Source: Sneathiella sp. P13V-1 | GTDB taxonomy: Bacteria > Pseudomonadota > Alphaproteobacteria > Sneathiellales > Sneathiellaceae | Assembly: GCF_015143595.1 (NCBI RefSeq) | Contig: NZ_WYEU01000003.1 | Coordinates: 372,001 to 436,000 of the forward strand | Length of the DNA stretch: 64,000 nucleotides | Reading direction: 5' to 3' | Shown here: one piece after another, positions 1-64,000 of the stretch | How positions within the stretch are numbered: the first letter of the stretch is position 1 | How the letters are laid out: each line of letters opens with the position of its first letter | Notes under the pieces: model-generated | What the model saw: only the letters and a program-made list of their open reading frames with translations | What the model was told of the DNA's origin: nothing | Databases searched by the model: none | Made by a program: the position numbers and the translations under genes

Positions 1-19
1 TCTTGTAATAGCTGCGGGT

Positions 20-2530
20 CTATTTTCCGCGGGGTTTAGCGCGTGAGGTAGGTTCTGCCTGCAGGGGATCATCCGGCCAGTAATGCCTTGGATACTGCCC
101 TTTCAGGTCCTTTTTCACATCTTTGTAGCTGTTCTTCCAAAACCCGGCTAAATCCTTGGTGATCTGGGCGGGACGCCGCGCCGGACTTAGCAAATGAGCG
201 GTAAGCGGCACTTTACCATTGGCCAATTTTGGTAAATCCGCCATGCCGAAAATTTCCTGCATACGCACGGCCAACACCGGGGCTTCCGGGTCGGAATAAT
301 CAAGACGGATTTTTGATCCTGTCGGCACTTCCAACTTGGCTGGCGCCAACTGATCCAGTTCCTGCTGCAAGTCCCAATCAATAAGGGACAGCAGGATTTC
401 TTCCAATTTCAGATCCTGCACCGCATCCAGAGTATTCTTGCCAAGAAGGTAAGGCTTTAACCAATCCTGTACCGTTTCTTTCAAAACCTCCTTAGTAACA
501 TTTGGCCAACCTTTATCCGGATCATGAAGGCGCACAAAAGCCAAGCGGTCCAATACTGCTTCACTTGCCCCATCCCAGGGAAGGGGCCTTAGATCCTTTG
601 ACGCAATCACATCGGCCAACGCGGTTGCGATTTGATCCGCGTCCGGAGATTTGATCCGCCTGCTTTCCAAAACCAGCGCTCCAATCCTCCGCTCTTCATC
701 GGCGATAATTCTCTCACGCTCCGCATCCCATTGGACATTGAGGTGTGTATTTATCTGGTCTTCAAAATAGTCCTGCAACTGATGATAGGTCACGGCAGCC
801 CCAAGATATATGCGGGCCTCTCTTCCCTTCCCATCAAGGTCCGCCACAACCATATAAGGCTCCCCCGCCATGGGATCCCCTTCATCCAGCTGAACACCAC
901 GCCCGCCAGACAACCGATAGCTGGTCTTCTTTCCTTTTCGAAGTTCCCCAATACGATCGGGATAGGCGAAGGCAAGGATAACACCGGCAAGGGATGGATC
1001 AGATTTCCCCTTTCCAAGAGAAAACCTTCGGCGCAGATCATCCGCATTTCGAAGAACCTGTTTTACGGCGGGGTTGTTACTGCCGCTATCCCGCGCTTTA
1101 TTCAACAGATTAAGGCGCAACCTGATGTCTGCACTCCGCGCGCCTTCATTGGGTTTCAATATATCTCGCTCTGACAATAACGCGGCCAGATCACAGGCCA
1201 AATCCGCTTGATCAATCTCTTTGGCTTTGAGGATCATATGGGCGAGACGCGGATGAAGCGGCAGGCGAACCATTTCTTCGCCCAAAGGCGTAATGGCCCC
1301 ACCGCCACCTAATCCATCCAGTGTTTTCAGCAAATCCTGAGCTTGCGCCAAAAGACCTGAGGGCGGCGGTGTCATCCAATCCAGCTCATCCGGCTCCGCC
1401 CCCCATTTGGCAAGCTCCAGCGCCAGTGAACAAAGATCGGCGTTCGCAATCTCAGGATCACTATGGGGAATAAGACCTCGATCTTCTGCGCGCGGCCAAA
1501 AGCGATAACTCACCCCCGGCCCTTGTCGCCCTGCGCGCCCCGTTCGCTGATCCGCAGACGCGCGAGAAATGCGTTTTGTCTCCAACCGGCTCATCCCGCT
1601 GTTGGGATCAAAACGAGGTTTGCGGGAGAGGCCACTATCCACAACAACTCTCACCCCTTCAATGGTCAGACTTGTTTCCGCGATATCGGTGGAGAGGACA
1701 ATTTTTCGCCGACCTTCTTTATCTGGCAACAAGGCGCGATCCTGATCTTTTTGCGAAAGGTTACCAAACAGTGGCAGGATCGAGATATTCCGCTTTCGTC
1801 CCATTTCGGCCAAGGCAGATTGAAGCCTGTTAATTTCCCCTGCCCCGGGAAGAAAAACAAGAATGTCCCCTTCTGTCTCCGGGATGATGTCTTCCTCTAT
1901 CCATTTGGCGAGGGGACCATCCATACGCCCTTTGATGCGCTCCTCGTAGAACCGGGTTTCCACAGGATATTGCCGCCCTTCGCTTGTCACAATCGGGGCA
2001 TCATCCAATAGCTTTGCCACACCCTCTGCATCCAACGTTGCGGACATCACCAGTATTTTAAGGTCGTCTCGCAGAATTTCTTGCGATTGGCGGCACAGCG
2101 CCAGCCCTAGATCCGTGTTCAAATTCCGTTCGTGAAATTCGTCAAAAATGACAACAGCCACATCAGAAAGTTCCGGATCCTGCTGCAATTTTCGGGTGAG
2201 GATCCCCTCGGTTACCACTTCAATTTTAGTTTTCTGGCTGACTTTTACGTCCAGCCTGACACGATATCCAACGGTCTCTCCAACCTCTTCCCCAAGCAAA
2301 TCCGCCATACGACATGCTGCGGCACGCGCCGCCAAACGACGCGGCTCCAGCATTAGTATTTTTCGATCTCCATTGTCTTTCAAATTCATCAACCACAGGG
2401 GAACGGTTGTTGTCTTACCTGCCCCGGGCGGCGCTTGTAGAACAGCCGTGTTCCGCCCCTCCATCACCTGCATGAGGATTGGCAGGATGGCTTCAACGGG
2501 AAGATCAGTTTTTGGAAGCGAGATAGACAT
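20..2530 (-). CDS. hrpB: ATP-dependent helicase HrpB
   Basis: Predicted cytoplasmic DExH-box helicase of the HrpA/HrpB group, 836 aa, the usual length for HrpB. Visible motifs are Walker A (APPGAGKTT, about residues 33-41), the DEFH box with following ER (130-135), an SAT motif (MSATLD) and motif VI-like QRTGRAGRQGPG. A long C-terminal region matches the HrpB-specific extension (conserved ARRPAQITKDL and YPRHYWPDDP near the end). The biological substrate of HrpB is poorly known; RNA is assumed from HrpA. It lies one base downstream of the RND exporter gene, so the two are probably co-transcribed. The ATG start is followed directly by the helicase core, and no better start is visible. Confidence 0.95.
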   Translation of the reverse strand: MSISLPKTDLPVEAILPILMQVMEGRNTAVLQAPPGAGKTTTVPLWLMNLKDNGDRKILMLEPRRLAARAAACRMADLLGEEVGETVGYRVRLDVKVSQKTKIEVVTEGILTRKLQQDPELSDVAVVIFDEFHERNLNTDLGLALCRQSQEILRDDLKILVMSATLDAEGVAKLLDDAPIVTSEGRQYPVETRFYEERIKGRMDGPLAKWIEEDIIPETEGDILVFLPGAGEINRLQSALAEMGRKRNISILPLFGNLSQKDQDRALLPDKEGRRKIVLSTDIAETSLTIEGVRVVVDSGLSRKPRFDPNSGMSRLETKRISRASADQRTGRAGRQGPGVSYRFWPRAEDRGLIPHSDPEIANADLCSLALELAKWGAEPDELDWMTPPPSGLLAQAQDLLKTLDGLGGGGAITPLGEEMVRLPLHPRLAHMILKAKEIDQADLACDLAALLSERDILKPNEGARSADIRLRLNLLNKARDSGSNNPAVKQVLRNADDLRRRFSLGKGKSDPSLAGVILAFAYPDRIGELRKGKKTSYRLSGGRGVQLDEGDPMAGEPYMVVADLDGKGREARIYLGAAVTYHQLQDYFEDQINTHLNVQWDAERERIIADEERRIGALVLESRRIKSPDADQIATALADVIASKDLRPLPWDGASEAVLDRLAFVRLHDPDKGWPNVTKEVLKETVQDWLKPYLLGKNTLDAVQDLKLEEILLSLIDWDLQQELDQLAPAKLEVPTGSKIRLDYSDPEAPVLAVRMQEIFGMADLPKLANGKVPLTAHLLSPARRPAQITKDLAGFWKNSYKDVKKDLKGQYPRHYWPDDPLQAEPTSRAKPRGK

Positions 2531-2531
2531 C

Positions 2532-4655
2532 TTAATTTGTAATGCCTTCTGATTTCTGTGTTCTGGAAAGCAACGCAGGGAATAGAATTAAACTGACCAG
2601 CGCCGCAATAAAAGCCCCCATCATCAGAATAAATCCAAAACGGATTGTCGGCGGAAATTCGGATAAGAATAAAACGCTGAAACCGCAAAAAATGACCACG
2701 CTCGCCCCAAGGATACCCTTTCCCTGTTCAGCCAAGGCAACTTTAATGGGTTCAGCCGCCTGCCCTTTAATGGCACGCCGATAAGCAAGCCCCAAATGAA
2801 GAAGCGCATCCACCGCAATGCCAAAGGCGACACTGAAAGCCGGGGCGGAAATGATGTCGAGCGGCATATGAAGATAGCCACTGGTTCCAATTGAAATCAG
2901 CGGGATCAAACTTGCTGCTACCCCCATAATCAGCGCCACACGCACAGATCGCATGATAATCGCGGCCAGCACCGCAAAACTACACAGAAGGAAAATAACC
3001 CCTTCAATCAAACTTTGCAGAACCAAACCCGCCAGATATCCTTGCAGATAATAAACACCACCAGTTAGCTGAACCCTGAAACCCTGGTCATTTGCAATTT
3101 CTTGTAGCTCACTTACAATTTCTCGGCGCGGCTGATCCCGACCCTGTTCATACATACGAAGAAGGAAAAGGCTCTGCTTTCGATCTTCATCAAGGAAACT
3201 GTCCGCGACTGACTGGTTGACATCCAGTTGTAACAAAGTGACCATCTGCTGCCAGGGAACAAGAAACGCAAGAGGATGGTTGTTCGCTTCGGCAAGCAGC
3301 GCAGGTAAAGACAAAACCGTCCCGACACTTTCATGAGCCTCCAATGCTTGATGAAGAGACCAGAGTTTCTCATAAGCGCGCCCTGTATCCAGCGTCTCCC
3401 CTGTTTTCAAGCTCACCACAAGCTGAAGGGGGCTGCTGCCACCATTTTCATCGATGGTGACAAGACCTGACTTTATATCGCTTTCGTCTTCAAAATATGA
3501 AAACAGGCTCGGATCCCATTTCAGTTGCGCAGCACCATAGACAGAGGCCATCGCCGCGACTGACAACGCAACCATAAACACTGGTTTTAACACTGACCTT
3601 CCGCCTGTTTTCCGCACCTTTGCCGGTCCCCCGTTTCTCTGAACCGTCACCTTTGATAAGACCACCGGATACAGCAAAAAAGAACTTACAAAAGAAGAAA
3701 CCACCCCAATACTGCCACCAACTCCCAATTGACGAAGGGGTTCTGCGCTTACCAGCAATAATGATAGGAAACCGAGCATTGTCGTTAGCGCACATAAAAA
3801 GGCTGCAGGAAGGGTAACTCGATAGGTAGCAATAAGCCGACTGGCGAAAGAACTGCCCGACGCGGTTAAAAAATTATTGGTCAAATAAATGGCCTGAGAC
3901 TGCACAAGCACAAAAACAATGATAGCCAAATTGGCGGTTAGAATGCCGAAAGGTTGTCCAACCAATTGCAGAAGCAACATGGTCAACATGACCGCTGCAA
4001 ATCCGCTCACAATTGATGAGATCGGGATCACAACTGATCGAAACAGAAATCCTATCAGGAGTGCGAAAACAAGCACCGCAATCACACTGAACAGGGAAAC
4101 ATCTTTCAAGATGCTTTGCTGGATCTGATAGGTGATATAGGGCATTCCCGAAATGTAGATCCCCTCAACGCCGGGGGCAGTCTTATAGTCCTCCGCGATT
4201 TCAATCGTTACTGCTGTCAGCTGCTCATTTCCATGGCGCGGCAGGAAGGCAATGATCAGGGATGACTTGCCATCCTCCCCAATTAACAAGGGTCGCCAGA
4301 AGGGACTTTTCAACGCAGCCTCAACATCCTCAGGTCCACTGCTTAACGACAAGAGACGATTGAAACCCGCAAGTGTATCCAGTCTGTTGGTCATATCCCT
4401 GATGGATCTCAAATATTCGGGAGAGCGGATATTGTCTGTTGAAACTTGCAGGATTAGAAACTCTTCTGCAGGGAAAAGGTCATTTATCCTTTTAGCTTCG
4501 GCAAGCTCCGCATCATCGCTACCAAAGAAGAAATCAGGCGACACGACCGGTTTCACATCAAGCCAAGTAGCGGACAGAAACAGAAGGGCGGACAAAATCC
4601 CCGCCGCAACCAAGAGCCATAATCTGTAGATTGATTTTTCTGTCATTTGCTGCAT
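2532..4655 (-). CDS. RND superfamily (MMPL-type) exporter
   Basis: Inner-membrane protein of 707 aa with the two-repeat architecture of MMPL/RND permeases. Each half has one N-terminal helix (about residues 11-31 in the first), a large extracytoplasmic loop, then a bundle of five hydrophobic helices. The second repeat begins near residue 350 (PVFMVALSVAAMASVYGAA). It is shorter than drug-efflux AcrB (about 1,040 aa), and no membrane-fusion protein or outer-membrane channel is nearby, so a lipid or small hydrophobic export role is likelier than a tripartite pump. Substrate unknown. The ATG at 4655 or the one nine bases downstream (4646) could be the start. It precedes hrpB by one base and diverges from the GNAT gene. 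Confidence 0.85.
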   Translation of the reverse strand: MQQMTEKSIYRLWLLVAAGILSALLFLSATWLDVKPVVSPDFFFGSDDAELAEAKRINDLFPAEEFLILQVSTDNIRSPEYLRSIRDMTNRLDTLAGFNRLLSLSSGPEDVEAALKSPFWRPLLIGEDGKSSLIIAFLPRHGNEQLTAVTIEIAEDYKTAPGVEGIYISGMPYITYQIQQSILKDVSLFSVIAVLVFALLIGFLFRSVVIPISSIVSGFAAVMLTMLLLQLVGQPFGILTANLAIIVFVLVQSQAIYLTNNFLTASGSSFASRLIATYRVTLPAAFLCALTTMLGFLSLLLVSAEPLRQLGVGGSIGVVSSFVSSFLLYPVVLSKVTVQRNGGPAKVRKTGGRSVLKPVFMVALSVAAMASVYGAAQLKWDPSLFSYFEDESDIKSGLVTIDENGGSSPLQLVVSLKTGETLDTGRAYEKLWSLHQALEAHESVGTVLSLPALLAEANNHPLAFLVPWQQMVTLLQLDVNQSVADSFLDEDRKQSLFLLRMYEQGRDQPRREIVSELQEIANDQGFRVQLTGGVYYLQGYLAGLVLQSLIEGVIFLLCSFAVLAAIIMRSVRVALIMGVAASLIPLISIGTSGYLHMPLDIISAPAFSVAFGIAVDALLHLGLAYRRAIKGQAAEPIKVALAEQGKGILGASVVIFCGFSVLFLSEFPPTIRFGFILMMGAFIAALVSLILFPALLSRTQKSEGITN

Positions 4656-4707
4656 CTTGGCAGAGTTGATTTATCTGTCCAGTGCAAAGCTGATTTGAGA
4701 TCCCGCC

Positions 4708-5454
4708 ATGTCTAACCTGACCAAAAAAATTGAGCTTCATTCCCAACTTTCTACGCCGCCGCTTGAGGAAGTAAGTCTTGATGGTTGGCGCTTACGTTTC
4801 ACAGGCGGCCGTACCCGGCGCTTTAACTCAGTAAACTTCACAGGATCGAAAGTTGGATCCCTGCAACTGCGGGAGCGCCTGCAAAAGGTTGAGGAGTTTT
4901 ACAAGGAACGGGACCTTCAGCCCATGTTTCGCATGACCCCGCTTTGCGAAACACCTGACTTGATGCAAATTCTAATCCAGCGTGGCTATACACTTGAAGA
5001 TAAAACCAATGTAAACATTCGAAATATCACACGTGATGAAATCCCATCTCCATCTGAGGAAATAGAGATTTCGACGACTGTTAATGATCAGTGGCTCGAT
5101 GCACTTGCAAGGCTGACATCACGCGACAAAACCGCTTTTGAAGAAATGGTAAAGCGCCTGAAAATTGACCATGTGTTTGCAAGTTTTAAAGTGGATGGAA
5201 AAATCACATCGACCGGGCTTGCGACAATTGACGGTGGCGTGATGGGTCTTTTTGAATTTGCAACTGATCCAGATTATCGGCGTCAAGGACAGGCAGAGCA
5301 GGTAGTCAATGCACTTCTAGCCCACGCTAAAAAACTAGGTGTCAGTGATGTCTACCTTCAGGTAACCGCAAGCAATGTAGCAGGACAGGGCTTCTGGTCC
5401 CATATGGGATTTGGTGAAACCCTGTATTCATACGAATATCTAACCCGCTATTAA
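4708..5454 (+). CDS. GNAT family N-acetyltransferase
   Basis: Protein of 248 aa with a C-terminal GNAT fold (about residues 125-248). The acetyl-CoA binding motif A reads ATDPDYRRQGQAEQVV, and the end (FWSHMGFGETLYSYEYL) is the usual GNAT beta-bulge region. The N-terminal 120 residues are less conserved and may be a second, degenerate GNAT lobe. Substrate is unknown. It is transcribed away from the RND/hrpB pair across a 52-base divergent gap and converges on the purine operon, whose last gene ends two bases away, so it is not obviously part of purine catabolism. Confidence 0.85.
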   Translation: MSNLTKKIELHSQLSTPPLEEVSLDGWRLRFTGGRTRRFNSVNFTGSKVGSLQLRERLQKVEEFYKERDLQPMFRMTPLCETPDLMQILIQRGYTLEDKTNVNIRNITRDEIPSPSEEIEISTTVNDQWLDALARLTSRDKTAFEEMVKRLKIDHVFASFKVDGKITSTGLATIDGGVMGLFEFATDPDYRRQGQAEQVVNALLAHAKKLGVSDVYLQVTASNVAGQGFWSHMGFGETLYSYEYLTRY

Positions 5455-5455
5455 G

Positions 5456-5950
5456 TTATGGCTTGTTGAGGATAATTTCGGTGCCGTCTTCAAAGAAGAC
5501 TTCGTCGCAATTATCCCCCTCACCGCCGCGATCAACCACAAGAAAATCGCTCACCTCTTCCAATGCAAGTACTGGATGATGCCAGGTTCCTGCATGGTAA
5601 TTCACCCCTTGATCGGCGCGCGCAACAAAGGCTTCCAACTGATCAGGTGTTGGGTTTTCACCCGCAGGAGCAACCACCACCAGATAAGGACGGCCGCTCA
5701 ACGGCATGAAAGCCTGACTTCCTTTTGGATGCCGTTCCACCAATTTTATATTCAGCGGATAGTCCAAAGGCTGGGCTTCAAAGATATTGATTAGGGTGTG
5801 CCCACCTTCCAACGTCTGAACGGATGCCAGATCGTGAAAACGCCGAGTAGAGCCTTCATTAATCATGAAATGATCACTTTCCGCCTTAGAGATAACATCT
5901 CCATAAGGGGCGAAGGCTTCCTTCGTCAGTTCTTTCAGTTTCAGTTCCAT
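5456..5950 (-). CDS. allA: ureidoglycolate lyase (AllA family)
   Basis: Predicted to split (S)-ureidoglycolate into glyoxylate and urea, the last step of the allantoicase branch of purine breakdown. The 164-aa protein has AllA-type features: KELTKEAFAPYGDVI near the N-terminus and NYHAGTWHHPVLAL plus FLVVDRGGEGDNCDEVFF near the C-terminus. I place the start at the ATG at 5950, four bases after the alc stop. Reading further upstream adds 17 residues that overlap alc. It is the last gene of the leftward operon GntR-puuE-uraD-alc-allA. A different FAH-family protein at 31.4 kb is often given the same product name in databases, but this one sits in the correct pathway. Confidence 0.92.
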   Translation of the reverse strand: MELKLKELTKEAFAPYGDVISKAESDHFMINEGSTRRFHDLASVQTLEGGHTLINIFEAQPLDYPLNIKLVERHPKGSQAFMPLSGRPYLVVVAPAGENPTPDQLEAFVARADQGVNYHAGTWHHPVLALEEVSDFLVVDRGGEGDNCDEVFFEDGTEIILNKP

Positions 5951-5954
5951 GGGA

Positions 5955-6962
5955 TTATTTTTCAACCTTACCAAACAAACGAAGTCTGCTGACACCGCCA
6001 TCAGGGAAGATGTTCAGACGCACATGCGTTACTGGCCCAATATCTTCGATTTCTTTCTCGAACCTGTGGATGTTGTCCATGCTGAGTTTCTGCGGTGGCA
6101 TCAGTGTCTTCCAGAACATGCTTTGTGTCACCAAGGAGTCATCTGTCCCGCCCGTCATATAGGCCGCCTGAATGGAGCAGCTATCCGGGAAGTTCCCTTT
6201 AAAATGTGCGGTATCCACTTCGATGGCTGAAATAGTTCCGGGTGCACCTAGCTGAATAAGCGCCCAGTCATTACCAGGCTCACGGCGGCGGCGGGTTTCC
6301 CAACCGTCACCCATATTCACCCCACGGCCTGGCGCCAACAGGTTAGCCGGAGATCCGAAATGTTCGTTATTGGCGGTAACAGCACGTGCACCGTTCAGCA
6401 TCGCAGCCAGATCAACTACCTCATCTTTATCGCGGGCATCCCAGTTGCAGTTAAACCAGCCATAAACACGAAGGCGCGCCACACCGCCATCCGGGAAAAT
6501 ATTCAGGCGCAGATGGGTCCATGCTGCGTCGCTTGCCACACGAAGCAGATGATGGGCATCCGGACCAAGTGAAATCGCCGGTACGATCTCCTGCCATTCG
6601 GTCTTATCGTCTGGCTCCCCATCCACCACATTGCAGGCATCGATAGAAGCCGCCGGTGGATAGTTGCCGGTGAAATGACTGGTGTCGATGTCCACCCCTT
6701 CGATAACTCCGGGCAGGCCAAGTTTCAGGATACAATGATCATATCCTTCCCCGCGCTTGCGGCGACTTTCCCAACCATCCATCCATTTCCCGTTTTCATC
6801 ATATTTACCCGGGATAAAAACCGCATCCGCCGGATCAATCAGGCGGGATTTGTCGGCAAAGAAGTCATCGGTTGCAAAGGTGACTTCGGCCCCAAGGCGT
6901 GGCTGTGCCAGATTTACGCACCCTTTAACAAAATCAGCTTCTTCAAAGGTCAACAATGTCAT
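5955..6962 (-). CDS. alc: allantoicase
   Basis: Predicted to hydrolyse allantoate to (S)-ureidoglycolate and urea. The 335-aa protein contains two tandem allantoicase (galactose-binding-like) repeats, about residues 20-170 and 190-335. Parallel segments recur in both: [13 protein letters not shown] and [25 protein letters not shown] and [31 protein letters not shown] and [19 protein letters not shown]. The ATG at 6962 is preceded by a good GGAGAG ribosome site; the TTG 12 bases upstream is less likely. It lies between uraD (gap 23 bases) and allA (gap 4). Choosing allantoicase means both urea groups leave as urea, not ammonia. Confidence 0.95.
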
Positions 6963-6985
6963 TATTCTCTCCAATAGGGGCGTTC

Positions 6986-7498
6986 TTAAAGATCTTGCAG
7001 GCGAAATGCCGCGATCTTGTCAATTTCTGCTAAAGCGGTTTCAAATTCGGTCGCCTGATCATTCTCCAGACGGTTTTCAAAACCTTTCAAGATTTCAAAA
7101 CGATTGCTGTTTCGAACGGCTTTGATGAACGGAAAACCAAACTTGTCTTTATAGGCTGCGTTGTAAGTCTGAAATTTCTCAAACTCTTCGTGAGAGCATT
7201 CATTAAGTCCCGCCCGCGCCTGCTCCGACGTAGATGACGCGGTAAGCTCACCGCGTACCGCTGCTTTGCCGGCAAGGTCAGGGTGGGCATTTATCAAATC
7301 CAGCTTCGTCTGCTCGTCTTGCAGTGCGACAACCTTGGCCATTGCAGCTGCCAAAACATCTGCATCGTTAAAGCTCTCATCAAGGCCTGCATCAAAAACC
7401 TGTTCGGCCACCCATGGGGAATGTTCATACACCCCGCCGAAAAGAGAAACAAAATCGTCGCGGCTAAGAGTGTTGGGTTTATTTTTCAATTCAGCCAT
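6986..7498 (-). CDS. uraD: OHCU decarboxylase (UraD)
   Basis: 2-oxo-4-hydroxy-4-carboxy-5-ureidoimidazoline decarboxylase, making (S)-allantoin from the product of 5-hydroxyisourate hydrolase. The 170-aa length is typical. The family signature [19 protein letters not shown] and the [10 protein letters not shown] segment carrying the catalytic-type histidine are both present. Its start is three bases from the puuE stop, so translation is probably coupled. In this locus the partner hydrolase gene uraH is on the other side of the divergent regulator, not fused to uraD as in some bacteria. Confidence 0.95.
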
Positions 7499-7501
7499 TT
7501 A

Positions 7502-8413
7502 TCAATCTTCCAATGGGTGATGTTCATGCCAGTGACGGGCAATATCGATGCGCCGCGCGAACCAGACACCTGAATGAGAGGACGCATATTCCAGAAAACG
7601 TTTTAAAGCTGCGATACGGCCGGGGCGGCCTACAAGACGACAATGCAGGCCAACGGACATCATTTTTGGCGCGTCTTCCCCTTCTTCATACAAGGTGTCA
7701 AACGTGTCTTTCAGATAGGCAAAATACTGATCGCCACTATTGAAGCCTTGCAAAGCCGCGAAACGCATGTCGTTTACGTCCAGCGTGTAAGGCACCACAA
7801 GCTGGCTTTTGCCATTTTCTTTGTACCAATATGGCAAATCATCATCGTAACTGTCCGCATCATAGAGGAACCCCCCTTCCTCCATTACCAGTCTGCGAGT
7901 GTTTGGACTGGTTCTACCAGTGTACCAGCCCAATGGACGCTCCCCCGTCATGCGTTTGATGATCTCGATAGCTTTTTGCATATGCTCCCGCTCCACTTCT
8001 TCGGGAACATATTGATAGTTGATCCAACGATAACCGTGACTACAGATCTCGTGACCTGCTTCCATAAAGGCATCCACAACTTCTGGATTCCGCTCCATCG
8101 CCATGGCGACCCCAAAGATGGTGAGCGGAATATCGTATTTCTTGAAAAGTCGTAAGAGCCGCCAAACACCCGCGCGGCTTCCATATTCATATATGGATTC
8201 CATGCTGATATGGCGAACGCCTTGTAACATGTCCGCGCCGATGATTTCAGACAGAAAAGCTTCTGATGCGTCATCTCCATGAAGAATGCAATTTTCACCA
8301 CCTTCTTCGTAATTGAGCACGAATTGTACGGCGATCTTTGCTTTATTTGGCCATTTGGGATCAGGCGTGTTCGCCCCATAACCGATCATATCCCGTGGAT
8401 AACTGTTATCCAT
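7502..8413 (-). CDS. puuE: allantoinase PuuE (polysaccharide deacetylase-like)
   Basis: Cofactor-independent type of allantoinase that opens (S)-allantoin to allantoate. It belongs to the polysaccharide deacetylase (NodB-like) fold, not the urease-like amidohydrolases (AllB). The 303-aa protein shows family-typical segments: RDMIGYGANTPDPKWP at the start, FVLNYEEGGENCILHGD, EICSHGYRWINYQ and TGRTSPNTRRLV. I take the ATG at 8413. An in-frame TTG at 8422 would overlap the upstream GntR stop but has the purine-rich GAGAGGG directly against it. It is the second gene of the leftward operon. Confidence 0.93.
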   Translation of the reverse strand: MDNSYPRDMIGYGANTPDPKWPNKAKIAVQFVLNYEEGGENCILHGDDASEAFLSEIIGADMLQGVRHISMESIYEYGSRAGVWRLLRLFKKYDIPLTIFGVAMAMERNPEVVDAFMEAGHEICSHGYRWINYQYVPEEVEREHMQKAIEIIKRMTGERPLGWYTGRTSPNTRRLVMEEGGFLYDADSYDDDLPYWYKENGKSQLVVPYTLDVNDMRFAALQGFNSGDQYFAYLKDTFDTLYEEGEDAPKMMSVGLHCRLVGRPGRIAALKRFLEYASSHSGVWFARRIDIARHWHEHHPLED

Positions 8414-8418
8414 ACTTA

Positions 8419-9159
8419 TCAACCCTCTCCCGACGTGCGCGAGGCACCACTTCCGGTATCCCTAGAAAAAATCCGATACAGATCCTCATCCCCCTTCTCT
8501 TCAGAAAGGTGCAATGATTGTTCAATGGCCTGCAAATGCATCCCCATGAGATCTACAGCCAGATCCACATCCTTTGCTTCCATCGCTTTTAAGATATCCT
8601 GATGTTCATCACAGGAGCAGCTCTGCGCCGCAATTTTATTTGACTGATATTGCACATGGATCAAAGAAGTGCGCGAGACAAGTTCCCGCAGAAATTCTTC
8701 CAATGTGTGATTGTTTGCAATTCGGGCAAGTTCAAGGTGGAACTCACCTGACAAGGCAACCCACTTACTATGCTCTCCCTTTTCGATGGCTTTTTCTTCG
8801 CGCCCGATCATGTTTTTTAGGCGTTTAATATCAGCAGGGGTCGCTTTCTGCGCGGCGGACTTCATGACACTCGCCTCAATAACTCGGCGGGCCTCCAGAA
8901 CATCCATAGCCTCTTCGGGAGTGGGTTCTGCAACAAACGCCCCTCGGTTCGGCTGGATTTCAACAACCTTTTCATGAGCTAATCGTTGCAGCACTTTTCG
9001 GATGGTGGTGCGACTTACGTTGAAAATCTCACACAAAGCATCTTCAGACAACTTCGTCCCCGGCACCAGACGTTGCTCCAAAATGGCGCCAAACATCTCC
9101 TGATAGATATCACTATCCAGTTGTCCCGATTTCTTTTTTTCCGCGCTGCTGTCTTTCAC
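8419..9159 (-). CDS. GntR/FCD-family transcriptional regulator of the purine locus
   Basis: 246-aa DNA-binding regulator with an N-terminal winged helix-turn-helix (about residues 20-85; LCEIFNVSRTTIRKVLQRL is the HTH) and a C-terminal FCD ligand domain (about 95-235), in which histidines and an aspartate usually bind a metal near the effector. It starts with GTG and is the first gene of the leftward operon, so it controls or senses its own transcription. It is divergent from uraH-xdh, and the shared 297-base gap carries a perfect 10-base palindrome of the kind FCD-GntR proteins bind. I infer that it represses both arms until a purine intermediate (allantoin, urate or similar) appears. The effector is not visible from sequence. 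Confidence 0.9.
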   Translation of the reverse strand: MKDSSAEKKKSGQLDSDIYQEMFGAILEQRLVPGTKLSEDALCEIFNVSRTTIRKVLQRLAHEKVVEIQPNRGAFVAEPTPEEAMDVLEARRVIEASVMKSAAQKATPADIKRLKNMIGREEKAIEKGEHSKWVALSGEFHLELARIANNHTLEEFLRELVSRTSLIHVQYQSNKIAAQSCSCDEHQDILKAMEAKDVDLAVDLMGMHLQAIEQSLHLSEEKGDEDLYRIFSRDTGSGASRTSGEG

Positions 9160-9205
9160 GGGAATTCAATCCGCTTTCAAAATTAGAAAACAATATTTTC
9201 AATTA

Positions 9206-9215
9206 TTGTATACAA
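9206..9215. promoter_or_regulatory. perfect TTGTATACAA palindrome, likely GntR operator 1
   Basis: A perfect 10-base palindrome 47 bases upstream of the GntR gene GTG start, inside an AT-rich stretch suitable for its promoter. FCD-type GntR regulators typically bind short palindromes with this spacing. The position suits autoregulation of the leftward puuE-uraD-alc-allA operon. Confidence 0.5.
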
Positions 9216-9335
9216 CTTGATGGAAAATGATAGCCCTATTTTTTGCGTAAACATAAGGCAAATGAGGAAATTTTAGCCACAAAATTGCCGAAATGCCCAA
9301 AGCCCGCTGAATTTGAGAAGAGCATTCGCTCATGA

Positions 9336-9345
9336 CTTTATACAA
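9336..9345. promoter_or_regulatory. CTTTATACAA, likely GntR operator 2 near uraH promoter
   Basis: Matches 8 of 10 positions of the perfect palindrome found 130 bases away and precedes an AT-rich TATATATAAAAAAT stretch that could be the uraH promoter -10 region. A further half-site (GGACAAT) follows at 9362-9368. Together with operator 1 it suggests one regulator controlling both divergent arms. This rests on motif similarity only. Confidence 0.35.
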
Positions 9346-9456
9346 TATATATAAAAAATGTGGACAATATGACGCAACTGTAGCATCCTCAAAAGCTGAG
9401 CAGGTGGTCAGTTATCTTTTCAACAACAAACGACCGCCAGAAGGGGAGTATTTCCA

Positions 9457-9810
9457 ATGGGAAAATTGACAACTCATATTTTGGATACGCGGGATGGGAA
9501 GCCCGGAAAGAACATTCTGATCCAATTGTATGTTTTGCAAAATGAAAGCTGGGAACTCTTGAAAGAGGTTCGCTCTAACGATGATGGAAGATGCGACGGA
9601 CCGCTTCTGGAAGGTGATGATCTGAAAACAGGTCAGTACGAACTTGTATTTCACGCAGGCCAGTATTTTGATGATCAGGGCGTTGACTTACCTGAGCCGA
9701 AATTCCTGGATGAGATTGTATTGCGGTTTGGCATTCCTGATGCGTCAGAGCATTACCACGTCCCTCTCTTGGTATCCCCGTTCAGCTATTCCACCTACCG
9801 GGGAAGTTGA
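9457..9810 (+). CDS. uraH: 5-hydroxyisourate hydrolase (transthyretin-like)
   Basis: Hydrolyses 5-hydroxyisourate, the urate oxidation product, to OHCU. The 117-aa transthyretin-related protein has the diagnostic N-terminal LTTHILDTRDGKPG and the C-terminal YRGS tetrapeptide that defines HIU hydrolases as opposed to true transthyretin. An RWGRNDE-like segment appears as VRSNDDGRCDGP. A GGGGAG ribosome site lies nine bases before the ATG. It heads the rightward purine block, 93 bases before xdhA. No signal peptide is seen, so it should act in the cytoplasm. Confidence 0.95.
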   Translation: MGKLTTHILDTRDGKPGKNILIQLYVLQNESWELLKEVRSNDDGRCDGPLLEGDDLKTGQYELVFHAGQYFDDQGVDLPEPKFLDEIVLRFGIPDASEHYHVPLLVSPFSYSTYRGS

Positions 9811-9869
9811 TCCTGTAAATCTGTCGCTTCGAAAATAAAGCGGGGCGATTTTGTTATTTTATGTTTTAT

Positions 9870-9886
9870 ATATCTAATATAGATAT
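9870..9886. promoter_or_regulatory. 7-3-7 inverted repeat before xdhA
   Basis: ATATCTA-ATA-TAGATAT is a perfect inverted repeat ending 17 bases before the xdhA ATG, in the 93-base uraH-xdhA gap. It overlaps the most promoter-like AT-rich sequence of that gap. It could be an operator of a second regulator or of the xdh promoter; it does not match the TTGTATACAA motif upstream of uraH. Confidence 0.35.
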
Positions 9887-9903
9887 TTGTTGGCGGCGAA
9901 AGA

Positions 9904-11367
9904 ATGCGAGACACCATCAAGTTTGTCAGAAACGGGAAAATTCAGGAGTTGGAGAATGTTGATCCAACCCACACCCTGCTGAATTACTTGAGATATGATG
10001 CGGGAGACACCGGCACCAAAGAAGGATGCGCGGAAGGTGACTGTGGTGCCTGTACCGTTCTGGTTGGTGAACTTGTCGGGGATGAAATTCTCTACAGCGC
10101 GGTCAATTCCTGCATTCAGTTCTTACCGATGCTAGATGGCAAAGAGATTGTCACCGTTGAAGATATCGCAAACGATCCTTCCAAACCGCATCCGGTTCAA
10201 TCCGCCATGGTGGAGGCGAACGCAACGCAGTGCGGTTTCTGCACACCAGGATTTGTCATGTCGCTTGTTGCAGAACGTCACGGCGCCAACCGTGCGGACG
10301 TTTCTGGCCTCAACGATGTTTTGGCGGGCAACCTCTGCCGCTGCACAGGTTACGGCACCATTCTGGACGCAGCCCAAAAAGCGGCCGCCAATGAGGAAGC
10401 AGATATTCTCGACGCCAGAGAAGACCAAACAGTTGATCTTCTTAAAAGTCTGGTCGCTGAAGATATGCTCGCGGTGGATACTGAAGGATATAAATTCTAC
10501 GCGCCAACCACCGAGGCGGAACTGGAAGATCTTCTCTCCCAACACCCAACTGCAACCATCCTTGCGGGCGCGACAGATGTCGGGCTTTGGGTCACCAAAC
10601 AACATCGTGACCTGCCAATCATCATTTACCTTGGCAAGATTGAAAGCCTGCAGGAACTTAGCGTCTCTGATGACAGCCTAACCATCGGCGCAGGTGTCAC
10701 CTACAGCGATGCACACAGCACGCTCACAGAATATGATGCAGACCTTGGGGAATTGGTGCGCCGCATTGCGTCCACCCAGATCAGAAATTCAGGTACCATT
10801 GGTGGCAACATCGCAAATGGCTCCCCCATCGGGGATATGCCGCCCGCACTCATTGCCCTTGGTGCAACATTGGTACTGGGATCAAGGGAAGGGGAGCGAA
10901 GCCTGCCCCTTGAGGATTTCTTCATTGAATATGGAAAGCAGGACCGCCGCCCCGACGAATATGTAAAACGCATCATCCTGCCTTCGAAAGAAGCGGACCA
11001 GTCTTTCGCCACATACAAAATCTCAAAACGGTTTGATCAGGATATTTCCGCTGTTTGCGCGGCTTTCAGTGTCATTATCGAAGATGGCACCGTCCAAAAT
11101 GCACGCATTTGCTATGGCGGCATGGCGGGGACGCCAGCGCGGGCTGGCGGCGCCGAAAAAACACTCATTGGTCAGGAATGGACATTGCAAACTGTTGGGG
11201 AAGCAATGGCCGAGATGGCGAACGATTACACGCCCCTAACCGACATGCGGGCAAGCGATGATTACCGAATGCAGGTGGCACAAAACCTTCTGATGAAATT
11301 CTTCATTGAAAGCACAGATGCCAAAGCCAAAACCCGCATCCTTGGGGAGGAAGCTGCCAATGCGTAA
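9904..11367 (+). CDS. xdhA: xanthine dehydrogenase small subunit XdhA (2Fe-2S, FAD)
   Basis: Electron-transfer subunit of xanthine dehydrogenase, 487 aa, oxidising hypoxanthine to xanthine and urate together with XdhB. The plant-ferredoxin-type [2Fe-2S] cluster is held by C42, C47, C50 and C70. The second cluster is held by C110, C113, C145 and C147 (CGFCTPGF and NLCRCTGY). The FAD-binding domain follows (about 190-370, with LAGATDVGLWVTK and STQIRNSGTIGGNIANGSPIGD), then the CO-dehydrogenase flavoprotein C-terminal domain. Its stop overlaps the xdhB start by eight bases, giving translational coupling in a 1:1 complex. Confidence 0.96.
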   Translation: MRDTIKFVRNGKIQELENVDPTHTLLNYLRYDAGDTGTKEGCAEGDCGACTVLVGELVGDEILYSAVNSCIQFLPMLDGKEIVTVEDIANDPSKPHPVQSAMVEANATQCGFCTPGFVMSLVAERHGANRADVSGLNDVLAGNLCRCTGYGTILDAAQKAAANEEADILDAREDQTVDLLKSLVAEDMLAVDTEGYKFYAPTTEAELEDLLSQHPTATILAGATDVGLWVTKQHRDLPIIIYLGKIESLQELSVSDDSLTIGAGVTYSDAHSTLTEYDADLGELVRRIASTQIRNSGTIGGNIANGSPIGDMPPALIALGATLVLGSREGERSLPLEDFFIEYGKQDRRPDEYVKRIILPSKEADQSFATYKISKRFDQDISAVCAAFSVIIEDGTVQNARICYGGMAGTPARAGGAEKTLIGQEWTLQTVGEAMAEMANDYTPLTDMRASDDYRMQVAQNLLMKFFIESTDAKAKTRILGEEAANA

Positions 11368-13684
11368 TCCGATCCCAAGCAGAACAGAAATCCGCGGTAA
11401 AGTTCACAAAAACCACACTCACGACAGCGCCATGAAACAGGTGATGGGCGGCGCGCAGTATATTGATGATCTGCCAGAGGCCAAAGATCTACTGCATATG
11501 TATGTGGCGCAAAGCACCGAAGCCCATGCCCGCATCACAAAAATGGATCTATCTGCTGTTAAAGCTGCCTCGGATGTCGTCGCTGTTTATGCTGCTGAGG
11601 ATGTGCCGGGTATCAATGACGCCTCCCCTGTTGCGGGTGATGATCCTGTTTTTGCGGAAGGTCTTGTTGAATATGTGGGACAGCCACTCTTTGCAGTTGC
11701 CGCAGAAAGCCTGGAAGCCGCACGAAAAGCGGCCTCCTTTGCCGTTATTGAGTACGACACCTTACCAGCGCTCATAACAGTTGATGACGCGATGGCAGCG
11801 AAATCTTTCGTGATGCCCAGCCGCACGTTGGAGCGCGGAGACCTAGACACCGCCATTAAAAGCGCAGCCCATCAGATCAAGGGGCGTATGGAAATTGGCG
11901 GTCAGGATCATTTCTATCTGGAAGGTCATGTGGCTCTTGCCACCCCTCGCGAAGATGGGGATGTTCACGTCTACAGCTCTACCCAGCACCCAACAGAAGT
12001 TCAACATAACGTTGCCAAATTCCTCGATGTGCCAGACCATTCGGTCACCGTCGAAGTTCGCCGCATGGGCGGTGGTTTTGGTGGCAAGGAAACGCAAGGG
12101 GCGTGGTTTGCTGCAATGACAGCGCTGGCGGCAACGCAAACAGGACGTCCCGCCAAACTGCGTCTCGATCGTGATGACGATATGGTTATGACGGGCAAGC
12201 GCCATGATTTCGTTGTGGATTACCGCGCGGGCTTTGACGATGACGGACGACTCAGCGGTGTTGAATATACATTTGCGTCCCGTTGTGGTCGTAGCGCGGA
12301 TTTGTCTGCAGCGATTAACGATCGCACCATTTTCCACGCGGATAACGCCTACTTCATGGAAAATATCCGTGTCATCTCCCACCGCTGCAAAACCCATACG
12401 GTTTCCAACACAGCCTTTCGAGGTTTTGGCGGACCGCAAGGGATGGTGGCCGCAGAACGTCTTATGGATAAAATCGCCCATAAGCTTGGCAAGGATCCAC
12501 TAGAGGTTCGAAAAGCCAATCTTTATGGCAAGGAAGACCGCAATGTCACGCCGTACCATATGACGGTGGAAGACAATATTGCCCCGGAATTAATGGCGGA
12601 ATTGGAAGCATCGTCCGACTACCAAAAACGCCGTGCCGATATCCGTGCCTTCAATGCAGCAAACCCGTATCTTAAAAAAGGTATTTCCCTCACCCCTGTG
12701 AAGTTTGGGATCTCCTTTACAACTACTTTCCTTAATCAGGCGGGTGCCCTGCTCCATGTGTATACCGATGGCAGTGTCATGTTGAACCATGGCGGCACCG
12801 AGATGGGGCAAGGCCTGTTTATCAAAGTGGCGCAGGTTGTGGCGGAAACTCTGCAAATTGATATTGAGCGGGTTAAAATCACATCGACCTCTACGGATAA
12901 AGTGCCAAATACATCTGCAACTGCAGCCTCTTCCGGATCAGATATGAACGGTAAAGCCGCAGAAGCGGCGGCACTCAAAATCAAAGAACGTCTGATCAAA
13001 TTTGCCATGTCTCATTTTGAGGTGGCGCGTGAAGATATTTCATTCCTGCCGAACCGGGTCAAAATTGGCGAGCAAGAAATGAGTTTCGCGGAATTTGTGC
13101 GTCTGGCTTATCTCAACCGAATTTCCTTATCCGCCACTGGCTTCTACAAAACGCCCAAAATCCACTATGATGCTGAAAACTATTCAGGGCGGCCCTTCTA
13201 CTACTTCGCTTACGGTGCCGCGGTTTCAGAAGCCCTCATTGATACGCTGACAGGCGAAAGTAAAATTACCCGCGTGGATATCCTCCACGACACAGGCAAA
13301 AGCCTAAACCCGGCCATTGACCTTGGGCAGATTGAAGGCGGCTATATTCAAGGCATGGGATGGCTGACCACAGAAGAGCTTGTATTTGATGACAGCGGTA
13401 ACCTCCGCACCCATGCGCCATCCACCTACAAGATCCCGACATGCAGTGACCGCCCGGCTATCTTCAATATGTCCCTTTATGAAAAAGGCGAAAATGTAGA
13501 AGACAGCATCCACAAATCCAAAGCGGTGGGGGAACCCCCCTTTATGTTGGCAATTTCGGCGTTTAATGCCATTGCGGATGCCGTCAGCAGCGTGTCAGAT
13601 TATGAGACTTACCCCGATTTGAACGCCCCTGCGACGCCAGAAAATATCTTGCGGGCCATTTCAGATCTCAACGGGAAAGAATAA
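11360..13684 (+). CDS. xdhB: xanthine dehydrogenase large subunit XdhB (molybdopterin)
   Basis: Molybdenum-cofactor subunit of xanthine dehydrogenase, 774 aa. Visible Mo-site motifs are GGGFGGKE, FRGFGGPQG (its Arg corresponds to the substrate-positioning Arg of the Rhodobacter enzyme), GTEMGQGL and VGEPPFML, whose Glu (about residue 725) is the catalytic base. The ATG at 11360 has a strong GGGGAGG site in the end of xdhA and overlaps its stop; an in-frame earlier start would run 18 residues into xdhA. Activity requires a terminal sulfido ligand on Mo, which fits xdhC immediately downstream and the desulfurase gene at 20.5 kb. Confidence 0.96.
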   Translation: MRNPIPSRTEIRGKVHKNHTHDSAMKQVMGGAQYIDDLPEAKDLLHMYVAQSTEAHARITKMDLSAVKAASDVVAVYAAEDVPGINDASPVAGDDPVFAEGLVEYVGQPLFAVAAESLEAARKAASFAVIEYDTLPALITVDDAMAAKSFVMPSRTLERGDLDTAIKSAAHQIKGRMEIGGQDHFYLEGHVALATPREDGDVHVYSSTQHPTEVQHNVAKFLDVPDHSVTVEVRRMGGGFGGKETQGAWFAAMTALAATQTGRPAKLRLDRDDDMVMTGKRHDFVVDYRAGFDDDGRLSGVEYTFASRCGRSADLSAAINDRTIFHADNAYFMENIRVISHRCKTHTVSNTAFRGFGGPQGMVAAERLMDKIAHKLGKDPLEVRKANLYGKEDRNVTPYHMTVEDNIAPELMAELEASSDYQKRRADIRAFNAANPYLKKGISLTPVKFGISFTTTFLNQAGALLHVYTDGSVMLNHGGTEMGQGLFIKVAQVVAETLQIDIERVKITSTSTDKVPNTSATAASSGSDMNGKAAEAAALKIKERLIKFAMSHFEVAREDISFLPNRVKIGEQEMSFAEFVRLAYLNRISLSATGFYKTPKIHYDAENYSGRPFYYFAYGAAVSEALIDTLTGESKITRVDILHDTGKSLNPAIDLGQIEGGYIQGMGWLTTEELVFDDSGNLRTHAPSTYKIPTCSDRPAIFNMSLYEKGENVEDSIHKSKAVGEPPFMLAISAFNAIADAVSSVSDYETYPDLNAPATPENILRAISDLNGKE

Positions 13685-13688
13685 ACAC

Positions 13689-14714
13689 GTGAATGATTGG
13701 CACGACATAAAAACAAAGCTGGAAGAGTGGGATTGCCCCGCTCTCTTAGTAACTGTTTTACGTGCCGACGGGTCTACGCCTCGGGAAGCCGGGACCCATA
13801 TGCTGGTTAGTGCCACCCAATTGGCAGGTACTATTGGGGGCGGCCGGTTGGAGCAATTGGCCATCGAACGGTGCAGAGAGTTACTGAAAAGCGGCACCGC
13901 CCATTCAGAGAAACTGTCTCTCCCCTTAGGTCCAGAACTGGCACAATGTTGCGGTGGGTATGTGGAACTGGCCATTTACACCATTTCATCACAAGCAATT
14001 ATTCCGTCAGAAAAAGTGGTCCTAACCTGGCAAAATGAGGATCTGAGCATTCAGTTTTTATCTGAGCAGGAATTATCAGAGTTGGATACAAAACAAACTC
14101 AGAACTCCCTCGAGCAAGATTACCGTCGATACGACTTTACCCTTGCCCTTTATGGAGCCGGACATGTGGGTAAGGCGATCGTCAACATTCTTGCTCCGCT
14201 TCCTTGTAAAATCATTTGGGTTGATACCCGATCAGAAGAATTTCCTGCTGAAACAGCCGATAATGTTGAGAAAATAATCTGCCGGGATCCAGCAGCCGTT
14301 GCTACTGACATTGAGCAAGGTGCATTGCACCTGATCATGACACATAGTCATCGGCAGGATTACGACATTGTTCGCAATCTACTGGAAAAAAGTACTTTTC
14401 AGTATGCAGGGCTGATCGGATCAAAAACCAAATGGGCGCGATTCAGAAAAAGATTGCTGCGCGAGGGGGTTTCCGAAAACGAGATCAACAGGATTACCAG
14501 TCCTATCGGACAACCTGCACTGAAGGGGAAACATCCAACAGAAATCGCGATTTCCGTAGCTGCAGACATACTTATTCGCATATCTGAAAGAAATCATGTC
14601 GCAAACAATGACAACATGACAGACAATCAGGTCGAAAAAAGCCTATCTCTGCAAGCGGATAAAGAGGTAGGAAAACAAAAAGCCGGTGCTATAACAGCAT
14701 CAAAACAGGGATAG
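13689..14714 (+). CDS. xdhC: XdhC molybdenum cofactor insertion chaperone
   Basis: Binds Moco, supports its sulfuration and inserts it into XdhB; it is not part of the final enzyme. The 341-aa protein has the N-terminal XdhC/CoxI domain (CPALLVTVLRADGSTPREAGTHMLV, IGGGRLEQLA) and a C-terminal Rossmann-like domain (LYGAGHVGKAIVNIL, IMTHSHRQDYDIV, GLIGSKTKWARFRKRL). It starts with GTG, four bases after the xdhB stop. The last 40 or so residues (after ADILIRI) are polar and unlike the rest of the family, a lineage-specific tail. Confidence 0.94.
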   Translation: MNDWHDIKTKLEEWDCPALLVTVLRADGSTPREAGTHMLVSATQLAGTIGGGRLEQLAIERCRELLKSGTAHSEKLSLPLGPELAQCCGGYVELAIYTISSQAIIPSEKVVLTWQNEDLSIQFLSEQELSELDTKQTQNSLEQDYRRYDFTLALYGAGHVGKAIVNILAPLPCKIIWVDTRSEEFPAETADNVEKIICRDPAAVATDIEQGALHLIMTHSHRQDYDIVRNLLEKSTFQYAGLIGSKTKWARFRKRLLREGVSENEINRITSPIGQPALKGKHPTEIAISVAADILIRISERNHVANNDNMTDNQVEKSLSLQADKEVGKQKAGAITASKQG

Positions 14715-14744
14715 TAATGGTGTTTGGATTGGGAGAGGGTCTCG

Positions 14745-16301
14745 ATGGATAATGTTGGGGGAGTGACGCCCAGATTGTCACTGGCGGGGATCACAAAAGC
14801 ATATCCCGGCGTTCTGGCAAATGATGATATTCATCTGAATATTCTACCGGGTGAAATTCATGCTTTGCTTGGGGAAAATGGCGCCGGTAAAAGTACGCTT
14901 GTAAAAATCATTTACGGTGTCCTTAAAGCCGATAGCGGGACAATTGCCTGGGAAGGCAAACAGATGGAAATTGCCAGCCCGCAAGCTGCCCGCAAACTCG
15001 GGATCGGCATGATTTTCCAGCATTTTTCCCTGTTCGAAGCCATGACGGTCACAGAGAATATTGCCCTTGGTATGCCTGGCAGACAAAATATGGCGGCACT
15101 GGCAAAACGAATTGTCGAAGTGTCCGAAAAATATGGATTGCCCCTGCAACCAGACCGCCATGTACACACTCTGTCGGTGGGTGAAAAACAGCGTATTGAA
15201 ATCGTTCGCTGCCTTTTGCAGGATCCCAAACTTCTGATCATGGATGAACCCACATCGGTTCTGACACCGCAAGAAGCGGAAACCATGTTCAAAACTCTCC
15301 GTAGGCTTGCAGAAGAAGGTGTGTCTATTCTCTACATCAGTCACAAACTGGATGAGATCAAAGCGCTCTGCCATAAGGCGACAATCCTTCGGGGTGGCCG
15401 ATATATTGCGGAATGTGATCCAACACAGGAAACCGCGAAAAGCCTGGCCGAGATGATGATCGGCACCAACCTGACACCACCGCGTCATACGGACAATGAC
15501 AAACGCGGCGCAATTAAACTCAAAGCCCATAACATGTCATTGGACACGGATGATCAGTTCGGCGTCGATCTGAACCTGATTAATTTTGAATTGCGCCGCG
15601 GCGAAATCCTGGGGATCGCCGGTGTTGCGGGTAACGGCCAAGTGGAACTTCTGCAGGCTTTGAGCGGCGAACGCACGCTCCCCAACGGGGATGAACTGTT
15701 ACTGGATGGTCAGGCAATTGGCCATTTGGGACCGGTGGACCGCCGCAACAAAAAAATCTCTTTCGTTCCAGAAGATCGCTTAGGGCATGGCTCTGTTCCT
15801 GATATGTCATTGGTAGACAACGCTTTTTTGAGCGCATATCGCACCAAAGGGCTTCTCTCCAGCGGTTTGATTAACACACCAAAGACCACAAGATTTGCCG
15901 AAGATATTGTAAAAGCATTTGATGTGCGCACGGCTGGTGTCGATCACACCGCAGGAAGCCTCTCAGGAGGTAACCTGCAAAAATTTATCGTTGGCCGTGA
16001 AATGATGCAGGATCCTGAACTTATCATCATTGCTCATCCGACGTGGGGTGTTGATGCAGGCGCTGCGGCTGCCATTCATCAGGCCATCATTGATCTTGCA
16101 GATAACGGGGCCGCGGTTCTTGTGGTCAGTCAGGATCTGGATGAGCTATTTGCCATCAGCAATCGCATCGCCGTCATTGCGGAAGGGCGTCTTTCTGCAA
16201 GTCGCGATATTGATGAAATTACCATTGAAGAAATAGGCCTTCTCATGGGCGGAACAACGTCAACCGACGCATCGGCACAGGAGGGCGCAACAGTTGCTTA
16301 A
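14745..16301 (+). CDS. BMP-type ABC importer, double ATPase subunit
   Basis: 518-aa ATPase with two ABC domains, as in sugar and nucleoside importers of the RbsA/NupO type. Domain 1 is complete: Walker A GENGAGKS, signature LSVGEKQR, Walker B LLIMDEPT. Domain 2 is degenerate: the P-loop reads GNGQVEL, the signature is LSGGNLQK and the Walker B end is IIAHPTWGVD, so it probably does not hydrolyse ATP, which is usual in this family. The ATG at 14745 has GGGAGAGGG five bases before it; a TTG seven codons earlier is poorer. It lies directly after xdhC and before two permease genes. Confidence 0.93.
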   Translation: MDNVGGVTPRLSLAGITKAYPGVLANDDIHLNILPGEIHALLGENGAGKSTLVKIIYGVLKADSGTIAWEGKQMEIASPQAARKLGIGMIFQHFSLFEAMTVTENIALGMPGRQNMAALAKRIVEVSEKYGLPLQPDRHVHTLSVGEKQRIEIVRCLLQDPKLLIMDEPTSVLTPQEAETMFKTLRRLAEEGVSILYISHKLDEIKALCHKATILRGGRYIAECDPTQETAKSLAEMMIGTNLTPPRHTDNDKRGAIKLKAHNMSLDTDDQFGVDLNLINFELRRGEILGIAGVAGNGQVELLQALSGERTLPNGDELLLDGQAIGHLGPVDRRNKKISFVPEDRLGHGSVPDMSLVDNAFLSAYRTKGLLSSGLINTPKTTRFAEDIVKAFDVRTAGVDHTAGSLSGGNLQKFIVGREMMQDPELIIIAHPTWGVDAGAAAAIHQAIIDLADNGAAVLVVSQDLDELFAISNRIAVIAEGRLSASRDIDEITIEEIGLLMGGTTSTDASAQEGATVA

Positions 16302-17367
16302 AATTGAAAAAAGACCCGAACCGTCGAAATCAATGGTCTATATGACCCCGGTTTACGCCCTGCTTTTGACGATTGCGTCCAGCACCGTTCTCTTTAGCGC
16401 ATTGGGCGTCAGCCCACTGGAAGCGCTGAACAACTTTTTCATTCTTCCAGTAGGGGACACCTACGGAATTACAGAACTGCTTGTGAAGGCAACGCCACTT
16501 ATTTTATGTGCCATTGGCCTTTCCATTGGTTTTCGCGCCAATGTGTGGAATATCGGCGCTGAGGGGCAACTCACCATGGGGGCTATCTTTGGCGGTGGTG
16601 TTTTTATCTACCTCTATGATGTAGACAGCTTCCTCCTTCTGCCTGCCATGATCATAATGGGGGCTGTCGGCGGCGCTTTGTGGGCTGCCATCCCCGCTTT
16701 TTTCAAAACACGGTTTAACGCCAACGAAATTCTTACCAGTTTGATGCTGGTGTATGTCGCGGTTCTGGTTCTCAGCCTCTTAGTCCACGGACCTTGGAGG
16801 GACCCGGACGGATTTAACTTCCCGGAATCCCGTATTTTCAGTGAAGCGGCGACAATGCCCGTTCTATGGGAAGGGACACGCCTTCATTTCGGAACAGTCC
16901 TTGCGCTTGTTGCCGTTCTCGGTGCGTGGTTAATGCTGGCAAAAACTCTGGTGGGTTTTCAAGTCAAGGTTATCGGCGCTGCGCCTCTTGCAGGCTCTTA
17001 CGCTGGATTTAGCCAAAAGAAAATCGTCTGGTTCAGCCTTCTGGTGGGGGGCGGCCTTGCCGGTGTTGCTGGCGTATCAGAAGTCTCTGGCCCCATTGGG
17101 CAACTTCTCCCATCCATTTCACCGGGCTATGGCTTTACCGCTATCATTGTTGCTTTTCTGGGTCGTTTGCATCCTGTCGGGATTGTCTTCGCGGGTCTGT
17201 TGATGGCTCTTACCTATCTTGGCGGCGAAACAGCACAGATCAATCTGGGCCTGCCCGTTGCTGTCACAGGTGTTTTTCAAGGCATGGTCCTGTTCTTCCT
17301 GCTTGCCTGTGATGTTCTTGTAAATTATCGGTTCCGCTTCAAGTCATATGGAAAGGCAGCGTCATGA
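16294..17367 (+). CDS. BMP-type ABC importer permease 1
   Basis: 357-aa inner-membrane permease of the BPD_transp_2 family. It has about nine to ten hydrophobic helices and the family motif GFRANVWNIGAEGQLTMGAIFGGG. The start is TTG, overlapping the ATPase stop by eight bases, with a GGAGGG site nine bases upstream, so translation is coupled. Its stop overlaps the next permease start as ATGA. The pair forms the heterodimeric channel of the importer. Confidence 0.92.
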   Translation: MLKIEKRPEPSKSMVYMTPVYALLLTIASSTVLFSALGVSPLEALNNFFILPVGDTYGITELLVKATPLILCAIGLSIGFRANVWNIGAEGQLTMGAIFGGGVFIYLYDVDSFLLLPAMIIMGAVGGALWAAIPAFFKTRFNANEILTSLMLVYVAVLVLSLLVHGPWRDPDGFNFPESRIFSEAATMPVLWEGTRLHFGTVLALVAVLGAWLMLAKTLVGFQVKVIGAAPLAGSYAGFSQKKIVWFSLLVGGGLAGVAGVSEVSGPIGQLLPSISPGYGFTAIIVAFLGRLHPVGIVFAGLLMALTYLGGETAQINLGLPVAVTGVFQGMVLFFLLACDVLVNYRFRFKSYGKAAS

Positions 17368-18293
17368 GTGGTTTTGAATGGGTCGTCCCCGTTATCCTGA
17401 CGATTATCACCGCTGCAACACCGCTTGTCTTTGCGGCCATCGGTGAATTGGTAACAGAGAAATCTGGCGTCCTAAACCTTGGCGTTGAAGGCATGATGCT
17501 GGTGGGTGCCGTAGCGGCATTTGCGACCGCTACCGTTACCGGCAGTTATCTTCTTGCCATTGCGGCGGCGGCGCTTGCTGGAGCGGCCCTCGCCTTTGTT
17601 TTTGGTATTCTCACCTTGTCCCTGATGGCAAATCAGGTGGCCACAGGCCTTGCCCTGACTTTATTTGGTGTTGGCCTCAGTGCCCTTGCCGGTCAGGGGT
17701 TTGTGGGAGAGCCGGTCAAAGCGCTTGAGAAGCTCAACATCTCAGGTCTGACTGATTTACCGTTTGTGGGCCCTATCTTGTTTGGACAGGATCCTTTGGT
17801 GTACCTGTCCTTTATCATGGTCGCCCTGGTAAGCTGGTTCCTATACAAAACCAAAGGGGGACTGATCCTGCGTGCCGTAGGTGACTCCCACGATGCGGCC
17901 CATTCCATTGGATATTCGGTTATTGGCATTCGGTATCTGGCTGTTTTGTTTGGCGGCGCTATGTCTGGCATTGGCGGGGCATACCTGTCGCTCGCCTACA
18001 CACCAATGTGGGCAGAAAACATGACCGCGGGCCGCGGCTGGATTGCCCTTGCTCTTATTGTTTTTGCCACCTGGAAGCCAGGTCTTGTTTTGATAGGCGC
18101 TTATATGTTCGGCGGCATTACCATTCTTCAATTACATGCTCAGGCGGCGGGTCTGGATCTACCTTCACAGGTTTTATCCATGCTCCCTTATCTGGCGACT
18201 GTAATTGTGCTAGTACTGATTTCAAAAGACGAATCTCGAATTCGCAAACACGCGCCTGCCTGTATCGGAAAGATATTCCATCCAGCGGCATAA
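17364..18293 (+). CDS. BMP-type ABC importer permease 2
   Basis: 309-aa second permease of the importer, BPD_transp_2 family. The conserved segment GELVTEKSGVLNLGVEGMMLVGAVAAF matches the parallel motif in permease 1. It shows eight or more hydrophobic segments, and its short polar end (SRIRKHAPACIG) should be cytoplasmic. It overlaps permease 1 by four bases and lies 40 bases before the binding-protein gene. Confidence 0.92.
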   Translation: MSGFEWVVPVILTIITAATPLVFAAIGELVTEKSGVLNLGVEGMMLVGAVAAFATATVTGSYLLAIAAAALAGAALAFVFGILTLSLMANQVATGLALTLFGVGLSALAGQGFVGEPVKALEKLNISGLTDLPFVGPILFGQDPLVYLSFIMVALVSWFLYKTKGGLILRAVGDSHDAAHSIGYSVIGIRYLAVLFGGAMSGIGGAYLSLAYTPMWAENMTAGRGWIALALIVFATWKPGLVLIGAYMFGGITILQLHAQAAGLDLPSQVLSMLPYLATVIVLVLISKDESRIRKHAPACIGKIFHPAA

Positions 18294-18333
18294 TATTTGC
18301 TTTATCAAAGTTTTTTCGACAGAGGAGAAAAAC

Positions 18334-19416
18334 ATGAAAGTTTCAAAATTTGCAGGCCTGCTTGGCGCAGCCCTCGTTGCAGGTGGCATGCTTGCAAGTG
18401 GCGGTGCAGCAGCTCAAGACAAAATCGGCTTTGTCTATGTTGGTCCAATTGGTGACCATGGCTGGACTTACCGCCATGACATTGGTCGCTTGGCCATCGA
18501 GAAAGAGCTTGGCGATAAAGTAAAAACAACATTTGTTGAAAGCGTCAAAGAAGGCCCAGACAGTGAACGTGTGATCCGCAAAATGGCGGCTGATGGTCAC
18601 AAGCTGATTTTCACAACTTCTTTTGGCTTCATGAACCCAACTGTTAAAGTCGCCAAAGCCTTCCCTAACGTCAAATTTGAGCATGCAACAGGCTACAAAC
18701 AGGCGAAAAACGTCAGCACATATTCTGCACGTTTCTACGAAGGTCGTTATGTGATCGGTAAAATTGCCGGTAAAATGACTAAATCCAACGTCATCGGTTA
18801 CGTTGGCTCCTTCCCAATTCCAGAAGTTGTTCGCGGCATCAACGCAACAGCACTTGCTGCACGCAGTGTAAACCCTGACGTTCAGATCAAAGTAGCTTGG
18901 GTGAACACTTGGTATGATCCAGGTAAAGAAGGCGATGCCGCTAAAGCCCTGATCGACCAAGGCGCTGACATTATTCTGCAGCACACAGACAGCCCAGCTC
19001 CTCTGCAGGTTGCTGAATCCCGCGGTGTATGGGCAGTTGGTCAGGCATCTGACATGAACAAATTTGCGCCAAAAGCCCAACTTACAGCCATTATCGACAA
19101 CTGGGACAAATACTATGTAGAGCGCGCAAAAGCGGCCCTCGACGGCACATGGGAGTCTCAGGACGTTTGGATCGGCCTGAAAGGCAAAATGGTTGAAATC
19201 GCACCATACAACAAAGCAATCCCAGCTGATGTTGTTGCCCTTGCTGAAGAAACACGCAAAGGCATTATGGATGGTTCTATCAAGCCATTTGCAGGTCCAT
19301 TTAACAAACAAGACGGATCTTCCGCAGTGAAAGCCGGTGAAGAACTGGATGACGGCGTCCTTCTTGGCATGGACTGGTATGTTGAAGGCGTTCAAGGCAA
19401 ACTGCCTAAGAACTAA
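18334..19416 (+). CDS. BMP-family solute-binding protein (purine-like substrate)
   Basis: 360-aa periplasmic binding protein of the Bmp/PnrA family with a clear Sec signal peptide (MKVSKFAGLLGAALVAGGMLASGGAAA, cleavage near residue 27). The mature part begins QDKIGFVYVGPIGDHGWTYRHDIG, typical for members that bind nucleosides or purine bases. Location between xdhC and adenine deaminase suggests adenine, hypoxanthine, a purine nucleoside or a related ureide as substrate; the actual ligand cannot be read from the sequence. A GGAG site precedes the ATG, and a strong terminator follows, separating it from the adenine deaminase gene. Confidence 0.92.
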   Translation: MKVSKFAGLLGAALVAGGMLASGGAAAQDKIGFVYVGPIGDHGWTYRHDIGRLAIEKELGDKVKTTFVESVKEGPDSERVIRKMAADGHKLIFTTSFGFMNPTVKVAKAFPNVKFEHATGYKQAKNVSTYSARFYEGRYVIGKIAGKMTKSNVIGYVGSFPIPEVVRGINATALAARSVNPDVQIKVAWVNTWYDPGKEGDAAKALIDQGADIILQHTDSPAPLQVAESRGVWAVGQASDMNKFAPKAQLTAIIDNWDKYYVERAKAALDGTWESQDVWIGLKGKMVEIAPYNKAIPADVVALAEETRKGIMDGSIKPFAGPFNKQDGSSAVKAGEELDDGVLLGMDWYVEGVQGKLPKN

Positions 19417-19438
19417 TTCAATCGTCATCTGAAAACAG

Positions 19439-19480
19439 AACCCCTGCCGGACTTGAACCCTTCGGCAGGGGTTTTATTTT
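19439..19480 (+). terminator. intrinsic terminator after BMP importer operon
   Basis: An 11-base perfect stem (AACCCCTGCCG pairing with CGGCAGGGGTT, 19439-19449 and 19463-19473) is followed by TTATTTT. It ends the xdh/importer transcript, so the following adenine deaminase gene probably needs readthrough or its own promoter. Confidence 0.85.
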
Positions 19481-19500
19481 AAGTAAAGGGAGGAATGCAC

Positions 19501-20511
19501 ATGACTGATCTCACAGCATTTATTGAAGGCTTACCAAAAGTTGAACTGCATCTTCACATTGAAGGCAGCCTTGAGCCTGAACTCATGTTTGATCTGGCCA
19601 AACGCAACAATATTGATCTTCCCTTCAAATCCGTTGAAGAAGTTCGCGCCGCCTACGAGTTTACTGAGTTACAGGATTTTCTGGATATCTACTATCAAGG
19701 CATGGGCGTTCTGCAAACCGAGCAGGATTTCTACGATTTGACAGATGCGTATCTTAAAAAAATACACAGCCAGAATGTCATACACACCGAGATTTTCTTC
19801 GACCCGCAAGGGCATACCGAGCGTGGCGTTGCTTTTGAAACAGTCATTAACGGCATAACCCGCGCGCTTGATGATGGCTGCAAAAACTATGGCATTAGCA
19901 GTGAAGTCATCATGTGCTTTCTGCGGCACCTAAGTGAAGAGGACGCTCTTAAAACTCTTGAAGAGGCCCTCCCCTTTAAAGACCGGATTTTGGGTGTTGG
20001 CCTCGACTCCAGCGAACTTGGACACCCCCCTTCAAAATTCCAGCGTGTCTTCGCCAAAGCAAAAGCAGAAGGCTTGAAACTGGTTGCTCACGCAGGTGAA
20101 GAAGGCCCACCTGAATATGTGACAGAAGCCCTGGATCTCTTGAAGATTGATCGACTGGATCATGGCAATCGCAGTCTGGAGAATGAGGTGCTGACCAAGC
20201 GCCTCGCAGATATGGGCATTGCCCTGACGGTATGTCCGCTTTCCAATTATAAGCTGGCGGGGGTGACGGATATGACCAAACACCCACTCAAAACCATGCT
20301 GGACAAGAACCTGAACGCGACCATTAATTCAGATGATCCGGCCTATTTTGGGGGCTATATGACTGAAAATTATTTGGCCGTTTATGAGGCCCTTGACCTT
20401 AGCCGAGAAGAACTTGAAACTCTCGCCGAAAACGGAATTAACGCCAGCTTCTGTAGTGAGGCTCGTAAAACTGAGATGCGCAAACAGCTCAACTCATATG
20501 TGAGTCAATGA
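19501..20511 (+). CDS. adenine deaminase (adenosine-deaminase superfamily, Aah1/PA0148-like)
   Basis: Predicted to convert adenine to hypoxanthine, feeding xanthine dehydrogenase. The zinc site of the ADA superfamily is visible: HLH (H17, H19), H197 in [10 protein letters not shown] with the catalytic-type E200, RLDHGNR, and [11 protein letters not shown]. The surrounding sequence ([48 protein letters not shown]) resembles, from memory, the Pseudomonas/fungal adenine deaminases more than true adenosine deaminases. The ATG at 19501 is best placed relative to AAGGGAGGA; the ATG six bases upstream is too close. Its end overlaps the desulfurase start as ATGA. Confidence 0.85.
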
Positions 20512-21623
20512 CGCAGTATTCCGCTGACAATCCCCTGTTTCTGGATCACATGTCCACAACCCCTGTTGCACCTCAAGTGCAACAGGTTATGGCGGACTGT
20601 CTGAACAAACCTCATGCGCCCCCTAAATCAAAGCGCCTGATTACCCAGGCGCAAAGCTCAGTTGCGGATCTGATCGGCGCCAAATCCGACGAGATTATTT
20701 TCACCTCAGGGGCGACAGAAGCAAATAACCTGGCGATCTTGGGTAGCTGCTCCGGACAAACGCCAAAAACAATCCTGACCACAGCTATTGAGCACAGTTC
20801 AGTCCTTGCCCCTATAAGGCAGCTAGAGAAATCCGGTTTCAATATTGAATTCCTGAGATTGAACTCAAACGGCACGGTCGACCTAGACGCATTGGCAACA
20901 AAGTTGAAGCAACCGAATGTGGCTCTCATATCCATTCAAGGGGCTAATAACGAACTTCCCATCAGGCAACCGATTGAACACATCGCCCAGATGACCAAAA
21001 AAGCAGGTTCCCTTTTTCACGTGGATGCCTCCCAATCCATAATTGGCCAGCATTTAGACGTCAGTCAATTTCCTGTTGATATGGTCAGCTTGTCTTCACA
21101 GAAGATCTATGGCCCACAAGGTATTGGCGCGCTGTTTGTAAGACGAAATGTAAATCTTCGTCCTTTGATGTTCGGCGGGGAACAACAATATGGATTGCGC
21201 CCGGGAACAATGCCTTTGTTTCTGATATTGGGGTTTGCAAAGGCTTGTGAGCTCGCAAAAGAAAACGCGCTGTCCGACAAAGCCCATCTCAATATGTTGA
21301 AAGAAGAGTTTGTCACAATTTTGAGTAAGACAACAAATCGCTTCGCACTACATTCCGGTAGTCCCAACTCCGGGAACCCCTCCTTAATCAGCATTCATAT
21401 GGATGGCGTTCAAGCAGAAGAGATATTGGATCGCCTGCCGGAGCTTACCATATCTACAGGCGCCGCGTGTGAACGTGAACAGGGACGCCCCTCTCACGTT
21501 CTTAACGCTCTCGGCTACGATGCAATCATCGCCGCAGAGACACTCCGCATCGGCATGGGGCGTTATGTCACAAGGCAGGACGCCCATTACGCTGCTAATA
21601 TGATTGCCAGCTTATTGAAGTGA
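20508..21623 (+). CDS. NifS/IscS-like cysteine desulfurase, probably for XDH cofactor sulfuration
   Basis: PLP enzyme of 371 aa that takes sulfur from L-cysteine as a persulfide. Key residues are visible: H96 (TAIEHSSV), D173 (HVDASQS), PLP lysine K199 ([10 protein letters not shown]), [12 protein letters not shown] (223-233) and the persulfide cysteine C321 in [11 protein letters not shown]. It overlaps the adenine deaminase stop by four bases, and no isc/suf assembly gene surrounds it. In Rhodobacter capsulatus a dedicated desulfurase (NifS4) sulfurates XdhC-bound Moco for xanthine dehydrogenase. I infer the same job here. General Fe-S assembly is the alternative. Confidence 0.85.
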
Positions 21624-21636
21624 TGGATGGAAAGTA

Positions 21637-22074
21637 ATGTATCCCCGTGACCCAGAAACCGGGCGTTTGATCCGCCCGATCAGAATTCCCAATGACCAAA
21701 TTGTCACCATGGTAGATCGGTTCTATGAGAAGGTGCGGGCGCATTCCGAACTTGGCCCCATTTTCAATAACACCATTGGGGACAAATGGGACCATCATTT
21801 GCCTAAGATGTATAGCTTCTGGTCCTCTGTGCTAAATAGCAGCGGTACTTACTCGGGCAATCCAATGGCAGCCCATATTACTTTGAAAGAAAAGGTCGTC
21901 CCCCCGAACTTCGGGCAATGGCTGACCCTCTTCAAAGAAACATTGGATGAATTGTTCGTCCCTGAGGATGTAGAGTTCATCTATGGCAAGGCATCAAATA
22001 TCGCCCAAAGCCTCTCCCTTGGCATGTTCTACAATCCCGCCAGCCCGCATCATATTCCACCGGAAGCTTCCTGA
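21637..22074 (+). CDS. group III truncated haemoglobin
   Basis: 145-aa 2-on-2 globin of the trHbIII group. Group-typical features are FYEKVRAHSELGPIFNN, DKWDHHLPKMYSFWSSVL and a proximal-histidine candidate H80 (MAAHITL, aligned from memory with the F8 His of Campylobacter Ctb), then WLTLFKETLDELF. It probably binds O2 or NO with cytoplasmic haem. It starts 14 bases after the desulfurase gene, so it is likely the last cistron of the adenine deaminase-desulfurase unit, and its last 25 bases overlap the end of the convergent LysR gene. A role in oxygen or NO chemistry around xanthine or urate oxidation is only a guess. Confidence 0.9.
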   Translation: MYPRDPETGRLIRPIRIPNDQIVTMVDRFYEKVRAHSELGPIFNNTIGDKWDHHLPKMYSFWSSVLNSSGTYSGNPMAAHITLKEKVVPPNFGQWLTLFKETLDELFVPEDVEFIYGKASNIAQSLSLGMFYNPASPHHIPPEAS

Positions 22075-22970
22075 AAAATCGGATCATTCTGAAAATGTTT
22101 TTTCAGATGATCCAGTGTCACTCGAACCTTCGGCGGCGTAATATGACCTTGTGGATAGAGTGCTGAGATGGCCACATTCTTTGGATGTAACTCTGGCAAC
22201 ACATGGACAAGTTTTCCTGATCTCAGCTCGCTCTGAATCTCCCAGACTGACTTTAGGGCAATTCCCTGTCCCTCCAGCGCCCATTGCCTAAGCACGTCTC
22301 CATTATTGCTATCCAGACTGCCTTTGACACTAAACTTTTGGACCTTTTCTTCACCTTCAAAGATCCATTGGAATTGAGTTGAGCCAGGAAAGCGCAAGAG
22401 CAAGCAACTATGCTCAAGCAAATCTTCCGATTTCTGAGGCGTGCCATATTGTTTTAGATATTCAGGAGACGCACATAAAATCCTTGGGCAGTTGGCTAGA
22501 TGAATGGATTTTAACGAGCTATCTTTGAGCGGGGCGATCCGAACGGCGATATCAACACCTTCGCCGACGATATCTACAATCTCATCTGTCAGCGACAAGC
22601 GTATTTCCAATTCTGGATATAGCGCCTGAAGTGCGGGCAAGATTGGCGCAACATGACGGCGCCCCAACACGGTTGGAGCCGTAATCTTGACAGAACCAGA
22701 AGGATTTAATCTCCGGGACGATAGGTGCGTTTCCGCCGCCTCCACCTGACGAAGAATGCTTTTGCACTCCTCATAATACTGAAGTGCTTCATCTGTTGGC
22801 GTAACTTGACGCGTGGTGCGATTAAGAAGGCGCACACCCAGATGCTTTTCCAAATTTGCAACTCGGGCGCTCACAACAGCTGTGGTAAGTCGCAGTTCCC
22901 TGCCCGCTTTTGAAAACCCGTTATGTTCAACAACAGCTACAAAAGCTGTCATATCTTTGAAACTTGCCAT
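22050..22970 (-). CDS. LysR-family transcriptional regulator next to puuD
   Basis: 306-aa LysR protein: N-terminal winged HTH (about residues 3-62, FSKAGRELRLTTAVVSARVANLEKHLGVRLLNRTTR) and a C-terminal periplasmic-binding-like effector domain (about 90-300). It is divergent from puuD over a 119-base gap, the classic LysR-target arrangement, so urate hydroxylase is the most likely target and a purine intermediate the likely co-inducer. The 3' end overlaps the truncated-haemoglobin gene on the other strand by 25 bases. Confidence 0.92.
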   Translation of the reverse strand: MASFKDMTAFVAVVEHNGFSKAGRELRLTTAVVSARVANLEKHLGVRLLNRTTRQVTPTDEALQYYEECKSILRQVEAAETHLSSRRLNPSGSVKITAPTVLGRRHVAPILPALQALYPELEIRLSLTDEIVDIVGEGVDIAVRIAPLKDSSLKSIHLANCPRILCASPEYLKQYGTPQKSEDLLEHSCLLLRFPGSTQFQWIFEGEEKVQKFSVKGSLDSNNGDVLRQWALEGQGIALKSVWEIQSELRSGKLVHVLPELHPKNVAISALYPQGHITPPKVRVTLDHLKKHFQNDPIFQEASGGI

Positions 22971-23089
22971 TTTATTATCAAAATATTTTTGAAAGTGTGT
23001 TCTTTTTATATATCTTTTTCACAAGAATAAAATCCCGTAAACTGCGAAATTCCAATTTTGGGAGAGTGAGAGGTTAAGGAGCGGGGAAG

Positions 23090-24292
23090 ATGGGCTTTGA
23101 TTTTATGGAATGGCTTCAGCTGGGAATACGTTGGATCCATATCATTACAGGCATCGCATGGATTGGTGCGTCTTTTTACTTTATTTGGCTGGATATGAAT
23201 CTGGTGCCACCGAAACAAGGTGGTCAGAAAGATAAAGACGGTGTGGGTGGTGAACTTTGGGCCATCCATGGTGGCGGTTTTTATGAAGTTCAAAAATATC
23301 GCGTTGCCCCTCCCGCTTTCCCCGATCATCTGCATTGGTTCAAATACGAGGCCTATTTCACCTGGATCAGCGGCTTTGCGCTGCTTGCCGTTCTCTATTA
23401 TTTTGGGGCGGAAATTTACCTGATCGATAAATCCGTTGCAGATATTTCAACGGATACTGCAATCCTGATCGGCATTGGCTCGCTTGTTGGTGGCTGGGTG
23501 GTCTATGACCTCCTCTGCAGAACCCCATTGATCAAGCACCAAGGGGTATTTGGCCTTGTTCTGTTCGTGTTGCTGACTTTGGCGGCATGGGGATTGTCTC
23601 ACGTCTTCAGCGGACGAGGCGCCTATATTCATGTCGGTGCCATTATTGGCACGATTATGGCCGCCAATGTGTTGATGATTATTATGCCGGGCCAACGTGC
23701 TTTGGTGTCCGCTGTTGAAAAAGGGGAGCAGCCAGATCCGGCACCGGGCATTAAGGCCAAGCAGCGCTCTTTGCATAATAACTACTTCACTCTTCCTGTT
23801 CTGTTTATCATGATCAGCAACCACTATCCTGGCACCTTTGGTCATGAGTACGGATGGCTGGTATTAGCGGGCCTTGCCCTTGTCGGCATTCTGGTCCGTC
23901 ACTTCTTCAATATGAAAAACCAAGGCCGTGCGAAACAAGGGTTTGTGCTTCTCCCCATCTCTTTTGTCCTGTTCTTCGTCATCGCCTATATGGCAAGTCC
24001 AAACAAGGAAGTTGACACATCAGGACCAAAAGTTGGCTTCAATCAAGTCTTTCAAATCATGCAGGATAGATGTGTAAGTTGTCATTCAGCCAATCCCAGC
24101 AATGAAGATTTCCGCCCTGCCCCTAAAGGGGTGAAACTGGATACGGCTGAGGAAATCTTGAGAGAGGTAAGACGTATTAGGCAGCAGGTTGTGGATACCG
24201 ATGCCATGCCACTTGGCAATATTACCGAGATGACCGAAGAAGAAAGAAAACTTCTAGGTCAATGGATCGCTCAAGGCGCTGGTAAAGACTAA
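23090..24292 (+). CDS. puuD: urate hydroxylase PuuD (membrane, cytochrome c-tailed)
   Basis: Oxidises urate to 5-hydroxyisourate in place of the soluble uricase. The 400-aa protein has an N-terminal membrane domain (formerly DUF989) of about eight helices with characteristic WIHIITGIAWIGASFYFIWLD, AIHGGGFYEVQKY and LHWFKYEAYFTWISGF. The C-terminal cytochrome c domain (about residues 315-400) has a CVSCH haem site at C328, C331, H332 and a methionine ligand candidate in DAMPLGN. Electrons would enter the respiratory chain and no hydrogen peroxide would form. AAGGAG lies before the ATG. It is transcribed alone, divergent from LysR and followed by a terminator. Confidence 0.95.
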   Translation: MGFDFMEWLQLGIRWIHIITGIAWIGASFYFIWLDMNLVPPKQGGQKDKDGVGGELWAIHGGGFYEVQKYRVAPPAFPDHLHWFKYEAYFTWISGFALLAVLYYFGAEIYLIDKSVADISTDTAILIGIGSLVGGWVVYDLLCRTPLIKHQGVFGLVLFVLLTLAAWGLSHVFSGRGAYIHVGAIIGTIMAANVLMIIMPGQRALVSAVEKGEQPDPAPGIKAKQRSLHNNYFTLPVLFIMISNHYPGTFGHEYGWLVLAGLALVGILVRHFFNMKNQGRAKQGFVLLPISFVLFFVIAYMASPNKEVDTSGPKVGFNQVFQIMQDRCVSCHSANPSNEDFRPAPKGVKLDTAEEILREVRRIRQQVVDTDAMPLGNITEMTEEERKLLGQWIAQGAGKD

Positions 24293-24300
24293 CATCAAAT

Positions 24301-24334
24301 CAAGGGCCGCTATACAACCAGCGGCCCTTGTTCT
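24301..24334 (+). terminator. terminator after puuD
   Basis: A perfect 10-base stem (CAAGGGCCGC with GCGGCCCTTG, 24301-24310 and 24321-24330) with a 10-base loop follows the puuD stop by eight bases. The T tract is short (TTCT), so termination may be partial. Confidence 0.7.
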
Positions 24335-24345
24335 ATAAGCCTGAT

Positions 24346-25377
24346 ATGGAAAATGATTTAAAATTAATGCAGGCGATAGGCGGGGCGGGGCATGGCGGCG
24401 CTGAGAACTTCTTTGTAAATCTCACTCTCGCCTTTGAACGCAATCAACTTAGCCAGAAAGTAGTGACACGCCCTAACGAGGTCCGAGATAGGTTGCTAGC
24501 AGAGGGCAACGTAGATGTTCACCACGCCAAATTTGGCGGGATGCTTGATTTTAGCACAAAAAGAACGCTTCAAAAAATCGCCGATGATTATCAGCCTGAC
24601 ATTTTCCTGAGCTGGATGAGCCGTGCAGCCTCCCTCACTCCAAAAGGCCCTTTTCCCAAGGTCGCGCGGATGGGGGGATATTACAAGCTCAAGTATTTTC
24701 AAAAATGCGACCATATGGTGGGGATAACTCAGCATCTATGCGATTATATGGTCGAGCAGGGCTGGCCCGCAGATAAAGTTCATTATATCCCCAATTTTAT
24801 CAACTGGTCTCCTTCCCCTGCGATCAGCCGCGCCGAATTTGATACTCCAAACGATGTTCCGCTTCTCTTATGCCTTGGCAGACTTCATCAGGTAAAGGGT
24901 CTGGACACTGCCATTCGTGCCCTTGCAAAGGTTCCGGACGCCCACCTCTGGATAGCAGGTGATGGCCCTTTAAAAGAGGAACTCAAGAAGCTCTCAGAAG
25001 ATCTATCCCTTACTAATCGTATTCGCTTCCTTGGGTGGCGCACTGATAAAGAAGCATTACTTGCAACTGCTGACATTGTGGTTTTCCCGTCCCGGCAGGA
25101 AGGGTTTGGGAACGTCATCCTGGAAGCCTGGGCTTCGAAAACACCAATGGTTGCAACCGCTGCCCAAGGGCCCGCGGCTTACATCAAACAAGGCGAAACC
25201 GGTATGATCGGTGAAATTGATAACGTGAAGGAACTGGCGACAAACCTGACTGCTGTCATCGAGTCACCGGCTCTTCGTCAGCGGATCATTGAAAATGGTC
25301 ACGCATCCTATTTACAGGATTTCACTGAATCCGCGGCACTTAGAAACTGGAAGGATTTTTTTCTCTCAATTTTATAA
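24346..25377 (+). CDS. GT4-like glycosyltransferase
   Basis: 343-aa GT-B fold glycosyltransferase of the family 1/4 type. The donor-binding C-terminal domain has LCLGRLHQVKGLDTAIRAL and the EX7E motif in SRQEGFGNVILEAW. The N-terminal acceptor domain begins MQAIGGAGHGGAENFF. Likely cytoplasmic, transferring a sugar to lipopolysaccharide, capsule or a lipid; neither donor nor acceptor can be inferred. It stands alone: the nearest genes are not cell-envelope genes. An earlier TTG would lie inside the puuD terminator, so I use the ATG at 24346; the ribosome site is weak. Confidence 0.85.
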   Translation: MENDLKLMQAIGGAGHGGAENFFVNLTLAFERNQLSQKVVTRPNEVRDRLLAEGNVDVHHAKFGGMLDFSTKRTLQKIADDYQPDIFLSWMSRAASLTPKGPFPKVARMGGYYKLKYFQKCDHMVGITQHLCDYMVEQGWPADKVHYIPNFINWSPSPAISRAEFDTPNDVPLLLCLGRLHQVKGLDTAIRALAKVPDAHLWIAGDGPLKEELKKLSEDLSLTNRIRFLGWRTDKEALLATADIVVFPSRQEGFGNVILEAWASKTPMVATAAQGPAAYIKQGETGMIGEIDNVKELATNLTAVIESPALRQRIIENGHASYLQDFTESAALRNWKDFFLSIL

Positions 25378-25469
25378 AAAATTCCAAATAAATTAATTAA
25401 CTTATATGAAAGCAAATTAATGTTAGATGGTACTTTCAGAACGTATTGAAGTCGTGAAACAAGTACCTT

Positions 25470-27377
25470 ATGAAGAAAACCTTCGGTAAAAGCATCGCTT
25501 TTAAACAAGCAAAAACCGCCGCAATTGCTGCCGTTCTGGTGGGGTTTATTTTCAGCGCAGCGCAGCTTGCCTACGACTATGCCACTGAAAAAGAAGACAA
25601 TCGTAAAACAGCTAATCACATCCTGAATACCATGCGTGGCCCTGCAAGTGAAGCAGCCTACAATCTTAGCAGCGAACTCGCTGAAAAAGTTCTGGATGGA
25701 ATGATGGAAAATCCCCAGGTGCAGTCTGCGGCTATTTACGCCAAATTCGGCTTTAACACGCAGGAAACCCTCGCAACCAGAACCCGAGATCAATCCAACG
25801 AAGCAATTTCTGCGCTCGCCAGCCTTGTCGCTCCTCAGGAAGAAAACTACCATATCGAATTAGTAGAAACATCCACTAATCAACTTATTGGCTCCATGCA
25901 GTTAAAAATGGATCCAAACGTTCTCGCTGCTACATTTCTTGACCGGGCAACAGTGGTTTTTCTGGCGGGTTTCTTAAGAAACATCTTCCTGACTTTTGTG
26001 CTGGTTTTTGTCTTTTATCGAACACTTACGAAACCCATATCTACAATTGCCAAAAAGATTGAAAGAATTAATGCGAACGCGCCGGACCTCAGCAAACTTG
26101 AAATACTGGGAGCCCATAAAGATGACGAACTCGGGCTTTTAGTGGAAGGGTTCAATCGCGCCCTTGAACTTCTCGGAGACAACCTCAAACGCAGGAGAGC
26201 TGCAGAATCTGAAATAAGGGATAACATGTATCTTTTTAGAGCGTTGGCACGGAGTAGCTCTGATATTTTCTGGAGTACGGACGCCGGTCTCAAAGTCAGT
26301 CTCTTGTCTCTTGAAGCAGAAACTCAGTCCCTCAACAAAGATCTCGGCATCCAAGGCCGGCATCTATTTGATTTTCTTACAGAGTTTTCGGCAGATGATA
26401 ATTTGTCTACCCTGAAGAAAATCGCAACGGATCGTCAGGATTTCAGGGGAATTCAAATAAAGCTCGATATAGACGGAGAGCCTGCATACTTCTCCTTTCA
26501 TGGCAGCGTGAAATTGGGGCCAAACAACGAATTTCAAGGATACTTGGGGACTGCAATTGATATAACCGAAGCAATCCACAAAGACCAAGAAATCGCTGCC
26601 GCACTTGAGCAACTTCGTCAAGCTCAGAAGATGGAGGCTGTGGGTCAGCTTACCGGAGGCGTTGCGCATGATTTCAACAACCTCCTTGCGGTTATCATCG
26701 GAAATCTGGAAATCGTCAGCGATAGCTTGGAAGATCAACCCGAACTAAAAATGATGCTTGAGAAAGCCATCATGTCCGGTGAAAAAGGAGCCCAACTAAC
26801 ACAACAGTTACTCGCCTTTTCCAGAAAGCAGGAATTGAAGCCCAGGGACGTCTTTATCAATGAGCATGTGAGCAATGTTGCTGACATGCTCGAGCGAATT
26901 CTGACAAGTGAAATTGTATTTACACTGGATTTGGATGATCATCTTTCAAAATGCTATATTGATGCAGCACAGTTTGAAAATGCCCTGCTCAACCTTTCGA
27001 TCAATGCCCGTGACGCGATGCCCGGTGGTGGAGAACTTACCATTAGAACGCGCGCGCACAATCAAAACACACCAGTTACTCTGGGCACTAGTGAACTGCA
27101 GGAGGGCGAGTATATCAAAGTCAGTGTCATTGACAGAGGCGAAGGTATGACTGAAGACGTCCGCAGCAAAGCGATGGAGCCGTTCTTTACAACCAAGGAT
27201 GTTGGAAAAGGAAGCGGGATGGGGCTTGCTATGGTATATGGTTTTATTGGACAATCGAAAGGTGCCATGAACATAATCAGCCAGATCGGCGAAGGTACGA
27301 GAATTGATTTATACCTTCCGTGCAGTTTGGAAAAGTCAAGTGAGGGACAAAAGCAGAAGTCTCTTCAAGAGAGTTGA
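25470..27377 (+). CDS. membrane sensor histidine kinase (HAMP-PAS-HisKA-HATPase)
   Basis: 635-aa kinase. TM1 is at about residues 16-36 and TM2 at about 165-185, enclosing a 130-residue extracytoplasmic sensor. A HAMP region follows (about 186-240), then a PAS domain (about 255-370), a HisKA domain with phospho-acceptor H400 in GGVAHDFNNLL, and an HATPase domain (about 500-620; N-box LSINARDAMPGGG, DRGEGMT, GKGSGMGLAMVYG). The HDFNN type of H-box is typical of hybrid kinases, but no receiver domain is attached. It is followed after five bases by a second kinase with a near-identical catalytic part, suggesting duplication. No response regulator is adjacent. Confidence 0.93.
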   Translation: MKKTFGKSIAFKQAKTAAIAAVLVGFIFSAAQLAYDYATEKEDNRKTANHILNTMRGPASEAAYNLSSELAEKVLDGMMENPQVQSAAIYAKFGFNTQETLATRTRDQSNEAISALASLVAPQEENYHIELVETSTNQLIGSMQLKMDPNVLAATFLDRATVVFLAGFLRNIFLTFVLVFVFYRTLTKPISTIAKKIERINANAPDLSKLEILGAHKDDELGLLVEGFNRALELLGDNLKRRRAAESEIRDNMYLFRALARSSSDIFWSTDAGLKVSLLSLEAETQSLNKDLGIQGRHLFDFLTEFSADDNLSTLKKIATDRQDFRGIQIKLDIDGEPAYFSFHGSVKLGPNNEFQGYLGTAIDITEAIHKDQEIAAALEQLRQAQKMEAVGQLTGGVAHDFNNLLAVIIGNLEIVSDSLEDQPELKMMLEKAIMSGEKGAQLTQQLLAFSRKQELKPRDVFINEHVSNVADMLERILTSEIVFTLDLDDHLSKCYIDAAQFENALLNLSINARDAMPGGGELTIRTRAHNQNTPVTLGTSELQEGEYIKVSVIDRGEGMTEDVRSKAMEPFFTTKDVGKGSGMGLAMVYGFIGQSKGAMNIISQIGEGTRIDLYLPCSLEKSSEGQKQKSLQES

Positions 27378-27382
27378 GTTGA

Positions 27383-30190
27383 ATGCCTAAGGCAACATGT
27401 TACTCGGAAGTAGATTCCGGTTTAACTGAATTGAATTTTGTCAAAAGGATATTGCAAATATCCCAGGATCCGGCGATCGCGTTATCTCCGGAGGGCAAGG
27501 TCATAGGCATTAATGCGCATTGGTCTTCTTATAATCTCAAGTTCAACCATGAGGCGATTGAGAACTTAACAGACCTTTTCACAAAAAAAACAGTTTCCGA
27601 AATCTTGAAAGCCGCCAGCGGCGCCAAGGAAACGGCTTCCCTTAATAACATTTCGCTTCTTTCAAGGTTGGTTAAAAATAGAAAGTTTGACGCTTCCCTG
27701 GTCAATTTCGGAGACTTTTTCACTTTAACCCTAACAGCAAAGGAAGCTGCAGAAATAAACGAAACCGGGCTTCATAGTCTTCAGGATCTCACGACCGCCC
27801 TGGAAGCCATCCCGGCACCGGTTTTCTTTAAAGATGCAAACTATATCTACAGGGCCGTAAATCAGGCTTTTCTAGATCATATTGGATACACACGAGAAGA
27901 AGTAATCGGTAAAGGGGTTTACGAAGTCTCCCCCAAAGAACAAGCAGATATATTTTACAAGGCAGATGTTGACCTTGTGAACAGTGGCAAACTGCAAACC
28001 TATGAAACAAATATTGTGGAAAAAAGTGGTTTCAAAGGCACTGCAATTTTCCACAAAAATATTGTCAGAAATAAAGAAGGTGAGCATCTGGGAATTATCG
28101 GCATTATTCTGGACATCACCAAAAGAAAAGAGGCCGAACGGGAAGCACAAGAAAACGCCTCAGTCCTGAACGCCATTATGAAAAACAGCTCAGCGCATAT
28201 TTTTGTAAAGGATCCTGAAGGCCGATACACCCACGCCAGTGAAACCTTTACCAAAGAGTATGGCTGGCCGCCAGGGTATATGTTGGGAAAAACCGATCAT
28301 CAACTTTTCCCAAAACCGATAGCTGACAGAATGGTTGAGTGGGATCAACAAGTTGTTGAACGCGGACAGATTCAGATAGAACGTGACGAACTTCCGATAA
28401 AAAACGGCACAAAATATTATCTAACCACAGTTTTTTCTTTAAAAGATAAGGATGGGAAACTGATTGGAACCTCGTTGATTGCGGGGGATATTACAGACCA
28501 AATCAAGGCTCAAAAAAGGCTGGAGCAAGCCTCAGAACGCCTGGAACATGAAGTAGAAAAACGAACGCGCGCCCTTTCCGTGGAAGTTGCAACGAGGAAG
28601 CAGGCAGAAGGTGAACTTCGCAAAATGCTTCAATCCAGCCCAATAGCCGTTGGTATATCTGAGATTGATAGTGGAAGGTTATCTTTTGCCAACGCAAGTT
28701 TGTGTAAATTGCTTGGTCGAACTGAAGAACAACTGATTACTGATTCCACATTGCAGTTCTGGCCGGACCTTTCCGTTAGAGCCCACCTTGTGGAGGAGCT
28801 TCGTAAAAATGGCAAAACTGTTCCCATAGAAACTCAAGTATATGGGAAAAACAATTCCCTTATCTGGGTTTTGCTGAGCTGGACCAGAGTCTTTATCAAT
28901 GGCGAGCCCAAAATTGTCTCCTGGCTTCACGAAATTGAGAAAATAAAACATGCGGAAGCTGTTCTGCAGCGGTCCAAAGATGATCTCGAAGAATTGGTTG
29001 CCGAACGCACCCAAGAGCTGGAAATAGAAATTGAAGAAAAACAAAAAGTAGAAGAAGCGCTGAGAGACAGGGAACAGCTTCTTGAATCGTATGCCAACGC
29101 TAGTTCCGACTGGTTCTGGGGAATGGATAAAGACCTGAAATACAGCACTGTGTCTGATCGGTTTCAAGAACGCACAGGTTTGGACCCATCGGAAATTATT
29201 GGCAAACACCGATGGGACTATCTAGACAAATCTGATGGTGCAGATGACCCTTGGACAAGTCATAAACGGACATTGGAGAACCAGGAGCCCTTTCGTGATT
29301 TTCCAATTGCACTTAAGCGAAAAGACGGCACAATTTTACATGCTTTGACAAGCGGCGTGCCTACTTTTGATGAGAAAGGCGAATTCACAGGCTACGTTGG
29401 GGTTGGTAAGGACGTAAGTGAAGAAGTAACGGCCAGAGAGCACGCTAAAAATGTTGAGCAACAACTGCAACAAGCCCAAAAAATGGAAGCGATAGGTCAG
29501 CTCACTGGCGGTATTGCCCATGATTTCAATAATATTCTCGCCATCATCATGGGAAACGCGGAACTGCTGCAAGAAATGGTTCCAGAGGACGACCCTTTAC
29601 AGAAATTCCTGGAATCCATCGATCGATCTGCAACCCGCGGCGCGCAACTTACCCAACGTTTGCTGGCCTATTCTCGCAAACAGGAATTACGCCCTGTGGA
29701 GTTAAGCCTGAATGAACTGATCGCAGGTATTGGTGATATGGTGGAACGGCTGATCGGTGAAACTATCAGGGTACGTTACCAATTCAATACATCCACATCA
29801 CACGTTCTGGCAGACTCAGGTCAACTTGAAAATGCATTCGTAAATTTATGTATTAACGCCCGCGATGCCATGCCGGACGGTGGCGACCTCGTGATTAAAA
29901 CAAATAATCTGGTGATTGATGCGAATAATCAGTCCACATATCCTGAACTTGAACCTGGTAATTACAGCTACCTGTGTGTCACAGATACTGGCTCCGGGAT
30001 GGATGAAGAGACCTTGGCTCATGTATTTGAGCCCTTTTTCACAACAAAGAAGGTTGGCAAGGGTACCGGCTTGGGTCTTAGTATGATTTACGGCTTTGCC
30101 AAGCAATCTGGCGGCGCTGCCAAACTGTTCAGCGAGCCCGGAAAAGGAACCCGCGCCCGCATCATCTTGCCTAGTCTGTCAGATGACTAG
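27383..30190 (+). CDS. soluble multi-PAS histidine kinase
   Basis: 935-aa kinase without membrane helices. A degenerate PAS-like N-terminus (about residues 15-125) is followed by PAS domains at about 135-250, 258-375, 410-525 and 565-685, with coiled-coil linkers near 376-410 and 525-565. The HisKA domain has H713 in GGIAHDFNNILA, and the HATPase domain carries the N-box CINARDAMPDGG and GKGTGLGLSMIYG. No receiver domain is present. It forms an operon with the preceding membrane kinase (gap five bases). Heterodimerisation or a shared remote response regulator is possible; the signal is unknown. Confidence 0.92.
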   Translation: MPKATCYSEVDSGLTELNFVKRILQISQDPAIALSPEGKVIGINAHWSSYNLKFNHEAIENLTDLFTKKTVSEILKAASGAKETASLNNISLLSRLVKNRKFDASLVNFGDFFTLTLTAKEAAEINETGLHSLQDLTTALEAIPAPVFFKDANYIYRAVNQAFLDHIGYTREEVIGKGVYEVSPKEQADIFYKADVDLVNSGKLQTYETNIVEKSGFKGTAIFHKNIVRNKEGEHLGIIGIILDITKRKEAEREAQENASVLNAIMKNSSAHIFVKDPEGRYTHASETFTKEYGWPPGYMLGKTDHQLFPKPIADRMVEWDQQVVERGQIQIERDELPIKNGTKYYLTTVFSLKDKDGKLIGTSLIAGDITDQIKAQKRLEQASERLEHEVEKRTRALSVEVATRKQAEGELRKMLQSSPIAVGISEIDSGRLSFANASLCKLLGRTEEQLITDSTLQFWPDLSVRAHLVEELRKNGKTVPIETQVYGKNNSLIWVLLSWTRVFINGEPKIVSWLHEIEKIKHAEAVLQRSKDDLEELVAERTQELEIEIEEKQKVEEALRDREQLLESYANASSDWFWGMDKDLKYSTVSDRFQERTGLDPSEIIGKHRWDYLDKSDGADDPWTSHKRTLENQEPFRDFPIALKRKDGTILHALTSGVPTFDEKGEFTGYVGVGKDVSEEVTAREHAKNVEQQLQQAQKMEAIGQLTGGIAHDFNNILAIIMGNAELLQEMVPEDDPLQKFLESIDRSATRGAQLTQRLLAYSRKQELRPVELSLNELIAGIGDMVERLIGETIRVRYQFNTSTSHVLADSGQLENAFVNLCINARDAMPDGGDLVIKTNNLVIDANNQSTYPELEPGNYSYLCVTDTGSGMDEETLAHVFEPFFTTKKVGKGTGLGLSMIYGFAKQSGGAAKLFSEPGKGTRARIILPSLSDD

Positions 30191-30195
30191 ACCTC

Positions 30196-31413
30196 TCAAT
30201 CGATAATCGCCTGATAGACTAACGCTCTCAATTCCTTACGAATTGGATAATAACTGGATGGCAAAAGCTGGGTCGCAAAAATCACGATAAGATCTTCAAC
30301 CGGATCAACCCAGAAGACGGTGCTTGCCATCCCGCCCCATCCAAAATCACCGGTTGACCCCATCATTTGGGCCTTCGTTGGCTCCAGCATCACCCAGCCG
30401 GCGAGGCCAAACCCAACACCCGCGAAAGACACCTCGGAAAACACGGGCTGTCCCATAGAGGCCAAATCACCGGGAAGCTGGTTCTGTATAATAAATTCAA
30501 CGGTACGGGGGCCTAATATCCGTCCCGCGTCACATTCGCCGCGCATCCGGATCATATCTGCATATTTCAGATAATCCGGAACGGTACTCAATAATCCACC
30601 GCCACCAGAGAAACAGGTTACTGTTCCCTGCTCATAAATGCTTTTTTCAGGATCATCTACAAGCGTCAGGAGGCCTTTGTCAGTCGGCGTATAACTCGCT
30701 GCCAATCGATCCGCATTGACATTTTCGATAGCGAATGAGGTATCCGACATTCCGAGAGGATCAATGATCATCTCTTGAAGATACAGGTCCAGAGGCTTAC
30801 CACTGATCACTTCAACCAATCGCCCAATCACGTCAGTTGAAACGCTGTAATTCCATCTTGCACCTGGTTGGAATTTTAAGGGGAGCGTTGCAAGATGATT
30901 GATTTTCTCTTCCAGGGTTCCCCCTCGCGGCCCGAAATTAATTTTTTGATCCGCGTATTCTGTCTCCAGAACTCCCAGATTAAAATCGTATGTCAAACCT
31001 GAACAATGGGTAAGAAGATGATGAATTGTCGGCTTCACCTCGCAAGGAACCGTATCATCAATAGATTGCGCGTTTTCGCGCAACACTCTCATATCTTTAA
31101 AAGCTGGAATGAAATCTTCTATTGGGTCATCCAGATGGAACAACCCTTTTTCATAAAGCGTCATTAAAGCGAAGGAAGAAATGGGCTTTGTCATGGAATA
31201 AAAGCGGGCAATGGTGTCCCCTTCCCACATTTTATTCCGCTCAACATCACGCAAACCAGTCCAATTGGAGTAGACCACCTCTCCGCGGCGGCTAACCAAA
31301 GCCTGTGCACCTGGAAGTTTTCCTGCCTCGACATACCGCTCCATCCAAGATGTGATATTTTCGAGGCGCTCCGTAGACATGCCCATAAGTTCTGGTCGTT
31401 GCGTGATTTTCAT
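30196..31413 (-). CDS. class C beta-lactamase-like serine hydrolase
   Basis: 405-aa serine hydrolase of the beta-lactamase/family VIII esterase superfamily. The SxxK nucleophile motif is S73-M-T-K76, and a YSV tyrosine motif occurs in RWNYSVSTDVIGRLV. No signal peptide is seen, so it probably acts in the cytoplasm as an esterase or amidase and not as an antibiotic beta-lactamase. A GGGGAAG site precedes the ATG. It converges with the multi-PAS kinase, five bases apart, and follows the FAH-family gene in the same direction with a 24-base gap, suggesting a two-gene operon that breaks down an ester or lactone-type compound. Confidence 0.88.
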   Translation of the reverse strand: MKITQRPELMGMSTERLENITSWMERYVEAGKLPGAQALVSRRGEVVYSNWTGLRDVERNKMWEGDTIARFYSMTKPISSFALMTLYEKGLFHLDDPIEDFIPAFKDMRVLRENAQSIDDTVPCEVKPTIHHLLTHCSGLTYDFNLGVLETEYADQKINFGPRGGTLEEKINHLATLPLKFQPGARWNYSVSTDVIGRLVEVISGKPLDLYLQEMIIDPLGMSDTSFAIENVNADRLAASYTPTDKGLLTLVDDPEKSIYEQGTVTCFSGGGGLLSTVPDYLKYADMIRMRGECDAGRILGPRTVEFIIQNQLPGDLASMGQPVFSEVSFAGVGFGLAGWVMLEPTKAQMMGSTGDFGWGGMASTVFWVDPVEDLIVIFATQLLPSSYYPIRKELRALVYQAIID

Positions 31414-31437
31414 TTCTTCCCCCGCTTTTTATTTTCT

Positions 31438-32289
31438 TTAAGGGCGCGCCTCGATTGTCATTTGCGACTGACGACCAAGCCCTTCAACTTCCATTTCAAT
31501 TTTCTGACCAACTTTCAAGTAAACCGGTTCTGGCTTTATGCCCATACCTACTCCTGGAGGTGTTCCAGTTGAGATCACATCGCCTGGCATCAGAGTCATA
31601 AACTGGCTGAGATATGACACTATTGTCGTCACATCAAAGATCATGGTCTGTGTCGTACCATTCTGATAACGTTTTCCATCAACATCAAGCCACATAGAAA
31701 GGTTCTGTGGATCCGCGATCTCGTCTTTTGTCACCATCCACGGTCCCATTGGCGCAAATGTGTCATGGCTCTTACCTTTGATCCATTGACCAGAACGCTC
31801 TGTCTGAAATGCGCGTTCTGACACGTCGTTGACCGCACAATATCCGGCCACATAATCCAAAGCCTCGTCCTTGGAGACATACTTGGCGCGCTTGCCAATC
31901 ACAACACCAAGTTCAACTTCCCAGTCGGTTTTCACAGAGCCACGTGGGATTTCGATATCATCGTTTGGCCCACAGATGGAAGTGGTTGCTTTTGCAAACA
32001 CGATAGGCTCTTCTGGGATCGGGTTGCCGGTCTCTTCAGCATGATCAGAATAATTCAGACCAATACAGATAAGTTTACCCACATTCCCAACACAGGCTCC
32101 AATACGAACACCTTCATCGACAAGTGGTAAGGATGTTGGGTCAATTGCTTTCAGTTCTTCAAGCGCCTCATCCCCCAGAATGCTGCTATCAATATCCGCA
32201 ACTTTTCCTTCAAGGCTTCTAATCCGCCCCTCTTGATCCAAAACGCCTGGTTTTTCTGCGCCGGCTTCGCCAAATCTGATCAATTTCAT
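31438..32289 (-). CDS. fumarylacetoacetate hydrolase (FAH) family protein
   Basis: 283-aa FAH-fold enzyme acting on a 2-oxo or diketo acid. The family core is clear: CIGLNYSDHAEETGNPIPEEPIVF, DWEVELGVVIGK with metal-ligand acids, GYCAVNDVSER and GDVISTGTPPGVGMG. Relatives include 2,4-diketo-3-deoxy-L-fuconate hydrolase and proteins often labelled ureidoglycolate lyase; the sequence does not decide between them. The start is the ATG at 32289, preceded by AGAGGAAA; a longer reading adds 13 unlikely residues. Probably co-transcribed with the serine hydrolase downstream and divergent from a TauE-like exporter. Confidence 0.9.
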   Translation of the reverse strand: MKLIRFGEAGAEKPGVLDQEGRIRSLEGKVADIDSSILGDEALEELKAIDPTSLPLVDEGVRIGACVGNVGKLICIGLNYSDHAEETGNPIPEEPIVFAKATTSICGPNDDIEIPRGSVKTDWEVELGVVIGKRAKYVSKDEALDYVAGYCAVNDVSERAFQTERSGQWIKGKSHDTFAPMGPWMVTKDEIADPQNLSMWLDVDGKRYQNGTTQTMIFDVTTIVSYLSQFMTLMPGDVISTGTPPGVGMGIKPEPVYLKVGQKIEMEVEGLGRQSQMTIEARP

Positions 32290-32463
32290 GACTTTTCCTC
32301 TTAGATACTGTTTTCCCTGTTGTAGCACAGCCTATACCATCACCGATAGATGAGCTTATCCCACCTGATGAAAAGATTGACCTTTGAATTAACTTTCCCG
32401 ACTGGTGGAATTATCGCACAATAGGTCAAAATAGATGTCTCACAGAAACAAGCTCCTTCCAAA

Positions 32464-33225
32464 ATGCTCGCTGATCTTATCAATGCAATAAATCCGTTTC
32501 ATCTTGCCGTAATCTGTGCAGCTTTTTTTTGCGGCGGCTTAGTTAAGGGGACATCTTCTTTCGGGCTTCCTACTGTTTCCGTTCCAATACTTATCACTGT
32601 ACTCCCACTTCCCACAGCTCTCGCCGTGCTCGCTGTTCCCTTGGTGCTGAGCAATGTCTTCCAGATGATTGTTTCGGGCGGAATTAAGGCCGCTATTAAA
32701 CGACATTGGCCACTTTATCTTGCCATCCTTCTCACACTGCCGATCGGGGTATATTTCCTCGCCATCGCAGATATATCGCTCCTCACGATTATTCTGGGCG
32801 TAGCGTTGGTGATTGTGACCTCTCTTGAGCTATTCGGCATTCCACTAACCTTCCTGAAAAAACATGAAAATATCTACGGCCCTATCATAGGTGTGGTCTC
32901 TGGCATCATAGGGGGGATGACATCTCTTTTTGCCATATTACCGATTTTTTTCATGGTGGCATTAGGGTTGGAAAAAGAGAAATTTGTCTCAGCCGTCAGC
33001 GTCATGCTGTGCTCTGGCAGTGTACTTCTCGCCATTTGCCTTCAGCGTACCGATAACCTCGGGTCATTAGAATTACTATATGGCGTCATTGGCATGATCC
33101 CCATCATTATCGGGATATGGCTTGGCACGAAACTCCGCGACCGAGTTGATCAGGTGAAATTTCGCAAGTTCGTATTGGGGCTTATTTTTGTGATTGGCCT
33201 GTCGATGATCTACCGAGCTGTTTAG
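32464..33225 (+). CDS. TauE/SafE-family membrane protein
   Basis: 253-aa inner-membrane protein of the TauE/SafE (sulfite/organic anion exporter) family, with about eight hydrophobic helices in two similar halves. The N-terminal FFCGGLVKGTSSFGLPTVSVPIL and the midpoint IIGVVSGIIGGMTSLFAILPIFFM are family-typical repeats. It probably exports a small anionic acid. It is divergent from the FAH gene over 174 bases, which suggests shared control with that catabolic pair. It converges with the transporter-kinase gene, two bases apart. Confidence 0.88.
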   Translation: MLADLINAINPFHLAVICAAFFCGGLVKGTSSFGLPTVSVPILITVLPLPTALAVLAVPLVLSNVFQMIVSGGIKAAIKRHWPLYLAILLTLPIGVYFLAIADISLLTIILGVALVIVTSLELFGIPLTFLKKHENIYGPIIGVVSGIIGGMTSLFAILPIFFMVALGLEKEKFVSAVSVMLCSGSVLLAICLQRTDNLGSLELLYGVIGMIPIIIGIWLGTKLRDRVDQVKFRKFVLGLIFVIGLSMIYRAV

Positions 33226-33227
33226 AA

Positions 33228-35984
33228 TTATTCACCTGCAATTGCAGTAGTATTCTGTTCTGGGATAGGAACAGTAAACATAAAGCGCGCACCGCCTTTT
33301 GACATGTTTTCGACCCAGATTTCACCACCTAAATAGGTGACAATCTGACGACAGATAGCAAGCCCAAGCCCTGACCCTTGTGGCTTCGCCCCACTAATAC
33401 CAACACTTTGATGAAAGCGTTCAAAAATTTTCTCTTTAAGCGGAGCAGGAACTCCCAGACCGTTATCTTCCACGGAAACAAGCACGCTACCTTGATCACT
33501 TCTAACCTTCAGCCAGATTTTTCCTCCAGATGGATCACAGAATTTAACCGCATTGGAAATCAAGTTGATTACGACTTGAATTAATTGATCTCTATCCGCG
33601 TGAACAGTTGGCAGAAAATCCGGTATATCAAGGAACAACTCAATCTTATGCTCTGTCACCAGGCCCTGCAGCGCTTTCACACCATCTTTAATGGCATCCG
33701 CCACATCGACTTCTTCCAGTGACCAATCCATTCGCCCTGCTTCCATTTTGGCCAAGTCCAGCAATTGATCAATAAGTCGGGTAAGGCGGTCACTTTCCGT
33801 GATTATCACACCCAAGAATTGATCCCGCTCTTCGCTACTGACCCCAGGGTTATCCTGTAGAATCTCACCAAACGCCTTCAAACTTGTTAGAGGAGTACGC
33901 AGTTCATGGCTCACCATGGATAAGAAATCATCTTTCAGGCTGTCCAGTTCCTGAAGGCGGGTGTTTGCCATTTGAAGTTGATCTGTAGCAGCTTGAAGTG
34001 CCGCAGATTTCTGCTCAAGTTCATGGCTATATTCGATGACCTGACTGGTCTCATCCAAAATACGATACACCTCGTCAAGACTAACGATTTCACCCTTAAC
34101 GATGGATCCAATCAGAACGCGTGCCGTCGCAGAACCAATCGAGCCGGCAAGCAACCGTTCCGCATATTCCAATAGCGCTGAATCCACACTCTGCCCTTTT
34201 CGAAGTACGAGATCATTTTCAGATGCGTATTTTTCAAAAGCCTCTTCAACACGCCGCACACCAACAAACCGGCCAACAAGCGCCTGTAGCTCTCCAACTG
34301 TTGCGGTGCCGCGCCAATAACTGCTGTCACTTCCCCGTTCGGTCAGACGGAAGACATCAACAAACAATTTGGCTTGAATGCGTTCAATGGCTGCCTGTTG
34401 AGTGAGCAACGACACCACCCAGTAGCTACCGATATTGGCGACCATGCTCCAGAACAAAGCATGGGTTAAGCGATCAAATCCTTCCATCCCAAATAGAGAG
34501 TAAGGCTTGAGCCACTCTATTCCAAAAGGACCGTGACTGATAAAGCTAAAGGGTAGCCAACCGGATTGCGCAAGCGATGGTAGGAACAAAGTATACATCC
34601 ACACCGCAAACCCCATCAAAAGCCCTACCAAAGCCCCTTTAAAAGTCGCATTCTGCCAGAAAATACCGCCGATAATAGCTGGCGCGAACTGAGCAGCACC
34701 GGCAAATGATACTAGACCAATGGTTACAAGCGAGTAGCTTTCACTTGCGAAACGGTAGTATCCATATCCCAAGATCAAAATAAGGAAAATACTGGTTCGG
34801 CGGATCGCCAGCAGAAGACCGGTGAGGTCTTCTTGCTGCCTTACCTGAAACCAGCGGGATCTAAGAACAAGTGGCATGATCAAATCATTGCAGACCATTG
34901 TCGCCAGAGCGATCGCAGCCACAATCACCATGGAAGTTGCCGCGGATAACCCTCCGATAAAGGCAATCAATGATATCATCCCATGGTCATAGTAAAGCGG
35001 TAGTGTCAGTACAAACATGTCAGCGTCGACCGGTGTGCTGGCAAAAGCCAAACGTCCTCCAAGTGCAATTGGAAGGACGAAGATATTAATGATCAGCAGA
35101 TAGGCCGGGAACAACCATGCGGCCTTACGAAGATACTCTTCTTCCGCGTTCTCGACTGCGGTAATGTAGAACTGCCGCGGCAAACAGACAATCGCCGCCA
35201 TTGAGAGCAACGTCATGGTCACCCACAAACTATACCCCTCACCATCACTGATGGTGAAAAGCGATTGAAGTGCCGGATCGACAAAGGCACGTTCAAAAAT
35301 ATCCCCAAATCCATCAAAAATACCATAGGTAACAAAGATACCAACGGTTAAGAACGCCACCAGCTTCACAAGACTTTCAAAGGCAATGGCTGCGACAAGG
35401 CCTTCATGATGCTCACTTGCATCGATATGCCGGGTTCCAAAAAGGATCGAAAACAACGCAAGGGCAATCGCGACAATCAATGTGGTATCCATAAAGAAAA
35501 TAGGGTCCGCAGGAATTTCAGGCACCCTGCCCCCGCCAGATGACGTCACCAAAATACGGAAACTTGTCGCAATGGACTTAAGCTGAAGTGAAATATACGG
35601 CATCGTACCAATCACCGCGATGATGGTGACCAAACCGCCAATAGACGCTCGTTTGCCATAACGGGAAGAGACGAAGTCTGCGATTGAAGTGATGCGATGC
35701 TGTTTGCAGATCCGAATAATTTTAATCCAGATGAAAGGCCAGAAGACAAAAACGAGGGTTGGCCCTAAATAAATCGGCAGGAAATCAAGGCCGGTGGTCG
35801 CGGCCCGCCCCACACTTCCATAAAACGTCCAGGACGTACAAAAAACAGCAATGGATAAGGTATAAACATAAGGATTACGGGACATGAGACGCCTGATGCC
35901 CGCGCGATTATCCACATAATGGGCAATGGCAAACAAGAGGCCCAAATAAAGAAAAGAGACGGTGAGAACAACACTACTTGGCAT
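33228..35984 (-). CDS. CbrA-like sodium:solute symporter-histidine kinase fusion
   Basis: 918-aa membrane sensor. Residues 1-520 form a sodium:solute symporter (SSS) module with about 13 helices (SRNPYVYTLSIAVFCTSWTFYGSVG at the N-terminus is typical). Residues 555-645 resemble the STAC linker domain of such sensors. A coiled coil (about 645-685), HisKA with H693 in MVSHELRTPL and an HATPase domain (about 790-910, NLISNAVKF, DNGLGV, GSGLGLAI) follow. Unlike Pseudomonas CbrA, I see no PAS domain. It is the third gene of an operon with a receiver-only protein and a two-helix protein (gaps of three to five bases), and should couple substrate transport or occupancy to phosphorylation. Confidence 0.93.
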   Translation of the reverse strand: MPSSVVLTVSFLYLGLLFAIAHYVDNRAGIRRLMSRNPYVYTLSIAVFCTSWTFYGSVGRAATTGLDFLPIYLGPTLVFVFWPFIWIKIIRICKQHRITSIADFVSSRYGKRASIGGLVTIIAVIGTMPYISLQLKSIATSFRILVTSSGGGRVPEIPADPIFFMDTTLIVAIALALFSILFGTRHIDASEHHEGLVAAIAFESLVKLVAFLTVGIFVTYGIFDGFGDIFERAFVDPALQSLFTISDGEGYSLWVTMTLLSMAAIVCLPRQFYITAVENAEEEYLRKAAWLFPAYLLIINIFVLPIALGGRLAFASTPVDADMFVLTLPLYYDHGMISLIAFIGGLSAATSMVIVAAIALATMVCNDLIMPLVLRSRWFQVRQQEDLTGLLLAIRRTSIFLILILGYGYYRFASESYSLVTIGLVSFAGAAQFAPAIIGGIFWQNATFKGALVGLLMGFAVWMYTLFLPSLAQSGWLPFSFISHGPFGIEWLKPYSLFGMEGFDRLTHALFWSMVANIGSYWVVSLLTQQAAIERIQAKLFVDVFRLTERGSDSSYWRGTATVGELQALVGRFVGVRRVEEAFEKYASENDLVLRKGQSVDSALLEYAERLLAGSIGSATARVLIGSIVKGEIVSLDEVYRILDETSQVIEYSHELEQKSAALQAATDQLQMANTRLQELDSLKDDFLSMVSHELRTPLTSLKAFGEILQDNPGVSSEERDQFLGVIITESDRLTRLIDQLLDLAKMEAGRMDWSLEEVDVADAIKDGVKALQGLVTEHKIELFLDIPDFLPTVHADRDQLIQVVINLISNAVKFCDPSGGKIWLKVRSDQGSVLVSVEDNGLGVPAPLKEKIFERFHQSVGISGAKPQGSGLGLAICRQIVTYLGGEIWVENMSKGGARFMFTVPIPEQNTTAIAGE

Positions 35985-35987
35985 TGC

Positions 35988-36212
35988 CTAATCCGTCTTA
36001 TCCAATGGTGGAATTTTCATCCCGCGCCTTGCGCCAACCGCGATGAACAGGATCATCAAAGCCCAAAAGCCATACAAATATATGAAGGCGAGAGGGAAAT
36101 CGAAAACCAGTTCCGGTTTATCGAAAACATACAGAAGCGGCGGTGATACCCCAATCAGGAACAGGCAGAATACCAGAATTGTCCATTCTTTCTTTCGACC
36201 TGTCCGTTGCAT
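35988..36212 (-). CDS. small two-helix membrane protein upstream of CbrA-like kinase
   Basis: 74-aa protein with two hydrophobic helices (about residues 10-29 and 38-60) separated by a short acidic loop and ending in a polar tail (PPLDKTD). I do not recognise a named family. Its place, three bases before the symporter-kinase gene, parallels small ORFs such as cbrX found before cbrA in Pseudomonas and the small subunits paired with some SSS symporters. A role in membrane assembly or gating of the sensor is inferred from position only. Confidence 0.8.
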   Translation of the reverse strand: MQRTGRKKEWTILVFCLFLIGVSPPLLYVFDKPELVFDFPLAFIYLYGFWALMILFIAVGARRGMKIPPLDKTD

Positions 36213-36217
36213 CGCAG

Positions 36218-36601
36218 TTACCCTACTTGACCTTCCATCCCGACCAGACGCTTCACGGCCTCTCCAAGATTTCTCGTGGAGAACGGTTTTGTCATGAACT
36301 CATCTGCCCCCAAAGCAATAGCTTTCTCTCTATCCGCATCCCGACTTTTCGCCGAAAGCATGATAATCTTTAAATTCTGACAAGCCGGGTTTCGCCGGAT
36401 TTGTTCACATACCGAAAATCCATCCTGTTTCGGCAACATGATATCCAGCAGAACAATATCTGGAACATAATCCTCGATAGCTCTCAGTGCCTGCTCTCCG
36501 TCAGAGGCAACCCGGACCGCAAAGCCCAACTGCCTCATAATAAACTGAAGCGACAGCACGATGTTTGGCTCATCTTCTACAACAAGTGCAGTATATGACA
36601 T
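36218..36601 (-). CDS. single-domain response regulator
   Basis: 127-aa CheY-like receiver with no output domain. The acidic pocket is E9-D10, the phospho-acceptor D53 (LLDIMLP), the switch residue S83 (a serine in place of the commoner threonine, MLSAKS) and the invariant lysine K105 (MTKPF). The start is the ATG at 36601 with GGGAGGG ten bases upstream; a longer reading adds 30 basic residues and is unlikely. It heads the operon with the two-helix protein and the CbrA-like kinase, so it is the natural phospho-acceptor of that kinase. With no DNA-binding domain, the output must be protein-protein contact or phosphorelay. Confidence 0.92.
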   Translation of the reverse strand: MSYTALVVEDEPNIVLSLQFIMRQLGFAVRVASDGEQALRAIEDYVPDIVLLDIMLPKQDGFSVCEQIRRNPACQNLKIIMLSAKSRDADREKAIALGADEFMTKPFSTRNLGEAVKRLVGMEGQVG

Positions 36602-36742
36602 TCGGCCGCGACCCTCCCACCTGGCACGACGATGACGGCTTGCCTCCCCAATTTGTTTTCTCTTTGGAAAATAAGGCAAAACAGCCAACACACAACATCA
36701 GTCAAGTCTAACGCACTTTAGACCCTCTTGTCATGTAACAAA

Positions 36743-36765
36743 ACGGGGCGGTTAGACCGCCCCGT
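36743..36765 (-). terminator. intrinsic terminator after acsA
   Basis: A perfect 10-base stem, ACGGGGCGGT and ACCGCCCCGT around a TAG loop, with flanking TGTAAC/GTTACA able to extend it past an internal bulge. On the minus strand it follows the acsA stop and is succeeded by TTTGTTAC, a modest T tract. Confidence 0.7.
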
Positions 36766-36790
36766 ATGTTACACGTTAATCGACTTACAT

Positions 36791-38731
36791 TTATCGGTTC
36801 ATCCGGTTTTCGATAAGCTCATCAACGACCGCAGGTTCCGCTAACGTGGATGTATCACCAAGGCTGCCATAATCATTTTCGGCAATTTTGCGAAGAATTC
36901 GTCGCATGATCTTTCCAGACCGTGTTTTTGGAAGACCTGGCGCCCATTGAATAAGATCAGGTGAGGCAATCGGACCAATTTCGTGACGGACCCATTTCAC
37001 CAGGTCTTTGCGAAGATCATCTGAAGGTTCGACACCTGCATTCAAAGTGACATAAGCGTAAATGCCCTGCCCCTTAATGTCATGAGGATAGCCCACAACA
37101 GCAGCTTCTGACACATTTTCATGCGCCACAAGCGCGCTTTCGACTTCAGCCGTCCCCATTCTGTGACCGGAGACATTGATCACATCATCGACACGACCGG
37201 TGATCCAGTAATACCCATCGGCATCACGGCGCGCGCCATCACCTGAGAAATAACGTCCCTTGAAGTTAGAGAAGTAAGTCTGGATAAACCGTTCATGGTC
37301 GCCATAAACGGTCCGCATCTGACCTGGCCAGCTATCCTTGATGCAAAGAACGCCTTCACATTCACCTTCCAGGACATTGCCATCATTATCCACCATCAAA
37401 GGCTCGACACCAAAGAAGGGGCGTGTTGCGGATCCTGGTTTCAGGTCGGTAGCGCCGGGAAGCGGTGTGATCAGAATACCGCCAGTTTCCGTCTGCCACC
37501 ATGTATCCACAATCTGGCAACGACCGTCACCCACAACATCATGATACCAGCGCCAGGCTTCCGGATTGATCGGCTCCCCAACAGACCCCAGAAGGCGCAA
37601 AGACTTACGTGAAGTGGACTTAACAGGATCATCCCCCGCTTGCATCAACGCACGGATCGCCGTTGGCGCCGTATAGAAGATGTTTACATTGTGCTTGTCA
37701 CACACATCCCAGAAACGGGACATGGTTGGATAGTTCGGCACCCCTTCAAACATCAGGGTTGTCGCACCATTTGCAAGCGGTCCATACAGAATATAGCTGT
37801 GGCCGGTCACCCAACCCACATCAGCGGTACACCAGTAGATATCACCGTCATGATAATCAAACACATACTGATGGGTCATGGACGCATAAACGATATAACC
37901 ACCACATGTATGCATCACACCTTTTGGCTGACCAGTGGAGCCGGAAGTATAGAGAATAAACAGTGGATCTTCGGCGTTCATTTCTTCCGGAGCGCAATCT
38001 TCAGAAGCTTCGGCCATCGCTTCGTGATACCACACATCACGACCTTCAACCCAGTTGATGTCATTACCGGTATGCTTCACCACAATACATTTCACATCTT
38101 TCCCGCTGTGGTCGATGCCTTCATCCGTATTGGCTTTAAGTGGGATCAGACGGCCACCGCGGATACCTTCATCTGCCGTAATCACACAGTTACTGTCACA
38201 GTCAGAAATACGCCCCGCCAAAGCCTCAGGCGAGAAACCACCAAACACAACGGAGTGAACCGCACCAATCCGCGCACAAGCCAGCATGGCAACAGCCGCT
38301 TCTACGATCATCGGCAGATAAATGGTGACACGGTCGCCTTTTTTAACGCCTTGCGCCTTCAAAACATTGGAGAATTTACAAACCAGCTTATGGAGCTCTC
38401 TATAAGTGAGCTTCATATCCTGATCAGGTTCATCCCCTTCCCAGATAATCGCTGTTTGATCACCGCGTGTTTCCAAATGGCGGTCGATACAGTTGGCACT
38501 GACGTTCAACGTACCGTCATAGAACCATTTAATGTGAAGATCTTCAGCATCGAAAGAAACATCTTTGACCTTTGTGTAAGGTTTTATCCAGTCAACGCGC
38601 TTACCATGTTCTCCCCAGAACGCTTCTGGATCCTTGATGGAGGCGTCATACATTTCCTGATATTTCGCATTATCCACCCACGCGGATTTCGCCAGCTCTT
38701 CCGGTACCGGATAGACTTCTCTGTCAGACAT
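36791..38731 (-). CDS. acsA: acetyl-CoA synthetase
   Basis: 646-aa AMP-forming acetate-CoA ligase, full length. Visible landmarks are the adenylation P-loop [21 protein letters not shown], the [10 protein letters not shown] hinge region and the C-terminal [11 protein letters not shown], whose Lys is the reversibly acetylated catalytic residue in this family. Close relatives use acetate and, more weakly, propionate. It has its own terminator downstream and a 163-base upstream gap containing the livF terminator, so it is probably a single-gene unit. The neighbouring CbrA-like sensor and ScfR-like regulator suggest control by acetate or short-chain acids. Confidence 0.96.
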
Positions 38732-38838
38732 TTCCTTAGTTCCCTTAAATCACACCGACCTGTTTTTCTGAGGGTGTCAGTGCTCCCTTTGGGTGCATTC
38801 GACCCAAATAACCAATAATTGTCAATCGCCTGATGCGG

Positions 38839-38880
38839 AAAAACTCCCCACAGATTTTAATAATATAAAACTGCGGGGAG
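38839..38880 (-). terminator. intrinsic terminator after livF
   Basis: On the minus strand the stem CTCCCCGCAG pairs with CTGTGGGGAG (38871-38880 with 38844-38853, one mismatch), and TTTTT follows directly (38839-38843). It ends the five-gene branched-chain-type ABC operon just before acsA. Confidence 0.8.
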
Positions 38881-38894
38881 CTTTCCTCGATTAA

Positions 38895-39611
38895 TCAGAT
38901 TGCCAGGTATTCGTGACGCAATTCCTGATCTTCCAGAACTTCTTTTGCAGTTCCGCGGAAGGCAATCTTACCCATATCCAAAATCAGCGCCTTGTCAGCA
39001 AGCTGCAAGGCCGCCACAGCGTTTTGCTCCACAATAACCGTCGTGATGCCGAGCTTTTTAACTTCCATCAGAATACGCTCAATCTCTTCAACGATAACTG
39101 GCGCCAGACCCTCATATGGCTCATCCAAGAACAGAATCTTGATGTCCCGGGCCAAGGCACGCGCCACTGCAAGCATCTGCTGTTCACCACCAGACATAGT
39201 GGTCGCTTCCTGATTCCGACGTTCGCCCAAACGTGGAAAGTGATCATAAATTTTCTCAAGGGACCAACCGATTGGCTCTGCCACCTGTGACAGGATCAGA
39301 TTTTCTTCCACGGTGAGGCCGCCAATGATACGGCGATCTTCCGGCACAAGCTGAATACCCGCTTGCGCCGCTTCGTGGGATTTCATCTCGTGGACTGCTT
39401 GGCCATTAAGATAGATTTCCCCTTGGGTGAGCATTGGCTCATCTACGCGGGCCAACGCTCTAAGTGTCGAAGTCTTACCCGCTCCGTTACGTCCAAGAAG
39501 GGCAACAATCTCGCCTTCTTCAACGTCGAAAGAAACGCCTTGTACAATGTAGGATTCGCCATAATAAGCGTGAATATCACGAACACTGAAAAATGAACTA
39601 TCACCGGACAT
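38895..39611 (-). CDS. livF: branched-chain-type ABC importer ATPase (LivF)
   Basis: 238-aa ATPase of the HAAT (hydrophobic amino acid) family. Walker A is GRNGAGKTS, the signature MSGGEQQML and Walker B ILFLDEPYEGLAP, where EPYEGLAP is typical of LivF. It overlaps the livG stop by one base (TGATG). Last gene of the operon, followed by a terminator. The symbol is by family; the transported compound may not be a branched-chain amino acid. Confidence 0.93.
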   Translation of the reverse strand: MSGDSSFFSVRDIHAYYGESYIVQGVSFDVEEGEIVALLGRNGAGKTSTLRALARVDEPMLTQGEIYLNGQAVHEMKSHEAAQAGIQLVPEDRRIIGGLTVEENLILSQVAEPIGWSLEKIYDHFPRLGERRNQEATTMSGGEQQMLAVARALARDIKILFLDEPYEGLAPVIVEEIERILMEVKKLGITTVIVEQNAVAALQLADKALILDMGKIAFRGTAKEVLEDQELRHEYLAI

Positions 39612-40369
39612 CAGTGTGCTCCTCCCAAATATGCTTCTTTCACCTTCTGGTCCTCACGAACCTCTTCAGGTTTACCACTTGTAATAATTCGCCCGCGCGC
39701 GAGCACACTCACTTTATCCGCCAAACTGAACACCACATGCATGTCGTGCTCAATAATGACTTTCGTCATACCCCGGCTTTTGATCTTCTTCAAAAGGTCA
39801 ATGGTACGGTTCGTATCATGACGAGACATACCAGCTGTCGGTTCATCCAGAAGAAGAAGTCTTGGGCGCAGGATCAGACACATGCCAAGCTCAAGACGAC
39901 GCTTATCACCACGTGACAGGCTCCCCGCTTCTTGCATCATCAGATCCTGCAACCCAACATCCTCAAGAATGTGTTCTGCTTCATCACGGATCTCGCCTTG
40001 CTTAGACAGCAGTCGATGAGCGTTCATCGCGAAGGCACCATCCCGCCGGGAGAAGGCAGGTAGCATAACATTTTCAAGCAGTGACATTTCCGGAAAGATC
40101 TCCGGTGTCTGGAAAACCCGGGCCACACCGATCTGTGCGATCTCATGTGGTTTGCGCCCCGTCAATTCCTGCCCATCAAAAGTTACATGCCCCGCATCTG
40201 GCTTCAAACGACCAATACACACATTCAACAGAGTAGATTTACCAGCACCGTTTGGACCAATAATCGCGTGTGTCGTCCCTTCTTCAACATGAAGGTTCAC
40301 ATCAGACAACGCACTCAATCCACCGAAGCTCTTCTGAATATTATCCAGGTGAAGAACCAAATCATTCAT
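39611..40369 (-). CDS. livG: branched-chain-type ABC importer ATPase (LivG)
   Basis: 252-aa ATPase with Walker A GPNGAGKST, signature LSRGDKRRLELG and Walker B LLLLDEPTAGMS, plus the LivG-type C-terminus (GRIITSGKPEEVREDQKVKEAYLG). The signature reads LSRGD, not LSGGQ, as in amide/urea-type relatives. It pairs with LivF to drive the LivH-LivM channel. The gap to the livM stop is 11 bases. Confidence 0.93.
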   Translation of the reverse strand: MNDLVLHLDNIQKSFGGLSALSDVNLHVEEGTTHAIIGPNGAGKSTLLNVCIGRLKPDAGHVTFDGQELTGRKPHEIAQIGVARVFQTPEIFPEMSLLENVMLPAFSRRDGAFAMNAHRLLSKQGEIRDEAEHILEDVGLQDLMMQEAGSLSRGDKRRLELGMCLILRPRLLLLDEPTAGMSRHDTNRTIDLLKKIKSRGMTKVIIEHDMHVVFSLADKVSVLARGRIITSGKPEEVREDQKVKEAYLGGAH

Positions 40370-40380
40370 CTTAACACTCC

Positions 40381-41538
40381 TTATTCACCTGGTTGATCTT
40401 GTGGGGAGACAGACCCACCAATATCTTTGTCTTCTTCTTTACGTTTCAGCAGATTACCGAGACGCGACATACCTTCAACGATACCGCCCGGTAGGAAGAT
40501 CACGATCACAACAAACAGAAGACCCAATGTCAGATGCCAACCACTACCTACGAACAGGCCAATTATTGGAACAATGACATCAGCTACCGCATCTGGAAGG
40601 AATGAGAAAATCTCTGCCAGTGTCTGATTATTGAAGGCTGAGAAGATATTTTCAAAATATTTGATCAGACCTGCACCCAACATAGGACCAGCAAGTGTTC
40701 CAACACCGCCAAGGATTGTCATCAGAACAACCTCACCAGATGCCGTCCACTGCATGCGTTCCGCACCTGCAAGCGGATCAGTAACAGCAAGAAGAGATCC
40801 TGCAAGACCCGCATACATGCCTGAGATCACAAAAGCTGTGAGCATGTAAGGGCGCGTATTAAGGCCCGTATACATCATACGGTTCTGATTGGATTTGATA
40901 CCACGAAGCATCAAACCGAACGGAGATCTAAAGATCCGCATGGAAATATAGAAACAAATGATCAAAACAACAGCACAGAAATAGAAACCTTCGAAACCAC
41001 TCATCTTAATACCGAACAGATTTGTGGAAGGCAGACCCGCGCCGGCTTCAATGAACAGGCTATCGATGATCCGTGGGTCCTGCTGAGACAACTGCAGCCC
41101 AGTTTCACCATTTGTAACAGGTGTCAGCACTGAGTAGGCCAAGTTATAGGACATCTGCGCAAACGCGAGTGTCAGGATAGAGAAGTAAATACCACTCCTG
41201 CGAAGAGACAGGAAGCCAATGATAAAAGCCAGCAGTCCAGCAAATAGAACACCGAAGAAAATGGCAGGTAGCGCATTCATGGTGAAAAGTTTGAAGGACC
41301 AAACCGCTGCGTATGAACCCACACCCAAAAATGCGGCATGTCCAAATGACAGGTATCCTGTCAGGCCAAAGAGAATATTAAATCCAATTGCAAAAATACC
41401 GTAGATAGCGAATTTTTGCAGAAGGTCAGGATAGCTACCGCCCAATGGAATCATCCAAAGAGGCATCAACAGAATGACAGCGGCAAAAATCAAAAACCGA
41501 TGAGTGTCGTTTAAATTAGCGAAATTCATATCAGTCAT
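40381..41538 (-). CDS. livM: branched-chain-type ABC importer permease (LivM)
   Basis: 385-aa permease with about ten hydrophobic helices. The LivM motifs are [27 protein letters not shown] and [22 protein letters not shown] ([18 protein letters not shown]). A periplasmic insertion near residues 130-160 and a charged C-terminal tail ([10 protein letters not shown]) are additional. It overlaps livH by eight bases, so translation is coupled. Confidence 0.93.
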
Positions 41539-42547
41539 CCATCACGCCTGCACGGCCCATCAGACCACGAGGCAACACAAGTAGAATAATTACAGCAACC
41601 AGATAGATAATGACCTGGTCAATACCTGGTATGATGGCTTTCACCTCTGTCATGGACGCGAAGGATTGCACGATACCCAGAAGGAAGCCGGCAAGTACCG
41701 CCCCGCCGAGAGAGCCCATCCCCCCCACAACAACAACAACGAAGGAAAGCACGAGGAAGTCCATACCCATATGATAATCAGGTGGAAGAATTGGAGTGTA
41801 CATCACACCAGCAAGACCCGCGACCACTGTCGCCATGGCAAATACAATGGTGAAACGACGCTGAATATTAATTCCTAAAAGACCAACGGTTTCACGATCC
41901 CGCATCCCTGCACGAACAACCATGCCATAGGTGGTGAATTGCAGGAACGAAAATACTGCGAAAATAACCAACCCAGAGAACAGTAGGTAAATAATACGCC
42001 ACCAAGGGTAGACAACACTTTCACCAAGCCCAAGCCAGGCACCGACATTGGCACTACCTGACACAATGTCAGGGGCACTTTGCGGGATTGGGTTCGCACC
42101 AAACACTGCCTTGATAATTTCTTGAATCACAATCGCCAGACCAAATGTCACAAGAATCTGTTCCGCATGTGGGCGCTTGTAGAAATACTTGATAAGTCCA
42201 CGCTCCATGGCATAGCCCAGCAAAATCATCACAGGTATTGCCATGAGAATGGAAATTGGAACGGCATAATCCAGAATGACCGGCCCCGCATCAGGGAACC
42301 AGATTTCAAGATAAGGCTGTTCTTTATAGGCCTTGAACAAAGTAACGCTTGTATCTTCCACTTTGGTGGAGAGCATCAGTAACTTGTTGAAGGAAACGGC
42401 ACAAAACGCCCCTAACATAAACAGGGCGCCATGCGCGAAGTTCACAATACCAAGGGTACCAAAAACAAGTGTCAGCCCAAGCGCGATCAACGCATAGGCG
42501 GCTCCCTTGTCCAGACCGTTCAGTATTTGCAGAAAGATTGCATCCAT
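41531..42547 (-). CDS. livH: branched-chain-type ABC importer permease (LivH)
   Basis: 338-aa permease, with the typical start [39 protein letters not shown] and the C-terminal [21 protein letters not shown]. An insertion of about 40 polar residues after the second helix ([27 protein letters not shown]) is longer than in E. coli LivH and should face the periplasm. The gene lies 121 bases downstream of the binding-protein gene; that gap carries a terminator-like hairpin. Confidence 0.92.
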
Positions 42548-42614
42548 ATCACTAAAACCTTGAGGGATCGGCTACCAAAAATTGGCTCCGGTGCATCTGA
42601 AAAATAAAACTTAA

Positions 42615-42656
42615 GAAAAAGGACGGGCGGGAACTCCGCAGCGCTCACCGCCCGTC
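42615..42656 (-). terminator. intercistronic terminator/attenuator between binding-protein and livH genes
   Basis: On the minus strand a perfect 9-base stem, GACGGGCGG with CCGCCCGTC (42648-42656 and 42622-42630), with a 17-base loop is followed by CTTTTTC. It lies inside the operon, so partial termination would give the binding protein more mRNA than the permeases and ATPases, as is common in such importers. Confidence 0.7.
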
Positions 42657-42668
42657 AATAAACGACTG

Positions 42669-44015
42669 TTAGACTTTGTAAGGGCCGAGTTCCCCGCCAA
42701 AGATTTTCCAGTCGTACTCCACTTGCGCCCGAGGAGTCTGCTCTACCACTTTCAAGAGGTCGAACTGACTTGTTGGGTTGTCGTTACCGCGCACAACCAG
42801 AACATCTTTGAAGCACTGGTGATCTTCTGCACGATAGAGGGTAGGACCGTTGCCCATACCGTCGAACTCAAACCCTTCAAGGGACTTAATAACTTCTGGC
42901 GGATAGAATGTACCTGCCATTTCACAGGCATTTGCATAAAGCAGTGTCTGTACGTAACAAGTGTGGGCAGCCATTGAAGGTGGTGCACCATATTCCGCAC
43001 CAAATGACTTAACAAAAGCCTGGGAGCCTGCATCCTGCAAGGACCAGTTCCAGTTTGTTGTACCAAGGATACCTTTAATCGCTTCACCAGCACCCTGCGC
43101 CATAAGACGAGAGAACAGCGGTACAACGATTTCAAAGTTTTTGCCATTGACCTGCTTCTCACGTAGACCGAACTGAACAGCCTGGCTGAGAGAGTTGATC
43201 ATGTCTTTACCGTAGTGGTTCAGGATCAGGACATCAGCACCGGAGTTCAGAACTGGCGTGATATACTGAGAGAAGTCACCGGCACCAACTGGTGTACGAA
43301 CTGTGGAAACTGTTTCCCAGCCCAGCTCTTCAGTGGTGTTTTTAATGGATTCTTCCTGTGTCCAACCCCAGTTATAGTCGGCTGTGAGGTGGTAAGCACG
43401 GCGTTCCTTGCCATATTCTTTTTCAAGCACAGGGCCCAGGGCACGACCGGACATGTAGGCATTGAAGAAGTGACGGAAGCCATAACGGCGTTTGTCTTTA
43501 CCTGTAGTATCGTTGGAGTGCGTCAGACCCGCCATAAAGATAACACCTTCTTCTTGGCAGAGAGACTGAACGGCCACAGCCACACCGGAGGAAGAACCGC
43601 CGGAGATCATCAATACATTTTCTTTTTCAATCAAACGCTTCGCAGAAGAACGTGCGGCATCTGATTTGGTCTGTGTGTCACCTGTTGCATAAGTGACTTT
43701 CTTACCCAGAACACCATTGCCTTTCAGCATTGAAGGCTTGAAAGTGTTGAGCATTCCGCCGTCACCTTCACCGTTCAGGTGCTTCACGGCCAGTTTAAAG
43801 GCACGCAACTCATCTTTACCCTCTTCAGAGTAAGGACCTGTTTGCGGCACGTTAAAGCCGAATTTGATTTCTGAAGCATTTCCTGGATTGTTCCGGAACT
43901 CTTCAGCCCATGCATTTCTCATGAAGAATGCTGGGGATGACGCCACTAAACCTGTCGCCGCTCCTGCTTTGAGCAGACCCCGGCGTGAAAAGTCGAACTT
44001 GCTGTCTTTAGTCAT
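42669..44015 (-). CDS. Tat-exported ABC substrate-binding protein (type I, Liv-like)
   Basis: 448-aa periplasmic binding protein of the leucine-binding (Peripla_BP_6) fold. The twin-arginine signal is FSRRGLLKAGAATGLV with cleavage after AWA. The mature domain starts NASEIKFGFNVPQTGPYSEEG. The start is the ATG at 44015, with GGAGGAAAC five bases upstream; a longer reading adds 17 unlikely residues. Tat export implies folding before transport, sometimes seen in this family. The ligand is unknown; next to acsA and an ScfR-like regulator, a short-chain acid, amide or amino acid is plausible. It is divergent from that regulator. Confidence 0.92.
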   Translation of the reverse strand: MTKDSKFDFSRRGLLKAGAATGLVASSPAFFMRNAWAEEFRNNPGNASEIKFGFNVPQTGPYSEEGKDELRAFKLAVKHLNGEGDGGMLNTFKPSMLKGNGVLGKKVTYATGDTQTKSDAARSSAKRLIEKENVLMISGGSSSGVAVAVQSLCQEEGVIFMAGLTHSNDTTGKDKRRYGFRHFFNAYMSGRALGPVLEKEYGKERRAYHLTADYNWGWTQEESIKNTTEELGWETVSTVRTPVGAGDFSQYITPVLNSGADVLILNHYGKDMINSLSQAVQFGLREKQVNGKNFEIVVPLFSRLMAQGAGEAIKGILGTTNWNWSLQDAGSQAFVKSFGAEYGAPPSMAAHTCYVQTLLYANACEMAGTFYPPEVIKSLEGFEFDGMGNGPTLYRAEDHQCFKDVLVVRGNDNPTSQFDLLKVVEQTPRAQVEYDWKIFGGELGPYKV

Positions 44016-44093
44016 AGTTTCCTCCCACTTGTTATTCCGTAGGCCATCGCTGTTTGCAGAAGGCACGGCCCATACACCCTGATGTATTGGGAC

Positions 44094-44108
44094 TGTAAAA
44101 TTTTCACA
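44094..44108. promoter_or_regulatory. near-perfect palindrome in ABC operon/ScfR-like divergent promoter
   Basis: TGTAAAATTTTCACA pairs at six of seven positions around its centre. It lies in the 189-base gap between the binding-protein gene and the ScfR-like regulator, 79 bases upstream of the former. It shares TGTAAA with three direct repeats just before the regulator's start and could be an operator of that regulator. Confidence 0.35.
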
Positions 44109-44178
44109 TTATCTTTTTCTTTACCATTGAAAGGTTGAATTTCAGCCACTTTTCATGTTAATTTTGAAAATATATATA

Positions 44179-44202
44179 TGTAAACTTGTAAAAGATTGTA
44201 AA
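44179..44202 (+). promoter_or_regulatory. three TGTAAA direct repeats before ScfR-like regulator
   Basis: TGTAAA occurs at 44179, 44187 and 44197, ending two bases before the regulator ATG, where a Shine-Dalgarno sequence would be expected and none is visible. The repeats may be an autoregulatory binding site that also blocks initiation. Confidence 0.35.
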
Positions 44203-44204
44203 AA

Positions 44205-45821
44205 ATGGCCAGAACACCGTTTATGGGATCCCGGTTGAGGCGGTTACGCAAAGACAAGCAATTAACCCAGACAGATCTGGCCGGAATGCTGGGCATATCC
44301 ACCAGCTACCTCAATTTAATTGAGCATGACAGACGTGATTTGACTGTCCCCATTCTATTGAAACTCAGTCAGATTCTTAACGTAGATCCCATGTCTTTTG
44401 CATCGAATCAGGACGGGCAACTTCTGGCGGAAGTCACCGAAGCCTTGCATGATCCTCTTTTCGCCGAAGACGAATATGCGGAAGATTCACTCTCCAATTT
44501 CACATCTGACCAACCCGAATTTGCCCGCCTGCTTGTAAAACTGTATCAATCTTACAAACTGGCGACGGGTGATCTGCAAATGCTTCGCGAGAGGCTTTCT
44601 CAGGATTCTTTGCTGGCGGAATCCTCTTTCCGCCTAAGAACCCTCGTGACGTCCATATTCTCTTTAACGGAAATTATGCACGATAACGCTGACCTTGATG
44701 AAGCGGAACGCCAACGGTTCTTGGATATCGTTTTAAAAGACAGCACATCTCTGACTGACACGGTCAATGAAATGCTCGGCTTTGTTGGGGGGGATCATTT
44801 GTCGGGAAAAGAACTAACCCCCTCCCCTTTTGAGGCTGTCACTGATTTTGTTCAGGCCAACAACAACTATTTTGAAGACATTGAACGCGCCGCTGAAGAA
44901 ATACGTCATGAAATAGGTGAAGACAGCCCAAACCTGATGGAGCTCAGCAACTATCTTCAAAACTGCCTTGATGTTGCAATCGAATATGCTCCGCAAGAAC
45001 ATAGCGATCATGAAATCACACTCTATGATGACAAAAGACGCAAGCTCACTTTGTCAAAAGCCCTCCCCCCCTCAACAGTGAAATTCCATATGGCCCTGCT
45101 TATTGGTCAACTAAAATTCACCTCTCTTTTTGACGACCTAATTAAAGGCAGACAAGAACTTGTAACAGATCAGGCGCAAACCAAAGCTCGGGATGCGTTG
45201 ACCAACTATTTTGCCGGAGCGTGCCTGTTCCCTTATGACCTTTTCCATGAAGCGGCAGAACGTGTCCGCTATGACATTGAAGTTCTGCAACAGCAGTTTG
45301 GTGCAAGTTATGAGCAAATATGCCACCGCCTAACCACACTTCAAAAACCGGAAAAAAGTGGGATCCCTTTCCACCTCATCAGAAGCGATGTGGCAGGAAA
45401 TATCTCCAAGAGATTTAGCGCATCGGGCCTTCGCATTCCACGCTATGGTACTGCCTGCCCAAGATGGGTTGTCCATGCAGCACTGATGACCCCAAATTCG
45501 ATTTGCACGCAGATCTCCGAGTTACCTGACGGATCACAGTTTTTTGCGATTGCCAAAACCGTCACTAAACCCAGCATGGGGTACAACCAACCGAAACGAC
45601 ACTACGCCATCAGCCTTGGCTGTGCGCTAAATCAGGCCCACAGGTTGGTTTACGCGGACAACATAAATCTGACCAACCCGAAAAGCGTGATGCCTGTTGG
45701 CATAACATGCCGATTATGTGATCGGGAAAACTGTGGTCATCGCGCGGCTCCGACCCCTTCCCAGAACAGAAGCCAGAACAAGGGACCACGGAACATCTCT
45801 CCGGGGATTGGAGATTGGTAA
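44205..45821 (+). CDS. ScfR-like XRE regulator with a degenerate histidine-kinase DHp insertion
   Basis: 538-aa regulator. Domains in order are an XRE helix-turn-helix (residues 9-65, TQTDLAGMLGISTSYLNLIEHDRR); a helical hairpin (about 135-192) closely resembling a HisKA dimerisation domain, with S-F142-RLRTLVTSI where kinases have S-H-ELRTPLTSI; an ImmA-like middle region without an HExxH motif; and the ScfR/DUF2083 C-terminal part (FHLIRSDVAGNISKRFSASG, CPRWVVHAA, CRLCDRENCGHR). Relatives (ScfR, RamB) sense short-chain acyl-CoA and control acetate, propionate or glyoxylate genes. I recall the usual length as about 470 aa, so the hairpin accounts for the excess. It faces the ABC operon divergently and lies near acsA. 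Confidence 0.88.
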   Translation: MARTPFMGSRLRRLRKDKQLTQTDLAGMLGISTSYLNLIEHDRRDLTVPILLKLSQILNVDPMSFASNQDGQLLAEVTEALHDPLFAEDEYAEDSLSNFTSDQPEFARLLVKLYQSYKLATGDLQMLRERLSQDSLLAESSFRLRTLVTSIFSLTEIMHDNADLDEAERQRFLDIVLKDSTSLTDTVNEMLGFVGGDHLSGKELTPSPFEAVTDFVQANNNYFEDIERAAEEIRHEIGEDSPNLMELSNYLQNCLDVAIEYAPQEHSDHEITLYDDKRRKLTLSKALPPSTVKFHMALLIGQLKFTSLFDDLIKGRQELVTDQAQTKARDALTNYFAGACLFPYDLFHEAAERVRYDIEVLQQQFGASYEQICHRLTTLQKPEKSGIPFHLIRSDVAGNISKRFSASGLRIPRYGTACPRWVVHAALMTPNSICTQISELPDGSQFFAIAKTVTKPSMGYNQPKRHYAISLGCALNQAHRLVYADNINLTNPKSVMPVGITCRLCDRENCGHRAAPTPSQNRSQNKGPRNISPGIGDW

Positions 45822-45822
45822 G

Positions 45823-46365
45823 TTAATTACTGGTTTTAATCAGCGTTCCGCCAGCAGTGCGCCGAAGGTTACCGTCACGAATGGCCTTAAAATCAAGTTT
45901 CATGTTAAGGCCCGTCAGTGTCCGCTTATAGACCAGCATGTCATAGCCACCCTTTTTGCGGACAGCCATAGAATAAATAGTAAGCGCTTGACCATCCAGA
46001 GACGCCCACGACAGTGCCCCGCCTGCAAAAGGATCTCCGCCACCAACTTCACGCCAGATGGAACCATCAGCTTCTTTCTGATATGTGCGAGTGGTTTCTT
46101 TCACCTCAGTTTTGGGCTGATTTGGATCCCCTTTTTGGCGTTGCAGAGTCCGCCAGGTAATCACGAAACGTGTGTCACTTTCAGGCTTTATATGGACATC
46201 CAGATCCCGGCTGGTAATCGGGAAGTTCACGCTGGTATTGCTTTGAGAAACGGCATTTCCCTCCCAAAGACCAGAAAAGGCCTTAATGGACAGATCTTTG
46301 GCAGCCACCTGTGTAGCAGCCATCATTGAAATCAGAAGAGTAGCCAAAAGTCCTGTGATGCGCAT
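45823..46365 (-). CDS. secreted hypothetical protein
   Basis: 180-aa protein with a Sec signal peptide (MRITGLLATLLISMMAATQVAA, cleavage near residue 22), so probably periplasmic. The mature part is beta-rich (FSGLWEGNAVSQSN, RFVITWRTLQRQK, LTIYSMAVRKKGGYDMLVYKRTL), resembling small lipocalin-like or calycin proteins, but I cannot assign a family. It lies 94 bases downstream of the olsB-like gene in the same direction, possibly in its transcript, and converges on the ScfR-like gene one base away. Confidence 0.75.
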   Translation of the reverse strand: MRITGLLATLLISMMAATQVAAKDLSIKAFSGLWEGNAVSQSNTSVNFPITSRDLDVHIKPESDTRFVITWRTLQRQKGDPNQPKTEVKETTRTYQKEADGSIWREVGGGDPFAGGALSWASLDGQALTIYSMAVRKKGGYDMLVYKRTLTGLNMKLDFKAIRDGNLRRTAGGTLIKTSN

Positions 46366-46459
46366 TCTATTGCCCCTGCTCGCCTATTTTCTGCGATCAT
46401 ATGGCAGCAATCGCCTTGCTGCCAGCGAAAAGTGACGCACATCACAAGATGCAAAACAC

Positions 46460-47263
46460 CTATGCCGACACCTGCATTTCGACCGCGCTCGCACCTTCCA
46501 GAAAATGCTTCTGATAGCGGTCTGTGATATTGCTGGTTTCCACCAACAGGCAGACATCTACCGTATTGAAATCCGCATCAATCACGGCACCATCTCCAAT
46601 AACACCACCCACCCGAAGATACCCCTTTATCAAGGCTGGCATCTCGCGCATGGCCTGGCGCATATCAACACGATCTTCTTCCAGCAAGTGCATATCAACA
46701 TAACGCTCGGCTTGCGCCTTTGGCTGCCAGTCGGACGGCGCCTTGTGATAGAGACTGAGGTAAGAGAGTGCCGATGCCATTTGATCCATATCTGTTCCGG
46801 GGAAACTGGCACACCCAAACATCAAGGAGATATCATGCTCCATAATGTAATCCGCAATACCCCGCCACAGAAGCTGCATGATAGCCTTTCCGCGATATTC
46901 CGGGTCCACACAGGATCGCCCAAGTTCAACATGCTCGCCGCTGTATTCTTTTAGGCGGCTCAGGTCAAACTCATCTGCTGAATAGTAGCCCTGATGCCGT
47001 TCGGCCACTGATTTTCTAAGAAGGCGGTATGTCCCCACAACACAAATACCATTTTCGTCACCGCGCGATTGATCAATCACCAACAGATGATCACAGTAAT
47101 CATCAAACGCATCAAAATCGCGTTTAAGAAGTTGGACGGAAGGGGATGGTTTTGCTCCCATTCCTTCATAGAACACTTGATACCGAAGTTCCTGTGCCTT
47201 GATCACCTCTGCCTTGCTACGTGCCAATCTGATCACAAGATCGGTTGAACGAGAAATACCCAT
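46460..47263 (-). CDS. olsB: OlsB-like ornithine-acyl[acyl carrier protein] N-acyltransferase
   Basis: 267-aa GNAT-superfamily acyltransferase predicted to add a 3-hydroxyacyl chain to the amino group of ornithine, the first step of ornithine-lipid synthesis. Family-typical stretches are QELRYQVFYEGMGAKPS, DYCDHLLVID, VELGRSCVDPEYRGKAIMQLLWRGIADYI, LMFGCASFPGTD and LIKGYLRVGGVIGDGAVIDADFNTVDVCLL. The ATG at 47263 follows GGAGAAG; a longer reading adds 25 unlikely residues. No olsA is seen next to it. In rhizobia olsB is induced by phosphate starvation; here it is divergent from phoX with a PHO-box-like site in between. Confidence 0.85.
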   Translation of the reverse strand: MGISRSTDLVIRLARSKAEVIKAQELRYQVFYEGMGAKPSPSVQLLKRDFDAFDDYCDHLLVIDQSRGDENGICVVGTYRLLRKSVAERHQGYYSADEFDLSRLKEYSGEHVELGRSCVDPEYRGKAIMQLLWRGIADYIMEHDISLMFGCASFPGTDMDQMASALSYLSLYHKAPSDWQPKAQAERYVDMHLLEEDRVDMRQAMREMPALIKGYLRVGGVIGDGAVIDADFNTVDVCLLVETSNITDRYQKHFLEGASAVEMQVSA

Positions 47264-47354
47264 AACGCTTCTCCATCCTAGAGATATAACTTTGGATCGT
47301 TGAGAACCTATGGACCGCAAAGGGCAGTTTCTTGGCATTTGAATGAATATTTGG

Positions 47355-47382
47355 TGACAGTAATTCGTCGACTTTATGACAA
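47355..47382 (-). promoter_or_regulatory. PHO-box-like repeats between olsB-like and phoX genes
   Basis: TGACAG (47355-47360) and TGACAA (47377-47382) lie exactly 22 bases apart, two PhoB repeat units. Read on the minus strand the array is TTGTCATAAAG, a degenerate unit, then CTGTCAC. PhoB binds direct TGTCA-type repeats every 11 bases. The orientation points towards the olsB-like gene, 92 bases away; it could also serve phoX. The middle unit is poor. Confidence 0.4.
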
Positions 47383-47453
47383 ATTACCAGTGTATTCTCT
47401 GGCTCTTAGAACGTCATGTAAATTAAACAATCTCTTTCTACTTTGCCCGTTAG

Positions 47454-47470
47454 ACAACCTGCTAGGTTGT
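47454..47470 (+). promoter_or_regulatory. inverted repeat in phoX leader
   Basis: ACAACC-TGCTA-GGTTGT, a perfect 6-5-6 inverted repeat ending eight bases before the first possible phoX ATG (47479) and 23 before the second. It could form a small leader hairpin or be an operator. No more can be said from sequence. Confidence 0.3.
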
Positions 47471-47493
47471 AGAGAGCAATGGGGAAATTACCA

Positions 47494-49500
47494 ATGTCTG
47501 AGCATAATAATTTTATTCAAACTCGTGCCTATCTGATGGAAGCCTCCGAAGATCAGGCCAGCAATTCTTCTGCAAATCCAACCATGGGTGACGTTATCAA
47601 TGCCCGCATGGGTCGTCGCGACGCCTTGAAAGGCATGCTGGCTGTAACAGCGCTTGGCAGCGTCTCCGGTATCGCCGGATCTGTGCTGACTGCAATTGAT
47701 GCAGAAGCGGCGCACCATGCTAAAGCAACCTTCAAATTTACAGAAATCTCCCATGGCGTTGATGAAAAACATCATGTGGCTCCGGGTCATGACGCGGATA
47801 TTCTTCTACGTTGGGGCGATGCCCTTTTTGAAGATAGCCCAGCCTTTGATCCTGCAAACCAGAGCAAAACATCTCAGGAAAAGCAGTTTGGCTATAACAA
47901 TGACTTCGTTGGTTTTATCCCATTAAATGAAGCTGCGGATCACGGCCTCCTGTGCGTGAACCACGAATATACAAATGAAGAACTGATGTTCCCGGGTCTT
48001 GGGCGTCAGGATCGCGACAAGAAATTCGCCAACATGACCAAAGACATCGTTGATGTTGAAATGGCGGCACATGGCGGTACGGTTGTAGAAATCAAAAGAT
48101 CCGGCGGCAAATGGGCTCCGGTTCTTTCCTCCAAATATAACCGCCGTATCACAGCGACAACTGAAATGGCAATAAGCGGCCCGGTTGCAGGCAATGCATT
48201 GGTGAAAACAAATGCAGATGCATCTGGCACAAAAGTCCTTGGCACCATCAACAACTGTGCCGGTGGTATCACACCATGGGGCACGTACCTGATGGCAGAA
48301 GAAAACTTCAACGGTTATTTCTGGAACAAGGAAGCCGCAATGTCGCACCCAAATGCGGATATGTTGAAGCGTTACGGCGCACCGGGTCAGTGGTACAACT
48401 GGGGCGCATATTATGATCGTTTCGATGTGGCGAAAGAGCCAAATGAAGTGCATCGCTTCGGTTGGATCGTTGAAGTGGACCCAATGGATCCGACATCGAC
48501 ACCTAAGAAACGCACAGCCCTTGGTCGCTTCAAACATGAGGGCGCGGAAACCATTATCAACAAAGATGGTCGCATCGTTGTCTACACTGGCGATGATGAG
48601 CGCGGTGACTATCTGTACAAGTTTGTCTCCAAAGGCAAATATGATCCAAATAACCGTGCCGCCAATATGGACCTTCTGGATGAAGGTACACTTTACGTAG
48701 CGCGCTTCAATGCAGATGGCTCCCTTGACTGGTTGCCACTTACACACGGTGAAAATGGCCTGACGACGGCAAATGGTTTTGCGGATCAAGCGGCTGTTCT
48801 GGTTTTCGCCCGTAAAGCATCCGATGTTCTCGGTGCTACGAAAATGGACCGTCCTGAAGATGTTCAGCCAAATCCAAAAACCAACAAAGTCTATGTTTGC
48901 CTGACAAACAACAAATACCGCGGTGAACGTCATCCACTGGATGCAGCCAACCCCCGCGCAAAGAACCCATTTGGTCATATCGTAGAGATTACGCCAGCAG
49001 GTGATGACCACGGCGCCATGAAATCAACGTGGGATATTCTGGTTCAGGGTGGCAACCCGGCGAAACCAGAACAAGGTGCTGTATTTAACAAAGCCACAAG
49101 TGAAAATGGCTGGTTCGGATCCCCGGACAATGCGGCTGTTGACGGGCAGGGTCGTCTTTGGATCACAACAGACCAAGGCAGCGCCTGGCCGAAGACGGGA
49201 ACGGCTGATGGTGTTTGGGCCATGGAAACCGAAGGGGAACTTCGTGGAACCGGCAAAATGTTCTTCCGTGTTCCTGTGGGCGCAGAAATGTGCGGCCCTT
49301 GCTTTAACCCAGACGACACAGCTTTTTTCGTTGCGGTTCAGCATCCGGCATCAGACGGCGCGAAAGCCTTCCCTGGATTTGAACGGAATTCAACATTTGA
49401 AGATCCGGCAACCCGTTGGCCAGACTTCAAACCGGGCATCCCACCACGCCCATCTGTTGTGGTGATCAGCAAAAAAGGCGGCGGAGTAGTAGGTTTCTAA
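47494..49500 (+). CDS. phoX: PhoX-family alkaline phosphatase
   Basis: 668-aa Tat-exported phosphatase of the PhoX (DUF839) family, a Ca/Fe-dependent periplasmic or secreted enzyme releasing phosphate from phosphoesters. The Tat signal is GRRDALKGMLAVTALGSVSG, unusually far from the N-terminus (about residue 40). Family motifs include NHEYTNEELMFPG, NNCAGGITPWGTYLMAEENFNGYF, FGWIVEVDP, RPEDVQPNP, LWITTDQ and EMCGPCFNPD. The ATG at 47494 has GGGGAA eight bases before it; the ATG at 47479 is an alternative. A strong terminator follows. The divergent olsB-like gene supports phosphate-starvation control. Confidence 0.93.
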   Translation: MSEHNNFIQTRAYLMEASEDQASNSSANPTMGDVINARMGRRDALKGMLAVTALGSVSGIAGSVLTAIDAEAAHHAKATFKFTEISHGVDEKHHVAPGHDADILLRWGDALFEDSPAFDPANQSKTSQEKQFGYNNDFVGFIPLNEAADHGLLCVNHEYTNEELMFPGLGRQDRDKKFANMTKDIVDVEMAAHGGTVVEIKRSGGKWAPVLSSKYNRRITATTEMAISGPVAGNALVKTNADASGTKVLGTINNCAGGITPWGTYLMAEENFNGYFWNKEAAMSHPNADMLKRYGAPGQWYNWGAYYDRFDVAKEPNEVHRFGWIVEVDPMDPTSTPKKRTALGRFKHEGAETIINKDGRIVVYTGDDERGDYLYKFVSKGKYDPNNRAANMDLLDEGTLYVARFNADGSLDWLPLTHGENGLTTANGFADQAAVLVFARKASDVLGATKMDRPEDVQPNPKTNKVYVCLTNNKYRGERHPLDAANPRAKNPFGHIVEITPAGDDHGAMKSTWDILVQGGNPAKPEQGAVFNKATSENGWFGSPDNAAVDGQGRLWITTDQGSAWPKTGTADGVWAMETEGELRGTGKMFFRVPVGAEMCGPCFNPDDTAFFVAVQHPASDGAKAFPGFERNSTFEDPATRWPDFKPGIPPRPSVVVISKKGGGVVGF

Positions 49501-49524
49501 ATCTTTAAAGCTAAACCTTGGACG

Positions 49525-49553
49525 AACGGCGCCTCTTTCGGGGCGCCGTTTTT
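49525..49553 (+). terminator. intrinsic terminator after phoX
   Basis: A 9-base perfect stem, AACGGCGCC with GGCGCCGTT (49525-49533 and 49542-49550), then TTT continuing the stem's own TT. It sits between convergent phoX and the aldo-keto reductase gene and may act in both directions. Confidence 0.85.
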
Positions 49554-49559
49554 CATGGC

Positions 49560-50549
49560 TTAAAAATCTTCCGTAAACACTGTGCTCTGTGCAACGTCGT
49601 TATAGCGGCCACCCACAACAGTGTTCTGATTAATCAGCTTATCCAAACACAGCATGACATCATCAGAAATCACCACATCATGTGCAGCGGCATTTTCTTT
49701 CATATGTTCTATGGATGTGGTCCCGGGAATCGGCAGGATATGATCACCTTTATGCAGCAACCAGGCGAGGGCAAGTTGCGCCATGCTGCATCCCGTTTCC
49801 GCCGCTAGATTTGCATATTCTTCCAACAGCTCCAGATTCTTCTCGTAGTTTTCTTTCGAAAAGCGCGGCATGGTCACCCGAAGATCGTCTGGATGAAAAT
49901 GGTCCACATCCTGAAGTGTCCCTGTCAGGAATTTACGGCCAACAGGACTAAACGCCACCAAAGCAATGCCAAGTTCTTCACATGTGTCCGCAACTGCAAT
50001 CTCGCAGTTTCTTGTCCACAGGGAATATTCGTTTTGAACGGCGGCTATTGGATGCACAGCATGCGCCCTGCGAATGATCTCACCCGAAATCTCAGACAAT
50101 CCAATGTTACGAATTTTGCCCTCTGCCTTCAGATCAGCGAGCGCCCCAACGCTTTCCTCAATGGGAACATTTGGGTCCATGCGGTGCAGGTAATAGAGGT
50201 CGATCACCTCCATACCCAAACGAGACAATGCCTGTTCGCAGGTTTCTTTGATCACTTCGGGACGACCGTTAATTTCACGAACACCTTCGTTATTGCGGCG
50301 CATACCACATTTACTTGCTAAGAAATATTCATCCCGGCGGTGGCCGATGGCTTTGCCCACAAGTTTTTCATTTTCACCAAAGCCGTAAACAGCGGCGGTA
50401 TCCATAAACGTGTAGCCTTCGTCCAGTGCTTCGTTCAATAGCCGGATGCTGTAGGCTTCATCTGGCCCTGGCCCATAACCGGATGACAAATTCATGCAGC
50501 CCAAACCGATTTGAGACACCTCATTATTTGCTATTTGTCTTGTCCGCAT
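49560..50549 (-). CDS. aldo/keto reductase
   Basis: 329-aa NAD(P)H-dependent reductase of the AKR superfamily (YajO/AKR13-like). The catalytic tetrad is visible: D50 and Y55 (DTAAVYGFGENE), K80 (ASKCG) and H122 (YYLHRMDPN). The cofactor-binding end reads ILPIPGTTSIEHMKENAAA. The ATG at 50549 follows AGGAG; a longer reading adds 32 unlikely residues. It is divergent from glpR, so an aldehyde or ketone linked to glycerol metabolism (glyceraldehyde or dihydroxyacetone) is a reasonable guess for substrate. Confidence 0.92.
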   Translation of the reverse strand: MRTRQIANNEVSQIGLGCMNLSSGYGPGPDEAYSIRLLNEALDEGYTFMDTAAVYGFGENEKLVGKAIGHRRDEYFLASKCGMRRNNEGVREINGRPEVIKETCEQALSRLGMEVIDLYYLHRMDPNVPIEESVGALADLKAEGKIRNIGLSEISGEIIRRAHAVHPIAAVQNEYSLWTRNCEIAVADTCEELGIALVAFSPVGRKFLTGTLQDVDHFHPDDLRVTMPRFSKENYEKNLELLEEYANLAAETGCSMAQLALAWLLHKGDHILPIPGTTSIEHMKENAAAHDVVISDDVMLCLDKLINQNTVVGGRYNDVAQSTVFTEDF

Positions 50550-50648
50550 TTTCACCACTCCTGTCTTTTCTTTTATTAGACTGCTGCGCCCCAGAATTCG
50601 CAACCAGATTATTTTCTTATTTGTTGCGCTTTGCTTGCATTTCATCTG

Positions 50649-50658
50649 TCTATATAGA
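50649..50658. promoter_or_regulatory. TCTATATAGA palindrome in glpR/aldo-keto reductase divergent promoter
   Basis: A perfect 10-base palindrome 62 bases upstream of glpR in the 171-base divergent gap. It may overlap the glpR promoter or be an operator. Its alternating TATATA core makes chance occurrence fairly likely. Confidence 0.25.
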
Positions 50659-50720
50659 TAATTGAAAGATAACGGTTAGAGCGCCAGAGAACAATCGGGA
50701 TAAGCAGGGAGCCTCACTTC

Positions 50721-51512
50721 ATGGAAGTCATTAGCCCGCGCCAAACAGACATTATGAATATGCTGCGCCAGGATGGCCGCGTTGGTGTCGAAGAATTGGC
50801 TGCAAAATTTGATGTCTCCCCGCAAACCATTCGAAAGGATTTGAATGAGCTTGGGGAACAGGACCTATTGCAGCGCGTTCACGGTGGTGCCGTTCTATCC
50901 TCAGGTGTTAAAAACTTCGAATATGAGGCAAGGCGTCTCCTCGCCGTTGAAGAAAAACGACATATCGGTGTTCTTGCCGCATCTCTTATCCCTGACAACT
51001 GCACACTTCTGATTAACATCGGCACCACAACTGAACAGGTTGCCATGGCCCTTCGCGGCAAAGAAGGAATGATGGCAATCACTAACAACATCAATGTCGT
51101 CAACATTTTATCCGGCACACCCGGATTTGAGGTGATTGTTGCAGGGGGTGTCGTCCGGCCAACTGATGGCGGTGTCATCGGTGAAGCCACGGTTGATTTC
51201 ATCAAGCAATTCAAGGTGGATTACGCGGTGATCGGCGCGTCCGCTTTGGATGAAGACGGATCACTACTGGATTATGATTATCGTGAAGTGAAGGTCGCCC
51301 AAGCCATTATCGAAAACGCCAGAAAAACCATTCTCGTTGTCGACAGTATGAAATTGGAACGTTCTGCACCTGTGCGCATCGGACATCTGAGCCAAATGGA
51401 TTTTATCGTCACCGACAAACCATTGCCTAAAAAGCTGAAGGAAGTTTGTGCAGAGAATGATGTGACGATCAAGATAACCGCCAATGAGAGTATTTCATTG
51501 CCAGAGAGTTGA
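50721..51512 (+). CDS. glpR: DeoR/GlpR-family repressor
   Basis: 263-aa DeoR-family regulator: N-terminal HTH (about residues 6-60, VEELAAKFDVSPQTIRKDLNELGEQDLLQRVHGGA) and a C-terminal sugar-phosphate sensing domain (about 75-235, with the LLINIGTTTEQVA ligand loop and VIGASALDEDGSLLDYDYREV). It lies 86 bases before glpK and close to ugp genes, so glycerol-3-phosphate is the probable inducer. The symbol is assigned by family plus context. Confidence 0.9.
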   Translation: MEVISPRQTDIMNMLRQDGRVGVEELAAKFDVSPQTIRKDLNELGEQDLLQRVHGGAVLSSGVKNFEYEARRLLAVEEKRHIGVLAASLIPDNCTLLINIGTTTEQVAMALRGKEGMMAITNNINVVNILSGTPGFEVIVAGGVVRPTDGGVIGEATVDFIKQFKVDYAVIGASALDEDGSLLDYDYREVKVAQAIIENARKTILVVDSMKLERSAPVRIGHLSQMDFIVTDKPLPKKLKEVCAENDVTIKITANESISLPES

Positions 51513-51598
51513 TCACGCTCCGGTTTCATTTACTTTCATTTCGCGTCTTTTTCTTTTAAAAAATGAAGAACAAGAAAATTAACGGGGAGGACGCCGCA

Positions 51599-53092
51599 AT
51601 GGACAAATTCATTCTGGCCATTGACCAAGGAACTACATCCACACGGGCCATACTTTTTGATAAAGATATGAAAGCTGCGGCTGTGGGGCAGCAGGAGTTT
51701 ACCCAACATTTCCCTGCCTCCGGGTGGGTGGAGCACGATGCGGAAGAAATCTGGCAGTCCACCCTGAACACCATTAATGAGGCCATGGATAAAGTGAGCG
51801 CTTCGGCCTCCGATATCAAGGCGATAGGGATCACCAATCAGCGAGAAACAACTGTAATCTGGGACAGGAAAACAGGCGCGCCGATCCACAATGCCATCGT
51901 CTGGCAGGATCGCCGCACTGCGGACTATTGCCAATCCTTAAAAGACAAAGGGCTGGAGGGCAATTTTACAGCCAAAACCGGCCTGTTACTCGACCCATAT
52001 TTTTCAGGAACAAAGGTTCGCTGGCTCCTTGAAAATGTGGAAGGCGCGCGTGCAAGGGCAGAGAATGGCGAACTCGCCTTTGGCACCATCGACACTTACC
52101 TGCTGTGGAAACTGACAGATGGCAAGGCTCACGCGACCGATGCCACCAACGCAAGCCGCACCCTGATGTATGATATCATCAAAGGAAAATGGTCGTCTGA
52201 GCTCACAGATATCTTGGAAATACCGGAAGCGATCCTGCCTGAGGTAAAAGACAGTGCCGCCGACTTTGGCACAACTGACCTGTTTGGCGCGCCTATTCCC
52301 ATTACGGGCATAGCCGGGGATCAGCAGGCTGCAACTGTTGGGCAGGCGTGCTTCAAACCTGGTATGATGAAATCCACCTACGGCACAGGCTGCTTTGCAA
52401 TCCTCAACACAGGTGACACGCCTGTCATGTCAGAAAATCGGCTCCTGACAACGATCGCTTACCAACTTGATGGCAAAACAACATACGCCTTGGAAGGCTC
52501 CATTTTTGTGGCAGGTTCAGCCGTTCAATGGCTCCGTGATGGGTTACAAATCATTGATGAGGCTGCACAATCAGGCGAACATGCTGAAAAAGCTGATCCA
52601 GAACAGGAAGTTATTATGGTGCCTGCTTTTGTTGGGCTTGGCGCCCCCTATTGGGATGCGGAATGTCGCGGTGCCATGTATGGCCTCACACGCGGAACCG
52701 GTGCCGCTGAGATCTGCAAGGCCGCCCTCGAAAGTGTGTGTTATCAAACCCGGGACCTATTGGAGGCTATGCAAGCGGACATGGGCGGCACAGGGGATAC
52801 TGTCCTTCGGGTTGATGGGGGGATGGTCGCATCGGACTGGACCATGCAATGCCTGTCAGATTTCTTGAACGCCCCCGTTGATCGCCCTGAAATTCTGGAA
52901 ACAACAGCCATTGGTGCGGCTTATCTGGCGGGCCTAAAGGTTGGTTTTTATCCTGAACCAGGTGAATTTGCCAAAAGCTGGAAATGCGAAACCAGGTTCG
53001 CGCCAAAAATGGCGGAAGACACACGCAATAGCAAATATGCTAATTGGAAAGATGCAATTGGGCGCACCCTTTCAAATTATAAGGAAACCTGA
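51599..53092 (+). CDS. glpK: glycerol kinase
   Basis: 497-aa FGGY-family kinase making sn-glycerol-3-phosphate from glycerol and ATP. Clear landmarks are [15 protein letters not shown] at the start, [47 protein letters not shown], and the C-terminal [18 protein letters not shown] and [13 protein letters not shown]. The ATG at 51599 follows GGGGAGG; a longer reading adds 12 residues. Its stop overlaps the next gene by one base (TGATG). Together with glpR, ugpBAEC and glpD it forms a glycerol/G3P utilisation region. Confidence 0.96.
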
Positions 53093-53712
53093 TGGAAATT
53101 GAGTATTTTTACGCTTCCTACTCAGCCTATGCCTATATCGGCGCGGCTGAGTTATATCGCATTGCCAAGAAACATGGTGCCAAAATCATCCATAAACCAA
53201 TGGATCTGAGACAGGTTATGCCGGCATCCGGCTCTCAATCTTTTGCCGAACGCAGTGACGCCCACAAAAAATACTTCTTTAACCGGGAGATTATCCGCTG
53301 GGCGGAATACCGCGGCATTACGATAATGGAAAAGATCCCAACCCATCATAACAACAGCATCAAATTGTCTAACTGCATGCTCATTGCAGCTGACAATGCT
53401 GGGCTGGATGTTGCGGCACTTGCCGAAGAAATGATGCGGGCTCATTGGGTGGATGACGCGGATCTGGATAACAGATCAGATCTTCAGAAAATGTGCGAAG
53501 CTGTCGGAATGAAAGCAGATGATCTGTTTGCAGCCGCAGAAACCGATGCGGTTGTTGGTCAGTATGACGCGAACACTCAAGAAGCCATCGACAGAGATGT
53601 TTTTGGATCCCCAACCTATTTCGTAGGCGGCGATATGTTCTATGGACAGGACCATTTGGAACTGGTCGAACGTGCCCTGCTGAAACCGTTTAAAGGTAGC
53701 TGGCCTTTATAA
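53092..53712 (+). CDS. DsbA-like 2-hydroxychromene-2-carboxylate isomerase family protein
   Basis: 206-aa thioredoxin-fold protein of the HCCA isomerase/GST-kappa group. The N-terminus EYFYASYSAYAYIGAAELYRIAKKHGA has the S-x-Y-xxx helix start that replaces the CxxC of DsbA, and the C-terminus VFGSPTYFVGGDMFYGQDHLELVERAL is diagnostic. These enzymes use glutathione to isomerise aromatic breakdown products. Translational coupling to glpK is unexpected, and no naphthalene-type genes are near, so the substrate is unknown. Confidence 0.88.
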   Translation: MEIEYFYASYSAYAYIGAAELYRIAKKHGAKIIHKPMDLRQVMPASGSQSFAERSDAHKKYFFNREIIRWAEYRGITIMEKIPTHHNNSIKLSNCMLIAADNAGLDVAALAEEMMRAHWVDDADLDNRSDLQKMCEAVGMKADDLFAAAETDAVVGQYDANTQEAIDRDVFGSPTYFVGGDMFYGQDHLELVERALLKPFKGSWPL

Positions 53713-53719
53713 GGCCAGC
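53699..53719. terminator. hairpin at the end of the isomerase gene
   Basis: GCTGGCCTT-TAT-AAGGCCAGC, a perfect 9-base stem containing the stop codon of the isomerase gene, lies 15 bases before the convergent ugpC stop. No T tract follows on either strand, so it may be a weak bidirectional terminator or an mRNA 3'-end stabiliser. Confidence 0.5.
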
Positions 53720-53734
53720 CACACTCAAATCAGA

Positions 53735-54823
53735 TTAAAACTCGATCCGGCGTTCAGTTTCCGGATCGAACAGGTGGATATGATCGCGGGTAATGGTAAT
53801 TGGCAGAACATCTCCTGCTTTCACCAAATGCGTGCCTGACTGACGCAATGTCAGATCTGTTTTATCATTTCCAAAATGACCATGAAGAAGCGTGTCTGCA
53901 CCCAGATGCTCAACAAGGGTCACAGTGAGCGGGACAGATTTGTCATTGTCGCCTGACATTTCAAGATGCTCAGGGCGGATACCCAGTTTCACTGCTTTGT
54001 TTTCATATCCTTTAACGCCACCATTTCCGACAGGAATTGCGGTGCCATCTGCCAAGGTTACCTGACCACCGTCAGCCGAAATATTGGCATCCAGAATATT
54101 CATGGCAGGTGATCCGATAAATCCGGCAACAAACAAGGACGCAGGCTTATCATAGAGCTCAAGCGGTGTGCCAAGCTGTTCGACATTACCCGCATTTAGA
54201 ACCATCAAACGGTGACCAAGCGTCATCGCTTCCACCTGATCGTGCGTCACATATACGCTGGTGATGCCCAGGCTTTCCTGAAGCTGTTTGATCTCAACGC
54301 GCATCTGCACGCGCAGCTTCGCATCAAGATTGGAGAGCGGTTCATCAAACAAAAAGACGCTTGGTTTGCGAACAATCGCACGGCCCATAGCCACGCGCTG
54401 ACGCTGACCACCTGAAAGCTGACGCGGTTTACGTGTCAGCTGTTCTTCAGTTAGTTCAAGGATAGACGCCGCGTTTTTCACACGCTGATCAATCTCTTCC
54501 TTGCTGAGGCCCATAATTTTCAGGCCATATGCCATGTTGTTATAGACCGTCATATGCGGATACAGCGCATAATTTTGGAAAACCATGGCGATATCACGCT
54601 TTGATGGTTCCAGATTGTTGACTTCGTTGCCACCAATTTTCAAGGAGCCTTCGGTGATGGTTTCAAGACCAGCGATCATTCGAAGCAATGTGGATTTACC
54701 ACAGCCTGAAGGACCAACAAGAACCAGAAACTCACCGTCTTTGATATCCACATCCACACCGTGGATTGCCTTAAACCCGTTTGGATAGGTTTTCTGGATA
54801 TTTTCAAGTGTTACGCTTGCCAT
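53735..54823 (-). CDS. ugpC: sn-glycerol-3-phosphate ABC importer ATPase (UgpC)
   Basis: 362-aa ATPase of the MalK/UgpC group. Walker A is GPSGCGKST, the signature [17 protein letters not shown] and Walker [17 protein letters not shown]-terminal OB-type regulatory domain spans about residues 235-362 (LGIRPEHL). Last gene of the ugpBAEC operon. UgpC domains in this group can take regulatory inputs, but that cannot be judged here. Confidence 0.94.
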
Positions 54824-54840
54824 TTTAATACCTTCAATCC

Positions 54841-55689
54841 TTACTTCTCAGTCTCTGTCAGACCTTGAACAAACAGTTTCTGCATTCCAACCACGACCAG
54901 CACCGGCGGGATAATGGCAAGCAGAGTAATCAACATAATCAAATGCCATTGCGGCACTTCTTCACCGGCTTCCAACATATTACCGATCTGCATCACGATG
55001 GTGTACATGCTCTGATCTGTTGTCACCAAAAGCGGCCACAGATACTGGTTCCAACCGAAGATAAACAGGATCACAAACAATGCCGCGATATTTGTGCGAG
55101 ACATTGGGATCAGAATATCTTTAAAGAAACGCAACGGACCCGCGCCATCAATTCGGGCGGCTTCAAGCAGTTCATCTGGAATGGTCAGGAAGACCTGACG
55201 GAACATGAAGGTTGCCGTTGCAGAAGCAATCAGCGGAACCGTCAGTCCCCAATATGTATCCAGCATTCCAAGGTTCGCGATCACTTCAAAGGTTGGCAGG
55301 ATACGTACCTCAACCGGCAACATCAGGGTGATAAAAATCATCCAGAAGAAGAACATGCGGAAACGGAAGCGGAAGTAAACAATCGCAAAGGCGGACAATA
55401 GCGAGATTACGATCTTACCGATCGCAATCATCAGCGCCATCACGGTGCTGTTGAGCAACATGTATCCCATGCCAGAGGCATCACCGCCATAAAGACCGAC
55501 AAACAGAACCGTCTCCAGATTTTCAAAAAAATGAGAACCCGGCAACAACGGTAAAGGAAGTTCTGTCATCCGTGTCGCATCATGGGTGGAGGCCACAAAG
55601 GTTACCCAAATCGGAAAGGCAACAAGAATGACACCCAAGATCAGGACAACATGGGAGAAGATTTTCAGAAGGGGTCTATTTTCAATCAT
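54841..55689 (-). CDS. ugpE: sn-glycerol-3-phosphate ABC importer permease (UgpE)
   Basis: 282-aa permease with six hydrophobic helices and the EAA loop [23 protein letters not shown] that contacts the ATPase. The conserved start [25 protein letters not shown] and the SHFFENL segment are UgpE-like. It overlaps the ugpA stop by one base. Confidence 0.94.
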
Positions 55690-56570
55690 TAGTACTCGAC
55701 CTTCTTCTCAACAAAGCGGAATTGGAACACGGTAAGGGCGACCACGATCAACATCAGCACCGCCGACTGTGCAGCTGACCCACCAAGGTCCAACCCGACA
55801 AAACCGTCGCTGTATACTTTATACACAAGAATTTGCGTGGAGTTGGCAGGTCCACCAGATGTCATCGCATCAACGATACCGAAGGTTTCGAAGAACGCGT
55901 ACACCACGTTCACAACCAACAGGAAAAACGTTGTTGGAGAGAGAAGCGGGAACACGATCGTCCAGAAACGACGTCCCGGGCCTGCCCCATCAATTGCCGC
56001 AGCTTCAATCAAGGATTTTGGAATGGATTGAAGCCCCGCAAGGAAGAATAAGAAGTTATAGGCAATCTGCTTCCAGGCAGCCGCAAAGATAATCAGCGCC
56101 ATGGCTTCATTGCCATTGAGTTTGTGGTTCCACTCATATCCAAAGAACTGCAAGGCATAAGGGATAAAGCCAAGTGATGGATTAAAGAGGAAGAAAAACA
56201 GGGCGCCAGCTGCTGCAGGAGCCACCGCATAAGGCCAAATCAAAAGTGTTCGATATAGTCCTGAACCCTTAATGACCCGATCTGCCATAATCGCCAACAG
56301 AAGGGCGATTGACATGGAAAGACCTGCAACCAGGAACGAGAAAATAAATGTTCTTTTAAAGGAGCCCCAGTAATGCGGGTCGGCAAACAGTTCTTCGAAA
56401 TTTTGGAACCACACAAATTGTGTAGAAAGTCCGAACGCATCTTCAACCAATAAGGATTGGTAAAGTGCCTGACTGGCGGGCCAGATAAAAAAGATGATCG
56501 TCACAAGGATCTGCGGTGCAACCAGCAGATACGGCAATATGGACGGCTCAAAATGCACACGTTTCAGCAT
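55689..56570 (-). CDS. ugpA: sn-glycerol-3-phosphate ABC importer permease (UgpA)
   Basis: 293-aa permease with six hydrophobic helices. The EAA loop is [24 protein letters not shown], and the start [31 protein letters not shown] is typical of UgpA. It lies 76 bases downstream of ugpB, and that gap contains a stable hairpin. Confidence 0.94.
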
Positions 56571-56598
56571 TTTTGGGGAATACCTGTAATAGATAATA

Positions 56599-56630
56599 GC
56601 CCGCCACGAAGCCGAAGCTCCGTAGCGGGC
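56599..56630 (-). promoter_or_regulatory. TTCG-capped intercistronic hairpin between ugpB and ugpA
   Basis: On the minus strand GCCCGCTACGGAGC, TTCG, GCTTCGTGGCGGGC can pair at all 14 positions (two wobbles) around a UUCG tetraloop, an exceptionally stable RNA hairpin. No T tract follows, so it is better read as a 3' stabiliser of ugpB mRNA or processing site than a terminator. Confidence 0.65.
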
Positions 56631-56646
56631 ACTCTCGGATCAGAGA

Positions 56647-57960
56647 TTACTTGTTGGCTTTTTCAAACTTACGAAGAAGCGCATTGCCGCGTTCAACCGC
56701 AGTGTCCAGACCTTCATCAGCAGATTTTTCGCCGGCCCAGATAGCTTCCATTTCTTCATTGATCACGTCACGGATCTGAACGAAGTTACCAAAGCGGATA
56801 CCGCGAGATGCTGGTGTAGGTGTGTTCAGGCTCAGCTGTTTAATCGCTGTGTCTGTACCTGGGTTGCTGTCATAGAAACCTTGTTTCTTGGACAGTTCGT
56901 ATGCAGCTGTTGTGATCGGCACATAACCTGTACCCTGGTGCCACCATGCCTGTACTTCTGGTGAAGACATGTAGTTCATGAACTTCGCAACACCTTTATA
57001 GTCACCTTTGTCCTGACCACGCAGAACCCAAAGAGTTGCACCGCCGATGATGGAGTTTTGTGGCTTGGCTGTTACATCTTCATAGTAAGGCAGCATGGAC
57101 TGACCGAACTCAAATTTAGCCTGAGCTTTAATGGAACCGTAGTAAGCGGAAGAGTTCATCCACATACCACATTCCTGGTTGATGAACATTGGCAAGCTGT
57201 CGCCGCGACGTCCACCGTATGCGAATGTGCCGTCTTTTGTCCATGCAGACAGGTTATTGAAGTGTTTCTTAACAGCGTCGTTGTTAAATGTGAACTTTGT
57301 GTCGATGCCAGCAAAGCCGTTTTCTTTTGTTCCCATTGGAACGTTGTGCCATGCGCCGAAGTTTTCAACCATGACCCAGGACTGCCAACCGAAAGAGAAG
57401 CCACATTTCATGCCGGAAGCACGCAGTTTGTCAGAAGCTTCTTTCATTTCAGCCCAAGTCGCAGGAACTTTGTCGATGCCAGCTTTTTTGAACGCGTCTT
57501 TGTTGTACCACAGAACAGGTGTAGAGCTGTTAAATGGCATGGATAGCAGTTCACCTTTTGGTGTCTGGTAGTAAGAAATAACCGCTGGCAAATAGTCATC
57601 ACGATTGAATTTCTCACCTGCGTCAGCCATTACTTGCTCAACAGGGTATACGGCGCCTTTGGCAGCCATCATTGTTGCGGTACCAACTTCAAACACCTGA
57701 ACGATGTGAGGCTGTTTTTTCGCGCGGAATGCTGCAATGGCAGCAGTCATTGTTTCTGTGTAGTTGCCTTTAAATGTTGGGACAACTTTGTATTCGGACT
57801 GTGATTTATTGAAATCGTCAGCGATTTTGTTCACTCGCTCACCGTTTGCACCACCCATGGCGTGCCACCAGTTGATTTCAGTTACGGCAGAAGCCATAGA
57901 TGTGCTTCCTACCAGTGCTGCCAGTGTTGCAGGTGCAACAAGTTTTTTCATAATTGACAT
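56647..57960 (-). CDS. ugpB: sn-glycerol-3-phosphate-binding protein (UgpB)
   Basis: 437-aa periplasmic binding protein (family 1 SBP) with a Sec signal peptide (KKLVAPATLAALVGSTSMASA, cleavage near residue 25). The mature protein begins VTEINWWHAMGGANGERVNKIADDFNKSQSEYKVV, and the segments GKLHSLP-like GELLSMPFNSSTPVLWYNKDAF and WMNSSAYYGSIKA are UgpB-like. It binds G3P or glycerophosphodiesters. First gene of the operon; a PHO-box candidate lies 122 bases upstream. Confidence 0.95.
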   Translation of the reverse strand: MSIMKKLVAPATLAALVGSTSMASAVTEINWWHAMGGANGERVNKIADDFNKSQSEYKVVPTFKGNYTETMTAAIAAFRAKKQPHIVQVFEVGTATMMAAKGAVYPVEQVMADAGEKFNRDDYLPAVISYYQTPKGELLSMPFNSSTPVLWYNKDAFKKAGIDKVPATWAEMKEASDKLRASGMKCGFSFGWQSWVMVENFGAWHNVPMGTKENGFAGIDTKFTFNNDAVKKHFNNLSAWTKDGTFAYGGRRGDSLPMFINQECGMWMNSSAYYGSIKAQAKFEFGQSMLPYYEDVTAKPQNSIIGGATLWVLRGQDKGDYKGVAKFMNYMSSPEVQAWWHQGTGYVPITTAAYELSKKQGFYDSNPGTDTAIKQLSLNTPTPASRGIRFGNFVQIRDVINEEMEAIWAGEKSADEGLDTAVERGNALLRKFEKANK

Positions 57961-58081
57961 TGCTCTTCCCTATCGGTTGATGCCACTTGTTTGCCGGTTA
58001 ATCCAGCGCGTGTATAATCAATCTGTGAACGGAGGCATCATTCCTCCCTCCGCTACATTAGTAGGAATTATTCCGGCATCA

Positions 58082-58099
58082 ATGACCGTTTAATGACAA
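58082..58099 (-). promoter_or_regulatory. PHO box candidate of the ugp operon
   Basis: On the minus strand TTGTCATTAAACGGTCAT matches the two-repeat PHO box CTGTCAT-n4-CTGTCAT with its 11-base period. A -10-like AATAAT (58067-58072 complement) begins nine bases downstream, the spacing expected of PhoB-dependent promoters, in which the box takes the place of the -35 element. It sits 122 bases before the ugpB start. Confidence 0.65.
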
Positions 58100-58163
58100 T
58101 TGCGATAAGTTGCGGTTTCACCTTCATTTTTTTTCGTTATTGATAACCCTGATGAATGATGTC

Positions 58164-58178
58164 ATAACATGGTGTTAT
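58164..58178. promoter_or_regulatory. 6-3-6 inverted repeat before LysR gene
   Basis: ATAACA-TGG-TGTTAT is a perfect inverted repeat 31 bases upstream of the LysR ATG. The position suits an autoregulatory LysR binding site, although the T-n11-A LysR signature is not clear. Confidence 0.35.
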
Positions 58179-58208
58179 AGATCGGGTATAAAACAGGTTT
58201 CATTTTAA

Positions 58209-59099
58209 ATGATTCGTCTCCGCCAATTGGAAGCTTTGCGCGCCGTTATGTCCACCGGCAGCGTAACAGCAGCTGCTGATGTTCTTGGCATCTCTCAACC
58301 GGCTGTAAGCCGCTTAATTGCAAGCCTTGAGAAATCCATGGCTATGCCATTGTTTGAACGTCACAGAGGCCGCCTGCATCCCACCCATGAAGCAAAATTC
58401 CTATCGGAAGAGGTTGAAAGGGCAATTTCGAATCTCGAACATATTTCCCGCCTTTCCGAAGATATTCGAAACCAAAAAGCAGGACATCTGCGCATTGCCT
58501 GCCTTCCAGGATTTGCCACTTCCCTCATGCCAAAGGTTATTGCGGAGTTTTTGAAAGAACGTGAAGACGTCACGATTTCCATACAAACCCGCTCATCTGT
58601 GCGGGTTCGCGAATGGATCGCAGCCCAGCAATATGACATCGGGGTAGCAGATGAATTTGAAGGTCATACCGCCATTCAACATGAAACGGTTAACATCCGA
58701 ACAGAATGCGTTCTATCGCCCCTGCACCCTTTAGCTGCCCAGAAAGTGATCCGACCAGAAGATCTGCACAACATGCCCATGATCATTCAGGATCAGGAAA
58801 ATCGGTTTCATCATCGCCTGAAAAGAACATTCGAAGCAGCAGGTGCCGAGCTCAATGCCCGGGTCGAGGTCCGGCAATTTGCAACAGCCTGTCTTCTAGC
58901 CATGAATGATGTGGGCGCGGCGGTGGTCAGCTCAATTGATGCGGCTGAATATGCAGGGCGCGGCCTCATCGTCAGACAGTTCAAGCCTGAGCTTCCTTTC
59001 ACTCTGGATCTCCTTTACCCAAAATATCACCCCAGATCATTGCTTCTGCAGGACTTCATATCCCACTTCAAAGAACGGCTCTCCCCGTTCATCATGTAA
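58209..59099 (+). CDS. LysR-family transcriptional regulator
   Basis: 296-aa LysR protein: HTH at about residues 2-60 (GSVTAAADVLGISQPAVSRLIASLEKSMAMPLFERHRGRL) and an effector domain at about 90-290. It is divergent from ugpB across 248 bases and converges on the single-chain carboxylase gene. Which neighbour it controls is not evident; a role in ugp or glycerol gene control is possible from position only. The start at 58209 has no clear Shine-Dalgarno sequence, only an AT-rich leader. Confidence 0.9.
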   Translation: MIRLRQLEALRAVMSTGSVTAAADVLGISQPAVSRLIASLEKSMAMPLFERHRGRLHPTHEAKFLSEEVERAISNLEHISRLSEDIRNQKAGHLRIACLPGFATSLMPKVIAEFLKEREDVTISIQTRSSVRVREWIAAQQYDIGVADEFEGHTAIQHETVNIRTECVLSPLHPLAAQKVIRPEDLHNMPMIIQDQENRFHHRLKRTFEAAGAELNARVEVRQFATACLLAMNDVGAAVVSSIDAAEYAGRGLIVRQFKPELPFTLDLLYPKYHPRSLLLQDFISHFKERLSPFIM

Positions 59100-59123
59100 G
59101 CCTCACCGCCTCGTGAAACAATC

Positions 59124-59157
59124 GTGATCCGTCGTGCATTTAAATCCGATGGATCAC
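59124..59157. terminator. hairpin between convergent LysR and carboxylase genes
   Basis: GTGATCCGTCG pairs with CGATGGATCAC (one G-T wobble) around a 12-base loop, 25 bases after the LysR stop. T tracts are weak on both sides (ACTCTAATTT on the plus strand, GATTGTTTC on the minus), so a weak bidirectional terminator is likely. Confidence 0.45.
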
Positions 59158-59241
59158 ACTCTAATTTCATAATCAGTACCGAGTACCTCTCCTGTTGGAA
59201 CAGGCGACTATGTCGGTCCTGGTGATTGTCGCCCCAATCCT

Positions 59242-62200
59242 TTACCAGGTATCGACAAATGTCCGCTTCCTGCCTCGCCGTGGGGCAGGAAGCGCGACCG
59301 CCTTGAGCCCTTGGATAATCCGGTCACGGGTTGTCGCCGGATCAATCACATCGTCAATTTCCATAAAAGCGGCAGCATTCACGGCCTTGCCACGGACATA
59401 GGCTGCATCCACCATCTTCTGGAAGGCTTTTTCGCGTTCCTGAAGATCTTCAATCGCGGCAAGTTCTTTCTTAAACCCAAGCCGTACAGCCCCTTCCAAT
59501 CCCATTGGCCCCATTTCGCCAGTGGGCCACGACAGGGTAAGGAAAGGGGCGTGCATACTGCCCCCGCCCATGGCCTGTGCGCCAAGACCATACCCTTTAC
59601 GCAGGATCACAGTGAATATTGGAACTGTCAGGCTACCTGCGGCGGCAAACAAACGGGCTGTTTTGCGAACCAATGCTGTTTTCTCGGCGTCTGGGCCCAC
59701 CATAAAACCGGGGGTATCGCAAAGGGTGAGCACCGGAATATCAAAAGCATCACAAAGCTGCAGATGACGCGCTGCTTTTTCGGATCCATCCGCGTCAATG
59801 GCGCCGCCCAGATGTTTTGGGTTATTGGCAATCAATCCCATTGGGCGACCACCAATACGCACAAATGCGGTAATCATCCCCTTTGCATAATCAGGCCGGA
59901 TTTCCTGAACAGATCCTGTATCGGCGAGTAACTCAATAACTTGCCGAATATCATAAACCCGAAGCCTGTTTTCAGGGATGACGGACTTGAGCAGCCTCTG
60001 ATCCGCACAATCAAAATCGCTCACCGCCCCTTGGAAATATGACAACAGCTTTCGCGCAACCTCAGTTGCTTCAGTTTCATCTTCGGTAATGACGTCGATA
60101 ACACCATTTGGGCCTTGATCAGAAACGGGTCCCACTTCCTCTGGTGTGAAAACACCAAGTCCGCCTCCCTCAATCATTGCAGGGCCGCCCATCCCAAGGG
60201 ATGTGTCTTTTGTCGCGATCAACAGATCGCTCACCCCCATCAAGGCCGCGTTCCCCGCAAAACAGCGTCCAGACGCCACACCAATGCGCGGAACAAGCCC
60301 TGAAAGTCGGGCATATGTCTGGAATGTTGGAACATCCAACGTTGAGGCTGCACTCACATCCACATCACCGGGGCGACCACCGCCGCCCTCACCATAAAAA
60401 ATAATCGGCAATTGTCTGGCTTCAGCAAGATGCAACATGCGATCCGTCTTTTTATGGTTCATCATGCCTTGCGTCCCTGCAAAGACCGTGTAGTCATAGC
60501 CTAGAACCACGCATGCTGCGCGATCCTCTGCAAACAGATCACCATTTACGCTGGCTGTTCCGGCGACCATACCGTCTGCCGGACTGATTTTCTCCAACGT
60601 CTCCACATCAAACCGGGACCTTTGCGCCGCCAGATTAAGCCCGCCATACTCTGACAGGCTGCCTTCATCGACCAGAAGCGCCAGATTTTCCCGAACGGTG
60701 TTCTTGCCTTTTGCATGACGTTTGGCAACAGCCTCTCCGCGCGCCTCATCCAGAATGGCATCCCGCTTTGCCAGCAACTCCGCCAAATCTGGGCGAATAT
60801 AATCAGGATCAATGTCGGTCTCTTCGGCCCCGTCCCTTTTGGCAACATCTTGAGGGAGTAGATGCAACAAACTCTGACCTTCATTGATCGTGTCACCCGG
60901 CGCCGCAACAAGAGCGGTTACCTCACCACTAACGGCGGCTTCGATCTGATGCTCCATTTTCATGGCTTCCAAAATCGCAACGATCTGACCTTTGTGGATT
61001 TTCTCCCCTTCCTGTACGAGCATCTCCACAACAGTACCTGTTAAACTGGTTGGAATTGTTACATGTCCTTCCGGCACATGTTCCGCGGCGACAGTTGCCT
61101 CTTCAGCGGCCATAACACTTTCCACTTGCTCAAGAACTGGCATTGCCTTCAACAGCTCGGCCATGTTGTCGTCCACATAACGCGTGTGAGTTTGACCGGT
61201 TCTAGCGCCTTCACTTTCCAGCACTGCCTGCAAAAACGGTATATTGGTGCCTATGCCACCCACCCGGCAATCGGCCAATGCGCGGATGGCTTGATCTGCT
61301 AGACGTGCAGTATTATTATTTCCCACATGAACGATTAACTTCGCCAGAAGTGTGTCGTAGCGCGGATTGGCCTTCCATCCGATATAGGCACTTCCATCGA
61401 TCCGCATACCGCGCCCGCCAGGTGTCTCAAAACTGGTGATCTGTCCTGCAGGTATTTTCAGACTGCCATCGTCTGCAAACTCTTCCGCGTTGATGCGCAA
61501 CTGCATGGCAGCCCCTTGCGGAGAAAGCTCCTCAAATTCCACGCCCAAGTCATTTAGGCTTTCACCCCCACACACTCGGATCTGCATCTCCACCAAATCC
61601 AGACCCAGAATTTCTTCTGTTACCGTATGCTCTACCTGAATGCGGGGATTGGCCTCCAGGAACGCAAAATTATCCTGCCCGGCTTCCACCAGAAACTCAA
61701 ACGTACCAAGCCCACGATACCCAACGGCTTCGGCCATCTTGATCGACGCTTTGAACAGGTTTTCCCGCAACTCAGGAGAAAGACCTGATGCGGGGGCAAT
61801 TTCGATGATTTTCTGGTTCCGCCGCTGCAAGGAGCAATCCCGGTCAAATAAGTGAACAGATTTCTTCCCATCACCCAGCACTTGAACTTCGATATGCCGT
61901 GCATTTGGCATAAAACGCTCTACATATACCCGGCCATCACCGAACGAGGCGTCAGCTTCACGGCCTGCAGAACTATAGGCCTCTTCTATCTCCCCAACGC
62001 TTGAGACAAGACGCATCCCTCTACCGCCGCCGCCGGCAACCGCCTTGATGAACATTCGGCTCCCCTCTTCCAGTTCCTGAAAGAAATGGGTTGCCTCTTC
62101 AAGGGATGTTTCCTCATTGCGGCCGGCCAGAACCGGCACCCCGCACTGAATTGCCAATGCCCGCGCCTGACTTTTATCTGCCATAGTGGCAAGCACCTCA

Positions 62201-62520
62201 GAAGACGGGCCAATAAAGGTAATATCCTGCTCTACACACGCTTTTGCAAAAACCGGGTTTTCACTCAAAAATCCGTATCCGGGATGGATCGCAGAAGCCC
62301 CCGCCTCTTTTGCCGCTTTGATGACTTCGCTGATATTTAGATATGCCTTTGGACCAGCGCCGGGGAGGAGGATGTGATTATCCAAGCGCCTTACATGTAA
62401 ACTGTTTGCGTCATCCTCAGGGGAGATGGCAACAGTTTGCCATCCCATACTCCGTGCTGTTTGAGCAATGCGAATGGCAATCTCGCCGCGATTGGCGATA
62501 AGAAGGGTAGGTTTTGACAT
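59242..62520 (-). CDS. single-chain biotin-dependent acyl-CoA carboxylase
   Basis: 1,092-aa fusion of biotin carboxylase (about residues 1-450, ANRGEIAIRI start, GGGGRGMR ATP loop, EANPRIQVEHTVTEE), a biotin-carrier domain (about 490-560, EAMKMEH with biotin Lys near 522) and a carboxyltransferase (about 590-1092, YDYTVFAGTQGMMNHKK and GGSMHAPF). Two-subunit acyl-CoA carboxylases normally split these parts. The size and layout resemble the long-chain acyl-CoA carboxylases (LCC) known from Rhodopseudomonas and mycobacteria. Substrate chain length is not deducible. It follows sufE (gap 87 bases), and GGAGG precedes the ATG. Confidence 0.93.
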   Translation of the reverse strand: MSKPTLLIANRGEIAIRIAQTARSMGWQTVAISPEDDANSLHVRRLDNHILLPGAGPKAYLNISEVIKAAKEAGASAIHPGYGFLSENPVFAKACVEQDITFIGPSSEVLATMADKSQARALAIQCGVPVLAGRNEETSLEEATHFFQELEEGSRMFIKAVAGGGGRGMRLVSSVGEIEEAYSSAGREADASFGDGRVYVERFMPNARHIEVQVLGDGKKSVHLFDRDCSLQRRNQKIIEIAPASGLSPELRENLFKASIKMAEAVGYRGLGTFEFLVEAGQDNFAFLEANPRIQVEHTVTEEILGLDLVEMQIRVCGGESLNDLGVEFEELSPQGAAMQLRINAEEFADDGSLKIPAGQITSFETPGGRGMRIDGSAYIGWKANPRYDTLLAKLIVHVGNNNTARLADQAIRALADCRVGGIGTNIPFLQAVLESEGARTGQTHTRYVDDNMAELLKAMPVLEQVESVMAAEEATVAAEHVPEGHVTIPTSLTGTVVEMLVQEGEKIHKGQIVAILEAMKMEHQIEAAVSGEVTALVAAPGDTINEGQSLLHLLPQDVAKRDGAEETDIDPDYIRPDLAELLAKRDAILDEARGEAVAKRHAKGKNTVRENLALLVDEGSLSEYGGLNLAAQRSRFDVETLEKISPADGMVAGTASVNGDLFAEDRAACVVLGYDYTVFAGTQGMMNHKKTDRMLHLAEARQLPIIFYGEGGGGRPGDVDVSAASTLDVPTFQTYARLSGLVPRIGVASGRCFAGNAALMGVSDLLIATKDTSLGMGGPAMIEGGGLGVFTPEEVGPVSDQGPNGVIDVITEDETEATEVARKLLSYFQGAVSDFDCADQRLLKSVIPENRLRVYDIRQVIELLADTGSVQEIRPDYAKGMITAFVRIGGRPMGLIANNPKHLGGAIDADGSEKAARHLQLCDAFDIPVLTLCDTPGFMVGPDAEKTALVRKTARLFAAAGSLTVPIFTVILRKGYGLGAQAMGGGSMHAPFLTLSWPTGEMGPMGLEGAVRLGFKKELAAIEDLQEREKAFQKMVDAAYVRGKAVNAAAFMEIDDVIDPATTRDRIIQGLKAVALPAPRRGRKRTFVDTW

Positions 62521-62607
62521 GATCCTCCGGGCGGCTTTACCGCTTATTTTCTTTGTTTCGGATCATGCTACACCGGCCCTGATCAAAATCAAGGCCAGAT
62601 CATCAGA

Positions 62608-63030
62608 TTAGGATTTGTTTCGTGTCGCCGCAGCCATCACATGCTTCACCATCGAATGCAACCCATTGCTCCGCGATGGAGACAAATGCTTTTGTAACCC
62701 AAGCTCATCCAGAAACGCTGGATCCGTTGCCAGAATCTCTTCAGGCGTTCTGTTGTCATAGACTTTCAGTATCAAGGCGATCAAGCCACTAACGATCATA
62801 GCATCGCTTGCGGCTTTAAAACGCAACTTGTCGCCTTCCATGTGTGAAACCAGCCACACCTGGGACTGACACCCCTGCATCAGATTTTCGTCCACCTGCA
62901 ACTCCGGTGGAAATTCTGGGAGTTTCTTTCCAAGGTCAATCAGATACCCATAGCGATCCGTCCACTCTTCCAGAAAGAGAAAGGCGTCTTTTAGCTCTTC
63001 GATTGTTTCTGCTGCAGTCATGTCAGACAT
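62608..63030 (-). CDS. sufE: SufE-family cysteine desulfuration protein
   Basis: 140-aa sulfur-transfer protein that accepts persulfide sulfur from a SufS-type desulfurase. The acceptor cysteine is C54 in LMQGCQSQVWL, and the N-terminal RYGYLIDLGKKLPEFP and late ILATDPAFLDELGLQKHLSPSRSNGL are family-typical. There is no sufS nearby in this window. Its partner may be encoded elsewhere; the desulfurase gene at 20.5 kb is more likely tied to xanthine dehydrogenase. Confidence 0.93.
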   Translation of the reverse strand: MSDMTAAETIEELKDAFLFLEEWTDRYGYLIDLGKKLPEFPPELQVDENLMQGCQSQVWLVSHMEGDKLRFKAASDAMIVSGLIALILKVYDNRTPEEILATDPAFLDELGLQKHLSPSRSNGLHSMVKHVMAAATRNKS

Positions 63031-63105
63031 ACGTGGTACCTGCTGAATAATTACGGTGCAGCTGAATTAACAATCTTTCACCGCAACTTCAATGGGCAAT
63101 TGGCT

Positions 63106-64000
63106 TTAGGCCACGACAGCACCTGTTTTCATCCAGTTATCCAGCTCTGCTATTTCGTCAGTGCTCATCACAAGGCCAAGTTTACTTCTGCGCCATACTA
63201 TATCAGCCGCTTCAAATGCCCATTCATGCTCGATCAAATAACGCACTTCACGTTCGGTGAGGTCTGCACCGAAAACACGCCCAAGATCTGAAGGCTCTTT
63301 TGCATTACCGAGCATCTGGAAGGTTAGCTTTCCATACATCCGTACGTAACGTGCGACACTTTCATGGGACAGAAACGGGTATTTCTCAAGTATCTGAAGC
63401 GCCAACCGATGAACCCCATCAGTGTCGAAATCACCGCCGGGTAGATGTGATCCCGCTGTCCACGCCGCTTTTTTCTTACCCAAATGCTTTTCTACTTTTT
63501 CCATCACGCTTTCAGCAAGACGGCGGTATGTTGTTATTTTGCCCCCAAAAATATTGATAAGCGGCGCTTCACCGTCGCCACCTTCGTCTTTCAGGACATA
63601 ATCCCGCGTGGCTTCCTGCGCTTTACTGGCGCCATCATCGTAAAGGGGCCGAACGCCAGAATAACTCCAAACAACGTCAGACTCTTTAATAGGTTTCAGA
63701 AAATATTCGCTTGCACATTCACAAAGATAACGGGTTTCCTCTTCGGAAATACCAAAATCTTCCAAGTCACCCTTAAAGTCCTGATCGGTTGTCCCGATGA
63801 GCGTGAAATCACTCTCGTAAGGGATCGCGAAAATGATGCGATCATCTTCGTTTTGGAAAATGTAACATCTATCATGCTCAAACATCTTAGGGACGACGAT
63901 ATGGCTTCCCTGTACCAAGCGAACATTTTGTTTGCTTAAGCTCTGGTCTGAGGTAAGTGCGCCATTGATCACTTTGTCGACCCAAGGCCCGCCCGCATTC
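63106..64000 (-). CDS. glpD: glycerol-3-phosphate dehydrogenase (GlpD), C-terminal part
   Basis: Partial gene; the frame stays open to the window edge, where it reads NAGGPWVDKVINGALTS, matching the NAxGPW segment in the middle of GlpD. The visible 297 residues include HIVVPKMFEHDRCYIFQNEDDRIIFAIPYE, FTLIGTTDQDF, SYSGVRPLYDDG, INIFGGKITTYRRLAE and the C-terminal helical domain ending in WRRSKLGL. GlpD is a membrane-bound FAD enzyme oxidising G3P to dihydroxyacetone phosphate and reducing quinone. With ugp and glpK it completes G3P use. The N-terminal FAD domain lies beyond the window. Confidence 0.95.
   Translation of the reverse strand, partial: NAGGPWVDKVINGALTSDQSLSKQNVRLVQGSHIVVPKMFEHDRCYIFQNEDDRIIFAIPYESDFTLIGTTDQDFKGDLEDFGISEEETRYLCECASEYFLKPIKESDVVWSYSGVRPLYDDGASKAQEATRDYVLKDEGGDGEAPLINIFGGKITTYRRLAESVMEKVEKHLGKKKAAWTAGSHLPGGDFDTDGVHRLALQILEKYPFLSHESVARYVRMYGKLTFQMLGNAKEPSDLGRVFGADLTEREVRYLIEHEWAFEAADIVWRRSKLGLVMSTDEIAELDNWMKTGAVVA

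Follow-up and report, generated by a model that had tools for sequence, protein, structure and literature searches.

A kinase-type DHp hairpin within an ScfR-type regulator of Sneathiella and its proposed contact with a lone receiver

The regulator and its locus

The window, that is, the whole stretch of 64,000 nucleotides of Sneathiella sp. P13V-1 that was analyzed, carries a gene for an ScfR-type regulator with an inserted hairpin of the kinase DHp (HisKA) type, together with the genes and candidate operator sites listed below.

33228..35984, minus strand: sensor kinase of 918 aa, presumably CbrA/SLC5-type, with HisKA at 684-750 (His693) and an ATPase domain at 797-908; within this genome, its DHp is the one most closely related to the insert
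36218..36601, minus strand: lone receiver of 127 aa, its start placed at Met31 of the listed ORF 36218-36691; phospho-Asp53, Lys105
36791..38731, minus strand: acetate-CoA ligase (acs)
38895..44066, minus strand: ABC importer of the urea/branched-chain type, with two ATPases, two permeases and a binding protein; oriented divergently to the regulator
44094..44108, no strand assigned: candidate operator TGTAAAATTTTCACA, an imperfect palindrome
44179..44202, plus strand: candidate operator of three TGTAAA repeats just ahead of the regulator start codon
44205..45821, plus strand: ScfR-type regulator of 538 aa with the inserted DHp hairpin, identified by domain matches and Fe-S cysteines
44607..44783, plus strand: DHp hairpin, regulator residues 135-193, in which the Phe142 codon (44628-44630) replaces that of the phospho-acceptor His

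Domain searches of the regulator detected an HTH_3 domain at the N-terminus (residues 11-62) and a Peptidase_M78-like (IrrE/M78-like) domain at residues 254-377, and the ScfRs domain (PF09856) was matched at residues 378-523 with 189.4 bits, above the curated cut-off of 24, which places the protein among the ScfRs. Cys418, Cys502, Cys505 and Cys510 were invariant across alignment A2, and the last three form the C-X2-C-X4-C arrangement given as the Fe-S cysteine motif of ScfR regulators in PMC6765138. The regulator scored 407.1 bits with the RamB equivalog model NF038139, below the NCBIfam cut-off of 700, and no HATPase (CA domain) match was found in it at E ≤ 10. Judged by its domains and cysteine motif, the protein is an ScfR, and neither a RamB equivalog nor a histidine kinase.

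The PrpR structures aligned with residues 205-517 of the regulator (E 3e-74), and a weak alignment to PrpR, of 11 bits and not significant alone, was also obtained for residues 59-135. The stretch between these two parts comprises 69 residues in the regulator versus five in PrpR, and the hairpin segment is thus an insertion in a PrpR/RamB-like protein. A weak ParG-like match was also noted at residues 146-190. Downstream of the regulator, positions 46460-47338 of the window (minus strand) encode an OlsB-like ornithine N-acyltransferase, with 294 bits for a cut-off of 320.

The start codon of the receiver was picked by comparison with homologues. The first half of the kinase matched PDB entry 10ed_A, named 'histidine kinase' (E 3e-66 for the whole match), and the counterpart in Paracoccus bears the annotation 'sodium:solute symporter'; a Pfam scan of the kinase found no transporter domain. 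From this match and this annotation, we take the kinase to be probably of the CbrA/SLC5 type.

Each of the candidate operators lying between the regulator and the divergent importer was found in 19 of the 22 Sneathiella upstream regions, the pattern of the TGTAAA repeats having been derived from the site at 44179..44202 itself. The RamB/PrpR operator sequence TTTGCAAA was rejected as a candidate: it occurred four times in the window, as by chance, was absent from this intergenic region, and was present in 3 of 48 surveyed divergent regions.

Homology of the hairpin to kinase DHp domains

The first-pass annotation had aligned residues 135-192 by eye with a HisKA domain, with Phe142 at the phospho-acceptor position and no ATPase domain, and both of these last points were correct. 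With the single regulator sequence, the Pfam HisKA model matched residues 143-192 at 17.2 bits, below the curated cut-off of 26.9, with an E-value of 0.0056 for the whole regulator and of 6.4e-4 for a 100-aa fragment. In alignment A1, 11 of the 14 rows matched the same model at E ≤ 0.05, the best of them at 1.1e-8, and none of five plain ScfRs used as a control matched it at E ≤ 1; ordinary ScfRs lack the segment. Profile comparisons with hhalign settled the homology. The 22 Sneathiella hairpins aligned with 41 DHp domains of linked kinases over 59 columns with a probability of 98.6% (E 5.7e-16), and with the 47 other HisKA domains of the window's genome with 95.6% (E 1.2e-8). For 47 non-Sneathiella rows, these values were 99.6% (E 8.8e-24) and 97.3%, respectively.

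Structure prediction placed two helices where they were expected, with low to medium confidence. In the AlphaFold2 model of the full-length protein, helices were predicted at residues 142-159 and 166-192, where the pLDDT was low (about 34-55); in a model of the segment, they extended over residues 135-160 and 166-196 (pLDDT about 59-74). The top four Foldseek matches of the segment model in the PDB were histidine kinases, none of them significant (best E 0.56).

A search of the genome with the whole regulator returned a single kinase at E ≤ 0.001, the one encoded in the cluster itself, over residues 100-193. When the 48 HisKA domains of the genome were ranked, the linked kinase came first with the Sneathiella hairpin profile (37.3 bits; next 16.1), with the non-Sneathiella profile (53.6; next 23.9) and with the single regulator sequence (30.3; next 17.4). 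By these scores, the hairpin specifically resembles the DHp of the linked kinase, which leads by 13-30 bits. A chance coiled coil is ruled out by this best match, together with the family-row HisKA matches, the hhalign results and the plain-ScfR control. Residues 135-193 are, on this sequence evidence, a true HisKA/DHp hairpin, homologous to kinase DHp domains.

Occurrence, gene order and phospho-acceptor residues

A profile of regulator residues 8-235 was used to search 387 sampled alphaproteobacterial genomes. The matches listed fell into two classes of ScfR: in 53 genomes the match was full-length (E ≤ 6e-63), and the others mostly ended at position 112-133. The full-length linked kinase was found in 64 of the 387 genomes, including all 53 with a hairpin-bearing ScfR (hereafter DHp-ScfR; Fisher p 9e-55, uncorrected for kinship); the 11 others had the kinase without a DHp-ScfR. 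In this sample of 387, the architecture was thus confined to genomes with the linked kinase. A phylum sample of 397 genomes, for which the composition is not given, contained 41 with a DHp-ScfR, every one from this class. Five plasmid records also matched, and the three that were read (one Neorhizobium, two Paracoccus) all had the histidine. The hairpin-bearing regulator is therefore more widespread than first noticed, and its presence in many genomes of the class rules out an oddity of one genome or assembly. No description of a DHp within an ScfR was found in the literature searched, at the level of titles and abstract beginnings.

The lone receiver and the kinase, the proposed partners, are conserved neighbours of the regulator across the class. 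In the commonest arrangement, the regulator gene is followed by the receiver and then the kinase, with the ABC importer running divergently; this importer is conserved beside most DHp-ScfRs. In 38 of 45 His-bearing cases, the receiver gene comes immediately after that of the regulator and in the same orientation; this number comprises 36 cases from the main count, G193, and the split gene of G371, counted by its second piece. In G371 (L125), the ScfR gene is divided between an ORF of 281 aa and one of 212 aa, which may represent a broken gene or an assembly error. The receiver was 0.7-4.1 kb away in five His-bearing cases (G031, G095, G084, G312, and G253) and, in G209, on another contig with acs and the kinase. 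No receiver was found in the stretch read from G096 (L118), where regulator and kinase are adjacent, 270 bases apart. In G025, the regulator and the kinase lie on different contigs, and each has a receiver beside it. Among the receivers scoring above 75 bits with that of the window, the phospho-Asp, the acid pair and the Lys were intact in 50 of 50.

Hairpins were read from all 53 sampled genomes with a DHp-ScfR (6 Sneathiella, 46 others, and G193), from G024, and from 16 further Sneathiella genomes. Phe occupied the His position in 22 of 22 Sneathiella rows and in none of the 48 others, 45 of which kept the His; G340 has Tyr, and G131 and G218 have Gln. On a tree built by a quick method, two losses of His were needed, one in Sneathiella with G340 (support 82) and one in G131/G218. 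By this tree, the His-less state is derived and had no fewer than two origins, with Phe or Tyr in one and Gln in the other. As to a single origin of the DHp-ScfRs, the same tree needed two changes, and a branch with support 84 placed plain ScfRs among them, so that one gain of the DHp plus one loss is possible. The receiver was never adjacent in the His-less cases read: it was 9.6 kb away in all six Sneathiella loci measured, and in G340, G131, and G218 it adjoined the kinase on a contig other than that of the regulator. As these cases amount to two lineages, a link between loss of His and loss of receiver adjacency is suggestive only.

In HisKA domains, the acid at +1 from the His serves autophosphorylation, and the residue at +4 serves dephosphorylation. 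All 49 aligned linked kinases had His, Glu+1, Arg+3, Thr+4, Pro+5, and Phe+12. Among the 44 His-bearing ScfR hairpins, Glu+1 was present in 9, Arg+3 in 1 (Leu+3 in 40), and Pro+5 in none, and T/S/N+4 was found in 44, Ser+11 in 42, and Ile+15 in 44. Given these roles, the lost residues would fit a loss of kinase activity, and the kept ones would face a receiver. The His was within the five least variable hairpin columns outside Sneathiella. G340 has Asp at +4. Sneathiella has F-R-L-R-T here, with Arg+3, Thr+7, and T/S/N+4 in 22 of 22 rows each, and Leu or Ser at +12 versus Phe in all 49 linked kinases.

In 20 Sneathiella rows, the box at residues 139-151 was 95% identical, compared with 75% for the hairpin, 77% for the HTH, 78% for the ScfRs domain, and 39-54% for the linkers beside the hairpin (39% just behind the box). 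The box ranked 9th among 526 windows of 13 residues, behind two other regions. Few parts of the protein are better conserved, which points to strong constraint on the His-less box.

Proposed receiver docking and alternative explanations

Several known systems share parts of this arrangement. The ScfR/IsaR acyl-CoA regulators PrpR, RamB, PccR, and MccR have the same HTH, IrrE-like, and ScfRs domains and the C-X2-C-X4-C motif, but PrpR has five residues where the regulator has the 69-residue stretch with the DHp. Pden_1785 of Paracoccus denitrificans probably belongs to the same subfamily as the DHp-ScfRs. It is the closest case met in the literature searched: a single sentence of PMC10370305 mentions it in passing as an ScfR member with a gene clustered with a two-component system, and the consulted part of that paper reports no DHp. 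CbrA/CbrB and CrbS/CrbR likewise have a transporter-type sensor kinase, and CrbS/CrbR controls acs; in these systems, however, the partner regulators carry the receiver, whereas in the present one the receiver stands alone and the DHp is part of the DNA-binding protein. Spo0B and ChpT are phosphotransfer proteins in which a DHp-type hairpin is used with receivers without autophosphorylation. The His-bearing regulators may use theirs in the same way, although Spo0B and ChpT lack a DNA-binding or ligand-sensing domain.

The closest parallel to the Sneathiella form is DivL, the pseudo-histidine kinase with which Caulobacter senses DivK~P. According to PMC4211667, R553 (+3) and T557 (+7) of DivL are needed for DivK~P binding, and replacement of Tyr550 by His leaves binding intact. 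Both proteins have a DHp with an aromatic residue for the His and with Arg+3 and Thr+7 kept (22 of 22 Sneathiella rows), and the expected partner of the regulator is also a lone receiver; the residue at +12 differs. DivL keeps PAS and ATPase domains and does not bind DNA, whereas the regulator lacks this PAS-DHp-CA architecture and has a DHp alone inside an ScfR. Receiver binding has been demonstrated for DivL and is proposed here for the regulator. Leu+3 in 40 of 44 His-bearing hairpins indicates that their docking face would differ from that of DivL.

We consider it likely that the hairpin is a receiver-docking port of an acyl-CoA sensing regulator, used for docking alone in Sneathiella and perhaps for phosphotransfer where the His remains; the contact with the receiver and the flow of signal are what we infer. 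An acyl-CoA sensing DNA-binding protein would have acquired a kinase DHp hairpin by insertion. The membrane kinase would phosphorylate the lone receiver, and the phosphorylated receiver would bind the regulator's DHp as if binding a kinase. Phosphorylated receiver and bound acyl-CoA would then together set DNA binding at the promoters of the ABC importer and acs. Regulators that keep the His may either accept the phosphoryl group or serve as the site of its removal; in Sneathiella, Phe142 would leave only docking, comparable to that of DivK~P on DivL. The homology to the linked-kinase DHp, the full co-occurrence with the kinase, the receiver adjacency, the intact receivers, the kept His and +4 residues, the strong constraint on the His-less Sneathiella box, and Arg+3/Thr+7 in Sneathiella argue for such a port. 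Leu+3, the Sneathiella +12 residue, G096 with no receiver found and G025 with two, the 11 genomes that have the kinase but lack a DHp-ScfR, and the weak structure models argue against it.

The first-pass annotation had proposed a DHp recruited as a dimerization or docking element; this is supported overall, and neither of the outcomes named as refuting it was obtained, since a two-helix hairpin is predicted with low to medium confidence and the segment is missing from ordinary ScfRs. Mere dimerization became less likely, as most relatives keep the His (45 of 48). That the hairpin is only a dimerization or spacer element, making no contact with two-component proteins, would agree with the tendency of DHp hairpins to dimerize, with an insertion between DNA-binding and sensor domains, and with the fact that the His can be lost. 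We nevertheless regard this as unlikely in view of the invariable co-occurrence with the kinase, the adjoining receiver gene in most His-bearing cases, and the conservation of His and T/S/N+4, neither of which is needed for dimerizing.

That the hairpin pairs directly with the linked kinase's DHp, or is phosphorylated by the ATPase domain of that kinase, is still less probable. RetS and GacS provide the model for such pairing, and both the closeness of the insert to the DHp of this very kinase and the receiver-less G096, with regulator and kinase adjacent, are in agreement with it. However, the usual gene order has the receiver between regulator and kinase, and the kinase is a membrane protein.

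The retention of T/S/N+4 in all His-bearing and Sneathiella rows, with the +1 acid not kept and Pro+5 lost, could also indicate that the DHp chiefly dephosphorylates the receiver or acts as a phosphate sink for it, control of DNA binding being secondary. We give this little credence, since a sink needs no fusion to a DNA-binding protein and G340 has Asp+4. It is likewise very improbable that the Sneathiella hairpin is a functionless relic of a lost phosphorelay, even if the His was lost twice, each time with a non-adjacent receiver gene, since the box is far better conserved than the linker just behind it and receiver and kinase are intact.

The receiver-docking port may be part of a broader scheme, plausible but somewhat short of probable, in which a transporter-type kinase, a free receiver, and then a phosphoryl or docking signal into a DHp-bearing acyl-CoA regulator would form a three-part signalling class of Alphaproteobacteria, with the regulator phosphorylated on His through the receiver in most lineages and the His-less forms only docked. 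The usual two-component arrangement places the receiver on the DNA-binding protein. This regulator instead bears a docking domain that belongs to the kinase half, which could allow a metabolite sensor and a membrane sensor to converge on a single protein. A receiver plugging into the regulator, if true, would reverse the usual wiring, and would give such lone receivers an output. The natural His-bearing and His-less versions let phosphotransfer and docking be told apart.

Other proteins with a DHp were found beside the same kinase and receiver. A 69-aa ORF of G400 (L108:15782-15988, plus strand) consists of little but a DHp (HisKA 33.7 bits), and a 189-aa ORF of G024 (L040:5998-6564, minus strand) has a HisKA hairpin (29.2 bits), both over the Pfam cut-off. 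By eye, both align with Asp at the His place; both lack an ATPase domain and lie near the same kinase cluster. For nine of the 11 kinase genomes without a DHp-ScfR, the neighbourhood was read, and in four of these the interval between receiver and kinase encodes a protein of about 700 aa, part of which weakly resembles a DHp:

L140:10855-12981 (G357), L141:6164-8263, L145:11936-14011, and L147:6151-8226 (the other genomes being G323, G143, and G296): positions of these four proteins

These proteins suggest that the hairpin may be a general plug for one receiver. The protein of G357, the only one scanned, has PAS, a weak HisKA match (E 0.004), and an RNase_T exonuclease domain.
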